Assembly: GCF_000165485.1 (NCBI RefSeq)
Contig: NC_014623.1
Coordinates: 8,140,893 to 8,204,892, forward strand
Direction of reading: 5' to 3'
DNA length: 64,000 nucleotides
Source: Stigmatella aurantiaca DW4/3-1
GTDB lineage: Bacteria; Myxococcota; Myxococcia; Myxococcales; Myxococcaceae
Each line of letters begins with the position of its first letter. Position 1 is the first letter of the stretch. Positions 1 through 64,000 of the stretch are shown here, piece after piece. Made by a program: the position numbers and the translations under genes. The notes under the pieces were generated by a model. It was not told the DNA's origin. It saw only the letters and a program-made list of their open reading frames with translations, and ran no database searches.

Positions 1-1417
1 ACGAGCGGCTCAGCCGCGTGCCATCCCACATGTGGGTGAGCACGAAGTCCGCGGACCCAGCCGCCAGCTGCGCCCACTCGGGGCGGCCAAAGACGCGCGA
101 GGCGAACGCCAGCCCCCGGATCATCAACCCATTCCAGCCCGAGAGGATCTTGTCGTCCCGCCCTGGCTTCACGCGCTGCTCCCGGATCCCGAAGAGGGCC
201 TCGCGTGCCGCCGTCAGGGTGCGCTCCAGCGCCTCCTGGGACAGTCCCCGCTCGTGGGCGATCTGCGCCACGGGCACGGCCACCTCCAGCACGGTGGCGC
301 CCTGCTCGAAATTTCCCTGGGGGGTAATCCGGAAGTGGCGCAGCAGGAGGTTGGCGTGCTCGGGCGTGAGCACCGAGCACACCTGCGCCGGGGTCCACAC
401 GAAGAACCGGCCCTCCTCGCCCTCGCTGTCCGCGTCCTGCGCGGCGTAGAAGCCGCCGCGCGCATCCGTCATCTCCCGCCGCACGTACTCCGCGGTCTCC
501 TCCACCACCTTGCGCCACAAGGGCCGGGACTCCACCTGCTCGCCCTCGGCGTACAGGTGCAGGAGCTGGGCGTTGTCATAGAGCATCTTCTCGAAGTGTG
601 GCACCCGCCAGCGGTCGTCCACGGCGTAGCGGTGGAAGCCCCCTCCCAGCTGGTCGTAGACGCCCCCGAGCGCCATGCGCTCCAACGTCCGCAGGGCCGC
701 GTCCTTGAGCGGCTCCGGGCCTCCCCGCCGCCAGGCGCGCAGCAGGAAGGACACATTCATGGGATTGGGAAACTTGGGCGCGCCCCCGAAGCCGCCATTG
801 ACCGGGTCCACATGGCGCAACATCCGCTCGCCCATCTTCAACACGTCTTCCACCGAGAGCGCCGCCGGGGCCGCCTCCAGGCCATAGGTGGCCAGCTCCC
901 CCAGCCCCTCCCGGAAGTCCGCCGCCTGCCCCAGCACCTTCTCCCGCTGGTTCATCCAGGCGTCATGGAGCGACTCCAGCACCTTGGGAAACCCCGGACG
1001 CCCGTACTTGTCCTGCGGTGGGAAGTAGGTGCCCCCATAGAAGGGCCGCAAGTCCGGCGTGAGAAAGACGGTGAGCGGCCAGCCTCCCCCCTGTCCCATG
1101 AGCTGCACCACCCCCTGGTAGATCTGATCCAGGTCCGGCCGCTCCTCTCGATCTACTTTGATATTGATGAAATGCGCATTCATGACGCTCGCGATGGCGG
1201 GGTCCTCGAAGGACTCATGGGCCATCACATGGCACCAATGACACGCGGAGTACCCCACCGAGAGCAGAATGGGTTTGTCTTCCGCCCGGGCGCGCTCGAG
1301 CGCTTCTTCCCCCCAGGGATACCAGTCCACGGGATTGGAGGCGTGCTGCCGCAGGTAGGGCGAATGCTCGCGGGCAAGGCGGTTACCGGAACGGGACGGC
1401 GTCTGGGGAGGGGCCAT
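1..1417 (-). CDS. DUF255 / YyaL-type thioredoxin-fold protein (C-terminus off the left edge)
   Basis: 472 codons are present from an ATG at 1417 to the window edge with no stop. The N-terminus reads [19 protein letters not shown] and then [18 protein letters not shown], the signature of the DUF255 (YyaL/spermatogenesis-associated protein 20) family. The C-H-W-C thioredoxin-like motif is at about residues 59-62. This is followed by the usual [18 protein letters not shown] and [11 protein letters not shown] stretches, then an alpha/alpha-toroid-like region. Family members are roughly 650-700 aa, so about 200 C-terminal residues lie outside. The family's reaction is not established; a redox or sugar-related role is speculative. 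It is cytoplasmic, with no signal peptide. The gene is divergent from the glycosyltransferase at 1604, so the 186 bp between them must hold both promoters. The ribosome binding site is weak. Confidence 0.9.
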
Positions 1418-1603
1418 AATCGCTACGGTTCTCAGCAAGAGGAGCCTTTGGAATAGGAACCCCACGGACCAGGAGCAAGCGAGAAAGGGACTTGCAGTGT
1501 CATTCCCGGAAACACAAGACCCTTCTGCCCCTGTTCAAGACGCCCTGAGTGCGCTTTGTCCCTGGGCGTGGCCCGCTCCGCCATATTTACCCTGTCCCAG
1601 CCA

Positions 1604-2965
1604 ATGAAAACCTGCCTCGCCCTGCTTGCCCTGAGTGCGGCCATCCGGCTCACCCTCGCGCTGGGAACAGATGTCTATTTCGATGAAGCGTATTACTGGC
1701 AGTGGTCGCAGCGGCTCGACTGGGGCTATTACGATCATCCGCCCCTGGTCGCGTGGCTCATCGCCGCGCTGGGCATCCGGCCCATGGCGTTGCTCTGTGG
1801 GGCGGGCACCGTGGCGGCGGTGTGGGGCCTCGCGCGGGACATCCATGGCGATGCCGCGGTGGCCTGGCGAGCCGCGGCGCTGTGGAGCAGCGTGCCCATT
1901 TCCATCCTGTCGGGCGTCTGGGCCACCCCGGACACCCCCTTGCTGCTGTTCTGGACGCTGGCGCTCTGGGCGCTGTGGCGCGAGCGGTGGATTCTGGCGG
2001 GCCTCGCCTTGGGGCTCGCGCTCCTGTCGAAGTACTCCGCCATGCTGCTCGGGGTGGCCTTTCTGGCCACCGCCCTGCGGGAGCGGCGGCTGCCCGCGGG
2101 GGCCTGGGGGGCGGCGCTGCTGGGCGCGCTGCTGTTCCTGCCCGTGGTGCTGTGGAATGCCCAGCTCGGGTGGGCGGGCTTTTCCTTCCAGCTCAACCAT
2201 GGGCTGGGCGGCACGGGGGGCCTGAAGTCCTTCGCGGAGTTTCTCGGGGGCCAACTCGCGCTGGGGGGGCCCGTGCTGCTGCCCCTGGCCCTGGTCTATG
2301 CCTTCCGGGGCCCCCGGGAGCAGTTCCTCCCGCGCGTGGCGGCGCTGGTCCCCCTGCTCTTCTTCGGGTTCGCGGCGGTCCGCACGCGAGGCGAGGCCAA
2401 CTGGCCCGCGGTCGCCTATGTGACGGCCTGCATCGGCGTGGCGGGCATGCGGCCCTCCCGGGCGCAGGTGTCGACCGTGGCGGGGCTCGCCGTGGCGCTG
2501 GCGGTGACGTCGCACCTGCTCTTTCCCGTGCTGCGCTTCGAGCGGGATGTGCCCCTGGAGCGCACCCAGGGCTGGACCGTGCTCTCGGCGCTCGCCGAGC
2601 CCGGACGGCTGTTTCCAGGCACCGAGGCCGGCCACATCGCCGTGGTCTACGCCCCCAACTACCAGCTCGCCTCCCAGGCCGCGCGCTACGCGAGCCTGCC
2701 GGTCGACACCGCCGGGAACGCCCGGCAGAGCCAATACGACGCGTGGCCCAGGCCCGCGGTCGCCCCCGGAAAGGACGCCCTCTGGTGCTCGGAGAGGGCC
2801 CCCCCGCCCGACGAGCTGGCGGCGCGCTTCACCACCGTGGAGGGCCCCGTGGAACTGCCGGCGGACTTCCATGGGCGCCGGGTCCACACCTTCCTGGTCT
2901 GGAGGCTCCGGGAAGCCCGCGAACCCGAAGGGGCCCCCAGCGACACCGTCGACACCCTCCAATAG
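1604..2965 (+). CDS. GT39/ArnT-like membrane glycosyltransferase
   Basis: A 453-aa polytopic inner-membrane protein with about ten hydrophobic segments. Near the N-terminus it has the PMT/ArnT-type acidic motif YFDEAYYWQW (Asp27-Glu28) followed by WGYYDHPPLVAW, as in GT-C glycosyltransferases that use polyprenyl-phosphate sugars. Such enzymes transfer a sugar to a lipid or protein acceptor on the periplasmic side; the donor and acceptor here cannot be told. I chose the ATG at 1604 because it starts directly on the first membrane helix; an in-frame start at 1556 would add 16 residues of unclear value. The C-terminal ~130 residues form a soluble periplasmic domain. It lies 75 bp upstream of two secreted polysaccharide-active proteins, which hints at but does not prove a shared glycan theme. 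Confidence 0.85.
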   Translation: MKTCLALLALSAAIRLTLALGTDVYFDEAYYWQWSQRLDWGYYDHPPLVAWLIAALGIRPMALLCGAGTVAAVWGLARDIHGDAAVAWRAAALWSSVPISILSGVWATPDTPLLLFWTLALWALWRERWILAGLALGLALLSKYSAMLLGVAFLATALRERRLPAGAWGAALLGALLFLPVVLWNAQLGWAGFSFQLNHGLGGTGGLKSFAEFLGGQLALGGPVLLPLALVYAFRGPREQFLPRVAALVPLLFFGFAAVRTRGEANWPAVAYVTACIGVAGMRPSRAQVSTVAGLAVALAVTSHLLFPVLRFERDVPLERTQGWTVLSALAEPGRLFPGTEAGHIAVVYAPNYQLASQAARYASLPVDTAGNARQSQYDAWPRPAVAPGKDALWCSERAPPPDELAARFTTVEGPVELPADFHGRRVHTFLVWRLREAREPEGAPSDTVDTLQ

Positions 2966-3040
2966 TTTCACTGGTTATTCAGCTTTTACTCTTTTATATG
3001 GACTCTCTTGGCGGTCGCACACCGCTTGGAGGGACCTATC

Positions 3041-5104
3041 GTGAATACAAGCGTGAGATGGCGCCGGGTTTTCGCTGGGCTGGGGCTGGCCCTGGGGCTG
3101 GCGAATGCAGGTGAGACCCAAGCGGCGTGGCGCAGCGTGCTGTATCCCGCCACCTGGAAGCCAGGGGACTCGAACCCGGCCAACTCCGACCAGTTCCTGC
3201 ACGATTTCTCCTATGCCGGCTACCGCATGCGACAGGCGGAGCCTCCCTTCCGCACGGATCGCATCATCGATGTGACCCAGGCCCCCTATTACGCGAACAA
3301 CACGGGGGGCGCGGATGTGACGGCGATCCTCCAGCGGGCAATCGACGACGCGGGGGCCCTGAGCGGGGGCGCCGTGGTGTTCCTGCCCAAGGGGACCTAC
3401 CGGGTCGCCCCGCCTTCGGGGAAGAACGCCGCCCTGACCCTGAACAAGAGCCACGTCGTGCTCCGGGGCCAGGGGCCCACCGCGACGTTCCTCTATAATG
3501 ATGCCCCCAACATGCGCGGCCGCAGCGTCGTCCGGGTGGGCCCCGCCTCGGCAGGCTCCTGGACGTCCGGCGGCACCTCCACCGTGTCCGCCAGCGCGGA
3601 CCTGCCCAACCGCACCACGCGCATCCCGCTGACCAGCGTGTCTGGCTTCAGCGTGGGCCAATGGATCGTCCTGCGCACGGACATGACCTCCGCCTTGATC
3701 GACGAGCTCGGCATGGCGGGCAAGGGCTGGGAATCCCTGGAGGGCGCCACGTTCTACCGGCAGATCACCGCCATCGACACCGCCGCGAAGACGCTCACGA
3801 TCGACATCCCCCTGCGCTCCACCCTGAAGACCCGGGACAATGCCCGGGTCTACAAGATTGGCGCCCACATCTCGGAGGTGGGCGTCGAGAACCTGGCGAT
3901 CGGCATGCGGGAGAACACGACCCCCGGAACGGGCGGAACGGACTTCTCGACGCCCGGCACCGGGGCGTACGAGATGCATGACTCCTTCGCCCTCAAGCTG
4001 AACCACACCGTCGATGGGTGGTTGATCAACGTCCGGACCTACCGGCCTGCCTCCAACCTGCAGGACATCCAGGTGCTGTCCAACGGCATCGATCTGTACT
4101 TCACCCGCAACATCACCGTGGACAGCTGCGACATCAGCAAGCCCCAGTACAAGGGCGAGGGGGGCAACGGCTACCTGTTCTCCATCCGGGGCAGCGACAA
4201 CCTCATCAAGGACAGCGCGGCCAACCGGGGGCGGCACAACTTCAACTTCAGGTCGATGAACACCACCGGCAACGTGCTGTTCAATGACCGCATGACCGAA
4301 GGCAGCCTGGTGTCGGACTTCCACATGCACCTGAGCGCCGCCAACTTGCTGGACAACGTGACGCTGTATCTGGACTCCGCCGAGGCCGCGGACCGGTCCC
4401 CCTATGGGACCACGAAGCACGGCGTCACCAGCACCCAGAGCGTGTTCTGGAACACGAACGGGGCCCAGTACCACCCGAGCACCAACTACATCGTCAAGTC
4501 GCAGCAACACGGCTACGGCTATGTGATTGGGGTCCGGGGCAGCGCCACCCGGGTGAACATCCCCACGGGAGGGACAACCGCCCCCACCGACTTCGCGGAG
4601 ACGAGCGCTCCCGGGACGGAATTGCAGCCCCAATCCCTCTATGTCGACCAGATCGCCAAACGTCTGGGGAGCACGCCGGAGCACGCAGGCGAGGTGTTGA
4701 TCTACCAGGCCGAGAACCTCCCCCCCAGCAACGCGGGCGATGTGTCCTCGACGAACGTCGAGGCGGGGGCGCTCAATGGCGCGGTCCGGTACCACAACAC
4801 CAGCGCCGTGGGCGCCAAGGTCACCTACACCCTGTATCCCCGGACGATCGGCACCTTCCGGGTGCAGGTGCGGACGAAGAAGAACAATGGCCGGGGGCAG
4901 TACCAGCTCGACATCGATGGGGCCAAGCAGGGCCCGGTGCAGGACGACTACTCCAGCACCACGGCCTGGGCAGAAGCGGACCTGGGAACGGTGAGCTTCC
5001 CAGACCTCAACCCGCGCGTCTTCACCTTCACCACCACCGGCAAGAACGCCGCCAGCAGCGGCTTCAACGTCGCCGTCGACGCCATCCAGCTCACCCGCCA
5101 ATAG
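3041..5104 (+). CDS. secreted right-handed beta-helix protein, pectate-lyase-3-like, with C-terminal binding module
   Basis: 687 aa from a GTG at 3041, preceded by GGAGGG at 7 bp; an upstream in-frame start at 3008 lacks a comparable site. A Sec signal peptide covers about residues 1-28. The motif DVTAILQRAIDDA followed by GGAVVFLPKGTYRV is typical of the pectate-lyase-3/GH28-like beta-helix fold. The helix runs to about residue 510 with a hydrophobic, Asn-rich repeat pattern. The last ~130 residues resemble CBM6/35 or golvesin-C-like beta-sandwich domains. It probably binds or cleaves an extracellular polysaccharide. The next gene starts 32 bp downstream on the same strand and is also a secreted glycan enzyme, so the two look co-transcribed. 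Substrate and lyase versus hydrolase activity cannot be assigned from sequence alone. Confidence 0.8.
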   Translation: MNTSVRWRRVFAGLGLALGLANAGETQAAWRSVLYPATWKPGDSNPANSDQFLHDFSYAGYRMRQAEPPFRTDRIIDVTQAPYYANNTGGADVTAILQRAIDDAGALSGGAVVFLPKGTYRVAPPSGKNAALTLNKSHVVLRGQGPTATFLYNDAPNMRGRSVVRVGPASAGSWTSGGTSTVSASADLPNRTTRIPLTSVSGFSVGQWIVLRTDMTSALIDELGMAGKGWESLEGATFYRQITAIDTAAKTLTIDIPLRSTLKTRDNARVYKIGAHISEVGVENLAIGMRENTTPGTGGTDFSTPGTGAYEMHDSFALKLNHTVDGWLINVRTYRPASNLQDIQVLSNGIDLYFTRNITVDSCDISKPQYKGEGGNGYLFSIRGSDNLIKDSAANRGRHNFNFRSMNTTGNVLFNDRMTEGSLVSDFHMHLSAANLLDNVTLYLDSAEAADRSPYGTTKHGVTSTQSVFWNTNGAQYHPSTNYIVKSQQHGYGYVIGVRGSATRVNIPTGGTTAPTDFAETSAPGTELQPQSLYVDQIAKRLGSTPEHAGEVLIYQAENLPPSNAGDVSSTNVEAGALNGAVRYHNTSAVGAKVTYTLYPRTIGTFRVQVRTKKNNGRGQYQLDIDGAKQGPVQDDYSSTTAWAEADLGTVSFPDLNPRVFTFTTTGKNAASSGFNVAVDAIQLTRQ

Positions 5105-5136
5105 CCGTCCCCTCCCCGCCCAGCACGAAGAAGACC

Positions 5137-8079
5137 ATGTTCAGACACCGGTTCCATCCCTTGGTACTGTTCAGCTTGCTGCTCACCTCCCCTGCCATCG
5201 CCTCGGAGGAAGCAGCATCCGTGCGGCCATCGCCTGGACTCCAGGCCGTGACCGGCACCCAGTTCCTCAACCCGGATGCGTTCCTGGGCGGCTATGCGGA
5301 CCCCGCCTGGTACCGGAAGAACATCCCCTTCTTCGAGGCGCCCGACCGGGAGATCCAGGACGTCTATTACTACCGCTGGTACGCCTTCCTTCAGCACCTG
5401 CGGTACGCCACGCCCGGCGTGGGCTACATCGTGAACGAGTTCGTCAACGCCGTGTGGTACTCGCAAAAGTTCGACACCATCAGCGCCGCGGCCGGACACC
5501 ACATCTACGAGGCCCGCTGGCTCCGGGATCCGCGCTACCTCGATGACTACCAGACGTTCTGGCTCCGGGGCGGGGGCAGCGCGCGGCAGTACAGCTTCTG
5601 GGCCGCGGACGCCTATTACGCCCGCTACCTGGTCAACGGCGACGCGGCGTTCCTCAAGGACTTGCTGCCCGAGCTGACCGAGAACTTCGACGCCTGGTCA
5701 GACCACTACGAGCCCTCCGTGGGCCTCTACTGGCAGGTACCCGTCTGGGATGCGTCCGAGTTCACCATCGGCTCGTACCAGACGAATGACCCGTACCACG
5801 GCGGGAAGGGGTACCGTCCCTCCCTCAACGCCTACCAGTACGGCGACGCCACGGCCATCGCGCGCATTGCCCGCCTCACCGGCAACACGGCGCTCGAGAC
5901 CCAGTTCCTCAACCGCGCCGCCGCGATCAAGGCCACCACCCAGCAGAAGCTGTGGGATCCGTCGCGGAAGTTCTTCTTTCACATGATGCGGGACAACCAG
6001 GCCCAGGCCTACCCCCAGCCCGAGGGGACCCTGCTCGACGGCCGGGAGCACTTCGGCTTCGTGCCCTGGTACTTCAACATGCCCGACGCCTCGTACTCGG
6101 AGGCCTGGTCCGCGCTGATCGATCCCCAGGGCTTCGCCGCGACCTACGGGCCCACCACCGCCGAGCGGCGGCACCGCCTGTTCATGAAGGACGCCCTCAG
6201 CGGTTGCTGCCGCTGGAATGGGGTCTCCTGGCCGTTCGCCACCAGCCAGGTGCTCACCGCGTTCGCCAACCTGCTCAACAACTACAGCCAGTCCTATGTC
6301 ACCCGGGACGACTACTTCCGGGTGCTCCGGGGCTATGCCCTCTCGCAGTACAAGAATGGCCGGCCCTACGTGGCCGAGGCGCTCCATGCCGACACCGGGC
6401 AGTGGATCTACGACGGCGTCGGGCACAGCGAGCACTACAACCACTCGACCTACAACGACCTCGTCATCTCCGGGCTGGTGGGCATCCGTCCGCGCGCCGA
6501 CAACACCTTCGAGGTGAACCCGCTCGTGCCCAGCTCGTGGGCCTACTTCCTGCTCGAGAACGTCCCCTACCACGGCCACCTGATGACCGTGCTGTATGAC
6601 CGGGACGGCACGCGCTACGGACAGGGCCGGGGGCTGCGCGTGTACCAGGACGGCGTCCTGCTGGGCAGCGCGGCCACGCTCCAGCGGCTGACGGTGCCCA
6701 TGGCCGCGCCCATCGCCCCCGAGCGGCCCGCGCGGCTGGAGAACTTCGCCGCCAATGCCTACACCCGCGGCTACCCGGTGGCCTCCGCCTCCTACACCAA
6801 CAGCATCGATGACGCGCAGCGCGTGCTCGATGGGCGGATCTACTACGACGACATCCCCAACAGCCGCTGGACCAACTACCAGTCGCCCAACGCGAGCGAC
6901 TGGCTGGCGGTGGATTTCGGCACCGTCCGGAGCGTGTCCGAGGTGCGGCTCTACCTTTATCATGATGGGGGCGGGGTCAAGCCGCCGGCCAGCTATGACG
7001 TGCAGTCCTGGAATGGAACCGCCTGGGCCTCCCTCGCGGGGCAGGCCAAGAGCCCCGCCACGCCCGCGGGCGACGCCCTCAATCAGGTCTCCTTCCCCGC
7101 CGTCAACACCCGGAAGATCCGCGTGGTCTTCCAGAATCCCGCCGGCGCCAAGGTGGGCGTCACGGAGCTGGAGGCCTGGGGGCCCGCGGCCAGCAGCTTC
7201 ACGGAGACCTTCGACGCCAACGCCTCCCGGTGGACGACGTACGGCGGCGCCTGGTCGGTGGCCAACGGCCAGTACTCCGTCGCGACGTCCGGTGGAAAGG
7301 CCGTCGCCAACTCGACCCGCTTCTCGGACTTCACCTTCTCGGCCCGGGTGACCATCACGCCTCCCGGCGACGCGGGGCTCCTCTTCCACGTCACCAACCC
7401 GGAGCCCGGCAACGACGCGCACAATGGCTACTACGTGGGGCTCGTTCCCAGCTCGGGCGAGGTCGTCCTCGGCAAGATGAACGGCTCCTGGCAGCAGCTC
7501 AAGAGCGCCCCCGCCTCCATCCGGGCGAACACGGCCCACCTCGTCAAGGTCGTCGCGCAGCAGGGCTCCCTGCACGTGTACGTGGATGATCTGCTCACCC
7601 CGAAGCTGACCTTCGAGGACACCACCTTCACGGAGGGCGCCATCGGCCTGCGCGCGTACCAGGCCGCCGCGCGCTTCGATGACCTCCAGGTCTCGAGCCG
7701 CCTGCTCGCCGAGGCCGAGAGCGGCACCGTCACCCATGCGGTCATCAACTCCAACGCCTCGGCCTCGGGGGGCCGGTACGTGGGAGAGCTCGACTACGCC
7801 GACAGCGCCGTCGAGCTGCGCGGCCTCGCGGTGGCCAAGGCGGGCCGGTACACGGTGCGCATCACCTATGCCAATGGCACCAGCGGCAACAGCAGCCACC
7901 TCCTCTCCGTGAATGGGGGCGCGCCCCAGTCCGTGGTCTACACGCCCACCGGGGGTTGGGCGCGGTTCAGCACCGTCACGGCCGGGGTCACCCTGCGCAG
8001 CGGAACCAACACCCTGCGCTTCACCAAGGGAGAGCAATTCGCGGAACTCGACGTCATCGAGATCATCCCCAGGCTCTGA
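5137..8079 (+). CDS. secreted multidomain glycoside hydrolase (MGH1-like catalytic domain, F5/8 type C, LamG-like and CBM modules)
   Basis: 980 aa. The signal peptide is about residues 1-23 (ends AIAS). Residues ~45-520 form an (alpha/alpha)6-barrel-like region with the RPSLNAYQYGDATAIARIA stretch seen in MGH1-like (GH63/GH65-related) glycosidases. An acidic residue in WDASEF is a candidate catalytic position. Residues ~550-680 resemble an F5/8 type C (discoidin) domain. Residues ~690-850 resemble a concanavalin-like/DUF1080 fold (RFSDFTFSARVTI, GDAGLLFHV). The C-terminal ~125 residues resemble a CBM6/35. The arrangement suits cell-external attack on complex polysaccharide, alongside the beta-helix protein just upstream. 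GH family number and substrate are uncertain. Confidence 0.82.
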   Translation: MFRHRFHPLVLFSLLLTSPAIASEEAASVRPSPGLQAVTGTQFLNPDAFLGGYADPAWYRKNIPFFEAPDREIQDVYYYRWYAFLQHLRYATPGVGYIVNEFVNAVWYSQKFDTISAAAGHHIYEARWLRDPRYLDDYQTFWLRGGGSARQYSFWAADAYYARYLVNGDAAFLKDLLPELTENFDAWSDHYEPSVGLYWQVPVWDASEFTIGSYQTNDPYHGGKGYRPSLNAYQYGDATAIARIARLTGNTALETQFLNRAAAIKATTQQKLWDPSRKFFFHMMRDNQAQAYPQPEGTLLDGREHFGFVPWYFNMPDASYSEAWSALIDPQGFAATYGPTTAERRHRLFMKDALSGCCRWNGVSWPFATSQVLTAFANLLNNYSQSYVTRDDYFRVLRGYALSQYKNGRPYVAEALHADTGQWIYDGVGHSEHYNHSTYNDLVISGLVGIRPRADNTFEVNPLVPSSWAYFLLENVPYHGHLMTVLYDRDGTRYGQGRGLRVYQDGVLLGSAATLQRLTVPMAAPIAPERPARLENFAANAYTRGYPVASASYTNSIDDAQRVLDGRIYYDDIPNSRWTNYQSPNASDWLAVDFGTVRSVSEVRLYLYHDGGGVKPPASYDVQSWNGTAWASLAGQAKSPATPAGDALNQVSFPAVNTRKIRVVFQNPAGAKVGVTELEAWGPAASSFTETFDANASRWTTYGGAWSVANGQYSVATSGGKAVANSTRFSDFTFSARVTITPPGDAGLLFHVTNPEPGNDAHNGYYVGLVPSSGEVVLGKMNGSWQQLKSAPASIRANTAHLVKVVAQQGSLHVYVDDLLTPKLTFEDTTFTEGAIGLRAYQAAARFDDLQVSSRLLAEAESGTVTHAVINSNASASGGRYVGELDYADSAVELRGLAVAKAGRYTVRITYANGTSGNSSHLLSVNGGAPQSVVYTPTGGWARFSTVTAGVTLRSGTNTLRFTKGEQFAELDVIEIIPRL

Positions 8080-8126
8080 GCCAGGGCCGCCGCGGCCCGG
8101 ACGGCACCGGGTCGCATGCCCAACAG

Positions 8127-8164
8127 GCGCGTTGCGTGACGGCGGCATCGGTCACGCAACGCGC
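8127..8164. promoter_or_regulatory. 14-bp perfect inverted repeat, possible operator or terminator hairpin
   Basis: GCGCGTTGCGTGAC at 8127-8140 is repeated exactly in reverse complement at 8151-8164, with a 10-nt loop. It sits 47 bp after the glycosidase stop and 58 bp before the helicase start. There is no T-run after it, so it is either a terminator that does not rely on a U-tract or a binding site for a dimeric regulator in front of the helicase gene. Confidence 0.55.
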
Positions 8165-8222
8165 GAGCGCTCGGCTACCATGGAGGGCCGGTTGAACGCT
8201 CTGTCCTTGGGAATCTCCCTCC

Positions 8223-10145
8223 ATGCCCCGCGACGTCTCCTTCTTCGATCAGCTCGGACGGCTCCTTTCCCTGGAGCGTGAAGCCGAGCGGGCCCGCTCC
8301 GCCGCCCTCTCCGAGAGCCTCACCCTGCGAGAGCGCGCCGAGCAGGGGCTGTCCGTCCTGGATCTGGAGAGCGTCGAGGAGGAGGTGGGCCTCGGCGGGC
8401 GCATCCTCGTCACCCTGGCTCGCGCGGACCGGGCCCCCTTCCCCACCCGCATCCACAACGGGGACTCCGTCGCGGTGATGCCCCGCCGCGCGGAGGTGAA
8501 GGAGCCCGCGCAGGCCCTCGTCTCGCGCGCCACCCGCACCCGCCTCCAGCTCGCCTTCGACCGCTCCCCGCCGCCGTTTCTCCACGAGGGGCTGCTGCGC
8601 CTGGACGTCGTCCCCAACGACGTGACGTACGAGCGCATGCGCGCTGGGCTCGCGCGGGTCAAGGCGCTGGACAAGGGCGTCGAGCGCCGCCGGCGCGAGG
8701 TGTTGCTCGGCAACGAGCCGCCCCGCTTCGAGAAGCCCAGCGACGCGCCCCCCTCTCGCCCCCTCAACCCCGAGCAGGCGGACGCCGTGAGCCGCGCGCT
8801 GGCCGCCGAGGATTTCTTCCTGGTCCACGGGCCTCCCGGCACCGGCAAGAGCACCGTGCTCGCGGAGGTGGCCGTCCAGGCCGTGGCACGGGGGGAGCGC
8901 CTGCTGTGCACCGCCGCCAGCAACGCCGCCGTGGACCACCTGCTGGAGCTGTGCCTGGAACAAGGGCTGCGCGCCATCCGCGTGGGCCACCCGGCCCGCG
9001 TGGCCCCCCGCTTCCAGGAGCACACGCTGGACATCGTCGTGGAGGAGCACCCCGACCGCGTGCTCTCGCGCGAGCTGTTCGACGAGGCCTTCTCCCTGTT
9101 CGGCTACGCGCGCCGCCAGCGCACCCAGGGCCGCAGCCGCGAGCGCTTCTCCAACGCCCGCTCCTCCACCGCCGAAGCCAAGGGGCTCATGGACGATGCG
9201 CGCGCGCTGGAGCGCAAGGCCGTGCGCGCGGTGCTCGAGCGCGCCCAGGTCATCTGCGTCACCCTGGCCAGCCTCGGCTCCGGGGTGCTCGCCCACGAGG
9301 AGTTCGATCGGGCCCTCATCGACGAGGCCACTCAGGCCACCGAGCCCCTGACGCTGCTGGGCTTTCTGCGCGCCCCCAAGCTGGTGCTCGCCGGAGACCC
9401 GCAGCAGCTCCCTCCCACGGTCCTCTCTCAGGAGGCCGCGAAGGCGGGCCTGGGGGTGAGCCTCTTCGAGCGGCTGCTCCAGGACCATGGCGAGGGCGTG
9501 AAGCGGATGCTGCGGGAGCAGTACCGCATGAACGCGCGCATCATGGATTTCCCCTCGCGCGAAATGTACGGCGGCGCGCTGCGTGCCCACCCCAGCGTGG
9601 CGGAGCGCACCCTGGCGCCTGTACTCTCCCCTGGCGCGGAACTGGACGCACCGCCCGTGCTCTTCCTGGACACCGCGGGCAAGGGCTTCGAGGAGCAGGA
9701 GGAAGAGAGCACGCACAGTCTCTTCAATCCCGGGGAAGCGGACCTCATCCTTGCCCGGGTGAAGGCCCTTCTGGCCGCAGGCCTCTCGCCCCGAGAGCTG
9801 GCGGTCATCGCCCCCTACAGTGCCCAAGCCTTCCACCTGCGCGAGCGCGTGGAAATCCTCTCTCCCGACGTGGAGGTGGACACCGTGGATGCCTTCCAGG
9901 GCCGGGAGAAGGACGCCATCCTCGTCAGCCTCACCCGGTCCAACGCGGACGGAAATCTCGGCTTCCTAACGGATCTGCGCCGAATGAACGTGGCGATGAC
10001 CCGGGCGCGGCGGCATCTCTTCGTCGTGGGAGACTCGGCCACGCTCAGTGGCCATCCTTTTTATGCGCGCTTCATCGAGGGCACGCAGGGTGACGGAAGC
10101 TACCGCTCATCATGGGAGTGGCCCGAAGCGGAGCATTCCGATTAG
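8223..10145 (+). CDS. superfamily 1 DNA/RNA helicase, UPF1/IGHMBP2-like
   Basis: 640 aa. The Walker A motif GPPGTGKST is at about residues 203-211, Walker B/DEA(T) in ALIDEATQATEP near 366, then AGDPQQLPP (motif III) and REQYRMN (motif IV). The C-terminal VDAFQGREKDAILVSLTRS and MNVAMTRARRHLFVVGD are motifs V and VI. The N-terminal ~190 residues match the beta-barrel and stalk region of IGHMBP2 (SMUBP-2)-type helicases. It should couple ATP hydrolysis to 5'-3' unwinding of nucleic acid in the cytoplasm; the cellular role in bacteria is unclear. It is monocistronic by position, followed 29 bp later by an unrelated oxidoreductase operon. No nuclease domain is attached. Confidence 0.9.
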   Translation: MPRDVSFFDQLGRLLSLEREAERARSAALSESLTLRERAEQGLSVLDLESVEEEVGLGGRILVTLARADRAPFPTRIHNGDSVAVMPRRAEVKEPAQALVSRATRTRLQLAFDRSPPPFLHEGLLRLDVVPNDVTYERMRAGLARVKALDKGVERRRREVLLGNEPPRFEKPSDAPPSRPLNPEQADAVSRALAAEDFFLVHGPPGTGKSTVLAEVAVQAVARGERLLCTAASNAAVDHLLELCLEQGLRAIRVGHPARVAPRFQEHTLDIVVEEHPDRVLSRELFDEAFSLFGYARRQRTQGRSRERFSNARSSTAEAKGLMDDARALERKAVRAVLERAQVICVTLASLGSGVLAHEEFDRALIDEATQATEPLTLLGFLRAPKLVLAGDPQQLPPTVLSQEAAKAGLGVSLFERLLQDHGEGVKRMLREQYRMNARIMDFPSREMYGGALRAHPSVAERTLAPVLSPGAELDAPPVLFLDTAGKGFEEQEEESTHSLFNPGEADLILARVKALLAAGLSPRELAVIAPYSAQAFHLRERVEILSPDVEVDTVDAFQGREKDAILVSLTRSNADGNLGFLTDLRRMNVAMTRARRHLFVVGDSATLSGHPFYARFIEGTQGDGSYRSSWEWPEAEHSD

Positions 10146-10174
10146 CGTTCCCCCCTTGTCATCACGGAGGTGCC

Positions 10175-10831
10175 ATGACGCATCCGAAGCAGCCCTTGCC
10201 GGACGAACAGGCCAATTCCGCAGATCAGACACCGGATGCCCTCGATGGCAGCACCCGGCGGGAATTCATCGCCACTGCCACGGTGGGAAGCGCCTTGCTG
10301 TTGGAAGCGTGCCGTCACACCTCCCCCGCGGCCGAGGGGGCCGATCGCCTCACCGTTCCCTCGGAGATGGAGATCTCCCTTCAGGTCAACGGCCAACCCC
10401 AGATGCTGAAGGTGGACCCCCGCACCAGCCTGCTGGATGCCCTGCGCGAGCGCATGGGGCTCACCGGAACCAAGAAGGGCTGTGATCACGGCCAATGCGG
10501 TGCCTGCACGGTGCTCGTGGATGGCCGGCGCGAGCTGAGCTGCCTGTCGCTCGCCGTCATGCAGCAGGGCACGAAGATCCAGACGGTGGAGGGCCTGGCC
10601 GACGGGGACACCCTGCACCCCTTGCAACAGTCCTTTATTGAACAGGACGCCCTGCAGTGTGGCTACTGCACCCCGGGCCAGATCATGAGCGCGGCCGGGC
10701 TGCTGTCCGAGCCCTGCGGGGCCTCGGACGCGGACGTGCGTGAAGCCATGAGCGGCAACCTCTGCCGCTGCAGCGCCTACCCCAACATCATCGCCGCCAT
10801 TCAGCAGGTGCGGCGGCTCCCGAAACAGTAA
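10175..10831 (+). CDS. paoA: aldehyde oxidoreductase, 2Fe-2S subunit with Tat signal (PaoA-like)
   Basis: 218 aa from the ATG at 10175, preceded by GGAGG. A twin-arginine signal STRREFIATA (Arg28-Arg29) is followed by a hydrophobic stretch ending LLLEAC. Cys46 gives a lipobox-like end, though Glu at -2 is unusual for a lipoprotein. Cys103/108/111/123 form the plant-type 2Fe-2S cluster. Cys162/165/197/199 form the second 2Fe-2S cluster of the xanthine oxidase family. With the next two genes this makes a periplasmic PaoABC/YagTSR-type molybdenum enzyme oxidising aldehydes to acids. A dedicated chaperone (PaoD/XdhC) gene is not in the window. Confidence 0.9.
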   Translation: MTHPKQPLPDEQANSADQTPDALDGSTRREFIATATVGSALLLEACRHTSPAAEGADRLTVPSEMEISLQVNGQPQMLKVDPRTSLLDALRERMGLTGTKKGCDHGQCGACTVLVDGRRELSCLSLAVMQQGTKIQTVEGLADGDTLHPLQQSFIEQDALQCGYCTPGQIMSAAGLLSEPCGASDADVREAMSGNLCRCSAYPNIIAAIQQVRRLPKQ

Positions 10832-10846
10832 GCCCAGGGTGACCTC

Positions 10847-11833
10847 ATGCATCCCTTTCACTATGAACAGCCGCAGGAGCTGGGCTCCAGCGTGGACCGT
10901 GTCAGCCGCGCGCAGGAGGCGAGCTTCCTCGCCGGTGGCACCGGCCTGCTGGATCTGATGAAGCTCGGGGTGGAGACCCCCGCCCTGCTGGTGGACGTGC
11001 GCAAGCTGCCGCTCGCCCAGATCCAGGAACTTCCCGATGGGGGCGTGCGCCTGGGCGCCCTGGCGCGCAACAGCGACGTGGCCCACCACCCGCTCATCCG
11101 CGAGCGCTACCCGGTGCTCTCCGAGGCCCTGCTGGCGGGCGCCTCGGGGCAGATCCGCAACATGGCCACCGTGGGTGGCAACATCATGCAGCGCACCCGC
11201 TGCTCGTACTTCCGCGACACCTCCACGCCCTGTAACAAGCGCACCCCCGGCTCGGGCTGCTCGGCCCTGGAGGGCATCAACCGCGGCCACGCCGTGCTGG
11301 GCGTGAGTGAGTCCTGCATCGCCACCCACCCCTCGGACATGTGCGTGCCCCTGGCCGCCCTGGGCGCCACCGTGCGCATCCAGGGCCCCAAGGGGGAGCG
11401 CACCGTGCCCTTCACCGACTTCCACCTGCTGCCGGGCACCACGCCCCAGCGGGAGACGGTGCTGGAGCACGGCGAGTTGGTGCTCTCGGTGGACGTGCCC
11501 GCGCTGCCCGCCGCGAAGCGCTCGCTCTACATCAAGGTGCGGGACCGGGCCTCCTATGCCTTCGCGCTCACCTCGGTGGCCGCCATCCTGGAGGTGGAAG
11601 GCGGCGTCATCCGGCAGGTGCGCCTGGCGCTGGGAGGCGTGGGCACCAAGCCCTGGCGCGCCCTGGCCGCCGAGCAGAAGCTGATGGGCCAGGCCCCCTC
11701 GCCCCCGCTGTATCGGGAGGCCGCCCAGGCGGCGCTCGAGGGCGCCAAGGCCCGCGAGCACAATGGATTCAAGGTGGAGCTGGCGCAGCGGACCATCGTG
11801 CGCGCCCTCACAACGCTGGGAGGCCGCTCATGA
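10847..11833 (+). CDS. paoB: aldehyde oxidoreductase, FAD-binding subunit (PaoB-like, with extra Fe-S cysteines)
   Basis: 328 aa, starting 15 bp after paoA. It has the CO-dehydrogenase-flavoprotein fold with FLAGGTGLLDLM and ATVGGNIMQRTRCSYFRD for FAD binding. A four-Cys set (about Cys119, 129, 138 and 157) lies in an insertion that is present in E. coli PaoB, where it holds a 4Fe-4S cluster, and is missing from ordinary xanthine dehydrogenase FAD subunits. This fits electron flow from the Mo centre through the 2Fe-2S clusters to FAD. The stop codon overlaps the start of the next gene (ATGA), so the two are translationally coupled. No signal peptide: it is presumably carried to the periplasm with the Tat subunit. 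Confidence 0.9.
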   Translation: MHPFHYEQPQELGSSVDRVSRAQEASFLAGGTGLLDLMKLGVETPALLVDVRKLPLAQIQELPDGGVRLGALARNSDVAHHPLIRERYPVLSEALLAGASGQIRNMATVGGNIMQRTRCSYFRDTSTPCNKRTPGSGCSALEGINRGHAVLGVSESCIATHPSDMCVPLAALGATVRIQGPKGERTVPFTDFHLLPGTTPQRETVLEHGELVLSVDVPALPAAKRSLYIKVRDRASYAFALTSVAAILEVEGGVIRQVRLALGGVGTKPWRALAAEQKLMGQAPSPPLYREAAQAALEGAKAREHNGFKVELAQRTIVRALTTLGGRS

Positions 11834-14049
11834 GCAGCAAACTCATTGGTCCGGCCCTGAGCCGGGTGGATGGCCGGCTGAAGGTCACCGGCAAGGCGAC
11901 CTACGCCGCCGAGTACAACCCGCCAGGCATGGTCTACGCGGCCATCGTCCAGAGCACGGTGCCCCGCGGCAGCGTGCTGCGCATGCAGACCACCGAGGCG
12001 GAGCGGGCTCCGGGCGTGCTGGCGGTGCTCACCCCGCGCAACACGCCCAAGCTGCCCGGCGCGGACAAGTACGTGGCCAACCCCATCATGCCCCGGCTGG
12101 CGGCCATGCAAGACAGCGAGGTGCTCTACAACGGCCAGCCCATCGGCGTGGTGGTGGCCGACTCGTTCGAGCGCGCCACGCACGCCGCCTCGCTCGTGCG
12201 CACCTTCTACGTGGAAAAGCCCGCGGCGCTGGACATCGAGGCGGGCTTCGCGAGCGCGGAGCCGGCCCCGGGCAACTTCGGCGCCCCTCCGCCCGGGCAC
12301 ACCCGAGGGGACGTGACGGCGGCGCTGGCGGCGGCGTCCACGCGCGTGGACGCCACGTACACCACCCCCACCGAGAACCACAACCCCATGGAGCCCCATG
12401 CCGCCATCGCGGTCTGGGACGACGCCGAGCACCTCACCCTGTACGACGCCAACCAGGGGGTCCACTTCGTCCGGATGTTCCTCTCGCAGCTGTTCGGACT
12501 GGTCCCGGACAACGTGCGCATCATCTCGCGCTACGTGGGCGGCGGATTTGGCTGCAAGGCGCTGCCCTGGTCCCACAGCATCCTGAGCGTCCTGGCCGCC
12601 AAGGCCGTGGGCCGCCCGGTGAAGCTGGTGCTCACCCGCCAGCAGATGTTCTCCCTGGTGGGGTACCGGCCGCAGACGATCCAGAAGGTGGAGCTGGCCG
12701 CCAACGCCCAGGGCAAGCTCACCGCCCTGCGCCACACGGGCTTCTCGGAAACCTCCGAGAAGGATGGCTTCTCCGAGCCCTTCACCAACACCTCCAACAT
12801 GCTGTACGCGTGCCCCAACGTGCACACGTCCCAGAAGGTGGTGCGGTTGAACGCGGGCACGCCCACCTTCATGCGCGGCCCCGGCGAGTCGCCCGGCACC
12901 TTCGCGCTCGAGAGCGCCCTGGACGAGCTCGCCCACTCGCTGAAGATGGATCCGCTGGAATTGCGGCGCATCAACCACGCGGACAAGGATCCCGAGCACA
13001 ACCGGCCCTGGACCAGCAAGTCCCTGCTGGAGTGCTACCGCGTGGGCGCCGAGCGCTTCGGCTGGAAGAAGCGCCCGCTCCAGCCCCGCGCCACCCGGGA
13101 TGGGGAGGTGCTCATCGGCTCGGGCATGGCCACCGCGCTGTTTCCCGCCATGCGCTTCCCGTGCGTCGCCGTGACCCGCGTGCTGGCCGACGGCTCCGCG
13201 GTCGTGCAGTGCGCCGCCGCGGACATCGGAACGGGGGCCTACACGGTCTTCGCCCAGGTGGCCGCCGACGCCCTGGGACTGCCCCTGGAGAAGGTCCGCA
13301 TGGAGCTGGGCGACACGACGCTCCCCCTGGGACCGCTCGCCGGCGGCTCGGCCAGCACCGCCTCCGCCTCGCCCGCCATCCAGTCCGCCTCGACCCAGGC
13401 CCGCCAGCAACTGGTGAAGCTGGCCATCGAGGACACGGGCTCGCCCCTGCACGGGCTCGCCGCGCAGGACGTGCTCGCCGAGAACGGGAGGCTCCTCTCG
13501 CGCAAGGACAAGAACAAGGGGGAAACCTACGCCCAGATCCTCGCGCGCAAGCAGCTGCCCCACGTGGAGGGCAAGGCGGACTCCACCCCCACGCCTCCGG
13601 ATCAGCAGAAGCACTCCGGCTACGCCTTCGGCGCCCACTTCGTCGAGGTGCGCGTGGATGAGGCGCTGGGCACGGTGCGCATCAGCCGCTTCGTGACGTC
13701 CATGGCCGCCGGCCGCATCCTCAACGCCAAGACGGCGCGCAGCCAGATCCTCGGCGGCGTCATCTTCGGCCTCGGCATGGCGCTCACCGAGGAGACGCTG
13801 AGAGATCCCCGCCTGGGGCGCGTCATGACGGCGGACCTGGCCGACTACCACCTGCCCGTGCACGCGGACGTGCCCGACATCGACGTGCACTTCGTCGAGG
13901 AGATGGATCCCCACGTCAACGCCATGGGCATCAAGGGCATTGGCGAGATTGGCACCACTGGCGTCGCCGCCGCCGTGGCCAACGCCGTCTTCCACGCCAC
14001 CGGCAAGCGCGTCCGGGAGCTGCCCATCACCCTGGACAAGCTGTTGTAG
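11830..14049 (+). CDS. paoC: aldehyde oxidoreductase, molybdopterin-binding catalytic subunit (PaoC-like)
   Basis: 739 aa from the ATG at 11830 overlapping the paoB stop; a longer open frame upstream runs antiphase to paoB and is not coding. The N-terminal domain (GRLKVTGKATYAAEY) and the Moco-binding halves are present. Motifs seen are YVGGGFGCK, a FMRGPGESPG segment, and the C-terminal GIKGIGEIG, whose Glu (about residue 706) is the expected catalytic base of the family. It lacks a signal peptide, consistent with co-export with PaoA. The most likely reaction is oxidation of aldehydes to carboxylic acids in the periplasm; physiological substrate unknown. Confidence 0.92.
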   Translation: MSSKLIGPALSRVDGRLKVTGKATYAAEYNPPGMVYAAIVQSTVPRGSVLRMQTTEAERAPGVLAVLTPRNTPKLPGADKYVANPIMPRLAAMQDSEVLYNGQPIGVVVADSFERATHAASLVRTFYVEKPAALDIEAGFASAEPAPGNFGAPPPGHTRGDVTAALAAASTRVDATYTTPTENHNPMEPHAAIAVWDDAEHLTLYDANQGVHFVRMFLSQLFGLVPDNVRIISRYVGGGFGCKALPWSHSILSVLAAKAVGRPVKLVLTRQQMFSLVGYRPQTIQKVELAANAQGKLTALRHTGFSETSEKDGFSEPFTNTSNMLYACPNVHTSQKVVRLNAGTPTFMRGPGESPGTFALESALDELAHSLKMDPLELRRINHADKDPEHNRPWTSKSLLECYRVGAERFGWKKRPLQPRATRDGEVLIGSGMATALFPAMRFPCVAVTRVLADGSAVVQCAAADIGTGAYTVFAQVAADALGLPLEKVRMELGDTTLPLGPLAGGSASTASASPAIQSASTQARQQLVKLAIEDTGSPLHGLAAQDVLAENGRLLSRKDKNKGETYAQILARKQLPHVEGKADSTPTPPDQQKHSGYAFGAHFVEVRVDEALGTVRISRFVTSMAAGRILNAKTARSQILGGVIFGLGMALTEETLRDPRLGRVMTADLADYHLPVHADVPDIDVHFVEEMDPHVNAMGIKGIGEIGTTGVAAAVANAVFHATGKRVRELPITLDKLL

Positions 14050-14125
14050 AGAAGCGAGCCCTTCAGGAGGCGGTGATATCTTCCGCCTCCTGAACGGAGT
14101 AAGCGGGGGGTCCCAGGAGACCCGC

Positions 14126-14974
14126 GTGCCCCCATCCTTCGAGCCCCACAGCATCTCCGCCCACGGCCTTGCCCTTCACGTCCGCCAGCGCCATCCGGCG
14201 GGCACGCGGGCCGTCTTGTTCCTCCACGGCTGGCTGGACCACTCGCGCAGCTTCGACTGGGTGCTGGAGCACCTGCCGGACACCTGGCGGCTCATCCTGC
14301 TCGACTTCCGGGGCATGGGGCGCAGCGAGCACGTGCCCCCGGGGGGCAGCTACTCCTTCTCGGACTACCTGCTCGATGTGGAGTGCACGCTCGATGGGCT
14401 CGGTCTGGAGACGGTCCACCTCGTGGGCCACTCGCTCGGGGGCGTCGTCGGCGCCGCCTACGCCGCGGCCCGCCCCCAGCGCATCCAGAGCCTGACCCTC
14501 ATCGAGAGCCTGGGCCCCCTGGGAGGCCCACCGGAAGCGGCGCTGGAACGCCTGCGCGGCTTCCTGGACGACGCGCGCCGCCCGCCCCACCGCAAGCGCT
14601 ACGCCAGCGTGGAGGAGGCCGCGGCGCGCCTGCGGGAGAACAACCCGTCCCTTACCGAGGCCGCCTCGCTGCACCTGGCCCGCTACGGCACGGAGCCCCT
14701 GGAGGGGGGGGTCGTCTTCCGGTTTGATCCGCTGCACCGTCGGCGCTTCGGCCTCGGCTTCGATGAGGCCCAGTGGCTCGCCATCCTGGGCGCCCTCTCC
14801 TGTCCGGTGCAGGTGCTCCACGGCAGCCATGGCCTGTCCTTCGAGGATGCGCAGACGCGGGCGCGGCTCGCCGCCCTGCGCTCGCCCCTGCCACTCACCC
14901 TCTCGGGAGGCCACCATGTCCACATGGAACAGCCCGAGGCCGTGGCCCGGGCCCTGGAACATTTCATCCGCTGA
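14126..14974 (+). CDS. alpha/beta hydrolase
   Basis: 282 aa from a GTG at 14126 with AGGAG 6 bp upstream. The open frame extends further upstream, but that part overlaps the paoC end and lacks a site. The oxyanion HGW motif (LFLHGWLDHS), nucleophile elbow GHSLGG (Ser103) and a C-terminal GGHHVHME carrying the catalytic His are all present, giving a standard Ser-Asp-His hydrolase of the epoxide hydrolase/haloperoxidase-like class. Cytoplasmic, no signal. Substrate unknown. The 76-bp gap after paoC allows either read-through or its own promoter. Confidence 0.85.
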   Translation: MPPSFEPHSISAHGLALHVRQRHPAGTRAVLFLHGWLDHSRSFDWVLEHLPDTWRLILLDFRGMGRSEHVPPGGSYSFSDYLLDVECTLDGLGLETVHLVGHSLGGVVGAAYAAARPQRIQSLTLIESLGPLGGPPEAALERLRGFLDDARRPPHRKRYASVEEAAARLRENNPSLTEAASLHLARYGTEPLEGGVVFRFDPLHRRRFGLGFDEAQWLAILGALSCPVQVLHGSHGLSFEDAQTRARLAALRSPLPLTLSGGHHVHMEQPEAVARALEHFIR

Positions 14975-15075
14975 TCCGCCCGGATCCAGAAGCCGGTGGG
15001 GAAAAGTCTTTCACCCCCTGGGGCACTGGCCTTCCACCCTCCCCGTGTAAACCCTTGATGTGACGAATCCAGGGG

Positions 15076-15092
15076 TTGGCACGGCGCTTGAA
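15076..15092 (+). promoter_or_regulatory. possible sigma-54 (-24/-12) promoter
   Basis: TTGGCACG-N4-TTGAA matches the -24/-12 consensus except that the -12 GC is GA. It lies 33 bp before the GTG start of the ASH lipoprotein. Sigma-54 promoters are common in myxobacteria. The imperfect -12 element lowers confidence. Confidence 0.4.
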
Positions 15093-15124
15093 GGAGCAGA
15101 GCCCGGAAGAGCCCTCAGAGGGGC

Positions 15125-18100
15125 GTGGACACGGACAAGGGCGGGACGGACATGGGTCAGGGGTGGGGCTGGGGACGGGTCCTGGGGCTGGCAACGGTGG
15201 CTGCCATGGCGGCGTGCCACGAGCCAGGACGCACGCGGGCCGTGGAAGCAGCCGCGGTGGTCGACACGGAAGCGCTCGACTTCGGAGAAGTGCCCGTGGG
15301 CGAGTGGCGGGAACGCGAAGTGCTCATCCGCAACGTGGGGTATGTGCCCTTCTCGGCCTTGGAGGCATTGGCGCTGGAAGGCAACCCCGCGTACCAGGTG
15401 GAGCTGACCAACGGCGGGGGCCGGGTGATGCCCGGCGAGTCCCTGCCAGTCAAGGTCCGCTTCCACCCGCTGCGGGAGGGGGCCATTGAAGAGCGCGTGC
15501 ACGTGGCCACGGATGCCAACACGGGCAGCGAGCACACGGTGCGGGTGATGGGCATGGGCGCCCCCACGCAGGTGGGCATCCAGCCGCCCCTGCTCGACTT
15601 CGAGACGCTGGAGGTGGACAGCGACCGGACGCTGACGCTCACCATCACCAACCCGGTGGACCTGCCGCTCACGGTGACGTTGGGGGGCGACTATGCCGCC
15701 ACCTTCTCCACCGACACCGTCACCATTCCTCCGTTCAGCAGCCAGGAAGTGAGCACCCGGTACCTGCCCCGCGAGTTGGGGAAGATGGGGGCCCGCGTGG
15801 AGGTGCGCTCCTGCGAGGGGTGCACGCCCACCACGGCGGAGCTTGCGGGCAACTCCGTGGCGAGCGCCTTCGTCTTCGAGCCCACGCCGGTGCCCTTTGC
15901 CCCCATCCCCGTGCACGAGCGCACGGAGACGTTGGCCCGGGCGCGCAACATCACCTGGCGCCCGGTGACCATCTCCACGCTGAACACCAGTGATGTTTCC
16001 TTCAGCACGATGACGCCGCTGGACGGCCGCGCGGTGGCGCCGGGCGAGGCGGTGGAGGTGCGGATGGAGTTCGCCGCCCGCGCCTCGGGCCCCAAGGTGG
16101 CCAACCTCACGGTGAACTACGAGTCGGACAAGGCGCGCAAGACCGACGTGATGCTGGATGCGCGCGGTGGGCAGCCCACGCTCGCGGTGGCCCCGGTGGC
16201 GCTCGACTTTGGCGAGCTGCCCGTGGGCGGCAAGGTGGCGAGGACCATCCGCATCTCCAACGGCGGCACCAACGGCAACCTGCTCTTCCGCGGCGTGCGC
16301 GCGGACGGGGGCGCGGACCAATTCAGCGTGAACGTGCCCACGCGCGGCACGCAGACCTACCCCTGGGCGGGGGGCGCCTGGCCGGCGCTCCAGGCCGGTG
16401 ACATTCCCATCGCCCCGGGCGACGACGGCCTGGATCTCCAGGTCTTCTTCGAGCCCAAGGTGGACGGCAACCACAGCGCCACGCTCACGCTCATCTCCAG
16501 CGATCCGTTCACCCCGGAGCGCACCATCCTCCTCACGGCGCGGGCCCGCGCCAGCGGCCCGTGTGTCTTCGAGCTCACGCCGCAGCCGGCCCTGGACTTC
16601 GGCAACGTGGTGCCGGGACGAGGCGCGGTGCTGGGCTTCCGCATCGGCAACCCCAACCGGGCCGAGTGCGCGGTGAAGGACCTGCACATCTCCAACAACG
16701 CGGGCGGGGCCTTCTTCATGCCTGGCGGGCGGATCGACGGCGGCATCCTCCCGTACGACACGGCCTTCAGCGCCCAGGTGGCCTTCCGGCCGCCCACGGC
16801 GGGCACCTACGAGGGCGAGCTGCGGCTGACGGTGAACAACCCCAATCAGCCCACGGTGACGCTGCCCCTGCGGGGCGTGTCCCAGACGAGCTGCCTGGTC
16901 GCCGCGCCGTCCTTCGTGGACTTCGGGCCCATCCGGTACGACTGCCAGACGCAGCCGCGCAAGACGCTCATCTCCAACCGGTGCTCCCAGCCCATCACCG
17001 TCACCTCGGCGGAGATCGGCGCCGGCACCAGCACCCAGTTCCAGCTGGCCAACCCCCTGGGGGCGCCGCGCACGCTCGCCCCGGGCGAGGGCTTCGAGCT
17101 GGAGGTGACGTACTCGCGCACCGTGCTCGGCCAGCACTACAGCCCGCTCTTCCTGCGGGCCGACAGCGAGCCGCACCCCTTCCTCGTGCCGCTCCTGGCC
17201 GAGACGAACCACGAGGGCATCCAGCTCGACCAGTTCACCCAGGGCACGGACAGCCAGCTCGACGTCCTCTTCGTGGTCTCCAACACGACGACCATGGCGC
17301 CCTACCAGCAGCGGCTGAAGGCGGCCCTGCCCGGGTGGCTGGAGCACGCCCGGCAGGCGGGGGTGGACGTGCGCGCGGGCGTCACCAGCACGGGCCTGGT
17401 GGCCCGGGGCCCCACGTGTGGCGGTGGCGCGCAGGGAGGCGAGGCAGGCCGGCTCTTCCCGGTGGACGGCACCCGCTCCCGCGTGGTGAGCAGCACCTCG
17501 CCCACCTCGGCCCAGACGCTCCAGTCCAACGTGGAGGTGGGCGTGTGTCACAACCTGGTCCAGGGTCTGGAGACGACGCGGCAGGCGCTCTCCTCCCCGC
17601 TGGTGGACAGCGTGGACGATGTGCGCACACCGCAGCCCAATGACGGCAACCTCGGGTTGATCCGCGACACGGCCCGGCTGGCGGTGGTGACCCTCGCCGA
17701 CGAGGACGACCACTCGGGCTTCGCCCCGGACAGTTACATCCAGTTCCTCCAGGCCATGAAGGGCCCGGGGATGACCCACCGCACCCAGTTCTACGCCCTG
17801 GTGCCCACCGATGGGCGGTGCAGCACCGCCGGGGATTCCGGGGAACGCTTCTCGGCGGTGGCCCGGGCCACCGGCGGCGCGGTCGACTCGGTGTGCTTGG
17901 GCAACTACGGGCCCTTCCTGGAGGGCCTCATCCGCCGCGCCGGAGAGCCCCAGGCCGACTTCCCCCTCACCGCCGAGCCCTCCAGCACCAGCGAGATGAC
18001 GGTGCGGGTGCAGGGGCGGACGCTGGACCCATCGCTCTGGACCTATGACGGTGCGCGAAATGTCATCGTCTTCAAGTCCGGTTCGGTGCCTCAGACAGGG

Positions 18101-18145
18101 CAAAACATCCAGATTCGCTACAGGAGTGTCTGCCAGGGCCTCTGA
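15125..18145 (+). CDS. choice-of-anchor D (ASH-repeat) lipoprotein with C-terminal VWA-like region
   Basis: 1006 aa from a GTG at 15125; an ATG at 15152 would shorten it by nine residues and keep the signal. A lipoprotein signal ends ATVAAMAAC, so it is likely anchored in the outer membrane. Several ~110-aa immunoglobulin-like ASH/choice-of-anchor D repeats follow, each opening with a LDFGEVPVG-type strand (around residues 48, 355, 480 and 595). Residues ~700-960 begin QLDVLFVVSNTTTM, resembling a von Willebrand A fold with a degenerate MIDAS (VVSNT for DxSxS), and contain paired cysteines. The family is frequent in myxobacteria, with proposed adhesion or surface roles. The Ser/Thr kinase gene starts 69 bp downstream. 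Confidence 0.82.
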   Translation: MDTDKGGTDMGQGWGWGRVLGLATVAAMAACHEPGRTRAVEAAAVVDTEALDFGEVPVGEWREREVLIRNVGYVPFSALEALALEGNPAYQVELTNGGGRVMPGESLPVKVRFHPLREGAIEERVHVATDANTGSEHTVRVMGMGAPTQVGIQPPLLDFETLEVDSDRTLTLTITNPVDLPLTVTLGGDYAATFSTDTVTIPPFSSQEVSTRYLPRELGKMGARVEVRSCEGCTPTTAELAGNSVASAFVFEPTPVPFAPIPVHERTETLARARNITWRPVTISTLNTSDVSFSTMTPLDGRAVAPGEAVEVRMEFAARASGPKVANLTVNYESDKARKTDVMLDARGGQPTLAVAPVALDFGELPVGGKVARTIRISNGGTNGNLLFRGVRADGGADQFSVNVPTRGTQTYPWAGGAWPALQAGDIPIAPGDDGLDLQVFFEPKVDGNHSATLTLISSDPFTPERTILLTARARASGPCVFELTPQPALDFGNVVPGRGAVLGFRIGNPNRAECAVKDLHISNNAGGAFFMPGGRIDGGILPYDTAFSAQVAFRPPTAGTYEGELRLTVNNPNQPTVTLPLRGVSQTSCLVAAPSFVDFGPIRYDCQTQPRKTLISNRCSQPITVTSAEIGAGTSTQFQLANPLGAPRTLAPGEGFELEVTYSRTVLGQHYSPLFLRADSEPHPFLVPLLAETNHEGIQLDQFTQGTDSQLDVLFVVSNTTTMAPYQQRLKAALPGWLEHARQAGVDVRAGVTSTGLVARGPTCGGGAQGGEAGRLFPVDGTRSRVVSSTSPTSAQTLQSNVEVGVCHNLVQGLETTRQALSSPLVDSVDDVRTPQPNDGNLGLIRDTARLAVVTLADEDDHSGFAPDSYIQFLQAMKGPGMTHRTQFYALVPTDGRCSTAGDSGERFSAVARATGGAVDSVCLGNYGPFLEGLIRRAGEPQADFPLTAEPSSTSEMTVRVQGRTLDPSLWTYDGARNVIVFKSGSVPQTGQNIQIRYRSVCQGL

Positions 18146-18214
18146 GACACCGGGGAAAAACCCGCCCAGCGGGCTTCCGCTGGCGGGTCCCCCGCAGCTA
18201 TCGTCCCAGACGGC

Positions 18215-19375
18215 GTGGAGACCTTCGGGCGATACGAGCTGCTGCGAAAAATCGCCTCGGGAGGCATGGGGCAGATCTATCTGGCCCGCCAGAAGGGGCC
18301 GGTGGGGTTCCAGAAGCTGCTGGTGGTGAAGCGGCTCTTGCCCCACCTCTCCGAAGAGGAAGAGTTCATCCAGATGTTCCTGGACGAGGCGCGCATCGCG
18401 GCGCTCCTCAACCACCCGAACATCGCCCAGATCTACGAGCTGGGAGATGTCGACGGCATCTACTTCATCGCCATGGAGTACGTGCACGGCGAGGCCATCG
18501 CCGAGGTGAACAAGCGGGCCATCCAGCGCAAGGGCCTCATGCCGCTGGCGCTCAAGTGCCGCGTCATCGCCGACGCCGCCGCGGGCCTGGACGCCGCCCA
18601 CCACGCGCGCAGCCCCTCGGGCCGCAAGCTGGCGCTGATTCACCGGGACGTGTCCCCGCAGAACGTGCTGGTGGGTTTCAACGGCTGCGTGAAGATCATC
18701 GACTTCGGGGTGGCCAAGGCCGCCGGCAAGCTCGCGCAGACGGTGGTGGGCACCATCAAGGGCAAGCACGCATACATGTCCCCCGAGCAGGCCCGGGGCG
18801 AGCCCCTGGATCACCGCTCGGACGTGTTCGGCCTGGGCACCGTGTTTTACGAGCTGCTGACCCAAACGCGCCTGTTCAAGCGCGACTCGGAGCTGGCCAC
18901 CCTCAAGGCCGTGGTGGGCGCGAAGGTGGCGCCCCCCTCGGAGGTGACGCCCGGCATTCCCAAGGCGTTGGACGCGCTGGTGCTCAAGGCCCTGGCACGC
19001 AACCGCGACGAGCGCTTCGCCACCGCGGGCGAGCTGCAACTGGCCATCGAGGACTTCCTCGTCAAGCACCAGCTGCCCGGCACCACCGCGCACCTGGCCG
19101 CCTTCATGCGCGAGCTGTACGCCGAGGAGCTGGAGGAGGAGTTCTCCAACGAGCCCACCATCATCGCGTATGACCCGCGCCTGACGGCCGGCCGCAAGGC
19201 CCCGCCTTCCGGCGAGGAGCCCTCGGGCCCGACCACGGCGGTGCCCACGCCCAAGGCCCCCGCCGCCAAGAGCGTGCCCCCGGCCCGCGTGCCCAAGTCG
19301 ATGCAGGGCACGGAGCAGAAGGAGACCTCCCGGAAGACCACCGTGCCGCCCCGGGGCGGCAAGGGCGACAAGTAG
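18215..19375 (+). CDS. Ser/Thr protein kinase (Hanks type), soluble
   Basis: 386 aa from a GTG. The glycine loop is IASGGMGQIYLA, the ATP-binding Lys39 is in LLVVKR, and HRDVSPQN holds the catalytic Asp145. DFG is at 163-165 and the activation-loop end is GKHAYMSPEQARG. The S-P-Q-N loop in place of KPEN is common in myxobacterial kinases. After the kinase domain (to about residue 285) there is a Pro/Ala/Lys-rich low-complexity tail (from ~325) and no membrane segment, so it is cytoplasmic. Target unknown; closeness to the ASH lipoprotein is suggestive only. It converges with the PhnD-like gene, with a 20-bp gap. Confidence 0.92.
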   Translation: METFGRYELLRKIASGGMGQIYLARQKGPVGFQKLLVVKRLLPHLSEEEEFIQMFLDEARIAALLNHPNIAQIYELGDVDGIYFIAMEYVHGEAIAEVNKRAIQRKGLMPLALKCRVIADAAAGLDAAHHARSPSGRKLALIHRDVSPQNVLVGFNGCVKIIDFGVAKAAGKLAQTVVGTIKGKHAYMSPEQARGEPLDHRSDVFGLGTVFYELLTQTRLFKRDSELATLKAVVGAKVAPPSEVTPGIPKALDALVLKALARNRDERFATAGELQLAIEDFLVKHQLPGTTAHLAAFMRELYAEELEEEFSNEPTIIAYDPRLTAGRKAPPSGEEPSGPTTAVPTPKAPAAKSVPPARVPKSMQGTEQKETSRKTTVPPRGGKGDK

Positions 19376-19395
19376 GCCCCTGCCCGGGAACGGAA

Positions 19396-20220
19396 CTACA
19401 GGCTGGCCAGGGCCACCCGGTACAGGGCGCGGTAGCCCATGCGGGGGGCGGGCTCGAAGCGATCCGCGCTGAAGACGCCCGAGAGCAGCGCCTGGCCTTC
19501 GGGGGTCTCCTGCAAGCCGAGCAGCGTCTCCTCCAGCTTGCCCGCGACCAGCGAAGGGACTCCCATGGACACCGGCACCCCATCGTTGGGCGCCTCCTCG
19601 GTGTAGGCGAGGAGCTCGAACTTATCGCCCGCGGAGGGCCCCAGGACCTTCTCGATCCCCGCGGTGAAGGACAGGCCCGTGGAGGCCGGCGGGCAGAAGA
19701 TGCTCGCCACGGCCGCCGTCCCCGAGAGCACCGCCTCCAGCGCCCCCCGGTAGGAGCCCGCGAAGTGCTGGGTGGAGAACGTCCGCGCAGGCTCCACGCC
19801 CTGCGACTTCAGGTAGGCGATGGGCAGCAGGTAGCCGGCCACGGCATCCCGGTCCACCCAGGCCGCGGGCAGCCCCTTGAGGCGCTCCACGGACAGCCCC
19901 GCGCCCACCTTGCAGACGAGGGCCGACCGGTAGGAGGACAGGCCCAGGCGCACGCCTCGCACCAGCACGCGCACGCCCATGGCCTCCGTGCGGGCACACA
20001 CGAACGGCGGCGCCCACGCGGCGTCCGCGCGCCCGGAGAGCAGATCCTTGGCCAGCACCTCGTAGCTGGCGGCCACGCTCACCTCCACGGGCCGGGCCAG
20101 CGCCCCCTGGAGGAAGGACATGAGCCGGTCCGCGCGCTCCCGCACGCCCTCGCTGCCCAGGGAGGGCGGCAGCTCGAAACGGAACGGGCTACGGGCCGGG
20201 GAAGGGGGGTTGACGGACAT
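19396..20220 (-). CDS. PhnD-like periplasmic-binding-fold protein without signal peptide
   Basis: 274 aa. The sequence FLQGALARPVEVSVAASYEVLAKDLLSGRADAAWAPP matches the phosphate/phosphonate-binding PhnD family, split here as separate short motifs. FSTQHFAGSYRGALEAVLSG matches the second lobe. There is no signal peptide or lipobox and no ABC transporter next to it, so it is probably a cytoplasmic ligand sensor or scaffold rather than a transport component. It is the last gene of the ttcA-TerB-PhnD set, 9 bp after the TerB-like gene. Ligand unknown. Confidence 0.75.
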   Translation of the reverse strand: MSVNPPSPARSPFRFELPPSLGSEGVRERADRLMSFLQGALARPVEVSVAASYEVLAKDLLSGRADAAWAPPFVCARTEAMGVRVLVRGVRLGLSSYRSALVCKVGAGLSVERLKGLPAAWVDRDAVAGYLLPIAYLKSQGVEPARTFSTQHFAGSYRGALEAVLSGTAAVASIFCPPASTGLSFTAGIEKVLGPSAGDKFELLAYTEEAPNDGVPVSMGVPSLVAGKLEETLLGLQETPEGQALLSGVFSADRFEPAPRMGYRALYRVALASL

Positions 20221-20229
20221 AAATGAAGT

Positions 20230-21060
20230 CTAAGCCCCCGAGCCCTTGTCCAGCCGCGCCACCTCATCATCCGCCAGGCCGAAGGTGGCCTGGAGCAACT
20301 CCAGGAGACGCTGCTCGGCGGGGCTGGCCTGGCCCGAGGCATGAGCGATCTTCGTGGCCAGCCGGTAGGCCTTCATCCGCTGCGAGTGCGTCGTCAACCC
20401 ATGGGCCAGCACCTGGAGCCGCCGGGGCAGCCCCTCGGTGGCCAGCGCCGACACGGCCTCGCCCACGAACCCCTGGGCCCGCTCCGGGCTGACCTCCTGG
20501 AAGATGGGATCCGCCGCGAGGCTCTCCACGAGCGCCCGGGCCTCGGCCTCTCTGAGCTTGCCGTCCGCGGCACTCACCAGCACCATCACCTCGGCATACA
20601 GGCGCTCCAGCGGCTCGCCCAGCGCCTCGGACAGGCTGCCGCCCTTCTCGATGATGTCGATGATCTGCGCCACCTCGTCCTCGGAGATGCCGAGCGCGGC
20701 CTGGATCGTCTTGAGCAGCCCCAGCTCCAGCTTGGTGGCGCGCTGGTCCGCGAAGGCCACCGCCGCGGCCAGGCCGAAGGCCAGCATCCGGTTCTTGTGG
20801 TCCGGCAGCCGGGAGCGCAGCGAGGCGAGCACGGCCTGGAGGTCCGTCGCCTCCGACAGCCGCAGGGCGCTGTTCTCCACCAGGGCATTGAGCTCGTCGG
20901 CGCTGGTTCCCTCGAACTCCGGGCGCTCGATGACACGGCGGAGCAACGTCTGCATCTCCCGCTGGGAGACGGAGCCGTCGGCGATGGCCGCCAACAACAT
21001 CGTCTCGATCAGTGCGGCGTTCCGCTGCTTACGGGCGGTCAAGGCCTGCTCTCGAGGCAT
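20230..21060 (-). CDS. tandem TerB-like helical protein
   Basis: 276 aa, all-helical, cytoplasmic. Two copies of the TerB/DjlA-N-like pattern can be seen: [19 protein letters not shown] near residue 18 and [20 protein letters not shown] near 158. Each carries an acidic A(I/S)ADGxVxxxE turn that in TerB can bind metal, with further related helices at ~95 and ~230. Its start overlaps the ttcA 3' end by 22 bp and the next gene begins 9 bp after its stop, so all three are translated as one unit. TerB-type proteins are tied to stress and metal responses; the role beside a tRNA thiolase is unknown. Confidence 0.75.
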
Positions 21061-21878
21061 ACGCGGGCGTTCCCTTCAGGGTGGGGGGTGGCGGGAGAGG
21101 CTTCTTCCTTCGCATCGGGAGAGAAGAAGTCGAAAAGTTCGCGGTCCATCAGGTGGCTGGGCCGCACGTTGCCCATCGCCGACAGGAGGCTCTGGCGGAC
21201 GTTGGGAATCTCGCGGCCCAGCTCCTCCACCAGCCGCTGCATGCGCTTGCGCTGCAGGTTCTCCTGCGAGCCGCACAAGTCACACGGGATGATGGGGAAG
21301 CCCTTCAGCTCGGCGAACTGGGCAATCTCCTTCTCGGGCGCGTAGCACAGCGGCCGGATGACGGTGTTGCGCCCGTCATCGCTGCGCAGCAAGGGCGGCA
21401 TCGCCTTGAGCGAGCCCGCGAAGAAGAGGTTGAGCAACAGCGTGTGGATGAGATCGTCCCGGTGGTGCCCCAGGGCAATCTTGGTGCACCCCAGCTCCAC
21501 CGCCGCCGTATAGAGGATGCCCCGGCGCATCCGCGAGCAGACCGAGCACTGCGTCTTGCCGGGCGGCGTCTTCTCCAGGACGATGCTGTACGTATCCTCC
21601 TTCAGCATCTTGTAGGGGTAGCCCTCCTTCTGGAAGTACCCCTCCAGCGTGTCCGCGGGGAACCCCGGGTGGCCTTGATCCAGGTTCACCGCCAACAGCT
21701 CGAAGCGCACCGGGGCGCGCCGCTGCATCTCCCGCAGCAGGTACAGCAAGGTGTAGGAGTCCTTGCCACCTGACACCCCGACCATGATGCGGTCGCCTTC
21801 TTGAATCAGACCAAAGTCCGAGATGGCCCTGCCCAGGTGACCGAGCAGGTTCTTTTCCAGCCGTTGGATGTCGCTCAT
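21039..21878 (-). CDS. ttcA: tRNA 2-thiocytidine biosynthesis protein TtcA
   Basis: 279 aa. The N-type PP-loop [11 protein letters not shown] is present, as are CSVC ([12 protein letters not shown]) and CDLCGSQ, whose cysteines hold the Fe-S cluster of Ttc[21 protein letters not shown] is also typical. The enzyme thiolates C32 of certain tRNAs using ATP in the cytoplasm. It heads an operon with the TerB-like and PhnD-like genes. The C-terminal ~30 residues extend past the core family. It is divergent from the RNase D gene at 21957; both act on tRNA, so a shared control region is plausible. Confidence 0.92.
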
Positions 21879-21915
21879 GGCCGGCCCATCCTACCGATGA
21901 CGGGGGAAAAAACAC

Positions 21916-21927
21916 GTGACACGTCAC
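21916..21927. promoter_or_regulatory. short inverted repeat between ttcA and the RNase D gene
   Basis: GTGAC-AC-GTCAC sits in the 78-bp divergent intergenic region, 38 bp from the ttcA start and 30 bp from the RNase D start. It could be a half-site pair for a regulator of both genes; it is too short to be certain. Confidence 0.3.
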
Positions 21928-21956
21928 AGTCCGGGTCCGCTAGCCTGTCTGCCGCG

Positions 21957-23126
21957 ATGCCGATCTATCCGCAGGGAGCCTTGGACGTGGTGGATGCCTC
22001 GAGCGCCCAGGAGGCTGCCCGGACGCTGGCCACCGCGGGGGAACTCGCCGTGGATCTGGAAGCCGACTCGATGCACGCCTTCCGGGCCCGGCTGTGCTTC
22101 CTTCAGGTGGCCACCCCCACGGACATCTTTCTGTTCGACACGCTGGCCCCCGGGGTCGATGCCTCCCTGCTTGCCCCCTTGATGGCGGATCCGGAGCGGA
22201 CCAAGTACTTCCACGCCGCCCAGGGGGACTTGCAGTTCCTGGCCGAGGCGGGCATCCGCGTGCGCGGCCTGTTCGACACCCACCGGGCCGCCACCCTGCT
22301 CGGTTGGCCCAAGGTGGGCCTGGCCGACATCGCCCGGGAGCGCCTGGGGGTGGAGCTGCCCAAGGAGCACCAGCAGTCAGACTTCTCCCTGCGCCCCCTG
22401 CCCCCGGAGATGCGCGAGTACATCGCCAACGACGTGCGCTACCTGTGCGAGCTGGGGCGCCAGGTGCGAGAGGCCTGCCGGACCGCGGGCATCCTGGAGG
22501 AGGTGCTCCTGGACTGCGACCGGATGTGCGAGGAGGCGGTTGCCCGGCCGGATGTCGGCGCGGACTTCAAGCCGAAGCTGCCGCGCTCGGGCCTCTCCCC
22601 GGTGCAGCTCACCCTGGCCCATGCCGTGGCGCACGCCCTGCACACCAAGCGCCTGGAGTGGGCCGAGAAGGCCAACGTGCCCATGGGCCGGATGCTGTCC
22701 AACATGGCCATTGGCGACATCGCGGTGAAACTGCCGGCCAACCCCAAGGAGCTGGCGCGCGCCGCGGGCGTCCGGGGCGGCTTCGTCCGGGAACATGGCG
22801 AAGAGACGCTCGCCATCGTCCGTGAGCTGCTGGAGCTGTCCCGCAAGGGGGAGCTGAAACCTGGCCGCGAGGCCAAGGACAGCGCCCGGGACGCCCACCG
22901 GCGCAAGCGCGAGGAGGCCCTCAAGGCGTTCCGCTCCGAGAAGGCCGCGGCCCGCAAGGTCACCCCCTCGGTGGTGCTCCCCAATGCGCTCCTGGAGGCG
23001 CTGGCCACACATCCTCCTCGCTCTGTCGAGGAACTCTCCCAGCTGCCGTGGTTCGGCGAGAAGCGGCTGGGCCTCTATGGGGCGGACCTGATCGCCCTCC
23101 TCGCCCAGGAAACGAAGGCCTCCTGA
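21957..23126 (+). CDS. rnd: ribonuclease D-like 3'-5' exonuclease with HRDC domain
   Basis: 389 aa from the ATG at 21957; the open frame reaches back into the ttcA promoter. The DEDD exonuclease motifs are visible: Asp33 and Glu35 in AVDLEADSM, the second in FHAAQGDLQFL, and EYIANDVRYL as the DEDDy Asp/Tyr motif. An HRDC domain (LTLAHAVAHALHTKRLEWAEK onward) covers about 205-290. A Lys/Arg-rich linker and a second helical C-terminal segment follow. It trims the 3' ends of tRNA and other small RNAs. Length fits the family. Confidence 0.88.
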   Translation: MPIYPQGALDVVDASSAQEAARTLATAGELAVDLEADSMHAFRARLCFLQVATPTDIFLFDTLAPGVDASLLAPLMADPERTKYFHAAQGDLQFLAEAGIRVRGLFDTHRAATLLGWPKVGLADIARERLGVELPKEHQQSDFSLRPLPPEMREYIANDVRYLCELGRQVREACRTAGILEEVLLDCDRMCEEAVARPDVGADFKPKLPRSGLSPVQLTLAHAVAHALHTKRLEWAEKANVPMGRMLSNMAIGDIAVKLPANPKELARAAGVRGGFVREHGEETLAIVRELLELSRKGELKPGREAKDSARDAHRRKREEALKAFRSEKAAARKVTPSVVLPNALLEALATHPPRSVEELSQLPWFGEKRLGLYGADLIALLAQETKAS

Positions 23127-23277
23127 GGGCCGGCCTTCGAGCACGCCGACATTCGAGCACAATGTAGGCCGCCAAGGCGTCTCAGCCCTTGGGAAATAAG
23201 GAGTGGTGACTGAGGATCGTCAGTTGCGACGTGGCAGTCCGTGCATAGTTTTGAAACCGCTGTGGAGGGTGGCCGGG

Positions 23278-23631
23278 ATGATGGGTGCGATGATGGGTGT
23301 GGCGAGGGCGGACATCTCACAGTGCATTACTGCCAGTGTGCGTTGCCAGGCCTCGTGTGAGGCGGGGATTGCGCGGCTGGTTTCCGAAGGCCATCCGGCC
23401 GACAGCGAGCCGGTCCGGCTGCTGCGTCAGTGCGCGGAGCTGTGCGAGCTGAATGCACGGGCGCTCCGCAAGGAGAGCAGTCTGGCCCGGCGAACGGCGA
23501 GCATCTGCTTCGAGCTGAGCAGCCAGGTGGCGCGCACCGCGTGGTTGGATCCCAACGCCTCGAGCGCCACGCTCGCGCGCGACGCGCTGTTCATGGCGCG
23601 GGCCTGCCGGTTGCTGCTCTTCTCCAACTGA
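23278..23631 (+). CDS. small Cys-containing four-helix protein, DUF326/Csp-like
   Basis: 117 aa from the ATG at 23278, 8 bp after GGAGGG; further ATGs at 23281, 23290 and 23293 are possible. The sequence CITASVRCQASCEAGIARL, then LLRQCAELCELNARAL and ASICFELSSQVA, follows the helix/Cys spacing of four-helix copper-binding (DUF326, Csp-like) proteins but has fewer cysteines (about eight) than copper-storage members. A copper-binding role is therefore doubtful. The short hydrophobic Met/Ala-rich N-terminus could be a degenerate signal. Confidence 0.6.
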   Translation: MMGAMMGVARADISQCITASVRCQASCEAGIARLVSEGHPADSEPVRLLRQCAELCELNARALRKESSLARRTASICFELSSQVARTAWLDPNASSATLARDALFMARACRLLLFSN

Positions 23632-23701
23632 AGCGGCGGCTCCAGCACGTCTTGTCAGCCAGAGGGGCCCCGGGTAGGAGGCACGCGGAAGAGGTGCCTC
23701 C

Positions 23702-24256
23702 ATGAAGAACCCCTTTCTCATCGGTCCCCGGCTCTACTTCCGCCCCATCGAGCGCGAGGATGCGCCTCAGCTCGCGGTGTTCGTGAATGACCCGAGCGTG
23801 CGCCGCCTGCTGCTGCTGCACCGCCCGCTGAACGTGGCGCAGGAGTACGCCTTCGTGGAGTCGCTGGAGCGCGATCAGCACCAGGTGGTGCTCGGCATCG
23901 CGCGCCACGAGAGTCCGGAGCTGATTGGCGTCACCAACCTGTTCGGTCTGGACTTCCGGAGCCGGCGGGCGGAGTTCGGCCTCATCATCGGAGACCGCTC
24001 GCAGTGGGGCCAGGGGTATGGCACCGAGGCCACGCGGATGATGCTGGACTATGGTTTCGGCACGCTGAACCTGAACCGCGTGTGGCTTCAGGTGTTCGCC
24101 CACCACGCGGCGGGAATCCGCGCCTACGAGAAGGCGGGCTTCCGGCGCGAGGGCGTGCAGCGCGAGCAGCACTACGCGGAAGGCACGTTCGTGGACGCGG
24201 TGCTGATGGGCATCCTGCGCGCGGAGTGGATGCCGCTGACCCTCCCCTCGCCGTAG
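23702..24256 (+). CDS. GNAT-family N-acetyltransferase (RimJ/RimL-like)
   Basis: 184 aa. It begins LYFRPIEREDAPQL, has the acetyl-CoA loop QWGQGYGTEATRMML (about residues 101-115), and ends with NRVWLQVFAHHAAGIRAYEKAGFRREG, the usual RimJ/RimL-type pattern, split here by its motifs. It transfers an acetyl group to a protein N-terminus or small amine in the cytoplasm; substrate unknown. It converges with the carboxypeptidase gene, 13 bp apart. A GAGGTG site lies just before the ATG. Confidence 0.88.
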   Translation: MKNPFLIGPRLYFRPIEREDAPQLAVFVNDPSVRRLLLLHRPLNVAQEYAFVESLERDQHQVVLGIARHESPELIGVTNLFGLDFRSRRAEFGLIIGDRSQWGQGYGTEATRMMLDYGFGTLNLNRVWLQVFAHHAAGIRAYEKAGFRREGVQREQHYAEGTFVDAVLMGILRAEWMPLTLPSP

Positions 24257-24269
24257 CCGGGCCCCCGGC

Positions 24270-25772
24270 CTACAGGGAGACGCCATAAAGGGCGCCATAC
24301 TTCTCCCGGAGGTACGCCAGGAAATCGGCGTCCGTGAGCCCGTGTCCCGTCACCTGCTGGATGAGCTCCTCGGCGGGCAGCCGGTAGCCTTGGCGATGGA
24401 CGTGGGTGCGCAGCCAGTCCCGCAGCGGCAGCAACTCCCCCCGCTCGAGGTGCGCGGTCAGGTCCGGGAGCGCCCGCTCGGCGGCGCGAAACAGCGAGGC
24501 CGAGTAGAGGTTCCCCAGGGCATAGGTGGGGAAGTAGCCGAACTCGCCCCAGGCCCAGTGGATGTCCTGGAGGACGCCCAGGGTGTCATCGGGCGGGGTG
24601 ATGCCGAGGTAGCGCCGCATGCGCTCGTTCCACGCGGAGGGCACCTCGGAGAGCGGCAGCTCATCGTGAATGAGCAGCAGTTCCAGCTCGTAGCGCAGGA
24701 CGATGTGGAGGTTGTACGTCACCTCGTCCGCCTCGGTGCGGATGAGCGAGGGGCTCACGCGGTTGGCGGCGGCGAGGAAGCCCTCCAACCCCACCCCCGC
24801 GAGGGCCTCCGGGAAGGCTTGCTCCAGCAAGGGGAAGAAGTGCACCCAGAAGGCGCGGCTGCGGCCCACCACGTTCTCCCAGAGGCGCGACTGGGACTCG
24901 TGCAGGCCCATGGAGGGGGCGGCGGCGAGCGGCGTTCGGTAGTGGGCCTCGTCGAAGCCCTGCTCGTACAAGCCATGCCCCGCCTCGTGGATGGTGCTGA
25001 AGAAGGCGTTGAGGGGGTTGGCCTCGTCGAGCCGGGTGGTGAGGCGCACGTCCTGGGGGTGCGTCCCGCCCGTGAAGGGATGAATGCTGCGGTCCTGCCG
25101 GCCCGCCTCCAAGTCGAACCCCACGGCCTCCAGGAGCCGCAAGGTGAAGCGCCACTGGGCTTCCGTGTCGAAGCGCCGGCCCTCCAGGGGGTTGCGCACC
25201 TGCCGGGGGGCGGCGGCCAGGGCGGCGGCCATGGGGATGAGCGCGTCCCGCAGCGCGGCGAGCACCGGCGTGAGGCGAGCCACGCGCATGCCCGGCTCGT
25301 AGCCCTCGAGGAGCGCGTCATACCGCTCGCCGCCGTGGCCATAGGCGTCGGCCTGCTCGCGGCGCAGCGCCAGCATCCGCTCCAAGGCGGGCTGGAAGAG
25401 GGCAAAGCGCTTCTCCTTGCGCGCCTGACGCCAGGCGGAGAGGCCATGGCTCTGCGCCTCGGCGAGCGCCTTCACCAGGGCCTGGGGGACCCGCACGGCG
25501 CGGTCCCGCTCGTGGGTGAGCACCCGCACCATGGCGTGCTGGTCCCGGTCGAGGCCCTTCTGACCGGCGGCCCAGGCGAGCACCTCCCCGAGGCGCGGAT
25601 CCACGAGGCGCTCGTGGTAGAGCCCCTGGAGGGTGGAGAGCTGATGGGCCCGAGCCCCTTCCGCCTTGGAGGGCAAATAGGTCTCCTGGTCCCAGGTGGC
25701 CAGGCCGATGACGCCTCCCAGATCCTTGAGTTCCTGCATCCGGGCGAGCAGAGAGGGAAAGGTTCGGTCCAT
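24270..25772 (-). CDS. M32 metallocarboxypeptidase (carboxypeptidase Taq family)
   Basis: 500 aa, the full length of the family. The zinc site HEAGH (His262, Glu263, His266) lies in FFSTIHEAGHGLYEQG, and the third ligand region HESQSRLWENVVGRS starts at His291. The family's DVRLTTR segment precedes them and PDDTLGVLQDIHW follows. It removes C-terminal residues from peptides in the cytoplasm, with broad specificity. No signal peptide. It is divergent from the unknown gene at 25827, with 54 bp between them. Confidence 0.93.
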   Translation of the reverse strand: MDRTFPSLLARMQELKDLGGVIGLATWDQETYLPSKAEGARAHQLSTLQGLYHERLVDPRLGEVLAWAAGQKGLDRDQHAMVRVLTHERDRAVRVPQALVKALAEAQSHGLSAWRQARKEKRFALFQPALERMLALRREQADAYGHGGERYDALLEGYEPGMRVARLTPVLAALRDALIPMAAALAAAPRQVRNPLEGRRFDTEAQWRFTLRLLEAVGFDLEAGRQDRSIHPFTGGTHPQDVRLTTRLDEANPLNAFFSTIHEAGHGLYEQGFDEAHYRTPLAAAPSMGLHESQSRLWENVVGRSRAFWVHFFPLLEQAFPEALAGVGLEGFLAAANRVSPSLIRTEADEVTYNLHIVLRYELELLLIHDELPLSEVPSAWNERMRRYLGITPPDDTLGVLQDIHWAWGEFGYFPTYALGNLYSASLFRAAERALPDLTAHLERGELLPLRDWLRTHVHRQGYRLPAEELIQQVTGHGLTDADFLAYLREKYGALYGVSL

Positions 25773-25826
25773 GGCACTGTTCTAGGCCATCCCGGATCCG
25801 GCGGGCAGTGCTACCTTGGCCGCACC

Positions 25827-26369
25827 ATGGCCAGTGTGCAGAAGTTCTTCATGGCGCCCGACGATGAGGTCGCCCTCTTCCGCTTCCTCGAGCGCTTTGT
25901 CATCGAGGTGTACCCCCGGCGCGTCCCGCCCGGCTGGGAGACCTTCCGGGCCACCGAGGAAAATGTCTCCCGGCTGCCAGAGGAGGACCTCTACCTGGTG
26001 GCCTCCGAGATTGGCGCCGCCCAGGTGGACAAGGTGAAGCGGGGGCCCGACAAGGGCTTCTGGCGCATCGACGAAGTGCGCTCGCCGGTCATCTTCCTGG
26101 AGCGCTCGCGGAAGAACGAGGAAGGCGAGTTGCTGAGCGGCATGCTCTGGGCGGAGCTGGACGTCACCCCGCAGACGGGCCGCAAGGACGCGGCCCCCGA
26201 TCGCTTCCGGGGCCTGTTCCGCGAAATCGAGGAGTACCTGAGGAAGACCTACCGCAAGGGCGACCCCAAGGCGTTCCTCGTGGGGCCCAAGGCGGCCCGC
26301 CTCTATAAGGAGGGGCTGGTGCTCCGGGACTCGGCCCACCGAGGGGGGACGGTCGTCCCCTTCAAGTAA
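25827..26369 (+). CDS. conserved-looking protein of unknown function, 180 aa
   Basis: The start is the ATG at 25827; the frame stays open far upstream but there it is antisense to the carboxypeptidase gene. I do not recognise a family. The sequence is soluble, charged and ordered throughout: MASVQKFFMAPDDEVALF at the start, an SPVIFLERSRKNEEGEL strand region in the middle and a Lys/Arg-rich C-terminal half. No signal, membrane span or cysteine cluster. It is convergent with RF3, 16 bp apart. Codon use matches its neighbours, so it is most likely a genuine gene. Confidence 0.7.
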   Translation: MASVQKFFMAPDDEVALFRFLERFVIEVYPRRVPPGWETFRATEENVSRLPEEDLYLVASEIGAAQVDKVKRGPDKGFWRIDEVRSPVIFLERSRKNEEGELLSGMLWAELDVTPQTGRKDAAPDRFRGLFREIEEYLRKTYRKGDPKAFLVGPKAARLYKEGLVLRDSAHRGGTVVPFK

Positions 26370-26385
26370 GCGGCGCGCCTTTCGC

Positions 26386-28011
26386 TCAGGCGCCGGCGGC
26401 CGCCTGGGCGACGGTGTGGAGCTGGGGTGCCTCGTTGAGGAACTTCAGCTCCGGGTGCTTCTGCTCGGCGTGCTGGAGCGCCCAATCGTCGCGGAAGAGC
26501 ACCAGCGGCAACCCATCCCGGTCCTGCACCGTCTGCCGGTTGCCCTCCCAATCGAAGGCCTTGGGATCGAAGTTCGGCCCCACCACCCAGCGCGCGTGGC
26601 TGAACGGCAGCCGGTCCAGGGCGATCTTCGCCCCGTACTCGTGCTCGAGCCGGTACTGGAGCACCTCGAACTGGAGCGCGCCCACCACGCCCACGATGGG
26701 GTCCTTCATGCCCATCTGGAGCTGCTGGAAAATCTGGACCGTGCCCTCCTCGGAGAGCTGCTCCAGCCCCTTCTCCATCTGCTTGCGGCGCAGCGGATCC
26801 TTGCTGCGCACCACAGCGAAGTACTCCGGGCTGAAGCGCGGCACCGTGTCGAACACCACGCCCGCATCCTCCGCGAGCGAGTCGCCGATGCGGTACTGCC
26901 CCGGGTCGAACAGGCCGATGACGTCCCCGGGCCACGCATCCTCGATGGCGGTGCGCTCGGCGGCGAGGAACTGGCTGGGCTTGGCCAACCGCACCTCCTT
27001 GCCCAGCCGCGAGTGGTGCGCGCTCATCCCCTTCACGTAGCGGCCGGACACCACGCGCATGAAGGCGATGCGGTCGCGGTGCGCCGGGTCCATGTTCGCC
27101 TGGATCTTGAAGACGAAGCCCGCGAACTTCGGGCAGGAGGGCTCCCGGAGGCCATCCTTCGTCAAGCGCGCGGTGGGCGGCGGGGCCAGCTCCAGAAAGG
27201 CATCCAGGAAGGGGCGCACGCCAAAGTTGGTCATCGCCGAGCCGAAGAACATGGGCGTCAGCAGCCCCGCGTCGCTCTTCTCCCGGGTGAACTCGTCTCC
27301 GCCCACATCCAGCAGTTCGATGTCCTCGCGCAGCTGGGCCATCTCCTGCTCCGAGAGGATGGAGTGGATCTCCTCCGAATCCAGGGGGACGGAGCGCTCG
27401 GCCACCTCCTTCTCGCCGTGGTTGCCCTCGGCGCTGAAGACGTGGACCACGTTGGCCCGCCGGTCATACACCCCGCGGAACTCCGGCCCCATGCCGATGG
27501 GCCAGTTCATCGGATAGGAGCGGATGCCGAGCACCTGCTCCAGCTCGTCCATCAGCTCCAGCGGCGCGCGGCCATACCGGTCCAGCTTGTTGACGAAGGT
27601 GAAGATGGGGATGCCGCGCATGCGGCAGACCTTGAAGAGCTTCTTGGTCTGCGGCTCCACGCCCTTGGCCGCGTCGATGAGCATCACCGCCGCGTCCGCG
27701 GCCGCCAGCGTGCGGTAGGTGTCCTCGGAGAAGTCCTGGTGGCCCGGGGTGTCCAGCAGGTTCACCGCATGGTCCCGGTAGACGAACTGGAGCACCGAGG
27801 AGGTGACGGAGATGCCACGCTCCTTCTCGAGCTCCATCCAGTCACTGGTGGCGTGGCGGCGGGCCCGCTTGGCCTTCACGCTGCCGGCCAGATGGATGGC
27901 GCCACCGTAAAGCAGCAGCTTCTCGGTGAGCGTGGTTTTGCCCGCGTCGGGGTGGGAGATGATCGCGAAGGTGCGCCGCCGGGCGACCTCCTGCTGAAGC
28001 TCGGATGCCAT
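26386..28011 (-). CDS. prfC: peptide chain release factor 3 (RF3)
   Basis: 541 aa from the ATG at 28011. The start is placed by homology to the family N-terminus (QEVARRRTFAIISHPDAGK); no Shine-Dalgarno is visible there, and an open extension of 54 codons upstream is not family-like. G1 is SHPDAGKTT, G3 is DTPGHQDFSEDT and G4 is NKLDR. The translation-factor domains II and III follow, with RHATSDWMELEKERGIS as switch I, split by motif. The GTPase removes RF1/RF2 from ribosomes after peptide release. Divergent regulation is unknown; the 287 bp upstream to 28298 hold no gene. Confidence 0.95.
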   Translation of the reverse strand: MASELQQEVARRRTFAIISHPDAGKTTLTEKLLLYGGAIHLAGSVKAKRARRHATSDWMELEKERGISVTSSVLQFVYRDHAVNLLDTPGHQDFSEDTYRTLAAADAAVMLIDAAKGVEPQTKKLFKVCRMRGIPIFTFVNKLDRYGRAPLELMDELEQVLGIRSYPMNWPIGMGPEFRGVYDRRANVVHVFSAEGNHGEKEVAERSVPLDSEEIHSILSEQEMAQLREDIELLDVGGDEFTREKSDAGLLTPMFFGSAMTNFGVRPFLDAFLELAPPPTARLTKDGLREPSCPKFAGFVFKIQANMDPAHRDRIAFMRVVSGRYVKGMSAHHSRLGKEVRLAKPSQFLAAERTAIEDAWPGDVIGLFDPGQYRIGDSLAEDAGVVFDTVPRFSPEYFAVVRSKDPLRRKQMEKGLEQLSEEGTVQIFQQLQMGMKDPIVGVVGALQFEVLQYRLEHEYGAKIALDRLPFSHARWVVGPNFDPKAFDWEGNRQTVQDRDGLPLVLFRDDWALQHAEQKHPELKFLNEAPQLHTVAQAAAGA

Positions 28012-28150
28012 AACAGGGAGGGCAACTACCACGGGACGTATGTTTTTTCGCGGACTTCGCGCCCAGAGACTGCCTCCTGGCGCCCCGGTGGTTCGCTCCA
28101 GGGCTCCCTCTCCCCCTCGCGGAGCGTCCCCTGCCCCCCGCAAAGTGCGA

Positions 28151-28181
28151 CGCCGGAGGGTCTCGGGGAGCACCTCCGGCG
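28151..28181. terminator. 9-bp perfect hairpin in the prfC-lif gap
   Basis: CGCCGGAGG at 28151-28159 pairs exactly with CCTCCGGCG at 28173-28181 across a 13-nt loop. There is no U-tract. It lies between the 3' end of the lipase operon and the start of prfC and could be a secondary terminator or part of the prfC leader. Apart from this and the next hairpin I see nothing else in this 287-bp gap. Confidence 0.4.
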
Positions 28182-28266
28182 GCGCGGTGGACCGGTCTTG
28201 GGAATCCCCCTCCCTCGTTCCGGCCCGAGCCCTCGAAACAGGCCTCCGTGGGTTTTCGGATACTCA

Positions 28267-28289
28267 AACCCAGGAGTCCACCCTGGGTT
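28267..28289 (-). terminator. terminator-like hairpin after the lipase foldase gene
   Basis: AACCCAGG at 28267-28274 pairs with CCTGGGTT at 28282-28289 (7-nt loop), 9 nt beyond the foldase stop codon. On the minus strand it is followed by TTGAGT, only weakly U-rich. The position fits termination of the lipase-foldase transcript. Confidence 0.55.
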
Positions 28290-28298
28290 GCGGGAAAT

Positions 28299-29387
28299 TT
28301 AATTCCGCCCCCACTGGCGGAGCTGTTGGAAGCGGAAAAGCCCGCTTGCTTCCTCCTGTGCGATGACGTCGGCTTCGGTAGGGAAGTAACGCGCCCGCAA
28401 CGCCTGGAGCTGGGCCTCCAGCTCGGCGCCGGAGAGCTGCCGGGTGAGCGCCTCGCGCTCCGCCGTGTAGCGGGCCCCCGCCTCCCAGCGCTCGTCCCGG
28501 ACGCGGTCCAGGGCATCCCACCGCTTCAGCGCCTCCTCATCCAGCCCCATCTCCTGGCGGATGGCGCGCAGGCTCTCCAGGCGCCGCTCGGGCGGCATCG
28601 CCGTCAGCTCCTGCTGGATGGAGGGCAGGTCCATGAAGCGGTCCATCAACTCCTGCTGGTGGCGGGCCAGGTGCGCCGGGGCCTGCTCCCCGTAAACGTC
28701 CTGGAGGCGCTGCTTGTACGCCGACAGCTTCTCCTGGACGTTCGCCCCCTCCATCGCCTCCAGGGCCACGAGCGAGTCCCCCATGGCCTGGTTCTTCCGC
28801 TCGGAGGCCCAGATGCGCTCCGCGGCGTCCTTCCCAAAGAGCCGGTGGCGCGCGTCCCAGAGGGCGGTGCGCCGCTCCTGGGGGCTCAGCCCGCGCAGGT
28901 AGGCGTGGTTGTCCTTGACCCACTTCTCATAATCGATGCGGTTGCGGAGGGTGGCCGCCAGCGTGTCGTACATCTCCGGGAACATCTTCCGGAGAAAGGC
29001 CAGCAGTTCCTCCTCCCAGCGGTCCGGGTAGCGCTCGGAGAAGTACCGCATGAGCTCCTCCAGCATCCGGACCTGGATGGCGGGCTCGGTCAGCTTCGCG
29101 CCGTAGCGCTCGCGCAGCGAGGCCGCCAGCGCCTCCAGCTCCCCCCCGGCCCCTTCCGGAGCACCGGACTGGCCCGGGAGCTGCTCGGGAGGGGGCGCCG
29201 GGGCCTGCTGGGCAGCAACCGGGACGGACGAGGCCGGGGGCTGGGCGCGAGGACGGGGGTCCGGAGCACGCGTGCCGACGGGCGCCTGCGCCACGCTCGC
29301 CTGGCCTGGAGAGGCGAAGTACAGAAAAGCGCCCAAGCCCAGCAGGGCCGCCGAGCCCCCCAGCATCCAGCCTCTCCGAGTCCACAT
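28299..29387 (-). CDS. lipase-specific foldase / lipase chaperone (Lif-like)
   Basis: 362 aa. An N-terminal membrane anchor (about residues 8-26), then an Ala/Pro-rich spacer (35-80), then a long helical domain to residue ~350, exactly the layout of Lif foldases. LWDARHRLFGKDAAERIW and the repeated helical pattern fit the lipase-modulator family. Lif proteins sit in the inner membrane facing the periplasm and fold the cognate lipase before type II secretion. The gene lies 94 bp downstream of the lipase, in the standard lipase-lif order. The short RxxFDY signature of Pseudomonas/Burkholderia foldases is not evident, so it is a distant member. Confidence 0.8.
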   Translation of the reverse strand: MWTRRGWMLGGSAALLGLGAFLYFASPGQASVAQAPVGTRAPDPRPRAQPPASSVPVAAQQAPAPPPEQLPGQSGAPEGAGGELEALAASLRERYGAKLTEPAIQVRMLEELMRYFSERYPDRWEEELLAFLRKMFPEMYDTLAATLRNRIDYEKWVKDNHAYLRGLSPQERRTALWDARHRLFGKDAAERIWASERKNQAMGDSLVALEAMEGANVQEKLSAYKQRLQDVYGEQAPAHLARHQQELMDRFMDLPSIQQELTAMPPERRLESLRAIRQEMGLDEEALKRWDALDRVRDERWEAGARYTAEREALTRQLSGAELEAQLQALRARYFPTEADVIAQEEASGLFRFQQLRQWGRN

Positions 29388-29481
29388 TCAGCCTTCTCCT
29401 GGCCCAGGCCGTGAGACACCTCGGGAGGAGGCGCCCAGAAGGCCCCTGGGGGGGCCCTCCAAGCCTCCTGCCCGGGGGCGG

Positions 29482-30594
29482 CTAGTCGTTCTTCGCCACG
29501 TAGTCGATGATGGCCGCGTAGAACTCCATCTCGCTGAACGTGTCCGGGCCCACGCCGATCACATCGATGTGGTCCTGGATGATGAGGCTCGAGGGAGACG
29601 TCATCTGCGCGGCGTTGGGCGCATTGATGTCGGCCACATAGCCCACCGACGTGTCGATGGAGAGCTTGTCCAGACCGGACTGCTCGGTGTACCGCAGCCG
29701 ATAGCCCATCTGCTGGGAGTTGATGCCCACCAGGCCGTCGTCATCGTTCTCGCTCTTCACGCCGTCGCCCTTGCCCGCGGCACCGTCGTTGTCGCAGTCA
29801 TCGACGCAGTAGCCATCCCCGTCCGGATCGAAGAAGAACTCCTTGACCAGGTACAGGGCGGGGTTGACGCTCAGGCCGTACTGGGCGGTCATCAGCGAGC
29901 CGTACAGCGACGCGTAGGAGGCGTTGATCGGATAGGCGGCATTGAACGCCTTGGCCCCCGTCGTCTTGCCATCCTTCGCATCGAAGTCGTTGTAGACGAG
30001 CGCCTTGGCGGCCGCGTAGCCATCATTGCCCGAGCCATAGATGACGTCGCCGAAGATCCGGGCGAGGGCGTCCACGACCCCCGTGACGCCGTTGCCGAGC
30101 TTCAGGACCCACTGGGCCACCGGCGAGCCCCGGTGCGGCGAGGAGATGCTCACGAGCGCCTTCACGGCGGTGTAGCCCTTGCGCTCACGCAGCAGCCGCG
30201 CGGCCTTGCGGATGTCCATGCCGCCCTGCGAGTGGCCCACGAGGCTCACGTACTTGGCGCCCGAGGTGGCCATGTAGCTTTCGATCTGGTTGGCCAGTTG
30301 GAGCCCGCGAACCTCCGAGCTCTCGAAGGGCTGCACCGCGCCGACGAACGACTTCTGCCCAGCGTCGATCAGGTCGTTGCAGTACACCTCGAAGAACTCG
30401 TCACAGGGGTCGCCCACGAACGTGCCGTAGTCATCTCCCCAGTAATCATACCCGAGGATGTCATCGAAACCGGCCATGCCATGCGCGAACACCACGGGGT
30501 ACGTCGTCCTCTCGGCGGCCGCCAGCGCGGGCGTTGCCAGACCGAGGGTACCTGCGGCAAGTGCTGCCAGGAGGAACGGGCTCTTCTGCTTCAT
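29482..30594 (-). CDS. secreted triacylglycerol lipase, family I.1/I.2-like, with Ca-loop insertion
   Basis: 370 aa from the ATG at 30594, 6 bp after AAGGAG. Signal peptide 1-26 (ends PALAAA). YPVVFAHGMAGF carries the oxyanion hole, GHSQGG the nucleophile Ser122, the NDDDGLVG loop the acid Asp (about 286) and QDHIDVIG the catalytic His342. The layout matches Pseudomonas/Burkholderia lipases that need a foldase, and a foldase gene follows. Residues 256-270 (DPDGDGYCVDDCDND) form a calcium loop of the thrombospondin type 3/EF-hand kind, with two cysteines, just before the catalytic Asp; I do not recall this in the Pseudomonas enzymes. Export by Sec, then outer-membrane secretion, is expected. 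Confidence 0.9.
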   Translation of the reverse strand: MKQKSPFLLAALAAGTLGLATPALAAAERTTYPVVFAHGMAGFDDILGYDYWGDDYGTFVGDPCDEFFEVYCNDLIDAGQKSFVGAVQPFESSEVRGLQLANQIESYMATSGAKYVSLVGHSQGGMDIRKAARLLRERKGYTAVKALVSISSPHRGSPVAQWVLKLGNGVTGVVDALARIFGDVIYGSGNDGYAAAKALVYNDFDAKDGKTTGAKAFNAAYPINASYASLYGSLMTAQYGLSVNPALYLVKEFFFDPDGDGYCVDDCDNDGAAGKGDGVKSENDDDGLVGINSQQMGYRLRYTEQSGLDKLSIDTSVGYVADINAPNAAQMTSPSSLIIQDHIDVIGVGPDTFSEMEFYAAIIDYVAKND

Positions 30595-30908
30595 GGAGAC
30601 TCCTTGGTAGGGGAGAGACAGCGGCGTCCTGCAACGGCTTTCATCAAAACCACGAGAGGGCTTCGGCGAGAGCAGCTCCCAGGACGGCCTGCTCTCAGGC
30701 ACCAGCGGGCAATTGCCTTCCTGCGCGCCGCATGAATGCGCCACAACTGACTGATAAGTCAAACGGATTGCTGGCCCGCACAGGCTCTGTCCAGCGCTCA
30801 AACATGGCGCATGGCGTCAATCCCTCGCATGAAACAACCGTTCTTCCCCGGAGCCTCAAGGACGACGCAGCGCGTCATGACTGACGCGCCGCACCAAGAC
30901 GGGGGGCG
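30595..30908. other. 314-bp intergenic region upstream of the lipase
   Basis: This holds the lipase promoter side and the 3' flank of the ABC operon. The only clear structure is the hairpin at 30870-30889. No convincing -35/-10 or -24/-12 pair and no small open frame with a ribosome binding site were found. Confidence 0.5.
30870..30889 (-). terminator. hairpin downstream of the ABC exporter operon
   Basis: GCGCGTCA-TGAC-TGACGCGC, an 8-bp perfect stem with a 4-nt loop, lies 19 nt past the stop of the last permease gene. There is no U-tract; its position suits transcription termination. Confidence 0.5.
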
Positions 30909-31700
30909 TCAGCTGCTCGCGGACGTGTAGTGCCCGATGGACCGCAACCACACCCGGCGGGAGACGAACGCGAACGCCAGGGAGCCGCCCACCGCCGCCA
31001 GCAGGGACTTCAGCGACAGGCGCCCCAGCATCGCCTCCGCGGGGAAGGTGGTCATCAGCGCGAGCGGAATGATGAAGGTGAAGATGAACGACAAGGTCCC
31101 CTTGAACACGGCGGAAGGCCAACGCGCCGCATCGAAGATGGACTGGAAGAAGTAGGTGAGGTTGTCCACACGCACCACGAAGAAGGCGGCGCTCACCGTG
31201 AGGATCCACATCGAATAGAGCAGCAGCGTGCTGGAGCCCAGCAGCACCACCGAGGCGAACAAGCCCGGAATGGAGGGCCCCCGGTCCAGCAAGTGAAAGG
31301 CGTAGACGAAGAGGCCCACGCCCGACAGGACGTTGGTGGCCCGCCACGGCAGAAAGCGCGTGGTGGACACCAGGAACTGCGCGTCCGCGGGCTTGAGCAA
31401 CACGAAGTCGAGCGTCCCCTTGCGGATGTGGTCCACCACGCCGTTGAGGCTGGGGGTGATGGCGCCCTCCAGCACGCCTTGCAGCAGCGTGAACCAGCCC
31501 ACCACGAGCAACGCTTCGCCGAAGCTCCAGCCCGCGACGCTCTCGCGGCCCCGGTACACCACGAAGAGGGGCGCCAGCGCGGTGACGGTCCAGAACAGCG
31601 ACACGAGCCCCTCCAGCAGGAAGTCTCCCCGGTACTGGAGGATGAGCAGGCTGGAGGAGCGCAACTGAACGCCCAGCAGGCGCAGGTAGCGGCGAATCAT
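30909..31700 (-). CDS. ABC-2 type exporter permease
   Basis: 263 aa with six hydrophobic segments. The motif HIRKGTLDFVLLKPADAQFLVS between the second and third segments is the conserved cytoplasmic coupling region of the ABC-2 (DUF990-like) permeases. It pairs with the other permease (9-bp gap) and the ATPase to form an inner-membrane exporter with two unlike membrane subunits. Substrate unknown; no enzyme or accessory protein is attached to the operon. Confidence 0.88.
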   Translation of the reverse strand: MIRRYLRLLGVQLRSSSLLILQYRGDFLLEGLVSLFWTVTALAPLFVVYRGRESVAGWSFGEALLVVGWFTLLQGVLEGAITPSLNGVVDHIRKGTLDFVLLKPADAQFLVSTTRFLPWRATNVLSGVGLFVYAFHLLDRGPSIPGLFASVVLLGSSTLLLYSMWILTVSAAFFVVRVDNLTYFFQSIFDAARWPSAVFKGTLSFIFTFIIPLALMTTFPAEAMLGRLSLKSLLAAVGGSLAFAFVSRRVWLRSIGHYTSASS

Positions 31701-31709
31701 CGGCGGCCC

Positions 31710-32513
31710 CTAGCCTCCATACGCCGCGAAGCGGCGCACGCCCCGGCGCCACAGCGTGAAGGAGAAAACCCCCAGCAGGAAGATCCACATCCACTGCCGG
31801 GCGAGCAGCCCCAGCGTCTCCGCCAGCCCGTGCGCGCCCGTCATCACCTCCACGGGCAGGCCAATCTGGTAGCGGAACGGCAGCCAGTCCGCGACGGCGC
31901 GCAGCACGGGGGGAAACAGCTCCACGGGGTACATGTACCCGGAGAAAACGAAGAAGAGCACCAGCCATACATCCATCAGCTTCTGGCTGCTCTCCATGAA
32001 GAACACCATCGTCCCGATCGCCACGTTGGCCAGGAACGTGATGAGCCACCCGCCGAAGATGGCCAGGAGCAGCACCGGCCAGCCCCACGCCGTCTGGGGC
32101 ACCGCCGCGCGCCCCACGGCGGCCACCGAGAGCAGCGCCACCGGCACCGCCACGAGCAACCGCATGGGCATGGCCCCCAGGTTCTCGGCCGCATAGGCCC
32201 ACAGCGGCGAGATGGGCCGCAAGAGGCGCATGGCCAGCGTGCCCTGCCGCACCTCGAAGTTGATCTGCCAGGCGGCCCAGGAGCCGGTGAGCTGGCGCAC
32301 CACGAAGGTCGCCAGGAAGTAGCCGACGAAGCCCTGCGTGCCATACCGCCCCACGGGCGCGTCCCGGGCCACGGCCGTCCACAGCGCCATCATGATGAGG
32401 GGCATGGTGGTGGACACCACCCAGATGAGCAGCTCGGCCCGGTAAGCCAGCGCCTCGGAGAATCCGATGCGCAGCATCGTGGGGAAGGCCCGGGCGGCGT
32501 TGCGCAGACTCAT
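31710..32513 (-). CDS. ABC-2 type exporter permease
   Basis: 267 aa with about six membrane helices. INFEVRQGTLAMRLLRPISPL is the coupling region equivalent to that of the partner permease, split across a helix. The start ATG overlaps the stop of the ATPase gene by 4 bp, so it is translationally coupled. It forms half of the membrane channel; substrate unknown. Confidence 0.88.
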   Translation of the reverse strand: MSLRNAARAFPTMLRIGFSEALAYRAELLIWVVSTTMPLIMMALWTAVARDAPVGRYGTQGFVGYFLATFVVRQLTGSWAAWQINFEVRQGTLAMRLLRPISPLWAYAAENLGAMPMRLLVAVPVALLSVAAVGRAAVPQTAWGWPVLLLAIFGGWLITFLANVAIGTMVFFMESSQKLMDVWLVLFFVFSGYMYPVELFPPVLRAVADWLPFRYQIGLPVEVMTGAHGLAETLGLLARQWMWIFLLGVFSFTLWRRGVRRFAAYGG

Positions 32514-33511
32514 GTGCCCACCTTGTCCCCGGCCCGGCGGGCCTTGTTCTCGGTGAACACCTCGCTCATCACCTCCTCGAGCGGCGCGTTCTCCACCGTC
32601 AGGTCCGTCACCGGCAGGCTCGCCAGCGCGCGGCTGATGGTGGCGCTCACGGCCTCGGGCGGTACCTGGAGCACGGCCGACATGGGCTCGTGCGAGACCA
32701 CCCGCCCCAGCACCTCCAGGCGCGAGGCCTCGACCGGCCGCTCCAGCCGGAACGTCACCCGCTTCTCCGGCCGCACCCGCTGCACCAGCGCGTCCAGCCC
32801 TCCGTCATACGAGAGCAGCCCCTTGTCGATGACGATGACGCGCGGGCACAACGCCGCCACATCGTCCATGTAGTGGCTGGTCAGAATGAGCGTGGCGCCG
32901 TACCGCTCGTTGTAGGACTTGATGAAGGCGCGCATGGTGGCCTGCATCGACACATCCAGGCCGATGGTGGGCTCATCCAGGAAGAGCACCCGCGGACGGT
33001 GGATGAGGGCGGCGGCCAGCTCGCACTTCATCCGCTCGCCCAGGGACAGCTGCCGGGTCGGCTTGTGGATGAGATCCTCCAGTTCCAACAACCCCACCAA
33101 CTCGTCCAGCGTCTGCTTGAACTGGGCCGGGGGCACGTCGTAGATGGCGCGGTTGAGCTCGAACGTCTCCGCCGGCGGCAGGTCCCACAAGAGCTGCTGC
33201 TTCTGCCCCATGACCAGCATGATTTTCTTGAGGAAGGCGGCCTCCCGCAGCCGGGGGGTGTGGCCATCCACCGCCACCTCTCCCTCGGAGGGATGGAGCA
33301 ACCCGGAGAGCACCTTGAGCGTCGTCGTCTTGCCGGCGCCGTTGGGTCCCAGGAACCCCACCCGCTCCCCCGGCCGGATGTCGAACGAGATGCCATCGAC
33401 GGCCTTCACGGCGGTGTACTCGCGACGGACGAGCGAGCGGAAAGCAGCCTTGAGACCAGGCGGGCGCTTGTGGACCTTGTAATGCTTGCGCATGCCGCGA
33501 ACGGAGATCAT
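32510..33511 (-). CDS. ABC transporter ATP-binding protein
   Basis: 333 aa. Walker A is GPNGAGKTT, the Q-loop MGQKQQLLWDLP, the signature LSLGERMKCELAAAL, Walker B RVLFLDEPTIGLD and the H-loop LTSHYMDD. The C-terminal ~90 residues form an extra regulatory domain seen in the NatA/YhaQ-like exporters that pair with ABC-2 permeases. It heads the three-gene operon. It is divergent from the methyltransferase gene, 62 bp apart. Confidence 0.93.
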   Translation of the reverse strand: MISVRGMRKHYKVHKRPPGLKAAFRSLVRREYTAVKAVDGISFDIRPGERVGFLGPNGAGKTTTLKVLSGLLHPSEGEVAVDGHTPRLREAAFLKKIMLVMGQKQQLLWDLPPAETFELNRAIYDVPPAQFKQTLDELVGLLELEDLIHKPTRQLSLGERMKCELAAALIHRPRVLFLDEPTIGLDVSMQATMRAFIKSYNERYGATLILTSHYMDDVAALCPRVIVIDKGLLSYDGGLDALVQRVRPEKRVTFRLERPVEASRLEVLGRVVSHEPMSAVLQVPPEAVSATISRALASLPVTDLTVENAPLEEVMSEVFTENKARRAGDKVGT

Positions 33512-33573
33512 GTGGGACGAGATTTAACGCGGTCGCCCCGTGGGTGCGACCCTTCAAATGGGGTTCAGTGCCG

Positions 33574-34749
33574 ATGAGCGAGGCGTATAGCAGGGATCTG
33601 GAGCGGTGGATTCCGCGGCTCATCGCCGTCTGGAGACAGGCCCGGCGCAAGGGCGACGGGCCGGAGACGAGGCTTACTCCTCAAGAAGTGAAAGAAGTGG
33701 GAGCGGGGGTGAAACAGCTCTCGCTCGGGCTCACCCGGGAGCGGCAGCTCGCGGGGGCCAAGTACATGGATGACCCCCGGCTGCTGGGCGCCTACCTGCT
33801 CTTCTACTGGCCGGTGTCCTACGCCCAGGCGCGTCAAGCGCTCGGGGAGTTGCCGAACCGCCCCCGGCAGGTGCTGGACCTGGGCAGCGGCCCGGGCCCA
33901 CTGGCCTTCGCCGCGCTGGATGCGGGCGCCAAGGAGGTCACCGCCGCGGACCGCAGCAAGCCCGCCCTGGCCCTGGCCCGCTCGCTGGCCACCGAGGCCG
34001 GGGAGGCGCTGGCCACGCGGGAGTGGGACCCCACGCGCAAGGCCCCTCTGCCCGAAGGCGCGTATGACCTCATCACCATGGGCCACGTGCTCAACGAGTT
34101 GTACGGGACGGGCGACGGCGCCATTGCCCCCCGCGCCGCGCTGCTGGAGCAGGTGCTGGCCCAGGTGAAGAAGGGCGGGAGCCTGCTGGTGCTGGAGCCA
34201 GCGCTGCGAGAGACGTCGCGCGCCCTGCTGAAGGTCCGCGACGTGCTGGTGGGAAAGGGCTACGCGGTCCGGGCCCCCTGCCTGTTCCGGGGCAACTGCC
34301 CGGCGCTGGTGAAGGAGAGCGACTGGTGCCACGCGGAGCGGCCCTGGCCCATGCCCCGGGTGGTGGAGGAGCTGGCGCGGGCGGCCGGGCTGCACAAGGA
34401 ATCCCTGAAGATGAGCTACCTGATGCTGGCCCCGGCGGGAGAGGCGTGGCCGGAGCCTCCTCCCGGGAGGCTCTTCCGCATCGTCTCCGAGTCGCTGGAG
34501 GGCAAGGGGCGCCAGCGCTACATCGGCTGCGGGCCCGAGGGCCGCCTGGGTCTGGCACTCCAGGAGAAGCACCGCACGGAGAAGAACGAGCGCTTCTTCA
34601 AGCTCCAGCGCGGGGACGTCCTCTCGGTGACGGAGACCGAGCCCAAGGGCGACGGGCTCGCGCTGGACGATCGCACGGAGGTACGGGTGGTGGCGCCCGC
34701 GGGCCGCGGCGTGCCGCCTCCGCCCTCCCCGTCCAAGGAATCCCCCTGA
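33574..34749 (+). CDS. Rsm22/METTL17-like methyltransferase with cysteine cluster
   Basis: 391 aa from the ATG at 33574 (ribosome binding site poor; GTG at 33568 is an alternative). AYLLFYWPVSYAQ and the SAM loop LDLGSGPG with HVLNELYG match the Rsm22 family, whose eukaryotic members act in mitochondrial small-subunit assembly. A cysteine set, CLFRGNC, SDWCH and later YIGCGPEG, has the order of the 4Fe-4S ligands described for METTL17. The last ~35 residues are Pro-rich and disordered. It is cytoplasmic and probably ribosome-directed; whether it methylates or only binds is not known from sequence. Confidence 0.8.
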   Translation: MSEAYSRDLERWIPRLIAVWRQARRKGDGPETRLTPQEVKEVGAGVKQLSLGLTRERQLAGAKYMDDPRLLGAYLLFYWPVSYAQARQALGELPNRPRQVLDLGSGPGPLAFAALDAGAKEVTAADRSKPALALARSLATEAGEALATREWDPTRKAPLPEGAYDLITMGHVLNELYGTGDGAIAPRAALLEQVLAQVKKGGSLLVLEPALRETSRALLKVRDVLVGKGYAVRAPCLFRGNCPALVKESDWCHAERPWPMPRVVEELARAAGLHKESLKMSYLMLAPAGEAWPEPPPGRLFRIVSESLEGKGRQRYIGCGPEGRLGLALQEKHRTEKNERFFKLQRGDVLSVTETEPKGDGLALDDRTEVRVVAPAGRGVPPPPSPSKESP

Positions 34750-34775
34750 GGTGTCTCGCTGAGACATCTTCCTTC
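34750..34775 (+). terminator. intrinsic terminator after the Rsm22-like gene
   Basis: GGTGTCTC-gct-GAGACATC, 8 pairs with one G-U, begins right at the stop codon and runs into TTCCTTC. This is the best rho-independent terminator in the window and isolates the small Cys peptide gene that follows. Confidence 0.65.
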
Positions 34776-34837
34776 AATACAGCCCCAGTGCTAAGTTATG
34801 CTCCGGCTGTTTCTATCCCCCGCCAGGAGGTTCCCCT

Positions 34838-34978
34838 ATGAAGAAGAGCCGCTCGAAGAAGGCCCATCAGCTCATCACCGCGCTGGTGAAGGAAACCACG
34901 CAGGGGCCCATTGACATCTGTCGCATCTGCAGTTTCTGCATGTTCTGCAACATCTGTCGCATCGGCTCCACCAAGTAG
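34838..34978 (+). CDS. 46-residue peptide with a CxxC array (possible RiPP precursor or metal-binding peptide)
   Basis: ATG at 34838, preceded by AGGAGG at 7 bp, an almost ideal site that argues it is translated. The N-terminal half is basic (MKKSRSKKAHQLITALVKE), a leader-like segment. After GPID the C-terminal part is CRICSFCMFCNIC, five cysteines each three residues apart, then RIGSTK. Such a layout suits either a precursor modified on Cys or a thiolate metal binder. The gene is bracketed by the terminator at 34750 and the gene starting 83 bp downstream. No radical-SAM, DUF692 or transporter gene is near. I do not recognise the peptide family. Confidence 0.75.
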   Translation: MKKSRSKKAHQLITALVKETTQGPIDICRICSFCMFCNICRIGSTK

Positions 34979-35061
34979 AGACTGTGCGGCTCCAGGTGCC
35001 ACCGCCAGGCCAGGACGGGGTGGCGCCTGGAACGCTCCCGGACGCAGCCAGCGAGGACCTG

Positions 35062-35688
35062 ATGAAAAAGGCAGCGACGAAGCGGACCGTGCGCAAGAAG
35101 CAGAGCCCTCGCCCTCCCAGTCCCCGGAGGCGCAAGGTGTGCTCCCTGAAAGAAGCCCTGTCCTACCACAACGAGAAGGTCCTCCGGCGGTTCCTGGACA
35201 TCTACGCCATTCCCGAAGAGGAGGCGCGAGAGCTCTTCCAGGAGACGAAGAAGTGGTTGTGGCTTTGCGCGCGCAGCCTGGAGGAGAAGGGGCCTCGGCT
35301 GGCCGTGCAGACCTCGCTGCTGATGGTGGATGAGATGTGGCACACCTTCATGCAGTACACGCTGGATTACCAACGCTACTGCCTGGACCGGTTCGGCACC
35401 TTCATCCACCACCTGCCCGCCAACTCGGACGACAAGTTGAAGGAGCGCCAGCGCTACGAAGCCAACCCCGAGCGCTTCGTGAAGCGGTACCAGGCCGCGC
35501 TGAAGCGGCAGTACGCCTTTGTCTACGACGAGTTGGGGGAAGAAACGCTGCTCAAGTGGTACCAGGAATACCCCAAGCGCTACTCCCTCGAATTTCTTGA
35601 GCGCCACCGCATCCCCGCAACGCAGGGAATGCACCCGCCGCAGCCCGAAGCGCATCCAGCGCAGGGGACCCCCTCCGTGGCGGCCTGA
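35062..35688 (+). CDS. unknown protein with WH and HH motifs, partner of the Cys peptide
   Basis: 208 aa from the ATG at 35062 with GAGGA upstream. The first ~25 residues are very basic (Lys/Arg). The core carries VDEMWHTFMQYTLDY at about residues 90-104, followed by RYCLDRFGTFIHHLP. Trp-His and His-His spaced ~20 residues apart, with nearby Asp/Glu and a Cys, look like a metal site. Similar W-H/H-H patterns occur in uncharacterised bacterial proteins related to glycine-rich-domain (DUF1399) proteins; I recall this only loosely. The gene follows the CxxC peptide by 83 bp in the same direction, so a maturase, chaperone or metal-delivery role for that peptide is possible. No signal peptide. Confidence 0.65.
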   Translation: MKKAATKRTVRKKQSPRPPSPRRRKVCSLKEALSYHNEKVLRRFLDIYAIPEEEARELFQETKKWLWLCARSLEEKGPRLAVQTSLLMVDEMWHTFMQYTLDYQRYCLDRFGTFIHHLPANSDDKLKERQRYEANPERFVKRYQAALKRQYAFVYDELGEETLLKWYQEYPKRYSLEFLERHRIPATQGMHPPQPEAHPAQGTPSVAA

Positions 35689-35838
35689 GGTCCCGCGCCT
35701 CGGCTGCATCATTGAACCCAAAGCGGAGGCGCTCTGGGGCATGTTTCTCCCCCCTTGGGATGGAGCAAGATAAGGCCTTGCCCGAGCCGGAAGCGGCATG
35801 GGTTCGGCACGGGCGCCACCACCTCTCAGGGGGAAGAG

Positions 35839-38800
35839 ATGCGTCAGGCCTTCGGTTGCGTGCTGATTGTCTTTCTGTGCTGGGCAACCCCTCGACAGTC
35901 CAGCGCGGAGCCACCCGATGCGCGACTGGCGACGGCCCAGGCCGACTTCGACGAGGCGGCCAAGCTCAAAGATGCGGGAAAGTTTCCCGAGGCCCTCGAA
36001 CGAGCGGAGCATGCACTCGCGATCTGGGAGGCCGTACAGGGAGACACCCATCCCAACGTCGCGTCCTGTCTCAACCTGATGGGTGAGCTTTACCGCCAGC
36101 AGGGAGCATTGGCCCGTGCCATGCCCCTCGCTCAGCGGGCGCTCACGATCCGAGAGACAACCCTCGGCAGCAAACACCTCGACGTCGCTCAATCGCTCAA
36201 CGGCCTCGCCGCCATCTATCTAGATCAGGGCTCGCGCGGCCTGGCAGAGCTCCTCTTACAACGCGCGCTCGCCATCCAGGAGGCGGTTCTCAGCGGCAAC
36301 CACCCCGACATCGTCAAAACGCTCCACAACCTCGCTAGGCTTTACCATGAACAAGGGTCATACAGCCGGGCCGAGCCTTTCTATCTGCGCGCACTTGCCC
36401 TCCATGAAGCAGCATCCAGCCACAATCCCTCCCTCCGGCTCTCGATTCTCAACAGCCTCGCTGCCCTCTACAGAGACCAGGGAGCATATGGCCAGGCCGA
36501 ACTCATCTTACAGCGCGAACTCCCCCAACTCGATGCAGCCCCCACTGTCCCCGCTCACCTTGTCGCTGCCGCACTCAATAACCTCGCCATCATCTACAAA
36601 GACCAAGGGATGTACGACCGGGCAGAGCCCCTCTTACAACGCGCGCTCGCCCTATGGGAAGCCACACTCGGCAGCAACCACCCCCACGTCGCCTTGGCGC
36701 TCAATAACCTCGCTGTCCTTTATCAAGCCCAGGGGATGTATGACCGGGCAGAGCCCCTCTTACAACGCACGCTCGCCTTGTGGGAAAACACCCTCGGTAG
36801 CAACCACGCCTACTTCGCCTTGGCGCTCAATAACCTCGCCAATCTTTACTTGGAGCAAGGCTTATACGGCCAAGCCGAGCCTCTCTTCCAGCGTGCGATC
36901 GCTCTTTTGGAGGCCTCACGGGGCAAGACTCACTCCGACGTCGCCGCTTCACTCAACAACCTCGCCAACCTCTACTTAGAGCAAGGATTGTACGGCCGGG
37001 CCACCCCCCTCTACCGGCGCGCTCTCGCCATCCGGGAATCCAACTACGGCAAGAACCACCCCATCGTCGCTGAATCCCTCACCAACCTCGCCGCCCTCTA
37101 CAAAGCCCAAGGGTTGTACGGCCGGGCCGCCTCCCTCTACCGGCGCGCGCTCGCGATCTGGGAAACGGCCCAGGCCCAACACCATCCCTCCTTCGCTGAA
37201 TCGCTCAACGGCCTCGCCCAGCTTCGTTTGGCCCAGCACCGGCTCTCCGACGCACTGCCCCTCTTCACTCGCTCCTTCTCCATTTCCGAGCGGCGCCTGC
37301 GCCAAGAGGCACTCGACTTCTCCGAGTCCCACCTCTCCACCTTCCTCGCCCATCTGCGCACCGACGAGCAGCGGCTCTATGCCCTGCTGCGCGCATACCC
37401 TCAGGACACCCGCGTGCACCGCATGGCCCTCAGCGCCGCGCTCTTGCTCAAGGGCCGCTCCGTGTCGGAGACGGCAAACATCTCCCGTACCCTCTACCGC
37501 AGCCTGGGCCCCGAGGATCACCATGCCTTCGAGCGGCTCCGGAACCTCCGCACCCAACTGGCTTCCCTCTCGTTCGCGGGCCCTGGCGCGCTCTCGTCTA
37601 AAGACTATCAACAGCGCCTCCAATCCCTCACCGAAGAGGGTGACTTACTCGAAGCAGACTTGGCCAAGCGCTCCGCCCCCCTGCGTTCTCTCTCCTCGCT
37701 GCCTCCTCCTGGCGAGATTGTCGGCCGCGTCGCTGCCTCCCTTCCCAAGGATGCCGCGCTGGTCGAATTGATCGCCTACGCCGACAGCCCCCTCGTCCCC
37801 ACACCCGGGACACCTCCCGCCAAGGCCGTCGGCCCGATGCGCTACCTGGCCCTGCTCCTCTTTCCCGACGCCTCCACCCGCGCCGTGGACCTCGGCCCCG
37901 CATTTCCCATCGACCAAGCCGCCTCTCGCCTCCGCGATGCCCTGGCTGAGCGCGAGGCCTCCTTCCAATCGATTGCCCAGGACCTCTACCGGCGCGCCTT
38001 CTTGCCCCTGCTTCCGCTGCTGGGCTCCACCCGCCGGCTCTTCCTGTCTCCCGACAGCCAATTGGGCGTCATCCCCTTCTCCACCCTCCACGACGGCCAG
38101 GGCTTCCTCCTGGACTCCTTTGACTTCACCTACCTCACCTCGGGCCGTGATCTGCTGCCGCGTCCCCTCGACAGCGTTCCTGCCTCCTCTGTCTTCATCC
38201 TCGCAGCCCCCGACTTCACCGCCGCCTCACCTTCTGGGACTCGGCCTCTCTCCTCTCACTCCCCTCCCTCTGGCGCCTTGGAGCGCTTCTTCTCCCTCCC
38301 ACGCTCAGACCTGAACCGAAGCGCCTGGGTCCCCCTCCCTGGCACACGTCTCGAGGCCGAAGGCATTCAGCGCCTGTTGCCCCAAGCGCAGCTCTTCCTG
38401 GGCCCGGAGGCCACCAAGGACAGACTTCTGCACCTGCCGACTCCGGGCATTCTCCACTTGGCCACCCATGGCTTCTTCCTGGGCAGTGCCCCTTCCTCCC
38501 CGGACTCGCGGGGCCTGGTCTCCGTTGACTCCCTGGGCGGCGCACCTTCTCCTCACCAACAGCCTTTGCTCAACTCCGGCCTTGTCCTGGCGGGGGCTCA
38601 TGCCGCTGCCTCAGGCTCTCCCGCCCCCTCGCTCGAAGACACGCTCGTCACCGCGCTGGAATTGGCGGGGCTCAACCTCTGGGGCACCCAGCTCGTTGTC
38701 CTGTCCGCCTGTGACACCGGCCGGGGCGAAGTCCACATCGGCCAGGGCGTCTACGGTCTGCGCCGCGCGTTGGTCGCGGCGGGGGCGGAAACCATGCTCG

Positions 38801-39036
38801 TGAGCCTGTGGAAGGTGAATGACAACTCCACGCACCTGCTCATGGACCTCTACTACCGCAACCTCTTGAACGGCCAGGGCCGTGCCTCTGCCCTGCGCCA
38901 GGCCATGCTCTCTTTGCGCGAGACCCATCCTCATCCCCATGCCTGGGCCCCCTTCATCGCCCTGGGCAGCGATGCGCCCCTGCGCGCCATCGCCCCCGCC
39001 ACACAGCAGACTTCACTGGCAGAGACCTCTCCTTGA
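35839..39036 (+). CDS. secreted TPR-CHAT protein (caspase-like protease domain)
   Basis: 1065 aa from the ATG at 35839 (GGGGGAAGAG just upstream). A Sec signal is likely at 1-24 (ends SSAEPP). About ten kinesin-light-chain-type TPRs of 42 residues follow (~45-490) with the ALNNLAxLYxxQGxYxxAEPL consensus. A helical linker leads to the C-terminal CHAT domain, with catalytic His877 in LATHGFF and Cys958 in LSACDTGRG and the conserved VSLWKVND motif. Both catalytic residues are intact, so it should be a Cys protease, here in the periplasm or outside, unlike the cytoplasmic defence TPR-CHAT. Base composition is less GC-rich than its neighbours. Target unknown. Confidence 0.88.
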   Translation: MRQAFGCVLIVFLCWATPRQSSAEPPDARLATAQADFDEAAKLKDAGKFPEALERAEHALAIWEAVQGDTHPNVASCLNLMGELYRQQGALARAMPLAQRALTIRETTLGSKHLDVAQSLNGLAAIYLDQGSRGLAELLLQRALAIQEAVLSGNHPDIVKTLHNLARLYHEQGSYSRAEPFYLRALALHEAASSHNPSLRLSILNSLAALYRDQGAYGQAELILQRELPQLDAAPTVPAHLVAAALNNLAIIYKDQGMYDRAEPLLQRALALWEATLGSNHPHVALALNNLAVLYQAQGMYDRAEPLLQRTLALWENTLGSNHAYFALALNNLANLYLEQGLYGQAEPLFQRAIALLEASRGKTHSDVAASLNNLANLYLEQGLYGRATPLYRRALAIRESNYGKNHPIVAESLTNLAALYKAQGLYGRAASLYRRALAIWETAQAQHHPSFAESLNGLAQLRLAQHRLSDALPLFTRSFSISERRLRQEALDFSESHLSTFLAHLRTDEQRLYALLRAYPQDTRVHRMALSAALLLKGRSVSETANISRTLYRSLGPEDHHAFERLRNLRTQLASLSFAGPGALSSKDYQQRLQSLTEEGDLLEADLAKRSAPLRSLSSLPPPGEIVGRVAASLPKDAALVELIAYADSPLVPTPGTPPAKAVGPMRYLALLLFPDASTRAVDLGPAFPIDQAASRLRDALAEREASFQSIAQDLYRRAFLPLLPLLGSTRRLFLSPDSQLGVIPFSTLHDGQGFLLDSFDFTYLTSGRDLLPRPLDSVPASSVFILAAPDFTAASPSGTRPLSSHSPPSGALERFFSLPRSDLNRSAWVPLPGTRLEAEGIQRLLPQAQLFLGPEATKDRLLHLPTPGILHLATHGFFLGSAPSSPDSRGLVSVDSLGGAPSPHQQPLLNSGLVLAGAHAAASGSPAPSLEDTLVTALELAGLNLWGTQLVVLSACDTGRGEVHIGQGVYGLRRALVAAGAETMLVSLWKVNDNSTHLLMDLYYRNLLNGQGRASALRQAMLSLRETHPHPHAWAPFIALGSDAPLRAIAPATQQTSLAETSP
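36574..37203 (+). repeat. five 126-bp tandem coding repeats (TPR units)
   Basis: Units start at 36574, 36700, 36826, 36952 and 37078, at an exact 126-bp period, and open with CTCAAYAACCTCGC or a close variant. They encode 42-aa TPRs. The near identity at DNA level suggests recent duplication or ongoing conversion, and a site where copy number could vary. Confidence 0.85.
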
Positions 39037-39073
39037 GTCCTCGCCTCGTGATGGCATGCCCCGCCCTCGCCGC

Positions 39074-40174
<1,101 letters not shown>

Positions 40175-40200
40175 CTATGCGCCGTGGAGCCAATAGGTTC

Positions 40201-40215
40201 TTAAGCCGTGCTTAA
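40201..40215. promoter_or_regulatory. TTAAG-N5-CTTAA inverted repeat, candidate LysR site
   Basis: An inverted repeat of T-N11-A form overlaps the GTG start of the LysR-type gene. LysR proteins often bind such sites to control themselves and the divergent gene; here overlap with the start would favour autorepression. The 5-bp arms make this tentative. Confidence 0.35.
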
Positions 40216-41140
40216 CAATACGGCTCTCCTCCCACAGCTCCAAGTGTTCCTCGCCGTGGCGCGCCTGCGCAGCTTCAGCGGCGCGGCGCGCGAACTCGGC
40301 GTATCCACCCCCGCGGTGAGCCAGGCAGTACGGCTGCTCGAGGAGCAGTTGCGCGTGGTGCTGCTCACCCGCACGACACGCAGCGTGTCGCTGACGGATG
40401 CAGGCAGGCGGCTGATGGAGAGCGCGGGGCCAGCGTTGGGACAGACGCTTGCAGCTCTCTCCGAGGTGTCCGCTCGACCGGGAGAGACGGTGGGCCGGAT
40501 CCGGCTGTCGGTGCCACGGGTGGCGGTGCCCTACGTCATCGCCCCGGTGGTCTCCCCCTTTCGTGCGCGTCACCCGCGGGTGGAGCTAGAGGTCGTCATC
40601 GATGATCGCTTCGTGGACATCGTGGAGGAGGGCTACGACGCGGGCGTGCGGCTGAGTGAGGCCATCGAGCGCGACATGGTGCAGGTACGGCTCACCGGCG
40701 CGTTCCGCCTGGTGGTGGTGGGCGCGCCCAGTTACCTCGCGCGCCACGGAACACCCCAGCGGCCCGAGGATCTGCTGCGCCACGAGTGCATCACCTTCCG
40801 CGCACAGACCACCGGGACGCTCTACGCCTGGGAGTTGGAGCGGGGCCGCAGGAACTGGCGCGTGCCAGTGCGGGGGGGCGTGGTCACCAACGACAGCCCC
40901 CTGAGGGTGTCCCTGGCAGAGCAGGGACTGGGGCTGGCATACGTCGTCGAGCCCGTGGTCGCCGAGCAGCTGCGCGAGGGACGGCTGGTTCGAGTGCTGG
41001 AGGCCTACGCCCCCACCGTCCCCGGCTTCTTCCTCTATTACCCCAGCCGAGCGCAACGCTCCCCAGCGCTGCGCCTCTTCGTGGACGCGGCCAAGGAGCT
41101 GGCCGTGCACGAAATCGGAGGGCTGCCCAGGGGGCCGTGA
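40208..41140 (+). CDS. LysR-family transcriptional regulator
   Basis: 310 aa from a GTG. The winged helix-turn-helix FLAVARLRSFSGAARELGVSTPAVSQAVRLLEE occupies about residues 13-45, and the ligand-binding periplasmic-fold domain runs from ~92. Typical CrgA/DsdC-like length. It is divergent from the aldo/keto reductase, its likely target, with a 144-bp shared region. Ligand unknown. Confidence 0.92.
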   Translation: MLNNTALLPQLQVFLAVARLRSFSGAARELGVSTPAVSQAVRLLEEQLRVVLLTRTTRSVSLTDAGRRLMESAGPALGQTLAALSEVSARPGETVGRIRLSVPRVAVPYVIAPVVSPFRARHPRVELEVVIDDRFVDIVEEGYDAGVRLSEAIERDMVQVRLTGAFRLVVVGAPSYLARHGTPQRPEDLLRHECITFRAQTTGTLYAWELERGRRNWRVPVRGGVVTNDSPLRVSLAEQGLGLAYVVEPVVAEQLREGRLVRVLEAYAPTVPGFFLYYPSRAQRSPALRLFVDAAKELAVHEIGGLPRGP

Positions 41141-41160
41141 GCCGGCCACACAGGGAGCCC

Positions 41161-42135
41161 CTACTTCGTGAAGCTGTAGTTCACCGGCAGCCAGCTGTAG
41201 CCCTTGCCCTGGGGCCGCAGGTGGCCAATCCCCGGGAAGGAGATGTGGTCCACCGCCACGAGGTAGCCCTGCTTCGCGGCATCGGCGTAAGCCTTCGCGC
41301 GCTGGGCCGCCGCCGCCTTGGAATCAACATCATACTGGATGGTCACCGCGGGCTCGGGGAACTGGACCGCGGCCACGTGCATCAGGTCGCCCCAGAACAC
41401 GAGCTTCTGCCCCTGGCTCTCCGCGACGTAGAAGGAGTGGCCGGGGGTGTGGCCCAGCGATTCGAGCGTCCGGAGGCCGGGCGCCAGTTCCGTGCTCCCC
41501 TCGAAAGTTTTGAGCTTTCCCGCCGTGACGTACGGCGCCAACGAGGCCACCGCGTGCTGGAAGGAGGGCTTGTGGTGGTCCGAAGCCTTCTCCGCGTTCG
41601 CGGGCGACAGCCAGTAGTCCGCCTCGCGCTTGTGCGCGTGCACGGTGGCGTTCGGGAACACGGGCTTGCCCGCCACCACCAGACCGCCCGAGTGGTCGCC
41701 ATGGATATGGGTGAGCAGCACCGCGTCGACCTGCTCGGGTTGATAGCCCGCCGCCCGCAGGTTGCTGACGAGCCGCCCCGCCGACGGTCCGAACAACTCC
41801 CCCGCCCCCGTGTCCACCAGGAACAACTGGGAGCCCGTGTTGATGAGGTAGGCGTTGATGGACATCTCCATCGGCGAGGTGAGGTACGCGTCGGCGAGCA
41901 GCGAGCGGACGTGCTCAGGCTGGGTGTTGGTGAGCAGCTTCTCCACCGGCTGTGGCGCCGTGCCGTCGGACAGCACGGTGATCTCGAAGTCGCCCAACAT
42001 CATCCGGTAGAAGCCGGGCGCCTGTGTCTTGACCTGCGGGGCGGCGGCGTGGGCGGGAGCGGGGTCCCCCCCGCCCAAGAGGGCGGCGAGGCTGGTGGCC
42101 AGCGTGGCGCGGCCGAGGAACGAGCGGATCTTCAT
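41161..42135 (-). CDS. secreted metallo-beta-lactamase-fold hydrolase
   Basis: 324 aa from the ATG at 42135, 8 bp after CGGAGG. Signal peptide about 1-31 (ends PAHAA). THIHGDH (His143, His145, Asp147, His148) is the zinc site, with further ligands in GHTPGH and DHISFPGIGH. The sequence is of the methyl-parathion hydrolase/lactonase-like group. It is divergent from a TetR regulator with two identical-type operators between them, so repression by that regulator is very likely. Substrate unknown. Confidence 0.88.
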   Translation of the reverse strand: MKIRSFLGRATLATSLAALLGGGDPAPAHAAAPQVKTQAPGFYRMMLGDFEITVLSDGTAPQPVEKLLTNTQPEHVRSLLADAYLTSPMEMSINAYLINTGSQLFLVDTGAGELFGPSAGRLVSNLRAAGYQPEQVDAVLLTHIHGDHSGGLVVAGKPVFPNATVHAHKREADYWLSPANAEKASDHHKPSFQHAVASLAPYVTAGKLKTFEGSTELAPGLRTLESLGHTPGHSFYVAESQGQKLVFWGDLMHVAAVQFPEPAVTIQYDVDSKAAAAQRAKAYADAAKQGYLVAVDHISFPGIGHLRPQGKGYSWLPVNYSFTK

Positions 42136-42152
42136 GGACTGCCTCCGTACAA

Positions 42153-42170
42153 TGATACCGGTCGGTATCA
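42153..42170. promoter_or_regulatory. TetR-type operator 1
   Basis: TGATACCG-GT-CGGTATCA is a perfect 8-bp inverted repeat with a 2-bp centre. It lies 18 bp from the hydrolase ATG, on its promoter. It is matched by operator 2. Confidence 0.85.
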
Positions 42171-42183
42171 TGTGGCCCTTTTG

Positions 42184-42201
42184 TGATACCGTCCGGTATC
42201 A
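42184..42201. promoter_or_regulatory. TetR-type operator 2
   Basis: TGATACCG-TC-CGGTATCA has the same arms as operator 1, 31 bp away centre to centre (about three helical turns, same face). It lies 17 bp before the regulator ATG. Two dimers could bind cooperatively and shut both promoters. Confidence 0.85.
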
Positions 42202-42217
42202 TTGTCAAGGAAAGGTG

Positions 42218-42841
42218 ATGAAGGCGCACAAGACCGTCAAGACGCCGCCCCGGGAGCGGATCCTCGCGGCGGCCGAGGAACTCTTCTATCGGGAAGGCAT
42301 CCGAGGGGTGGGCGTCGAGGCAATTGCGGCGTGTGCGGAGACAACGAAGATGGCGCTCTACCGCCACTTCGCGTCCAAGGACGCGCTGGTGGCGGAGTGG
42401 CTGCGGCTCGTGGCGGTGCGCGAGGAGGCGGTTTTCGAGCGGCTCGCGGCCGAGCATCCCGGTGATGCGCGCGCGCAGCTCTGGGGCTGGGTGCTGTTCA
42501 TCGCCGAGCGGTTCGTGGGGTGTACGGGGCGAGGGTGCGCGTTCAACAACTCCGTGGCCGAGCTGCCCGACACCCAGCATCCCGCGCGGCAGGTGATCGA
42601 GGGCCACAAGCGGGCGCAGCTCCGGCGCGTGGAGACGCTGTGCGCCCAGGCGGGCCTCACGGAACCCAAGGCGGCCGCGAGCAAGCTGTTCTTCGTCGTG
42701 GAAGGCGCGCAGGTGAGTGCCCCCAGCCTGGGAGCGGGGCCCGCGGGCGAGCGCCTGTTGGACATCGCGAGGGAAATTCTGGGGGATGCCCCCACCCCAT
42801 CCCTTCGCAAACGCACCGTCTCCAAGAAGGCTGCGCCGTGA
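42218..42841 (+). CDS. TetR-family repressor
   Basis: 207 aa from the ATG at 42218 with AAGGAAAGG upstream. The N-terminal HTH RERILAAAEELFYREGIRGVGVEAIAACAETTKMALYRHF follows the family pattern (residues 12-51). The C-terminal ligand domain carries CTGRGCAFNNSVAELPD. It almost certainly binds the two operators in the divergent region and represses itself and the hydrolase. Ligand unknown, possibly the hydrolase's substrate. Confidence 0.93.
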   Translation: MKAHKTVKTPPRERILAAAEELFYREGIRGVGVEAIAACAETTKMALYRHFASKDALVAEWLRLVAVREEAVFERLAAEHPGDARAQLWGWVLFIAERFVGCTGRGCAFNNSVAELPDTQHPARQVIEGHKRAQLRRVETLCAQAGLTEPKAAASKLFFVVEGAQVSAPSLGAGPAGERLLDIAREILGDAPTPSLRKRTVSKKAAP

Positions 42842-42853
42842 CCGGCGAGGCGC

Positions 42854-43927
42854 TCAGTAGATGCTTTCGCAGTACTTGTTCACGTAGAAGGAGGCTGCGG
42901 CCCCCGTGCTGCTGTAGACATTGCAATCGGAACCAGTGCCCGGGGTGAGCAAGGCGCCGCTGTTGATGTCCGGCGAGCTCCCAAAAATGGGATACATCGG
43001 GCGCTGTCTCACCAAGCCCGGATCCCGGCCCCACTTGTAGTAGCCCTGAGCGTCGACGCCCTGGTACGAGCTGGCCCCGGATTTATAGAGCGAGGACACA
43101 TAAGCGGCATTGATTTCGTAGCTCACGCTGGGCCCAGAGTACCTTCTGTCCGCCGGCGCGGCCGCCTCGGAATAGTCCTTTAGCGTGGTGCTCAGATCGA
43201 GCGAGGGCAGGCCCGTGTCGAACCATGCGGAGGGATTGCCGACGTTCTGCCGCAGGCCGCACTGCCGCGCCCAATCGATCCGCTCCTTGGCCTCGCGCAC
43301 GTTCAGCCGGTCCGTGGTGCACCGATCGGAAGAGGCGGCAGCCTCGCAGTATCCGTTGACGTAGAAGCTGTAGCCGGTCGCCAGCACCGTGCCATTCGGA
43401 TCGCGATAGAGGGAGCAATTGCTCAGCTGTGGGTGGGGATAGAGCTGCTGGTTGCTGCTGTTATAGATGTCGAAGTGGCTCCCGAAGATGGGATAGAACG
43501 GGCGGCTCTTGCGCCGGGCTGCCGGGCGCCACCACTCGTAATAGCCATGGGCGTCCAGTCCCTGGTAGGTCGGGCCGCTCATGTAGAGCTTGTTGATGAA
43601 CGACGCGTTCACCTCAAAGGCGTCGGCCTGAGCGGTATACGCGTTCATCCCGAACCCATTCGAGTTGAGATCGGTCTCGGCGTAGTCCTTCAGCGTCCCG
43701 CCGGTGGCCGCCGGAATGTAGGTGTCGAAATAAGCACCGGGAGCAATGACATGTGTGGTCAACGCGCACCGGCGTGCCCAGTAGACGCGGGCCTCGGCCT
43801 GGCTCGGGTTCCGGCTGTCGAGGTTACACTTCAATTGGAGGATGGGCTGCGCCTCGGCCTGCGGTGGCAGCCATGCGGTCACGCAGAGGACCGCGAACAA
43901 GGCACGTCCGTCCGTCAGCAGGTTCAT
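42854..43927 (-). CDS. secreted protein with two copies of an unrecognised Cys-containing domain
   Basis: 357 aa from the ATG at 43927; an upstream GTG at 43999 would bury the signal peptide. Signal 1-26 (ends AEA). Two ~155-residue repeats follow (34-195 and 203-355). Each begins with Cys, then WAR(R/Q)CGL or similar, an AYFDT(Y/G) segment, DYSE, DA(H/Q)GYY(E/K)W, YPIFGS.DI and ends FYVN(G/K)YCE. The same domain occurs once in the neighbour at 44005, where a Hint domain follows it. Paired cysteines suggest disulfides. I know no name for this domain. The gene lies 77 bp after the Hint gene, same strand, likely one operon. Confidence 0.75.
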   Translation of the reverse strand: MNLLTDGRALFAVLCVTAWLPPQAEAQPILQLKCNLDSRNPSQAEARVYWARRCALTTHVIAPGAYFDTYIPAATGGTLKDYAETDLNSNGFGMNAYTAQADAFEVNASFINKLYMSGPTYQGLDAHGYYEWWRPAARRKSRPFYPIFGSHFDIYNSSNQQLYPHPQLSNCSLYRDPNGTVLATGYSFYVNGYCEAAASSDRCTTDRLNVREAKERIDWARQCGLRQNVGNPSAWFDTGLPSLDLSTTLKDYSEAAAPADRRYSGPSVSYEINAAYVSSLYKSGASSYQGVDAQGYYKWGRDPGLVRQRPMYPIFGSSPDINSGALLTPGTGSDCNVYSSTGAAASFYVNKYCESIY

Positions 43928-44004
43928 GGGCGGGGATTCCAAAGCCGAGGCCGGCGTGCGGCAGGGGTGTGCCCGCCCACCGGCCTCAGGCCATGCCACT
44001 GGGA

Positions 44005-45075
44005 TTACGGAATGACTTCTTCCGGGAGCGTCGACCTGAACAGGATGACGCGGTTGATGTAACCGATGTCGTCGTTCTGGAACGTCGAGGAGCCCACGAG
44101 GAAGCCCTGGGCGACGAGGATGTTGGTCACGGGCTGCTCGGTCACCGGGCGCACGTTGTAAACCTTGCCAAAGAAGGAGGTCTGCCGGATGTCGATGATG
44201 CGGTCACGCGAGCCGTCGACCTTCACCAGCTCGTCACCCACCTTGAGCGCCTGCGCCTGCACGAGGCGGCCATCGCCCTGGATGATGGGGTGCGCCGCGG
44301 TCACGCGCAGATGTCCGCCCGACTCGGTGGCGATCTCATAGAGGGTGTGCTTGGTATCACGGATTTCTTCCGTGTAACTGTAGGTCTGGTTGGTCTGAAG
44401 GCGGATGCCATCCAGCGTCGAGTCTTCGGTCAGCGTGACCAGATCCTCGCGCATCGACTTGCGGGCCTCGAGGATGGCCTGGGGGCCATCCGAGAACAGC
44501 ACTTCCTGCTCCGGCGAGTAGCAGCTCGCCCGGCAGTACCCATTGACATAGAAGGCAGGGGCGGTGCCGCCGGTGGTCCTGTAGAGGTTGCAGTCCGCCA
44601 GGGAGGGATGTGGGCGGAGCGGGGTGCCCGCGTTGATATCCCGGTTGTCACTGAACGTCGGATAAAGTGGGAGCGGTCTGACGCGGGCGGCGGTCCCCGT
44701 CCACTTGTAAAAGCCCTGCGCATCGACCGAGCTTGTAATGGGGGAGCTTAGGTAGATCGTATTCAGATAGGTGGAGTTGATTTCGTTGGTCTGAAAGTCC
44801 CCCGAATACATGCGGCTCGCAGGCCCTGAGGTCGTCTCAGAGTAATCATACAGGTAGCCGCCGTTGGCGGCGGGCATGCCCGTGTTGAAGTACGCCCCGG
44901 TCCCTCCCGAGTTGTAGGTCAAACCGCACTTGCGTGCCCACTCGTTGCGCTGGATGGCCTGAGCGGGATCGAGGCTGTCTTCGGTGCAGCGCTGCTCCAA
45001 GATGGTAGCGCTCGCCACAGCCGAGTAGCCCAGGACCCCCACGAAGGTCATGACGTGCTTGAGTCGGAATATCAT
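44005..45075 (-). CDS. secreted protein with C-terminal Hint (Hedgehog/intein) autoprocessing domain
   Basis: 356 aa from the ATG at 45075 with AGGAGG 8 bp upstream. Signal 1-23 (ends ASA). Residues 30-182 are the same domain as in the downstream paralogue. Cys185 opens CYSPEQEVLF, a Hint block A with nucleophilic Cys. Block B is VTAAHP with Thr259-x-x-His262. The strand pattern TLYEIATESG, LKVGDELVKVDG and KVYNVRP fits Hint, and it ends NILVAQGFLVGSS. There is no C-terminal HN for intein splicing, so cleavage at the Ser184-Cys185 bond (Hedgehog/BIL type) is more likely than splicing. A 20-residue tail follows. Confidence 0.8.
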   Translation of the reverse strand: MIFRLKHVMTFVGVLGYSAVASATILEQRCTEDSLDPAQAIQRNEWARKCGLTYNSGGTGAYFNTGMPAANGGYLYDYSETTSGPASRMYSGDFQTNEINSTYLNTIYLSSPITSSVDAQGFYKWTGTAARVRPLPLYPTFSDNRDINAGTPLRPHPSLADCNLYRTTGGTAPAFYVNGYCRASCYSPEQEVLFSDGPQAILEARKSMREDLVTLTEDSTLDGIRLQTNQTYSYTEEIRDTKHTLYEIATESGGHLRVTAAHPIIQGDGRLVQAQALKVGDELVKVDGSRDRIIDIRQTSFFGKVYNVRPVTEQPVTNILVAQGFLVGSSTFQNDDIGYINRVILFRSTLPEEVIP

Positions 45076-45603
45076 TCCGTTTGCCTCCTAGTTGAGTGAT
45101 GGCAGAAAGTTCACAGAGAATGGCCAACGCCGTCAATGATTAAAGAGCTTGTTTGGCTAGGAAAGCCTTTGTTGTCACCCTGGCTGGAGGCTCACCTCGA
45201 AACTGACAATCCAATCAACCCATCTGACGTCACCCCCCTTTCAGCAAAGCCGGACTTTAGTGTCGCCGGATTTTGCTGGGTGACGTCTGGATGACGCAGC
45301 CAAGAAGTCACCGCCGGCGCTACGGGATTCCCCGTAGACAATCCTGGGTCTCGCCAACCTGAAGTCACCAGGCGCACATCCCGTGTGTCTGTCTTTTCTG
45401 GGAGGTTCATCCCCCCGAGACGCAGGGCATTGCAGGCATTGGCGGGGTTGCTGGGCCAGGACCCGTTGTTCCATGTTCAGTGCCGCAACACTGCAGACTG
45501 TTTCGAGAGGCCCCTCCCCGGCAGGCCACGCCTGCTCCTGCAAGGGAGGGATAACTCCTGGGCGGTCAGCGCAGGCACCCGCGCCAGCCGCCCGGCGGAA
45601 ACC
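45076..45603. other. 528-bp intergenic region upstream of the Hint gene
   Basis: No gene was found. It carries the hairpin at 45226-45287, five GTCACC motifs (45174, 45229, 45307 and 45364, with one reversed at 45279), and a weak promoter candidate for the Hint gene on the minus strand (TTGACG at 45136-45131). The motif clustering suggests a multi-site regulatory region. Confidence 0.5.
45226..45287. repeat. long imperfect inverted repeat
   Basis: GACGTCACCC at 45226 pairs with GGGTGACGTC at 45278, then AGCAAA at 45243 with TTTGCT at 45272 and CCGG at 45250 with CCGG at 45266. The left arm has a 7-nt insertion. It could end the GH2 transcript or act as an operator for the Hint operon. Confidence 0.6.
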
Positions 45604-48600
45604 TCAGCGAGGCACCGAGGTGTACAGGGCGCTCACTTCGCTGTCGCTGAGGGCGCGGCCGAAGGCCTGCACCTCGTCGACCGCTCCGGCCCAATAGTCG
45701 GTGTTGCTGCCAGCGTATTTCGCGCGCCCGATCGCCAGCGGCCCGGTGCTCACCGTCACGGGGCCAGCCGTTGTGACCCCCACCCGTTGGCCATCGACGT
45801 ACAGCCGCAGTTCATTGCCAGCCCGGACGCCGACGAGGTGGTACCAGCGGCCCAGTTGCGGCGTCACGACGTATCTGGCGCGGTGCCCTCCAGGCTCGCT
45901 GAAAGCGAACGCCCCCTGCCCGTACTGTAGGTAGAACGGGTTCTCCGTCTGGCGGCCGTCCTGGCTGACCGCCGTCGCGTAGTTGCCCGGCAGCCTGTCG
46001 AGCGTCACCCACGCCGAGATCGAGTGGTCACCTCGGGTGTCCAGCACCGGGCCGGCGGTTTCAGCGAAGTCGCCGTTCCCGTCAAAGCGCAGCGCTTGCC
46101 CGCGGACCCCCGCCGTCCAGGCGGTGTTCCCATACAGCGTCACGTCGCTGTCCCCATCGGCGTCTTGGCCCAGCGTGCCACTGCCCTCGTCGAGCGGCCA
46201 GCGCCCGTGGCCAGGGTATGTCGCGTCCTCGCCCGCCGCGGCGCCGGCGGCGACCACCCGCAGGTTGATCTCGCGCACCGGCCCTGGGTCGACCTTCAGC
46301 ACCCGGCGGTCGTAGGTCCAGAAGCCGTTGAGCTCGTTCTCCACGTCGGTGATCTGGGTGTAGACCGAACCGGACAGCTCCGCCCTGGCAGCGGCCAGGT
46401 AGAAGGTCTGGGTGTTCTCGACGTACTTCGCGGTCAGCGCCGCCTTGTCCGCCACCCCGCTGTAGATGACCGTCGGCGCGCCCGGCCACAGGTGGCCCGG
46501 CGTGCGCAAGGTGAATCCACCGTGCTCGCCGTCCATGGCCGCGCGCGTGGCGTCCGGGAAGGCCGGGTCGTTGTTGCCATAATCGTGGTGGTCGAGGATG
46601 TCTCCCTTGCCGGAGTCGCCCTTGGAATCGCAGCAGTTCACGCCACTGTGCGCGTTGACCACCCGCGAGGGGTCCGCGGCCTTGACCTGATCGGCGATCT
46701 GGCCGGTCTCCACCCGGTTCCACTCGCCCCAGCCCTCGTTGAAGATCACCCAGCCCACGATGGCCGGCGAGTCGTGCAGTTGCTCCATCATGCGGCGGCC
46801 CTCGGTGAGGAACGCCTCCTGTCCTTGCACGTTCGTGATGCTCGCGGAGACGAAGTCCTGCCAGATCAGCAAGCCGATCTGGTCCGCGTGGTGGTACCAG
46901 CGCGCCGGCTCCACCTTGATGTGCTTGCGGATGGCATTGAACCCGAGGTCCTTCTGCGCCTGAAGATCCCAGCGCAGGGCCGCGTCGCTCGGCGCGGTGT
47001 AGAGCCCGTCGGGCCAGAACCCCTGGTCCAACATCGCAAGGGAGAAGATCGGCTTGCCGTTGAGCACCAGCTTCGGGAAGCCGCTGACGTCCTGGATCGC
47101 CACCGAGCGCATGCCGAAGTAGCTGCCGACAGTGTCGGTGCTCTGCCCCTCCGTGAGGGTGACATCGAGGTTGTAAAGGTACGGATCGTCCGGCGTCCAC
47201 AGGTGCGGCTGCGGCACCGAGAGCGTGAGAGGGGCGTTGGCTGGGCCGGTGACGGTGCCAACCACCTGGCCGTTGGCGTCGCGGGCCACGGCGGTGACGC
47301 TGGCACTGGCCGAGGCCGACGCGGAAAGGGCCTTGACGGAGAGCGTGCCCGCGATGTCCGGCGTGGTCACGATGTCATCGATCGCCACGGTGGGTACCGG
47401 CTCCAGCCAGACCGTCTGCCAGATGCCCGAGGACTGCGTGTAGACGATGCCGCCCGGACGGCGGGACTGCTTTCCGATCGGTTGATTGGGACCGGCGGTG
47501 TCGGTGACCGCGACGAGGATCTCCTGCTCACCCGCGCCGCGCAGCGCACTGGTGATGTCGGCGGTGAACGCGGTGTAGCCACCGAAGTGCTCGGCGACCT
47601 GCTGGCCGTTGACCCACACCCGCGCGTGGTGGTCCACCGCGCCGAAGTTCAGCAAGAGCCGCTGCCCGTTGCCGATCTGCCAGGACGCCGGCACGGTGAC
47701 GAGCTTGCGGTAGAACATGTGGTCCTCGTGGCGCTCCAGCCCGGACAGCTGGGACTCCACCGGGAACGGCACGATGATCCGCTCCGGCAGCGTCTGGCCA
47801 AACACCGGCTGCGCGCCCGCGGCCGCGGCGGCAAACTCCCACCGGCCGTTGAGGTTGAGCCACCGTTCGCGGACCTGCTGTGGCCGCGGGTACTCGGGCA
47901 GCGGGTGGTCCGGATCGAGCTGGTCGCCCCACTCGGTGCGCAGCCGGTGGGTTGACGCGTTGCTGGCGTCGCGAATGAGCTGCGGGACCACCGCGCCGTC
48001 CACGGTCAGGCCGCCGGTGCCGTCGTAAGAGACCCGGACGCGCTGGCCTCGCTGAACCGGTGCGGAGAGGATGACCTCGACGAGGGACGAGTCGTTGGAG
48101 GCGACGGCGGCCGAGGCCTGCGGCATCGCCACGGTATCGGCCTCCACCACCAGGTGCGGCATCAAGTCACCGAGCGCAGTGACCGGCCCTTCGAAGTCGA
48201 GCGTCAGCCGGCGGCCGTCCACACCGACGGCAAGCTCCACCGGGTAGATCTCGAAACCCACCGGCGGGGTGAACGCCGAGGAGGGAACGATCTGCTTGCC
48301 GATGGTGGCGCTCGACCAGCGCAGGAACATGTTCGCGCCGCCGACGTCTTGGAACATCTCCAGCCGGAAGTCATGTTCCTCGCCCGCGACGAGGTGCACC
48401 GGAGCACTCTGCTGCTCGATGTCCCAATCGCCGACCCAGTGGTCAATCACCGGCGCGCCATCGAGGAGCATCCGGAAGCCATTGTCGCCGATCGCGAAGA
48501 ACGTGTAGTCGCCGGTCTCCGGCACGGTCAGCCGGCCAGTCCATCGGGCCGTGGTGTGTTCGGTGCGGCCAGTCGCTGTCTCGAACATGGCCGCCAGACC

Positions 48601-48924
48601 GGGGAAGTTGATGTTCGGATCCAGCGCGACCGCACCGAGCTGGGCAAAGTCACGGGCGCCAGGTGCCGACATACGGAAGTACTCGCCCTTGAGACCGTGC
48701 ACCACCTCCGGTGTCGACGCATCTGGCGTCGACGCATCTGGCGTCGATGCATCCGGGGGCGATGCATCTGGCGTCGATGCATCTGGCGTCGATGCATCTG
48801 GCGTCGATGCATCTGGCGTCGATTCGTCCGGGTCCGATGACGAACAGCCGCTCAGTGGATGGCTTAGCACAAAGGCGAGTACCAGCAGGATCAGGGTGTG
48901 CGACCTGAACTCAGGGCGTGACAT
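45604..48924 (-). CDS. lipoprotein glycoside hydrolase family 2 with PA14 and LamG modules
   Basis: 1106 aa (AAGGGA before the ATG). The lipobox is HPLSGC, followed by a (STPDA)n linker of about nine units, then a PA14 domain (~75-215) that should bind sugar. A Big/ASH-like strand region follows. The GH2 jelly roll is LNGRWEFAA near 370 and the TIM barrel includes IVGWVIFNEGWGEWN, with Glu730 the expected acid/base. A C-terminal LamG/ConA-like domain covers ~950-1100. It is a surface-bound exo-glycosidase (beta-galactosidase/mannosidase-like; specificity unknown). The domain mix resembles actinobacterial and myxobacterial enzymes. Confidence 0.88.
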   Translation of the reverse strand: MSRPEFRSHTLILLVLAFVLSHPLSGCSSSDPDESTPDASTPDASTPDASTPDASPPDASTPDASTPDASTPEVVHGLKGEYFRMSAPGARDFAQLGAVALDPNINFPGLAAMFETATGRTEHTTARWTGRLTVPETGDYTFFAIGDNGFRMLLDGAPVIDHWVGDWDIEQQSAPVHLVAGEEHDFRLEMFQDVGGANMFLRWSSATIGKQIVPSSAFTPPVGFEIYPVELAVGVDGRRLTLDFEGPVTALGDLMPHLVVEADTVAMPQASAAVASNDSSLVEVILSAPVQRGQRVRVSYDGTGGLTVDGAVVPQLIRDASNASTHRLRTEWGDQLDPDHPLPEYPRPQQVRERWLNLNGRWEFAAAAAGAQPVFGQTLPERIIVPFPVESQLSGLERHEDHMFYRKLVTVPASWQIGNGQRLLLNFGAVDHHARVWVNGQQVAEHFGGYTAFTADITSALRGAGEQEILVAVTDTAGPNQPIGKQSRRPGGIVYTQSSGIWQTVWLEPVPTVAIDDIVTTPDIAGTLSVKALSASASASASVTAVARDANGQVVGTVTGPANAPLTLSVPQPHLWTPDDPYLYNLDVTLTEGQSTDTVGSYFGMRSVAIQDVSGFPKLVLNGKPIFSLAMLDQGFWPDGLYTAPSDAALRWDLQAQKDLGFNAIRKHIKVEPARWYHHADQIGLLIWQDFVSASITNVQGQEAFLTEGRRMMEQLHDSPAIVGWVIFNEGWGEWNRVETGQIADQVKAADPSRVVNAHSGVNCCDSKGDSGKGDILDHHDYGNNDPAFPDATRAAMDGEHGGFTLRTPGHLWPGAPTVIYSGVADKAALTAKYVENTQTFYLAAARAELSGSVYTQITDVENELNGFWTYDRRVLKVDPGPVREINLRVVAAGAAAGEDATYPGHGRWPLDEGSGTLGQDADGDSDVTLYGNTAWTAGVRGQALRFDGNGDFAETAGPVLDTRGDHSISAWVTLDRLPGNYATAVSQDGRQTENPFYLQYGQGAFAFSEPGGHRARYVVTPQLGRWYHLVGVRAGNELRLYVDGQRVGVTTAGPVTVSTGPLAIGRAKYAGSNTDYWAGAVDEVQAFGRALSDSEVSALYTSVPR
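48713..48830 (-). repeat. 15-bp tandem repeat coding the STPDA linker
   Basis: About eight copies of a GCATCTGGCGTCGAT-type unit with a few changes (one copy gives PPDA) lie inside the GH2 gene just after the lipobox. This is a likely slippage site; copy number should vary between strains while staying in frame. Confidence 0.9.
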
Positions 48925-49186
48925 GGCGTCCCTTCTTGAACTGTCTTGATCTGTTGTGGGGGTAAGACGCCGGAAAGCTTGGACGGCAAACGACCAGAAT
49001 GTCCATGACGAAGGCCACGCGCCAAACCCAAAGCCCCCTGCGTGTATCCAACTGTTGGCATGCCCACTGGATCCCCCGCCCCCTCAGCGAAGAGCCCGTG
49101 CGCTCCCTCGTGCAATGCGATCGGGATCCAGACAAGCCCCCCTGCTGGATCCCCGTTGCGGGGGCGTCCTCTCCCAGAAGGGGCTC

Positions 49187-49215
49187 TTGACGGAAAACCT
49201 CCCCGCGTGCATCTT
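49187..49215 (+). promoter_or_regulatory. candidate promoter of the thr leader
   Basis: TTGACG, 17 nt, CATCTT. The -35 is 5 of 6 to consensus, the -10 only 3 of 6. Transcription would start at about 49222, at or next to the leader ATG, which would explain why the leader peptide has no ribosome binding site (leaderless start). The rest of the 48925-49186 stretch is the GH2 upstream region, with only a small CCCCG/CGGGG hairpin at 49151-49163. Confidence 0.45.
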
Positions 49216-49222
49216 GACCAGC

Positions 49223-49294
49223 ATGAAGTTCAGCCAGCTCACGACTCGCACGACCACTCCCCGCACCGGCGGGCGAGCGGCTGTGCGCACGTAA
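49223..49294 (+). CDS. threonine-rich leader peptide, 23 aa
   Basis: Translation is MKFSQLTTRTTTPRT then GGRAAVRT, with Thr at positions 7, 8, 10, 11, 12, 15 and 23: seven of 23 codons. It ends with TAA 110 bp before a threonyl-tRNA synthetase. Short, biased leader peptides of this kind let ribosome stalling on scarce charged tRNA report the amino acid level. No Shine-Dalgarno is visible, and the frame is open further upstream, so the start is inferred. Confidence 0.65.
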   Translation: MKFSQLTTRTTTPRTGGRAAVRT

Positions 49295-49300
49295 GCTGAG

Positions 49301-49352
49301 CGCGCGGACACCGCAGCCCCGCCGGGACATCCGGACTGGGGCGCACCGCGCG
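49301..49352 (+). promoter_or_regulatory. nested GC-rich hairpin in the thr leader
   Basis: CGCGCGG (49301) pairs with CCGCGCG (49346), GCCCC (49316) with GGGGC (49338) and CCGG (49322) with CCGG (49331). Its right arm (GCGCAC, 49341) can instead pair with GTGCGC (49283) in the leader peptide coding part. No U-tract follows. Confidence 0.6.
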
Positions 49353-49368
49353 AATCGCTTCACCCCCG

Positions 49369-49397
49369 CTCCGGACCGGCTTTCACCGAACACGGAG
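49369..49397 (+). promoter_or_regulatory. anti-Shine-Dalgarno pairing upstream of the ThrRS gene
   Basis: CTCCG (49369-49373) can pair with CGGAG (49393-49397), which contains the synthetase ribosome binding site. CCGCTC (49366-49371) can instead pair with GAGCGG (49275-49280), just after the Thr codons. The two pairings exclude each other, so translation control is plausible. Confidence 0.55.
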
Positions 49398-49404
49398 AAC
49401 GGAC

Positions 49405-50598
49405 ATGTTGAGCGAACACGATCATCGAGCCCTGGGCGACCGCTTGGACCTCTTCCACTTGCAGGAGGAGGCCCCTGGCATGGTGTTCTGGCACCCCCGC
49501 GGCTTCGTCCTGTACCAGCTCTTGGAGGAGCGGGTCCGCCGCGAACTGGCCTCGGGCGGTTACCGCGAAGTGAGAACGCCGCAGGTGCTGGGCCAGCGCA
49601 TCTGGGAGAGCAGCGGCCACTGGCAGAACTTCCGCCACGGCATGTTCGTGCTGGATGACGGCGAGCGGCCCTTCGCGATGAAACCCGTGAGTTGCCCGGG
49701 ACACATCCAGCTCTTCCAGCGGCTCGCCCCTTCCTTCCGCTCCCTGCCCCTGCGCATGGCGGAGTTCGGGCTCGTTCACCGCAACGAATCCTCGGGCGCT
49801 TTGCATGGCCTGTTCCGCCTGCGCCAGTTCACGCAGGACGATGGCCACATCTTCTGCATGGAAGAGCAGGTGGCCGACGAAGTGGCCGCGTTCTGCCGCT
49901 CCCTGCGCGCCTTCTACCGGGGGTTTGGGTTCGAGGATGCCCAGGTGGCCTTCAGCAGCCGGCCCGCCCAGCGCGCCGGGGATGACGCGCTCTGGGACCG
50001 GGCCGAGGCCGCCTTGCTCGAAGCCGCGGGGCGCGTGGGGCTCGACTGCCGCATGCAGCCCGGCGAGGGCGCTTTCTACGGACCCAAGCTGGAGTTCATC
50101 TTGAAAGACCGGTCCGGCCGCGATTGGCAATGCGGAACGATCCAGCTCGACTTCGTCCTGCCCGAGCGTTTCGACCTGCACTATGTGGACTCAGGGGGCG
50201 AGAAGCGGCGCCCAGCCATGCTGCACCGGGCCATCTTCGGCAGCGTGGAGCGGTTCCTGGGCATCCTGCTGGAACATCACCAGGGGGTGCTTCCCGCCTG
50301 GCTGGCGCCAGAGCAGGTTCGCGTGCTTCCCGTGGGCGCGGACTCGCATGCCTACGCCGCCGAGGTCCAGGAGCATCTCTTGGCCGCGGGGCTCCGGGTG
50401 GAAGCAGATGCCCGGGGCGAGACGCTGTCCCGGCGCATCCTCGAAGCCCACCAGGACGCCGTGCCATTCGCCGTCTTGGTCGGCCCCCGGGAACAAGCGG
50501 GGCGTTCCATTCAGATCCGGGAGCGAGGCGGGGCGCAGCGGAACGCACCGTTGGCATCAGCGGCCGCCGAGCTTGCCGCGGCGTGCCACGCCTCCTGA
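49405..50598 (+). CDS. threonyl-tRNA synthetase lacking TGS and editing domains
   Basis: 397 aa from the ATG at 49405 (GGAG 8 bp upstream). It begins at LGDRLDLFHLQEEAPGMVFWH, equal to about residue 245 of E. coli ThrRS, so the TGS and N2 editing domains are absent. Motif 2 is LVHRNESSG, motif 3 FGSVERFLG, and the zinc ligands are Cys97 (SCPGH), His148 (QDDGH) and the His of LHRAIFGS. The anticodon-binding domain covers 295-395. It should charge tRNA-Thr but not clear mischarged Ser. It is probably a second copy used under threonine shortage or inhibitor stress; the main ThrRS is not in this window. Confidence 0.88.
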   Translation: MLSEHDHRALGDRLDLFHLQEEAPGMVFWHPRGFVLYQLLEERVRRELASGGYREVRTPQVLGQRIWESSGHWQNFRHGMFVLDDGERPFAMKPVSCPGHIQLFQRLAPSFRSLPLRMAEFGLVHRNESSGALHGLFRLRQFTQDDGHIFCMEEQVADEVAAFCRSLRAFYRGFGFEDAQVAFSSRPAQRAGDDALWDRAEAALLEAAGRVGLDCRMQPGEGAFYGPKLEFILKDRSGRDWQCGTIQLDFVLPERFDLHYVDSGGEKRRPAMLHRAIFGSVERFLGILLEHHQGVLPAWLAPEQVRVLPVGADSHAYAAEVQEHLLAAGLRVEADARGETLSRRILEAHQDAVPFAVLVGPREQAGRSIQIRERGGAQRNAPLASAAAELAAACHAS

Positions 50599-50617
50599 GC
50601 CCCTGGGGGGTTGCGGC

Positions 50618-51286
50618 TTACTTGCCCTGACTGCTCGAGCCAGAGACCTTGGGCATCACGTCCACGGCAGGCTCGGGCAGCGGGTTCAACGGCCGCAGCC
50701 CCATTCCCATGGGCAGCCACGCCTCCCGGAAGGACGCCGTTCCGATCGAGGAGGCGCGGACCACCAAGGCGGTCGACACTTCCACGCTCACGTGCTCGTC
50801 CACCCGCATCGTCTCGGCACGGGCACGAAGAGCCTCTTTCTCCCCCAGCACCTCGTCCGCGCTCGCGTCGTCCAGGACATAGACAAAGGTGCGGAAGGGG
50901 CTCGGGGCCGTCGTGGGGCCGTCATTCAGTGCGTCCCCTTTGCCTTCCATCCGGCGCTTCGGCAGGGCCGCCCCCGGACACCCAAGCTGCATCCGCACCG
51001 GGGCCTGGCGATAGCGAGCCACGTCCCAGTCAGGATGCGCCCCCTCCACGGTGGCCACATCCGCCCTCAGGCGGCTCAACACCTCCTCGCCCCGGTCCGC
51101 CAGCCCGGGGGCCAGTTCCACACAGAGTTGGAGGGCCTGACGCTCGGCCACCAGCAACCCCCCCTCGAAATTCAGATGGGAGTGCTCGGCCACCTCCGGC
51201 TCCTCCCCCGCGCATCGGACGCCCAGCCCCAGCACTCCCAGCATCGCGGTCACGTGAACCCACTCCCGCATCGAAAGCTTTCTCAT
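50618..51286 (-). CDS. putative lipoprotein of unknown function, 222 aa
   Basis: The N-terminal hydrophobic segment ends LGLGVRCAGEE, a weak lipobox (Arg before Cys is unusual). The rest is soluble, with three or four cysteines and no family I recognise. It lies 23 bp after the metalloprotease gene on the same strand, so the two are likely one operon; it might be an inhibitor or partner of that protease, but nothing proves it. It converges with the synthetase, 19 bp apart. Confidence 0.6.
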   Translation of the reverse strand: MRKLSMREWVHVTAMLGVLGLGVRCAGEEPEVAEHSHLNFEGGLLVAERQALQLCVELAPGLADRGEEVLSRLRADVATVEGAHPDWDVARYRQAPVRMQLGCPGAALPKRRMEGKGDALNDGPTTAPSPFRTFVYVLDDASADEVLGEKEALRARAETMRVDEHVSVEVSTALVVRASSIGTASFREAWLPMGMGLRPLNPLPEPAVDVMPKVSGSSSQGK

Positions 51287-51309
51287 GGCGCATTCCTTTC
51301 CAACGGAAC

Positions 51310-52059
51310 TCAGTTCCTGCGGTCCTGGATCTTCTTCACGGACGTGAAGTCACTCGCGGTGGGATGCCAGACGGGATCCGTGCACCCCAGCGAGGAATAC
51401 AAGTCATTGTGCATGACGCTGTTCATGCAGTGGCCGGAGTAGTCCGGATCCTTCAGCCCCAGGATGTGGCCCGTCTCATGGTTGATGAACTTGCGCGCCC
51501 GCGTCAGGTTCCCGCTGATGTGCTCGGCCTTGAGATAAGAGTAGACCCACTTGAAGTGGGTATGCCCGTTCACCGGATCGACCACGGGGTTGTCCTGGAC
51601 GACGCAGCTATAAATGTCCCCTCCGCATTGGGAGGCCCACGAATTGGCGATCTGGTATTCGATCTCGATCGCGGCGCGGCTGGCCGAATCGAATTCATTG
51701 CAGAACTTCTTGGCGCGCCACAGATCGACCCGCCATTCCCCCGTGCCATCCCAGATCTGGCTGTCGCTCAGCTTCACGAGCGTCTCCTCGATGAGGTTCG
51801 CCATCTGGGTGGCATTGACGGCCGCCGTATGAGACAGGATGCAGTACTCCTCGTCCTGCGAGCCCGGTGACGTGGCCGTTCCATCGTTGCCGTGAATCGT
51901 AGAGACGTGAACCTGGTACGAGCCGTTGTGCGAGTGCGACGCATGGGCCAACGGCAGTTGCCTCCAGGCCACGAAAGACAGCACCGACACCCAGCCCAGG
52001 GCAATCCAACGGGGCAACCGGCGGTGCGGCAGAGCAGCTTCTCGGGAAGGGAAATGCAT
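51310..52059 (-). CDS. membrane-anchored or secreted matrixin-like zinc metalloprotease
   Basis: 249 aa from the ATG at 52059 (GGAG 7 bp upstream); a longer frame to 52128 lacks a site. Hydrophobic signal/anchor at about 15-35 ending LAHAS. INHETGHILGLKDPD gives HExxHxxGxxD, and NSVMHND the Met-turn, so it is a metzincin-like enzyme with Asp in place of the third His. Several cysteines suggest disulfides. No prodomain switch Cys was found. It is expected outside the cytoplasm. Confidence 0.78.
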   Translation of the reverse strand: MHFPSREAALPHRRLPRWIALGWVSVLSFVAWRQLPLAHASHSHNGSYQVHVSTIHGNDGTATSPGSQDEEYCILSHTAAVNATQMANLIEETLVKLSDSQIWDGTGEWRVDLWRAKKFCNEFDSASRAAIEIEYQIANSWASQCGGDIYSCVVQDNPVVDPVNGHTHFKWVYSYLKAEHISGNLTRARKFINHETGHILGLKDPDYSGHCMNSVMHNDLYSSLGCTDPVWHPTASDFTSVKKIQDRRN

Positions 52060-52169
52060 GGGTTTCTCCAGGAGGCGCAGATCCATCTCGGCTCCTGCCC
52101 ACCAATCAACCCCAGCAAACCCAACCAATCAATATTTCCGCGAATGACCCGCCGCGTCCAAAGCGAACG

Positions 52170-54821
52170 TCACCGCCTTTTGCGCCGGGCGCCTCCCTGC
52201 TTTCCGCCACGGGCAGGCGTCCGGCCGCCACCGCCACCGCGCCCCACCGTCTTCCCAGAACGGTGAACGTGCCTTGGCTCGAGCTCGTCAGACATCCAGG
52301 GCATGTCGAGCAGCTCTTGCAGTTCCAGCAGTGTCTCGGCGCGCACGGTGCCACGCTGGCCGCGGCTCACCATGAAGCGCACCGGCCGGTCGAGCACCGG
52401 AAGCTCTTGCTCGACCAGCGTGCGCGCGAGCTTCTCGGGGAGGTGGAGCCTCACCACCCCCCGCTGGGCTCTCTCCTCCCCCGGCTCCACCTCGTAGCTC
52501 AGGGGTACCTCGCGCTCGCGGATGCTCACCGCGCTGGGCAGCGCCATCAGCGCCTCGCGCACCTCGGGGGGAACCCACGCATCCAGGCCGAGGTCCAGGG
52601 GACGCGAGAGGAACTCGTCCATCGTCGAGACCCCTTCGAGCCGCGCTTCGTAGAGGGCCGCCAGCTCGGGCACCCCGAGCTTTGCCGTCTGTCCCCCCGA
52701 GCGGCGCCATGCCTCGCGCACCTGCTCGATGCCCGCTTGGTTGCGGCGCACCGCCGCGTGGCGCGTCTCTCCCCGCGCCAGCGCGTCCGCGAGCGCGCGC
52801 CGGGCGCTGTCCGCCAGCTCCGGCCCCCAGGCACGAAGCACCTCAAGCTCGTGCTCCAGCTCGAAGCCCGAATGCTCCAGGCTCCACTCCCGGACGAGCG
52901 CCCTGTATTCCGGACCATAGACAAGCTCCGGCTTGCTGCGGCGCGCGTACTTTCGCAGCAGGCCGATGGGAACCTGCGTGCCCTCGATGGCCGCACGCGT
53001 GCTGCCGTGGCGGTCAGCGAAGTAGCGGAGCGGTCCAGCCACCGCCCCATGGCTCCCACACATGCTGGTCTTGGAGACACGTGCCTCGTCTCCCCATGCC
53101 GTCTGCTCGTCGATGACGAGATCAAACGGCATGAAGCGCGCGAGCAGCTCCGCGAAACGGTGGTGGACGCGCTCCCCTGCGAACGGCATGCGGCCCGGCA
53201 GGGCAACCCCCACGCTCCGGTAAATGCTCGCCATGGCCAGGGCCGCGTCCTCCACCGCCTTCACCAGCACGCCTCGCCGCTCGGCCCACTTCTCCATCTT
53301 CTCTGCCTGGAACAGGTGGCGGGGAAGCCCATGCACCTCGCCAATGAAGCCTGCCTCCCGGTACGCCTCCGCGTAGAGGTTGTACGCGGTGAGATGATCG
53401 CTTCCGGCCACCCGCACGCCCTCCAGGTTGCGCTCCTCGCGGGTCATGCGGTGAAGCGACTCGATGGCGCTGCACACCGCCAGAAAGGGCAGCAGCGCGT
53501 CCTCGGCGTTGACGATCAGCTCCGCCCACGCCCGCTCCACGGGCAGCGCCTCGACCGCGCGGCCATACGGTGAGAGCCGGCCGTGCGCGTCGACGATGTT
53601 GCGCTCCTGCAACCGCTGGAGTGCGCGCCGGTAGGCGATGCGGTCCAAGGGCACGGGCAGGTCCAGCTCATCGGCCCTCACGCCCAAGGCCGCCGCGGTG
53701 AGGGCCACGCGCTCCGAGTCACCCGCGAGCTGAAAATCCGGCTCCGTCGGCCTCAGGGAGAAGAAGTCGATGTCGCGATCACTCAGGATGAAGACGCGCC
53801 CTCCCGCCACACGGCCATGCACGCGCCCCGCCATCTGGAGAATCTCGTTGTTTCCCAGGTGGACACGGGTGAGCACGTTGCGCCCCCGCTCGACGAGGTT
53901 GGCAAAACGCGTGTCGTCGATGATGACCGTATCGAGGCCCGGGACGTTGAGCGCGCTCTGCCCCGCGGCAGTCATCGCCAGGAAGAAAGGCCGGGCCTCC
54001 GTCCCTTCGAGGAAAGGCCGGATGGCGCGGATGGGCTCCCCGCCGTGGTAGTACGCCGCGTTGATACGGGGGGAGTGCGCCCGCACATGCGCCGCGGCCT
54101 GCTCGACCGCCGCCCGCGTGGGCAGGAAGAGGCCCACCCCTCGCTGTTCCTTTTCCATCCCGAGGAGAAAGGCCTCGTCGAGGAACGCCAGCGGCTCTTT
54201 CCGCTCGACCACGACCGTGGCCACCTTCGCCGGATCGAACGCTTGCACCTCGAGCACGCTGGCGCTGTTCAAGTAGCGCGCGTAGAGCGCGGGATCGACC
54301 GTGGCGGAGAGCCAAATGAAGCGGCACCCCACGCGCTTGCCGAGCGCGAGGCAGAGTTCGAGCTCCGCCGACGTCTGGTGGATCTCATCGATGAGCAGCG
54401 TGTCCCACGGCAGGATGTCGCCATTCTGGAACCAGCGCCGGGCAATGCCGGTCGTCACGATGATGACGTTCCAGGTGGGCGTGTCGGCCGTCGCCTCGCG
54501 CTCGCGGTTGATGACCCCCACCCGGAGCGGAACCTCGCCCCCCCTGCCCACGAACTCCTCGGCGATCAGCCGGATGGCGAGCGTCTTGCCAGAGCCCGTC
54601 CCAGCCACGATGCCGAAGCCCTTTTCACCACGCGCCAGCTCACGGACCTGCGGCCCATGGTGTTTTTCGAGGTAGGTCTCGAAACGCAGACCCATCGCGA
54701 GCTCGATGGTCTCGCACGCGGCCCGCGTGGGGGCGATGACGATGACGCGCCCTGCCGATGGCCCGGAAGTGCCGGGGGTCTCGTGAGCGGGCGGAAGATA
54801 ACGATCGGAAGGAGTGCGCAA
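52170..54821 (-). CDS. DExH-box superfamily 2 helicase (HrpA/HrpB-like), 883 aa
   Basis: Walker A is AGTGSGKT, motif II LLIDEIHQT (DEIH), motif III WLSATVDP and motif VI QMAGRVHGRV. The arrangement resembles HrpA/HrpB helicases, but the C-terminal half is not the standard OB/HA2 of HrpA. The C-terminus is very basic (GGKQGGARRKRR), fit for nucleic acid binding. It is cytoplasmic, ATP-dependent; RNA is the likelier substrate. The start ATG at 54821 gives a ~55-residue N-terminal extension; a later start cannot be excluded. Confidence 0.82.
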   Translation of the reverse strand: MRTPSDRYLPPAHETPGTSGPSAGRVIVIAPTRAACETIELAMGLRFETYLEKHHGPQVRELARGEKGFGIVAGTGSGKTLAIRLIAEEFVGRGGEVPLRVGVINREREATADTPTWNVIIVTTGIARRWFQNGDILPWDTLLIDEIHQTSAELELCLALGKRVGCRFIWLSATVDPALYARYLNSASVLEVQAFDPAKVATVVVERKEPLAFLDEAFLLGMEKEQRGVGLFLPTRAAVEQAAAHVRAHSPRINAAYYHGGEPIRAIRPFLEGTEARPFFLAMTAAGQSALNVPGLDTVIIDDTRFANLVERGRNVLTRVHLGNNEILQMAGRVHGRVAGGRVFILSDRDIDFFSLRPTEPDFQLAGDSERVALTAAALGVRADELDLPVPLDRIAYRRALQRLQERNIVDAHGRLSPYGRAVEALPVERAWAELIVNAEDALLPFLAVCSAIESLHRMTREERNLEGVRVAGSDHLTAYNLYAEAYREAGFIGEVHGLPRHLFQAEKMEKWAERRGVLVKAVEDAALAMASIYRSVGVALPGRMPFAGERVHHRFAELLARFMPFDLVIDEQTAWGDEARVSKTSMCGSHGAVAGPLRYFADRHGSTRAAIEGTQVPIGLLRKYARRSKPELVYGPEYRALVREWSLEHSGFELEHELEVLRAWGPELADSARRALADALARGETRHAAVRRNQAGIEQVREAWRRSGGQTAKLGVPELAALYEARLEGVSTMDEFLSRPLDLGLDAWVPPEVREALMALPSAVSIREREVPLSYEVEPGEERAQRGVVRLHLPEKLARTLVEQELPVLDRPVRFMVSRGQRGTVRAETLLELQELLDMPWMSDELEPRHVHRSGKTVGRGGGGGRTPARGGKQGGARRKRR

Positions 54822-54830
54822 GCCGTGCGC

Positions 54831-55352
54831 CTATCGGTGATTCAGGTACGCCGAGTGACAGGCCACACAGGTCTCCACGAGACGGCCATACCCCTCCGCG
54901 AGGGCTTTGTCGTCACGCTTCTCGGCGGCCTCACTCACAGCACGCGCCCGCAGACGGGCCTCGTCCTGAAGAACGAAGAAGCGCTCGGGCAGCAGGGCGT
55001 TGAGTTCCCCCTCCCCCCCCGGCAAGGGCCGGACCAGCCGAGGCTCGGTGGAGATGCGCTGCGCGGCCGCACGCGCGATGTCGTACTGGAGCAGGGTCAC
55101 ACCGAACATGAGGTCCCGCGCATCCTGCCCGTGCCGCTCCATCTTCTGGCGCAGCAAGCCCCTCGCCTGCTCCGGGAGGTAGTCCGGCTTGGCCAACGAG
55201 GGAGTCGGCTCCCCCGGCGCGCTGGCCTTTGCCTTCTTGGCCGGAGCCGGAGACTTCGGCTTCGCGGGCTCCTCGGCGGAGGCCTGAAAGAAGAATCCCG
55301 CGGTCAGGCACACCACGAGCACGAGGGGGAGGGTCCAAGGAGTTTTTATCAT
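54831..55352 (-). CDS. periplasmic c-type cytochrome (cytochrome c'/c556-like)
   Basis: 173 aa. Signal/anchor at about 8-26 (ends QASA), then a Lys/Ala/Pro-rich linker, then a helical domain. RGLLRQKMERHGQD is a cytochrome c'-type first helix and Cys162-Val-Ala-Cys165-His166 near the C-terminus binds heme. Four-helix mono-heme cytochromes of this type carry electrons or bind NO; the exact job is unknown. It lies 9 bp after the helicase start codon side, same strand, probably upstream in the same transcript. Confidence 0.85.
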   Translation of the reverse strand: MIKTPWTLPLVLVVCLTAGFFFQASAEEPAKPKSPAPAKKAKASAPGEPTPSLAKPDYLPEQARGLLRQKMERHGQDARDLMFGVTLLQYDIARAAAQRISTEPRLVRPLPGGEGELNALLPERFFVLQDEARLRARAVSEAAEKRDDKALAEGYGRLVETCVACHSAYLNHR

Positions 55353-55457
55353 CGAATGGTTTGCCTGTGAGGGACCCGCCGACGATATGCCGCCCGGCCA
55401 CCGGCGTCAGCAATCTGAAACAGGCTCGCCCTGCTTCAAACCCAGGTTCCTCGGGGC

Positions 55458-56333
55458 TCAGCCAGCCGTGAGAGGGGTGCTCTCGCCCAGATCGAGGAAG
55501 CGGCAGTGCTTCGCTAGACCCGCCGCCGTCAACGAGGCGCGCAGTTGCTGCTCCGGTTCCCGGAAATGCGTCCACCCGCTGCGGTGGACGGGAATGACCA
55601 TGCGGGGTTCGAGAAGGCCGCAGACCTCGGCCACCTGCTTTGCGTCGAAGGTGAACCGAGACCGGCCGAGGACAGGAAGCTTGGGGAAGGTGACGCCGCC
55701 ACAGTGAAGGATGGCCACGTCGATCCGCCGGCCGCTCGCGCGCTGGTGCGTCAGGAACTGCCGCAAGGCTGGAAAGAGGACGGTGTCGCCCGAGATCCAC
55801 ACGGTGGGCTCCGATGGCGACTCGGGCTCGATGAGCAGCCCCATGACCTCATGCACCTGAGGGGTCCCCACCGGACCATGGCGGGCAGGGGTCGCGGTGA
55901 GCCGGAGGGCTCCCGCGCCGCCTCCCAGTTGCGTGGACTCCCCCCAGGCAAGGCCTGTCGTCTTCGCGCCAATCCCCAACCCCTCCCCAGGAACGCTGCG
56001 GCGGCCTGGGGGCGCTGCCCCCGAGAGCCGCGCCGCCCCCGCCCGCGTCGTGATGACGCGCGCGACGGCAGACCCGGCGATCAGCCGACGGCCCTCGTGG
56101 TCCAGGTTGTCCGCGTGGTGGTCGTGGCTCAGGAGGACCGCATCCAGGGGGCCTACCTCGCTGCTTCTAAGCGGCGTCCGGTACTCCTTCTGTGACGAGA
56201 ACCAGGAGCGGGGCGCATACCAGGGACCGAAGTCGTACGCCGTGCCAGCGGGATCGAACGCCGGATCGGTGAGCAGTCTCAGGCTCCCCACTTCGAGAAG
56301 AACCGTGGCGGTCCCCAGATAGGTCAGCTTCAT
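55458..56333 (-). CDS. metallo-beta-lactamase-fold hydrolase (UlaG-like)
   Basis: 291 aa from the ATG at 56333; the frame stays open well upstream, antisense to the peptidase gene. No clear ribosome binding site. LLSHDHHADNLD is the zinc-site motif of the UlaG/RNase Z-like group, with GDT later and VIPVHRSGW at the C-terminal end. No signal peptide, cytoplasmic. It is divergent from the iminopeptidase gene. The substrate is unknown; phospholipase-D-like members (NAPE-PLD) share the fold. Confidence 0.82.
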   Translation of the reverse strand: MKLTYLGTATVLLEVGSLRLLTDPAFDPAGTAYDFGPWYAPRSWFSSQKEYRTPLRSSEVGPLDAVLLSHDHHADNLDHEGRRLIAGSAVARVITTRAGAARLSGAAPPGRRSVPGEGLGIGAKTTGLAWGESTQLGGGAGALRLTATPARHGPVGTPQVHEVMGLLIEPESPSEPTVWISGDTVLFPALRQFLTHQRASGRRIDVAILHCGGVTFPKLPVLGRSRFTFDAKQVAEVCGLLEPRMVIPVHRSGWTHFREPEQQLRASLTAAGLAKHCRFLDLGESTPLTAG

Positions 56334-56417
56334 GGAGGCTTGAGTGTAACTGGAAGCCCTCCCCATCGAGGGCAACTCCGAATTAAAAGGGCGGGAACGA
56401 TTTTCCAGGACGGTCCC

Positions 56418-57377
56418 ATGTCCGGTTCTTCCCCCACGGCCCTCTATCCCCCCCTCGAGCCCTACAACACCGGGAGACTGCGCGTGTCTCCCATTCATGA
56501 GGTTTACTTCGAGGAGAGCGGCAACCCGCGAGGCAAGCCCGTGGTCTTCGTCCATGGAGGCCCCGGAGGCGGCACGGACTCCCGGCAACGGCGCTTCTTC
56601 GATCCCCAGGCCTACCGCATCGTGTTGTTCGATCAACGTGGCTGCGGCAAGAGCACGCCCCACGCCAACCTGGAGGACAACACCACCTGGCACCTCGTGG
56701 AGGACATGGAGACCCTGCGCCGCCACCTGGGCCTCGACCGGTGGATGGTCTTCGGCGGCTCGTGGGGGAGCACGCTCTCGCTCGCCTACGCGCAGAAGCA
56801 CCCCGAGCGCGTCACGGAGCTGGTCCTGCGCGGCATCTTCCTGCTGCGCAAGCTGGAGATCGACTGGTTCTACCAGCAGGGCGCGAACATCCTCTTCCCG
56901 GATGCCTGGGAGGATTACATCGCCCCCATTCCCCCCGAGGAGCGAGGGGATCTGCTCCACGCCTATCACCGGCGGCTGATGAGCGATGACGCACGGGTAC
57001 GCCAGGAGGCCGCGCGGGCCTGGAGCGTCTGGGAGGCGCGCACCAGCCACCTGCTGCCCAATCCGGGCCTCGTCGAGAAGTACGGAGAAGATGACTTCTC
57101 GCTGGCCTTCGCGCGCATCGAGAGCCACTACTTCGTCCACCGGGGCTTCTTCCGGAGCGACACCCAGCTCCTGGACGATGTGCCACGCATCCGCCACATC
57201 CCCGCCGTCATCGTCCAGGGGCGCTATGACATCCCCTGCCCCATGCAGAGCGCCTGGGCGTTGCACAAGGCCTGGCCCGAGGCGGAGCTGCGCGTCATCG
57301 ACGACGGCGGGCACTCCGCCAACGAGCCGGGAATCACCGCCGCGCTCGTGGAGGCCACGAACCGGTTCCGGCCGTAG
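56418..57377 (+). CDS. pip: proline iminopeptidase
   Basis: 319 aa from the ATG at 56418. The HGGPGGG oxyanion motif (46-52), FDQRGCGKS, nucleophile GGSWGS (Ser115) and the C-terminal GRYDIPCPM and DGGHS give the S33 peptidase pattern at full length. It removes N-terminal proline from peptides in the cytoplasm. The 279 bp after its stop (57378-57656) hold no gene. Confidence 0.95.
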   Translation: MSGSSPTALYPPLEPYNTGRLRVSPIHEVYFEESGNPRGKPVVFVHGGPGGGTDSRQRRFFDPQAYRIVLFDQRGCGKSTPHANLEDNTTWHLVEDMETLRRHLGLDRWMVFGGSWGSTLSLAYAQKHPERVTELVLRGIFLLRKLEIDWFYQQGANILFPDAWEDYIAPIPPEERGDLLHAYHRRLMSDDARVRQEAARAWSVWEARTSHLLPNPGLVEKYGEDDFSLAFARIESHYFVHRGFFRSDTQLLDDVPRIRHIPAVIVQGRYDIPCPMQSAWALHKAWPEAELRVIDDGGHSANEPGITAALVEATNRFRP

Positions 57378-57468
57378 CCCCCCGTGCCGCAGCACAGGGG
57401 CTGGGCCTCCGCCCCTTCCTTCGCCCCCTGGATGCAGGGGCGCGCTTCCTCGCTTTCGAGAAGCTGCA

Positions 57469-57494
57469 CATTTTCAAAGCCACGGTCGAAAATG
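57469..57494. promoter_or_regulatory. inverted repeat upstream of the response regulator operon
   Basis: CATTTTC at 57469 and GAAAATG at 57488, with a 12-nt spacer, lie in the 279-bp gap ahead of the response regulator. It could be a hairpin after the peptidase gene or an operator; evidence is weak. Confidence 0.35.
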
Positions 57495-57656
57495 CACGCC
57501 CGGGCCTTCGGATCCTCTCCAAGTACGAATTCTTCTAAGACTCAAAACATGCGAGCGCCTTGTCACTGGACAGGGGAAACGTCCCATATCGCAAAAGCCA
57601 CGTCTTCCCCGTGCTGTCCGTGGGCATCGGACTGAAGCACCCGATATCATGGGAGC

Positions 57657-58031
57657 ATGTCCGACGCTCCGACTCTCCTCCTGGTAGATGATGACAACTT
57701 CGTCCGGCGCATTCTCAAAGACACCCTGGCGGAAACGGGTATCGAGCTGAGACTGCTCGAGGCTTCGGACGGCGAGGAGGGGCTGGCCATCGCCGCGCGT
57801 GAGCAGCCCGCGCTGATGTTCCTCGACCTGTTCATGCCCCGCCGCAGCGGCCTGGAGGTGCTCGCCGCGATGAAACAGACATCGCCGCGCACCCGCGTCC
57901 TGGTGATCAGCAGCATGGACGCGGAGCCCGTGGTGGAGCAGGCCCTGGCAGCCGGTGCGGTGGGCTTCGTGGGCAAGCCCTTCCACCCGCTGGAGATCGC
58001 TTCTGCCGTCCGGCAGGCCCTCGCTCACTAG
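57657..58031 (+). CDS. single-domain response regulator
   Basis: 124 aa, one receiver domain with no output. The acidic triad is at 11-13 (VDDDN), phospho-acceptor Asp57 in FLDLFMP, Ser/Thr in VISSM and Lys in VGKPFHP. It begins the operon with a PilZ protein and a histidine kinase, so phosphotransfer from that kinase is likely. Single-domain regulators act by protein binding, for example in motility control. Confidence 0.95.
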   Translation: MSDAPTLLLVDDDNFVRRILKDTLAETGIELRLLEASDGEEGLAIAAREQPALMFLDLFMPRRSGLEVLAAMKQTSPRTRVLVISSMDAEPVVEQALAAGAVGFVGKPFHPLEIASAVRQALAH

Positions 58032-58042
58032 ACGGGGTGCGC

Positions 58043-59032
58043 ATGGCGAACTATTGGATCGGAGATACTTCGGGCCGAGTGCTCGGCCCGCTGACGCTTC
58101 AGGCCTTGCGGGATCTGATCGGCTCGGGCCGGCTCCGGGCCGTCAACCGGGCCTCGCGCGATGGGGACACCTGGATCCCCATCCAGGACTTCGCGGAGGT
58201 GAGGGACCTGGTGGCCTCGTCCCTGCCTACGCTCGCCGCCGAGCAGAAGCAGGCCGAGGCCCTGCGCGCCCAGCTCCGGGGCTTTCAGAACCTGAAGACG
58301 GCGCACGAGGTGTTCGGCATGAAGCCCTCCTCGTCGCTGGACGAGGTGCGGCTGGCCTTCTTCCGGATGGCCAAGCGCTACTCCCCCGAGCACCTGCCTG
58401 CCGACACCTCCGAGGCGCTGCGCCAGGTGTCCCAGGAGACGTTCGATTTTCTCTCGCAGAAGATGCGGGAGGTCGAAGCCCTGGCCCCCCGGGGCACCCC
58501 GGGCCGCCCCCCCACCCCCGCCCCCGTGGCCGGGCGGCGGCTCACGCCCGTCCCCCTGGCGAGCCGGCCCCCCACCCCCGCCCCCGTGACCGGAAGGCCC
58601 CCGCCGGGCTCCACGGCCCCCATGTCCCCGGGCGCCCTGTTGGCCACCCAGGTGCGGCAGCAGATCACCGCGCCCATCTACTCCACCTCGGAGTTCGTCG
58701 GCCTCAAGCCCCGGGATGGGGAGCGGCTCCAGGCCGACATCCAGGTCAACGCGCGCAGCGTGGGGCTCTTCACCGAGCACCGGATGATCAACCTGACCAC
58801 CGGAGGGCTCTTCGTTCCCACCCCCCGGCCCTTGAGGCTGGGCACCCAGGTGGACCTGACGCTCCGCTTCGAGCAGCCCGCCCGCACCATCGAGGTGCGC
58901 ACCACCGTCATCTGGGAGAACGCCCTGAGCGATGGACGGCAGCCCGCGGGCTATGGGTTGGGCCTCTCGGGGCTCCGGGCGGAAGAGAAAAGCTTCCTGC
59001 AAGAGTTCGTCCGCAATCACACCAAGGGATGA
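58043..59032 (+). CDS. GYF-like / degenerate J-like / PilZ-domain protein
   Basis: 329 aa (ATG at 58043; in-frame GTG at 58037). Residues 3-55 match a GYF_2-like fold (YWIGDTSGRVLGPLTLQAL). A helix-rich part near 85-140 (EVFGMKPSSSLDEVRLAFFRMAKRY) resembles a J-domain, but the HPD triad is missing (SPE). A Pro/Arg-rich linker follows (150-190), then a C-terminal PilZ domain of the Myxococcus type (INLTTGGLFVPTPRPL). PilZ domains can bind cyclic di-GMP; the N-terminal RxxxR is not obvious here. It is between the regulator and the kinase, 11 and 7 bp from them. Confidence 0.8.
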   Translation: MANYWIGDTSGRVLGPLTLQALRDLIGSGRLRAVNRASRDGDTWIPIQDFAEVRDLVASSLPTLAAEQKQAEALRAQLRGFQNLKTAHEVFGMKPSSSLDEVRLAFFRMAKRYSPEHLPADTSEALRQVSQETFDFLSQKMREVEALAPRGTPGRPPTPAPVAGRRLTPVPLASRPPTPAPVTGRPPPGSTAPMSPGALLATQVRQQITAPIYSTSEFVGLKPRDGERLQADIQVNARSVGLFTEHRMINLTTGGLFVPTPRPLRLGTQVDLTLRFEQPARTIEVRTTVIWENALSDGRQPAGYGLGLSGLRAEEKSFLQEFVRNHTKG

Positions 59033-59039
59033 GGCTCTC

Positions 59040-60668
59040 TTGAAAGCACCCCAGCCCAGCGCCGGGCTCCGCACCATCTCCGAGTACCTGCCACTCGAGG
59101 GTCTGCCCATTCCCGTGGCGATCCTGCGAGCGGACCGCGTGGCCTATGCCAACCCCGCGCTGACGGCGTTGCTGGGGATGTCCCAGGAAGCCCTGTCCCA
59201 GCTGTCGATGTCGGACCTGCTCTCCCGCTTCGTTCCGAAGGATCAGGCCTGGCTCGAGCCCCGGTATCAGTCCCAGGCCCGGCACCTGCAAGCCGCCCCC
59301 ACGGACTTGTGGCTGCACGTGCGGGGCGTGGGCGGAAAGGAGCGGACCTTCCACCTGCGCATCCACGGCGGCCCAGGGCCTGGCGAGCAGACGGTGGTGC
59401 TGGTCGACGCGCAAGACGAAGACAGCATGCATCAGCTCATCAGCGCGCTGGTCATCGCCGCCAGCGAGATGATGGTCTGCCAGAACGAGCAGGAGGTGCT
59501 GGAACGGGCCCTGGATGCCATCTCCGCCCAGGGCTTCTTCGCTTCCATCATGCACGTGCGGCAGGACGCGTTCGTCTATGGCCCCGTGCGCCATGATCCC
59601 GAGGCCATCAAACTCATCGAGCGCCTCGCCGGGCAGCCGCTCTCCGCCATCCGCTACCCGCGGGACAGCACCCCCTATCTGGACAACCTCATCCACCAGC
59701 GCAAGGCCACCTTCCACCCGGACTTGAACGCGCTCATGCGCCGCTTCTTTCCGGCCGAGCTGGCGGAGTTCCACGAGCGCAAGCACCCGGGGCTCAAATC
59801 GCTGGATGTCCCCCTCTTCGTCGAGGGCCAGCCCTACGGCGTGCTGTCGGTGAAGGGCGGCTCGCTCACCCTCATGAGCACGGCGACGCTGGAGCTGTTC
59901 GCCCAGCTGATGAGCGGAGCGCTGGAGAACGTGCGCCACCATCAGCGGGCGCAGGAGCGGCTGGCGGAGGTGACGCGCCTGCAGAACGAGTTGGTGGCGC
60001 ACGAGCGGCTCACGGTGCTGGGCGAGGCCGCCGGGGTGGTGGCCCACGAGGTGCGCAACCCGCTGGGCGCCATCCTCAACGCCACGGCGCTGCTCAAGCG
60101 CGAAGAGCGGCTGAGCGCCGTGGGCCACAGCGCGGTGACCATGCTCGAGGAGGAGGCCATCCGGCTGGAGGACATCGTCCGGGACTTGCTGGACGTGGTC
60201 CGCCCCTTCGAGCTGCGGCCCCGCCTGGTGCACCTGGGCGATCTGGCCCGGCACACGGTGACGCTCCTTCAACCGGTGGCGGAGGCCACCCAGGCCCACG
60301 TCTCCGTCGAGGAGGAGGCAGAGCTGCCCCCACTCCAGGCCGATGAGACGCTGATGCAGTTGGCGTTGTCCAACCTCGTCCGCTACGCGCTGCGCTCCTC
60401 GCCGCCCGGCGGAACGGTGAGGATGGTGCTGGCCCGGGCCGACCCAGGCTTCTCCATCGCCATCGAGGATCAGGGCGCGAGCCTCACCCACACGGACACC
60501 CAGCGGTTCTTCGAGCCCTTCTTCACCAGCCGCAACAACGGCGCGGGCCTGGGGCTCGCCGTGGTGCGCCGGGTGGTGCTGGCCCACGGCGGGGAAATCA
60601 AGGCGAGCGAACGGCCCGGAGGGGGCGCGCGGTTCGAGATCCTCCTCCAAAACGTGGGACGCACCTGA
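59040..60668 (+). CDS. PAS/GAF-like sensor histidine kinase
   Basis: 542 aa from a TTG at 59040, with GAGG 5 bp upstream overlapping the end of the PilZ gene; earlier in-frame ATGs lie within that gene and have no site. A PAS domain occupies ~15-120 (LPIPVAILRADRVAYANPAL), a GAF-like region ~140-305. The H-box is VVAHEVRNPLG with His336, and a HATPase domain follows (FEPFFTSRNNGAGLGLAVVRR). The N-box is NLVRYAL, less typical. No membrane span, so it is a cytoplasmic sensor, probably partnered with the response regulator of the operon. Confidence 0.88.
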   Translation: MKAPQPSAGLRTISEYLPLEGLPIPVAILRADRVAYANPALTALLGMSQEALSQLSMSDLLSRFVPKDQAWLEPRYQSQARHLQAAPTDLWLHVRGVGGKERTFHLRIHGGPGPGEQTVVLVDAQDEDSMHQLISALVIAASEMMVCQNEQEVLERALDAISAQGFFASIMHVRQDAFVYGPVRHDPEAIKLIERLAGQPLSAIRYPRDSTPYLDNLIHQRKATFHPDLNALMRRFFPAELAEFHERKHPGLKSLDVPLFVEGQPYGVLSVKGGSLTLMSTATLELFAQLMSGALENVRHHQRAQERLAEVTRLQNELVAHERLTVLGEAAGVVAHEVRNPLGAILNATALLKREERLSAVGHSAVTMLEEEAIRLEDIVRDLLDVVRPFELRPRLVHLGDLARHTVTLLQPVAEATQAHVSVEEEAELPPLQADETLMQLALSNLVRYALRSSPPGGTVRMVLARADPGFSIAIEDQGASLTHTDTQRFFEPFFTSRNNGAGLGLAVVRRVVLAHGGEIKASERPGGGARFEILLQNVGRT

Positions 60669-60675
60669 CCCCCTC

Positions 60676-61815
60676 TCAGAGCGGGCTCAGCAAGCAGCGG
60701 CAGGGCAGCCCCCCATTGCGGACGGGGAGACTCCGTGCGCCAGGAAGGCCCAGCGCCCGGACCAACGCGGTCTCATCCGGAACGAGCAGCGCCGCGCGCC
60801 AGCCTCCGAAGGCCCGCTTCAGCGTGGCCCCCAGCGCCCGGTAGAGGTCCGGCAGTTCCCCCCCCTCTCCCACGCGCTTCCCGTAGGGCGGGTTGGCCAC
60901 CACCAGGCCGGGCCCTCCCCCGGGTGCCGCGAGCGTCCTCACCTCCTGGCGTTCCAGGGCCAGCGTCACCCCCGCCCGCCGCGCGTTGCGCCGGGCCGTG
61001 CCGAGCGCCCCCGCGTTGAGGTCAAACCCGGACAGCGCCGCGCGGGGAGCCGCCAGCGCCTCGGCCTGGGCCCGGGCCCGGCGGGCCGCCCACGCCGTCG
61101 GCTCGAAGCCTGGGAAGTCCTCGAAGGCGAAGCGCCGCTCCAGCCCGGGGGCCCGGCGCATGGACAGCCACGCCCCCTCGATGAGGAAGGTGCCCGAGCC
61201 GCACATGGGGTCCACCAGGGGCTCCTGCCCGTCATAGCCCGCGAGCAGCAACACCCCCGCCGCGAGGGTCTCCCGCAGGGGGGCCCGCCCCACCTCCTGA
61301 CGGTAGCCCCGGCGGTACAGGAGCCCTCCGCTGGTGTCCACGCTCACCGTGCACGCCTCCCCCTCCAGCCGCGCCAGCAGGGTGAGCCCCTCGGCCTCCT
61401 CCTCTTCCAGCGTCCCGGCACGGGCCAGGTCCGGCACCCCCCAGGCGCGGGCCGCCGCGCCCAGCACCGCGCCCGCGGGCACCCGGGAGCGGTGCGCGGT
61501 GACCGACAGCCGGGGCGTCCCCGTCCCCTTCCACACGCGCCCCAGCTCCAGCGCCGCCAGCCCCCGGGTGAGCGCTCCCACATCCGGCGCCCGGAAGCTC
61601 CCCAGCCGCATCAGCACCCGGCTGGCGGTGCGCAAGCGCAGGTTGGCCTCCTGGTGCAGCCCCGCGGGGCCCTCCAGCGCCACGCCTCCCTCCCACCGGT
61701 GGGACTTTCCCCCCAGCGCCGCCACCTCCGCCTCCAGGGCGGGCTCCAGCCCAGGGGCGGCCACGATGAAGAGCTGCTCTGCCGGGGAAGGGGCCATGCG
61801 GGAGGAACCATTCAT
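60676..61815 (-). CDS. THUMP-domain RNA methyltransferase, RlmL/YpsC-like
   Basis: 379 aa from the ATG at 61815 (61797 also possible; no strong site at either). An N-terminal THUMP-like RNA-binding part (to ~160), then LRETLAAGVLLLAGYDGQEPLVDPMCGSGTFLIEG as SAM motif I region and VVANPPYGKRVGEGGELPDLYR as the NPPY catalytic motif, split across segments. It should methylate a guanine N2 in 23S rRNA. It converges with the histidine kinase, 7 bp apart. Confidence 0.88.
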   Translation of the reverse strand: MNGSSRMAPSPAEQLFIVAAPGLEPALEAEVAALGGKSHRWEGGVALEGPAGLHQEANLRLRTASRVLMRLGSFRAPDVGALTRGLAALELGRVWKGTGTPRLSVTAHRSRVPAGAVLGAAARAWGVPDLARAGTLEEEEAEGLTLLARLEGEACTVSVDTSGGLLYRRGYRQEVGRAPLRETLAAGVLLLAGYDGQEPLVDPMCGSGTFLIEGAWLSMRRAPGLERRFAFEDFPGFEPTAWAARRARAQAEALAAPRAALSGFDLNAGALGTARRNARRAGVTLALERQEVRTLAAPGGGPGLVVANPPYGKRVGEGGELPDLYRALGATLKRAFGGWRAALLVPDETALVRALGLPGARSLPVRNGGLPCRCLLSPL

Positions 61816-61885
61816 CGTCCGTGCCTGAGGGTCCACTGCAATCCTTATCGGCACCCGCCCCCCGGTTGCGTTAAGGGAGGGGCGC

Positions 61886-62770
61886 ATGAGCACCCCGGAA
61901 GCACCCGTCCGAAAGAAACTCCAGGAGTACGAGCCCACCGTGGCCAGCGTGCGCATGGAGACGCCTGACACCGCCACCCTCTTCCTGGACTTCGGAGGGG
62001 TGCCGCTGGACTACAAGGCCGGCCAGTTCCTCAACATCGACCCGCACCAGTTCCGTGAGCTGGCCCCGCTGGCCGCCTTCCTCCAGGAGCAAAAGGGCCG
62101 CCGGGAGATGTTCCGCTCCTACTCGCTGAGCTCCGCCCCCCACGAGCCGCTGGTGGCCATCACCGTGAAGGACGAGGTCTTCCTGCCCGGCCTCACGCGC
62201 TACCCGGCGCTGCTCGCGCCGCTGCTCGTCCACGGCCGGCTCGCCGGCGCCCGCCTCAAGGTGTCTGGCTTCATGGGCCCCTACGTCCTGCCCGACGACG
62301 TGGAGTCCCGCACGGACCACATCGTCCACGTGGTGGCCGGCTCCGGCGCGGTGCCCAACTTCTCCATCATCAAGGACGCGCTGCACCGGGGCTTGAAGCT
62401 GCGCCACACCTTCCTGCTCTCCAACAAGACGGCCGCGGACATGCTGTACCGCGACGCCCTGGAGGCCCTGGAGGCCGCGCACCCGGACCAGCTGCGCGTG
62501 GTGCACACCCTCACCCGGGAGACGGAGACCTCCCACCTGGGGCCCCGCGTGCGCAGGGGCCGGGTGGACCAGGCCCTCCTGGAGGAGCTCATCCCGGACC
62601 GGGAGACGTGCCTCGTCTACACCTGCGGCCCGGCCATCACCCCGTGGGACCGGCGCAAGGCGCTGGAGACGCGCACGCCCGCCTCGCCCCGCTTCCTGGA
62701 GACGGTGGTGGGCCACCTCCACACGCTGGGCATCCACGACAAGCGCATCAAGCGGGAGGCGTACGGGTAG
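61886..62770 (+). CDS. ferredoxin-NADP reductase-like FAD/NAD(P)H oxidoreductase
   Basis: 294 aa. FRSYSLSSAP is the FAD-binding motif, and HVVAGSGAVPNFSIIKD the NAD(P) pyrophosphate loop, followed by LVYTCGP. No 2Fe-2S ferredoxin domain is fused, so it needs a partner electron acceptor. Cytoplasmic, of the FNR/phenol-hydroxylase-reductase type. The partner is not obvious in this window. Its 3' end overlaps the methyltransferase 3' end by 23 bp. Confidence 0.88.
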   Translation: MSTPEAPVRKKLQEYEPTVASVRMETPDTATLFLDFGGVPLDYKAGQFLNIDPHQFRELAPLAAFLQEQKGRREMFRSYSLSSAPHEPLVAITVKDEVFLPGLTRYPALLAPLLVHGRLAGARLKVSGFMGPYVLPDDVESRTDHIVHVVAGSGAVPNFSIIKDALHRGLKLRHTFLLSNKTAADMLYRDALEALEAAHPDQLRVVHTLTRETETSHLGPRVRRGRVDQALLEELIPDRETCLVYTCGPAITPWDRRKALETRTPASPRFLETVVGHLHTLGIHDKRIKREAYG

Positions 62771-63602
62771 CGGGCGCCACCCCCAGGGCCTGCGTCAGCT
62801 TGGGCTGCACCCCGAAGGAGCCCAGCAGGGCCTCCAACTTCCCCCGGGCCGCGCGGTTCTCCCGGTGCACGCGGCGGCCGAGGATGAGCTCGTTCTTCAG
62901 CGAGTGCTCCCACCCCGTCAGCTCCGTCACCGTCACCTGGTAGCCAAAGGCCTCCAGCGTCAACGCGCGGATGACGTTGGTGAGGTGCGAGCCGAACTCG
63001 CGCCGGTGCCAGGGGTGCTGGAAGAGCATCCCCAGGGGGCCCTCCACCTCCTGCCGCTGTCCCTTGAGCTGTGCGGCCACCTGCGCCTGGCAGCAGGGCA
63101 CCACCGCCACGTGGTCCGCGTTGTGCTGGATGGCGGCCACCAGCGCATCGTCCGTCGCCGTGTCGCACGCGTGCAGCGCGGTGAGCAGGTGGATGCGCTC
63201 GGGCCAGGTGGCCCCCTCCAGGTGCGCCGTCTGGAACGCCATCCGCGTGAAGCCCAGGCGCTGGGCCCGCTCCTTCGCCCGCTCCGTCAGCTCCGCGCGG
63301 CCCTCGATGGACAGCAGGGTGCCCTCGGAGGCCTCCTTGAGGAACAGCTCATAGAGGATGAAGCCCAGGTAGGCGTTGCCGCTGCCCGCGTCCACGAGGG
63401 TGGCGGCCGGGTGGCGCGCGAGCACATCCTCCACGGCGGGCCGCAACAGGCCCACCAGGTGGTTGACCTGCTTGAGCTTGCGCAGCGAGTCCGCGTTGAG
63501 GTTTCCCTCGCGCGTGAGCAGGTGCAGCTCCCGGAGAAGCACCGGGGACTGGTCTGGCAGCAGTTCGCGCCGGACCTGGGCCGCCTTGACGTTGCGTCTC
63601 AG
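62748..63602 (-). CDS. SAM-dependent methyltransferase, Methyltransf_32-like
   Basis: About 284 aa; the start is uncertain. The domain has LVDAGSGNAYLGFILYEL (SAM motif I) and LLTALHACDTATDDALVAAI and VVPCCQAQVA, the pattern of the Methyltransf_32 family, split by motif. No ATG lies near; the first in-frame codon after nfuA is a CTG at 63602 overlapping its TGA, so translation may be coupled. A GTG at 63542 or an ATG at 63698 inside nfuA are other choices. Substrate unknown. Confidence 0.75.
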   Translation of the reverse strand: MRRNVKAAQVRRELLPDQSPVLLRELHLLTREGNLNADSLRKLKQVNHLVGLLRPAVEDVLARHPAATLVDAGSGNAYLGFILYELFLKEASEGTLLSIEGRAELTERAKERAQRLGFTRMAFQTAHLEGATWPERIHLLTALHACDTATDDALVAAIQHNADHVAVVPCCQAQVAAQLKGQRQEVEGPLGMLFQHPWHRREFGSHLTNVIRALTLEAFGYQVTVTELTGWEHSLKNELILGRRVHRENRAARGKLEALLGSFGVQPKLTQALGVAPATRTPPA

Positions 63603-64000
63603 ATGGACACCACCTCGGTCACCTCGGGAATCGCCTCCCGGAGGCGCCCCTCGATGCCCATCTTCAGGGTCGCCGTCGAGGAGGGGCAGCCGCTGCACGA
63701 GCCCTGCATGTGCAGGTAGACCACGCCGTTCTCGTAGCGGTCCAGGGTGATGTCCCCGCCGTCCTGCGCCACCGCGGGGCGGATCTCCGCATCGAGGATC
63801 TCCCGGATGCGCTGCTCCACCGACGAGCCCCCTTCCGCGGGGGCCGCGCGGGCGGCCGCCACGGCGGCCTCATCCACCACGGGCTCATCGCTGCCCAGGT
63901 GCGCGTCCAGCGTGGACATCACCGCGTCGTTGAGCTCGTCCCACTCCCCCTCGTCGCCCTTGGTCACGGTGACGAAGTTGAGACCCAGCATCACCGCGGT
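63599..64000 (-). CDS. NfuA/NifU-type iron-sulfur carrier (N-terminus off the right edge)
   Basis: The C-terminal NifU domain has LDAEIRPAVAQDGGDITL and CSGC (GSCSGCPSS), which holds the 4Fe-4S cluster delivered to target proteins. The fragment starts with MLGLNFVTVTK, the end of the N-terminal Nfu domain of longer NFU proteins, so the gene is cut by the window edge and the apparent GTG at 63994 is not its start. The stop TGA overlaps the possible CTG start of the next gene. Confidence 0.9.
   Translation of the reverse strand, partial: TAVMLGLNFVTVTKGDEGEWDELNDAVMSTLDAHLGSDEPVVDEAAVAAARAAPAEGGSSVEQRIREILDAEIRPAVAQDGGDITLDRYENGVVYLHMQGSCSGCPSSTATLKMGIEGRLREAIPEVTEVVSI

Follow-up and report, generated by a model that had tools for sequence, protein, structure and literature searches.

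What do a short Cys-rich reading frame and the uncharacterised gene that follows it encode, and do the two products act together? The locus lies in a 64,000-nucleotide stretch of the Stigmatella aurantiaca DW4/3-1 genome (NC_014623.1, positions 8,140,893 to 8,204,892; hereafter the window), and a preliminary description had proposed that the second protein matures or metallates the first.

The peptide gene and the 208-residue protein gene

The coordinates bear out what had been described: a 46-residue peptide with five Cys at every third residue, a near-ideal ribosome-binding site and, after a gap of 83 bp, a 208-residue protein with WH and HH motifs. The features are as follows.

34825..34830, + strand: AGGAGG Shine-Dalgarno (SD) sequence of the peptide gene, 7 nt upstream of the ATG (read from the sequence)
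34838..34978, + strand: gene for the 46-residue Cys peptide, a leader-core precursor (open reading frame; conserved in L002, L003 and L004; paralogue)
34862..34894, + strand: leader motif AHQLITALVKE, residues 9–19 (10-clade motif search; common to precursors of other phyla)
34916..34975, + strand: C-terminal core, residues 27–46, with five Cys, CxxCxxCxxCxxC (sequence)
35062..35688, + strand: gene for the 208-residue WH/HH protein, a remote GRDP-like relative and proposed maturase (open reading frame, homologues, hhalign, AF2)
35329..35343, + strand: codons D90-E91-M92-W93-H94; D90 and H94 are invariant and are proposed metal ligands
35407..35412, + strand: codons H116-H117; H117 is invariant and is a proposed metal ligand

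The Cys of the peptide are residues 28, 31, 34, 37 and 40. In the second reading frame, which runs from the ATG at 35062 to a stop codon ending at 35688, WH corresponds to residues 93–94 and HH to residues 116–117. An alternative in-frame GTG at 34984 would give a protein of 234 rather than 208 residues; as against this start, the ATG at 35062 and the GAGG preceding it are both preserved in the DNA of L002 and L003. No SD-preceded ATG reading frame of 25–60 residues with a CxxC array of at least four Cys was found on either strand of 800 kb of control sequence.

The peptide has no signal peptide apparent by eye in its leader, no Pfam family match and, in NCBIfam, neither TIGR04222 nor another precursor signature, the one match being at chance level to an unrelated model (E 0.12). 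No RRE or known RiPP enzyme was matched by Pfam or NCBIfam in either product; an RRE is common in RiPP systems, not universal, and many have no detectable one.

The gene preceding the pair encodes an Rsm22-like methyltransferase (Pfam). The preliminary description had placed a good terminator between this gene and the pair, which did not hold: a scan of 34700–35850 gave no terminator-like site where 0.9 would be expected by chance, and a short hairpin seen by eye after 34749 has a poor T run. Its statement that no known RiPP enzyme is near agrees with the Pfam scan of the nine neighbours between 28.3 and 41.1 kb, which, like the pair itself, include no known RiPP enzyme, peptidase or exporter and no MNIO (DUF692). 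Directly 3′ of the pair, at 35839–39036, is the gene for a large TPR-CHAT protein with repetitive TPR DNA; this gene was not found beside the pair in genomes G001 and G004.

Conservation of the pair within the genus

The 208-residue protein is present in five of seven genomes of the genus, with the peptide upstream in four of these five. The peptide frame, whose loss in related strains would have spoken against the proposal of the preliminary description, is conserved in three sister genomes; its dN/dS lies between 0.27 and 0.79, below 1 in all six pairs of the window, L002, L003 and L004, and that of the 208-residue protein gene between 0.14 and 0.26. The L002 peptide retains the leader while its Cys spacing differs from that of the window core.

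To delimit the unit, 22 kb of the window was compared by blastn (E ≤ 1e-10) with the 20 kb surrounding the pair in other genomes. For the sister species G001 and G004 the sole matches were 34840–35691 and 34841–35688, respectively, which are the two genes. The sole match for G006 was 35137–35662, within the 208-residue protein gene, and G005 is syntenic with the window on both sides of the pair. The peptide and 208-residue protein genes are one real unit.

A second, paralogous peptide (61–63% identity; 63% for the paralogue in the genome of the window) has no WH gene beside it in G000 and G005, and in G001 it is followed by a 36-residue C-terminal remnant of the 208-residue protein gene, so a peptide gene can persist after the WH gene next to it has been lost. 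These orphan second peptides (G000:C1:9884352-9884480, L014; G005, L154; G001, L006 and L155) have the core CDICFIFCNIC.

Small Cys peptides beside close homologues

Homologues were sought in 195 Myxococcota genomes, 395 genomes of the Bacteroidia, 291 genomes of one Bacteroidota order, a genome collection and plasmids. Nineteen close homologues, including those of the window and its genus, were assessable and had neither a cis tail nor a large Cys-tailed partner; left out were L127 (contig end), L072 (E. coli, cis tail), two further E. coli copies (L071 and L074), L012 (trans, large protein) and L075. An upstream peptide was defined as a reading frame of 30–65 residues that ends 10–250 bp upstream and whose last 22 residues include two or more Cys. 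A strict rule that includes an SD sequence misses the Bacteroidota peptides, and for this reason the looser rule was adopted with a control of its own.

Such a peptide precedes 17 of the 19 homologues, in both Myxococcota and Bacteroidota, as against 38 of 627 control genes (6%) from 800 kb (binomial 3e-19). For one of these, L126, an internal ATG (1483) was taken as the start; the rule needs 10 bp, and the peptide ends only 4 bp ahead of the ATG (1435) of the longer reading frame. In L022 (1414–2193, reverse strand), where W93 is replaced by Leu, a Cys peptide with the core ACFCCIGC lies downstream rather than upstream. Hence 18 of the 19 homologues have a small Cys peptide alongside, and the contrary finding that the preliminary description had named, homologues consistently lacking one, was not obtained. 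The protein of H. versicolor (L005) is present without a leader-type peptide; one downstream reading frame there passes the loose Cys rule and lacks the leader motif. In L121 there are two tandem, near-identical precursors. The form CxxCxxCxxCxxC, which the preliminary description had suggested as the pattern to look for beside homologues, is just one of many core types, which have two to five Cys and other spacings.

A shared leader and variable cores

The leaders were compared by ungapped alignment in ten of the 18 peptide-bearing loci, one per clade, omitting near relatives of the window, L020, L010 and L073. The ten clades share a motif of approximately K-x-x-L-I-x-x-L-L-x-K (AHQLITALVKE in the window), with a score of 924 compared to a mean of 322 (sd 37.5) for composition-preserving shuffles, none of 500 of which reached 924. 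When six clades were compared, the score was reached by 1 of 500 shuffles for a motif of 8 residues and by 0 of 500 for motifs of 9 and of 10 residues.

The cores that follow differ in both the number of Cys (2 to 5) and their spacing, as exemplified by CRICSFCMFCNIC, CIPPCVVCSVC, ACFCCIGC, CLIQC, CITSGC and CIIIC. In L125 and L126, VGG stands immediately before the core HCSNCGHC. A shared leader ahead of hypervariable Cys cores is, judged from the sequences, the layout of RiPP precursors, which are short and genetically encoded and combine a conserved leader with a variable core.

The C-terminus of the third gene in L125, L126 and L073 resembles a PqqD-like RRE by eye; Pfam gave no support and this candidate was rejected.

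Family, fold and invariant residues of the 208-residue protein

The 208-residue protein has no significant match in Pfam or NCBIfam, and a match to PF07173 is lacking even at an E limit of 10. Weaker relatives are detected with its family profile, mostly at E 1e-10 to 1e-3 per genome, and two of these, L048 (25.7 bits) and L061 (26.4 bits), exceed the PF07173 gathering score of 22.7. By hhalign, the close group aligns with the group holding L048 and L061 at 98.1% (E 1.4e-13), with the Gly/Cys-partner group at 97.3% and with a third set at 99.7%, compared to 0.3% for a reversed-sequence control. These profile comparisons make the protein a distant relative of the GRDP-like family (PF07173/DUF1399), itself uncharacterised. 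A PF07173 search of 39 relatives and 14 control genomes gave no match anywhere, which is no indication of absence.

The AlphaFold2 (AF2) model is mostly helical, with a mean pLDDT of 86. Foldseek found no solved relative in the PDB (best E 2.5; best Z 2.5 on a second look), which does not prove a new fold. In BFVD the first match was a Harvfovirus protein named GRDP-like and the second an unnamed Gaeavirus protein, both with a probability of 1.00, E values of 0.017 and 0.032, and TM scores of only 0.36 and 0.33 of the query, respectively.

Residue conservation was taken from 47 aligned sequences (20 close and 27 weaker homologues). D90, H94, T100, Y103, H117 and P119 are invariant in all 47, and W93 (46/47), H116 (46/47), W166 (45/47) and C107 (43/47, Ser in 4) are nearly so. 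In the sequences read outside the 47, H116 and P119 can vary (HHRS in the L024 type, QH in the L044 type, PH in L163), and D..WH and the second His are retained. In the predicted model D90 and H94 are one turn apart on helix 84–99, and H117 is in the loop after helix 102–111. The suggestion that the WH and HH motifs form a metal site is therefore plausible, with D90, H94 and H117, three of the residues invariant in the 47, as the candidate site in the model.

Cys-rich tails in the wider family

In the weaker relatives a tail was scored when the last 45 residues, either of the protein itself or of the next gene's product, contained at least four Cys. The scan of the Bacteroidia listed 34 places, of which 30 were taken as loci, and that of the Bacteroidota order listed 60, of which 30 were taken. 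A tail was found at 26 of 29 weaker Bacteroidia loci (15 in the same protein, 11 in the next gene) and at 19 of 22 further weaker Bacteroidota loci (16 and 3). Combined, 45 of the 51 weaker Bacteroidota relatives examined have a tail in the same or next product and in 31 of the 51 it is fused, these loci not all being independent since some are near relatives of one another. Among control genes of the Bacteroidia, 9 of 331 satisfy the rule with their own product and 1 of 331 with that of the next gene; the corresponding counts for the genome of the window are 10 of 296 and 4 of 296. Six loci fall short: L067 and L069 have three Cys in the protein itself, L066, L140 and L143 have three in the product of the next gene, and L147 has none. 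Examples of tails are GDSGCSGCSGCGGCGG, CWHDCENRCWHACS and SSCGSSCGSSCGGCGGD.

A cis tail is also encoded on 7.9-kb mobilizable E. coli plasmids (VCGCSGKGCGAGCSC), where the gene is followed by genes for an ABC transporter and then a JmjC_2 protein. This cluster of three genes (WH/HH protein with a Cys-Gly tail, ABC transporter, JmjC_2) is located at L072:1557-4782 (NZ_CP103707.1) and also occurs in L071. At least 80% of it is held by 29 of 5,426 RefSeq E. coli genomes, and 100 of 100 matching places are on plasmids. It is possibly an undescribed secreted peptide system. A role in anti-phage defence was considered and rejected, there being no PADLOC match for the window protein, two proteins of the E. 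coli cluster and one protein of L122.

Further cis tails occur on plasmids of Paenibacillus, Agrobacterium (two tandem copies) and Rhizobium and in a Klebsiella phage; the plasmid matches H48, H51 and H54 and the phage match H56 are outside the tail survey. On viral contigs the last 45 residues contain four Cys in L078, six in each of the near-identical L079 and L080, and three in L077. The Cys-tailed WH proteins of Agrobacterium (L164:1714-2950) and Rhizobium (L166:2336-2926) are followed by annotated glycosyltransferase genes, together with an ABC transporter in Agrobacterium, and glycosylated peptides are a possible product of these plasmid loci. In a Streptomyces plasmid (L163:843-3145) the gene for a 178-residue protein with a six-Cys C-terminus is followed by that for a second protein, cupin-like by eye and without an NCBIfam match, and then by that for a WH protein in which HH is replaced by PH. 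The Rhodococcus plasmid relative adjoins a gene resembling an ATP-grasp peptide maturase (TIGR04187, 115 bits, below the cut-off of 350).

Tails are not universal. Among 11 weaker loci (L023–L030 and L032–L034) a tail with four or more Cys is found in L028 alone, and no Cys tail is present in L030, L075, L147 or L165. A myxobacterial WH subfamily with the motif FFIHHRS (seven loci: L024, L025, L027, L029 and L032–L034) lacks a Cys tail; where the locus shows it, a conserved protein of 423–441 residues is encoded on one side and a membrane-transporter-like gene lies on the other. In L023 (1974–2054, two Cys) and L026 (approximately 1937–2017, one Cys) a tiny reading frame directly follows the WH gene (MKKIFMKFFAKKIATAIDCCGQFPPRV and MLKIISMLFKTKKVANAAFCDGNPDN); the two are similar to each other by eye and may represent another type of precursor.

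Proposed function

The pair is best read, with a probability of about 0.58, as a minimal RiPP-type module consisting of a precursor and a metal-dependent maturase related to the GRDP-like proteins, arranged in trans here and in cis elsewhere. The proposal of the preliminary description is strongly supported as far as the pairing and a role in peptide maturation are concerned, by the small Cys peptides beside the homologues and by the conserved peptide frame; chemical maturation or metallation of the peptide by its partner is likely. The RiPP-type layout would be combined with an undescribed partner family, for which we infer catalysis, metal binding, leader binding and Cys as the modified residue.

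The 208-residue protein would bind the leader of the peptide, hold a metal through D90-x3-H94, on one helix, and H117, and act on the core Cys at this metal site. In many relatives the same domain would act on a Cys-rich tail of its own, in cis, or on one carried by the product of the next gene, and leader recognition would be unneeded in many of them because the tail belongs to the same protein. The ligands would form a 2-His-1-carboxylate-like set, and sets of this kind are known from non-haem iron enzymes; given this resemblance, an oxidative reaction on Cys would be the first guess.

The serious rival is metal buffering or delivery, in which the unmodified Cys peptide would itself be the ligand, like a metallothionein or copper buffer, and the WH/HH protein a metallochaperone that loads it without covalent change. 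Soft metals have natural ligands in CxxC arrays and Gly/Cys tails, and the D/H/H set is invariant. Many precursors, on the other hand, have only two Cys, with x3 or x4 spacing (CIIIC, CLIQC, CITSGC), which is poor for stoichiometric buffering. The nine scanned neighbours include no metal-resistance gene. The conserved leader, the VGG of L125 and L126 and the linkage to ABC transporter, JmjC and ATP-grasp genes suit maturation and export better, and we consider buffering unlikely even with the precedent of the bufferins, which are tied to copper in the portions of PMC12452194 consulted.

Distinctly less probable is an immunity or carrier pair, with an unmodified secreted or signalling peptide whose leader is merely bound by the WH/HH protein as immunity protein, chaperone or escort. 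The occurrence of the two-gene unit in different flanks, the small mobilizable E. coli plasmids and the paralogous orphan peptides would fit such a pair. Against it, fusion of the domain to Cys tails, as in 31 of the 51 weaker Bacteroidota relatives, would be needless for an immunity protein, and the invariant polar set is typical of an active site. Chance proximity of a spurious short reading frame to an unrelated gene has a negligible probability and is ruled out by conservation (dN/dS < 1, two genes alone in common with G001 and G004), by the leader motif (0 of 500 shuffles) and by the control counts, two-Cys frames preceding 6% of control genes on loose criteria (38/627) as against 17 of 19 homologues.

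A generalisation of the maturase reading is more tentative, and we would put it at somewhat below even odds: the D..WH/HH domain would be an undescribed and very widespread metalloenzyme acting on Cys of disordered tails at the C-terminus. In plants, phages and many bacteria it would modify them in cis, and in myxobacteria and Bacteroidota in trans, on leader-guided precursors. If true, this would establish a new RiPP class and the first biochemical function for the plant GRDP/DUF1399 domain. A domain of unknown function, found from plasmids and phage to the chromosomes of several phyla and related to a plant family, accompanies C-termini rich in Cys, whether in the same protein or in a separate one, and the window has its minimal form, two small genes with nothing else conserved. 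A peptide-modifying activity, if confirmed, would bear on plant GRDPs, on Gly/Cys-tail proteins and on the plasmid-borne E. coli cluster.

Comparison with known systems

Classical leader-core RiPP precursors, such as those with a GG leader, likewise have a conserved leader and a hypervariable core, and VGG occurs in L125 and L126. The window module differs from them in that no known maturase, peptidase or exporter is recognised in the pair or its nine neighbours.

According to portions of PMC12452194, MNIO enzymes modify Cys-rich precursors, probably including some TIGR04222 proteins with Ser/Gly/Cys tails. As described there, these (DUF692) systems resemble the module in having Cys precursors or C-terminal Ser/Gly/Cys tails beside a modifying enzyme; they differ in that the enzyme family is another one, no MNIO is nearby and the leader of the module has no apparent signal peptide. 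The WH/HH family could be the partner in a TIGR04222-type context, with one sub-threshold match, the cis protein L046 (14.9 bits, cut-off 43). Neither GRDP nor PF07173 occurs in the main text of PMC12452194, and among the matches listed in the covered part of the open-licence literature none links GRDP, DUF1399, TIGR04222 or UCP032817 to RiPPs or Cys tails.

The GRDP-like family (PF07173/DUF1399) has the pattern D..WH..I..T..Y..DC...HH.P in common with the family of the 208-residue protein, the link running through bacterial members. In the portions of PMC4299439 consulted, Arabidopsis GRDP2 is termed a protein of unknown function and ends in a domain rich in Gly, among which Cys are interspersed (consensus [CG]GGGCGG[GC]). 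The likeness to plant GRDP2 is drawn from this partial published description; the window protein differs in having no Gly/Cys tail and a separate short precursor instead.

In borosins the modifying domain carries its own substrate at the C-terminus (PMC7878506, in part). The module differs from these in having no methyltransferase domain (Pfam), other motifs and Cys cores. On the same partial account, borosins are the closest organisational parallel, with the core in cis and split forms that also exist.
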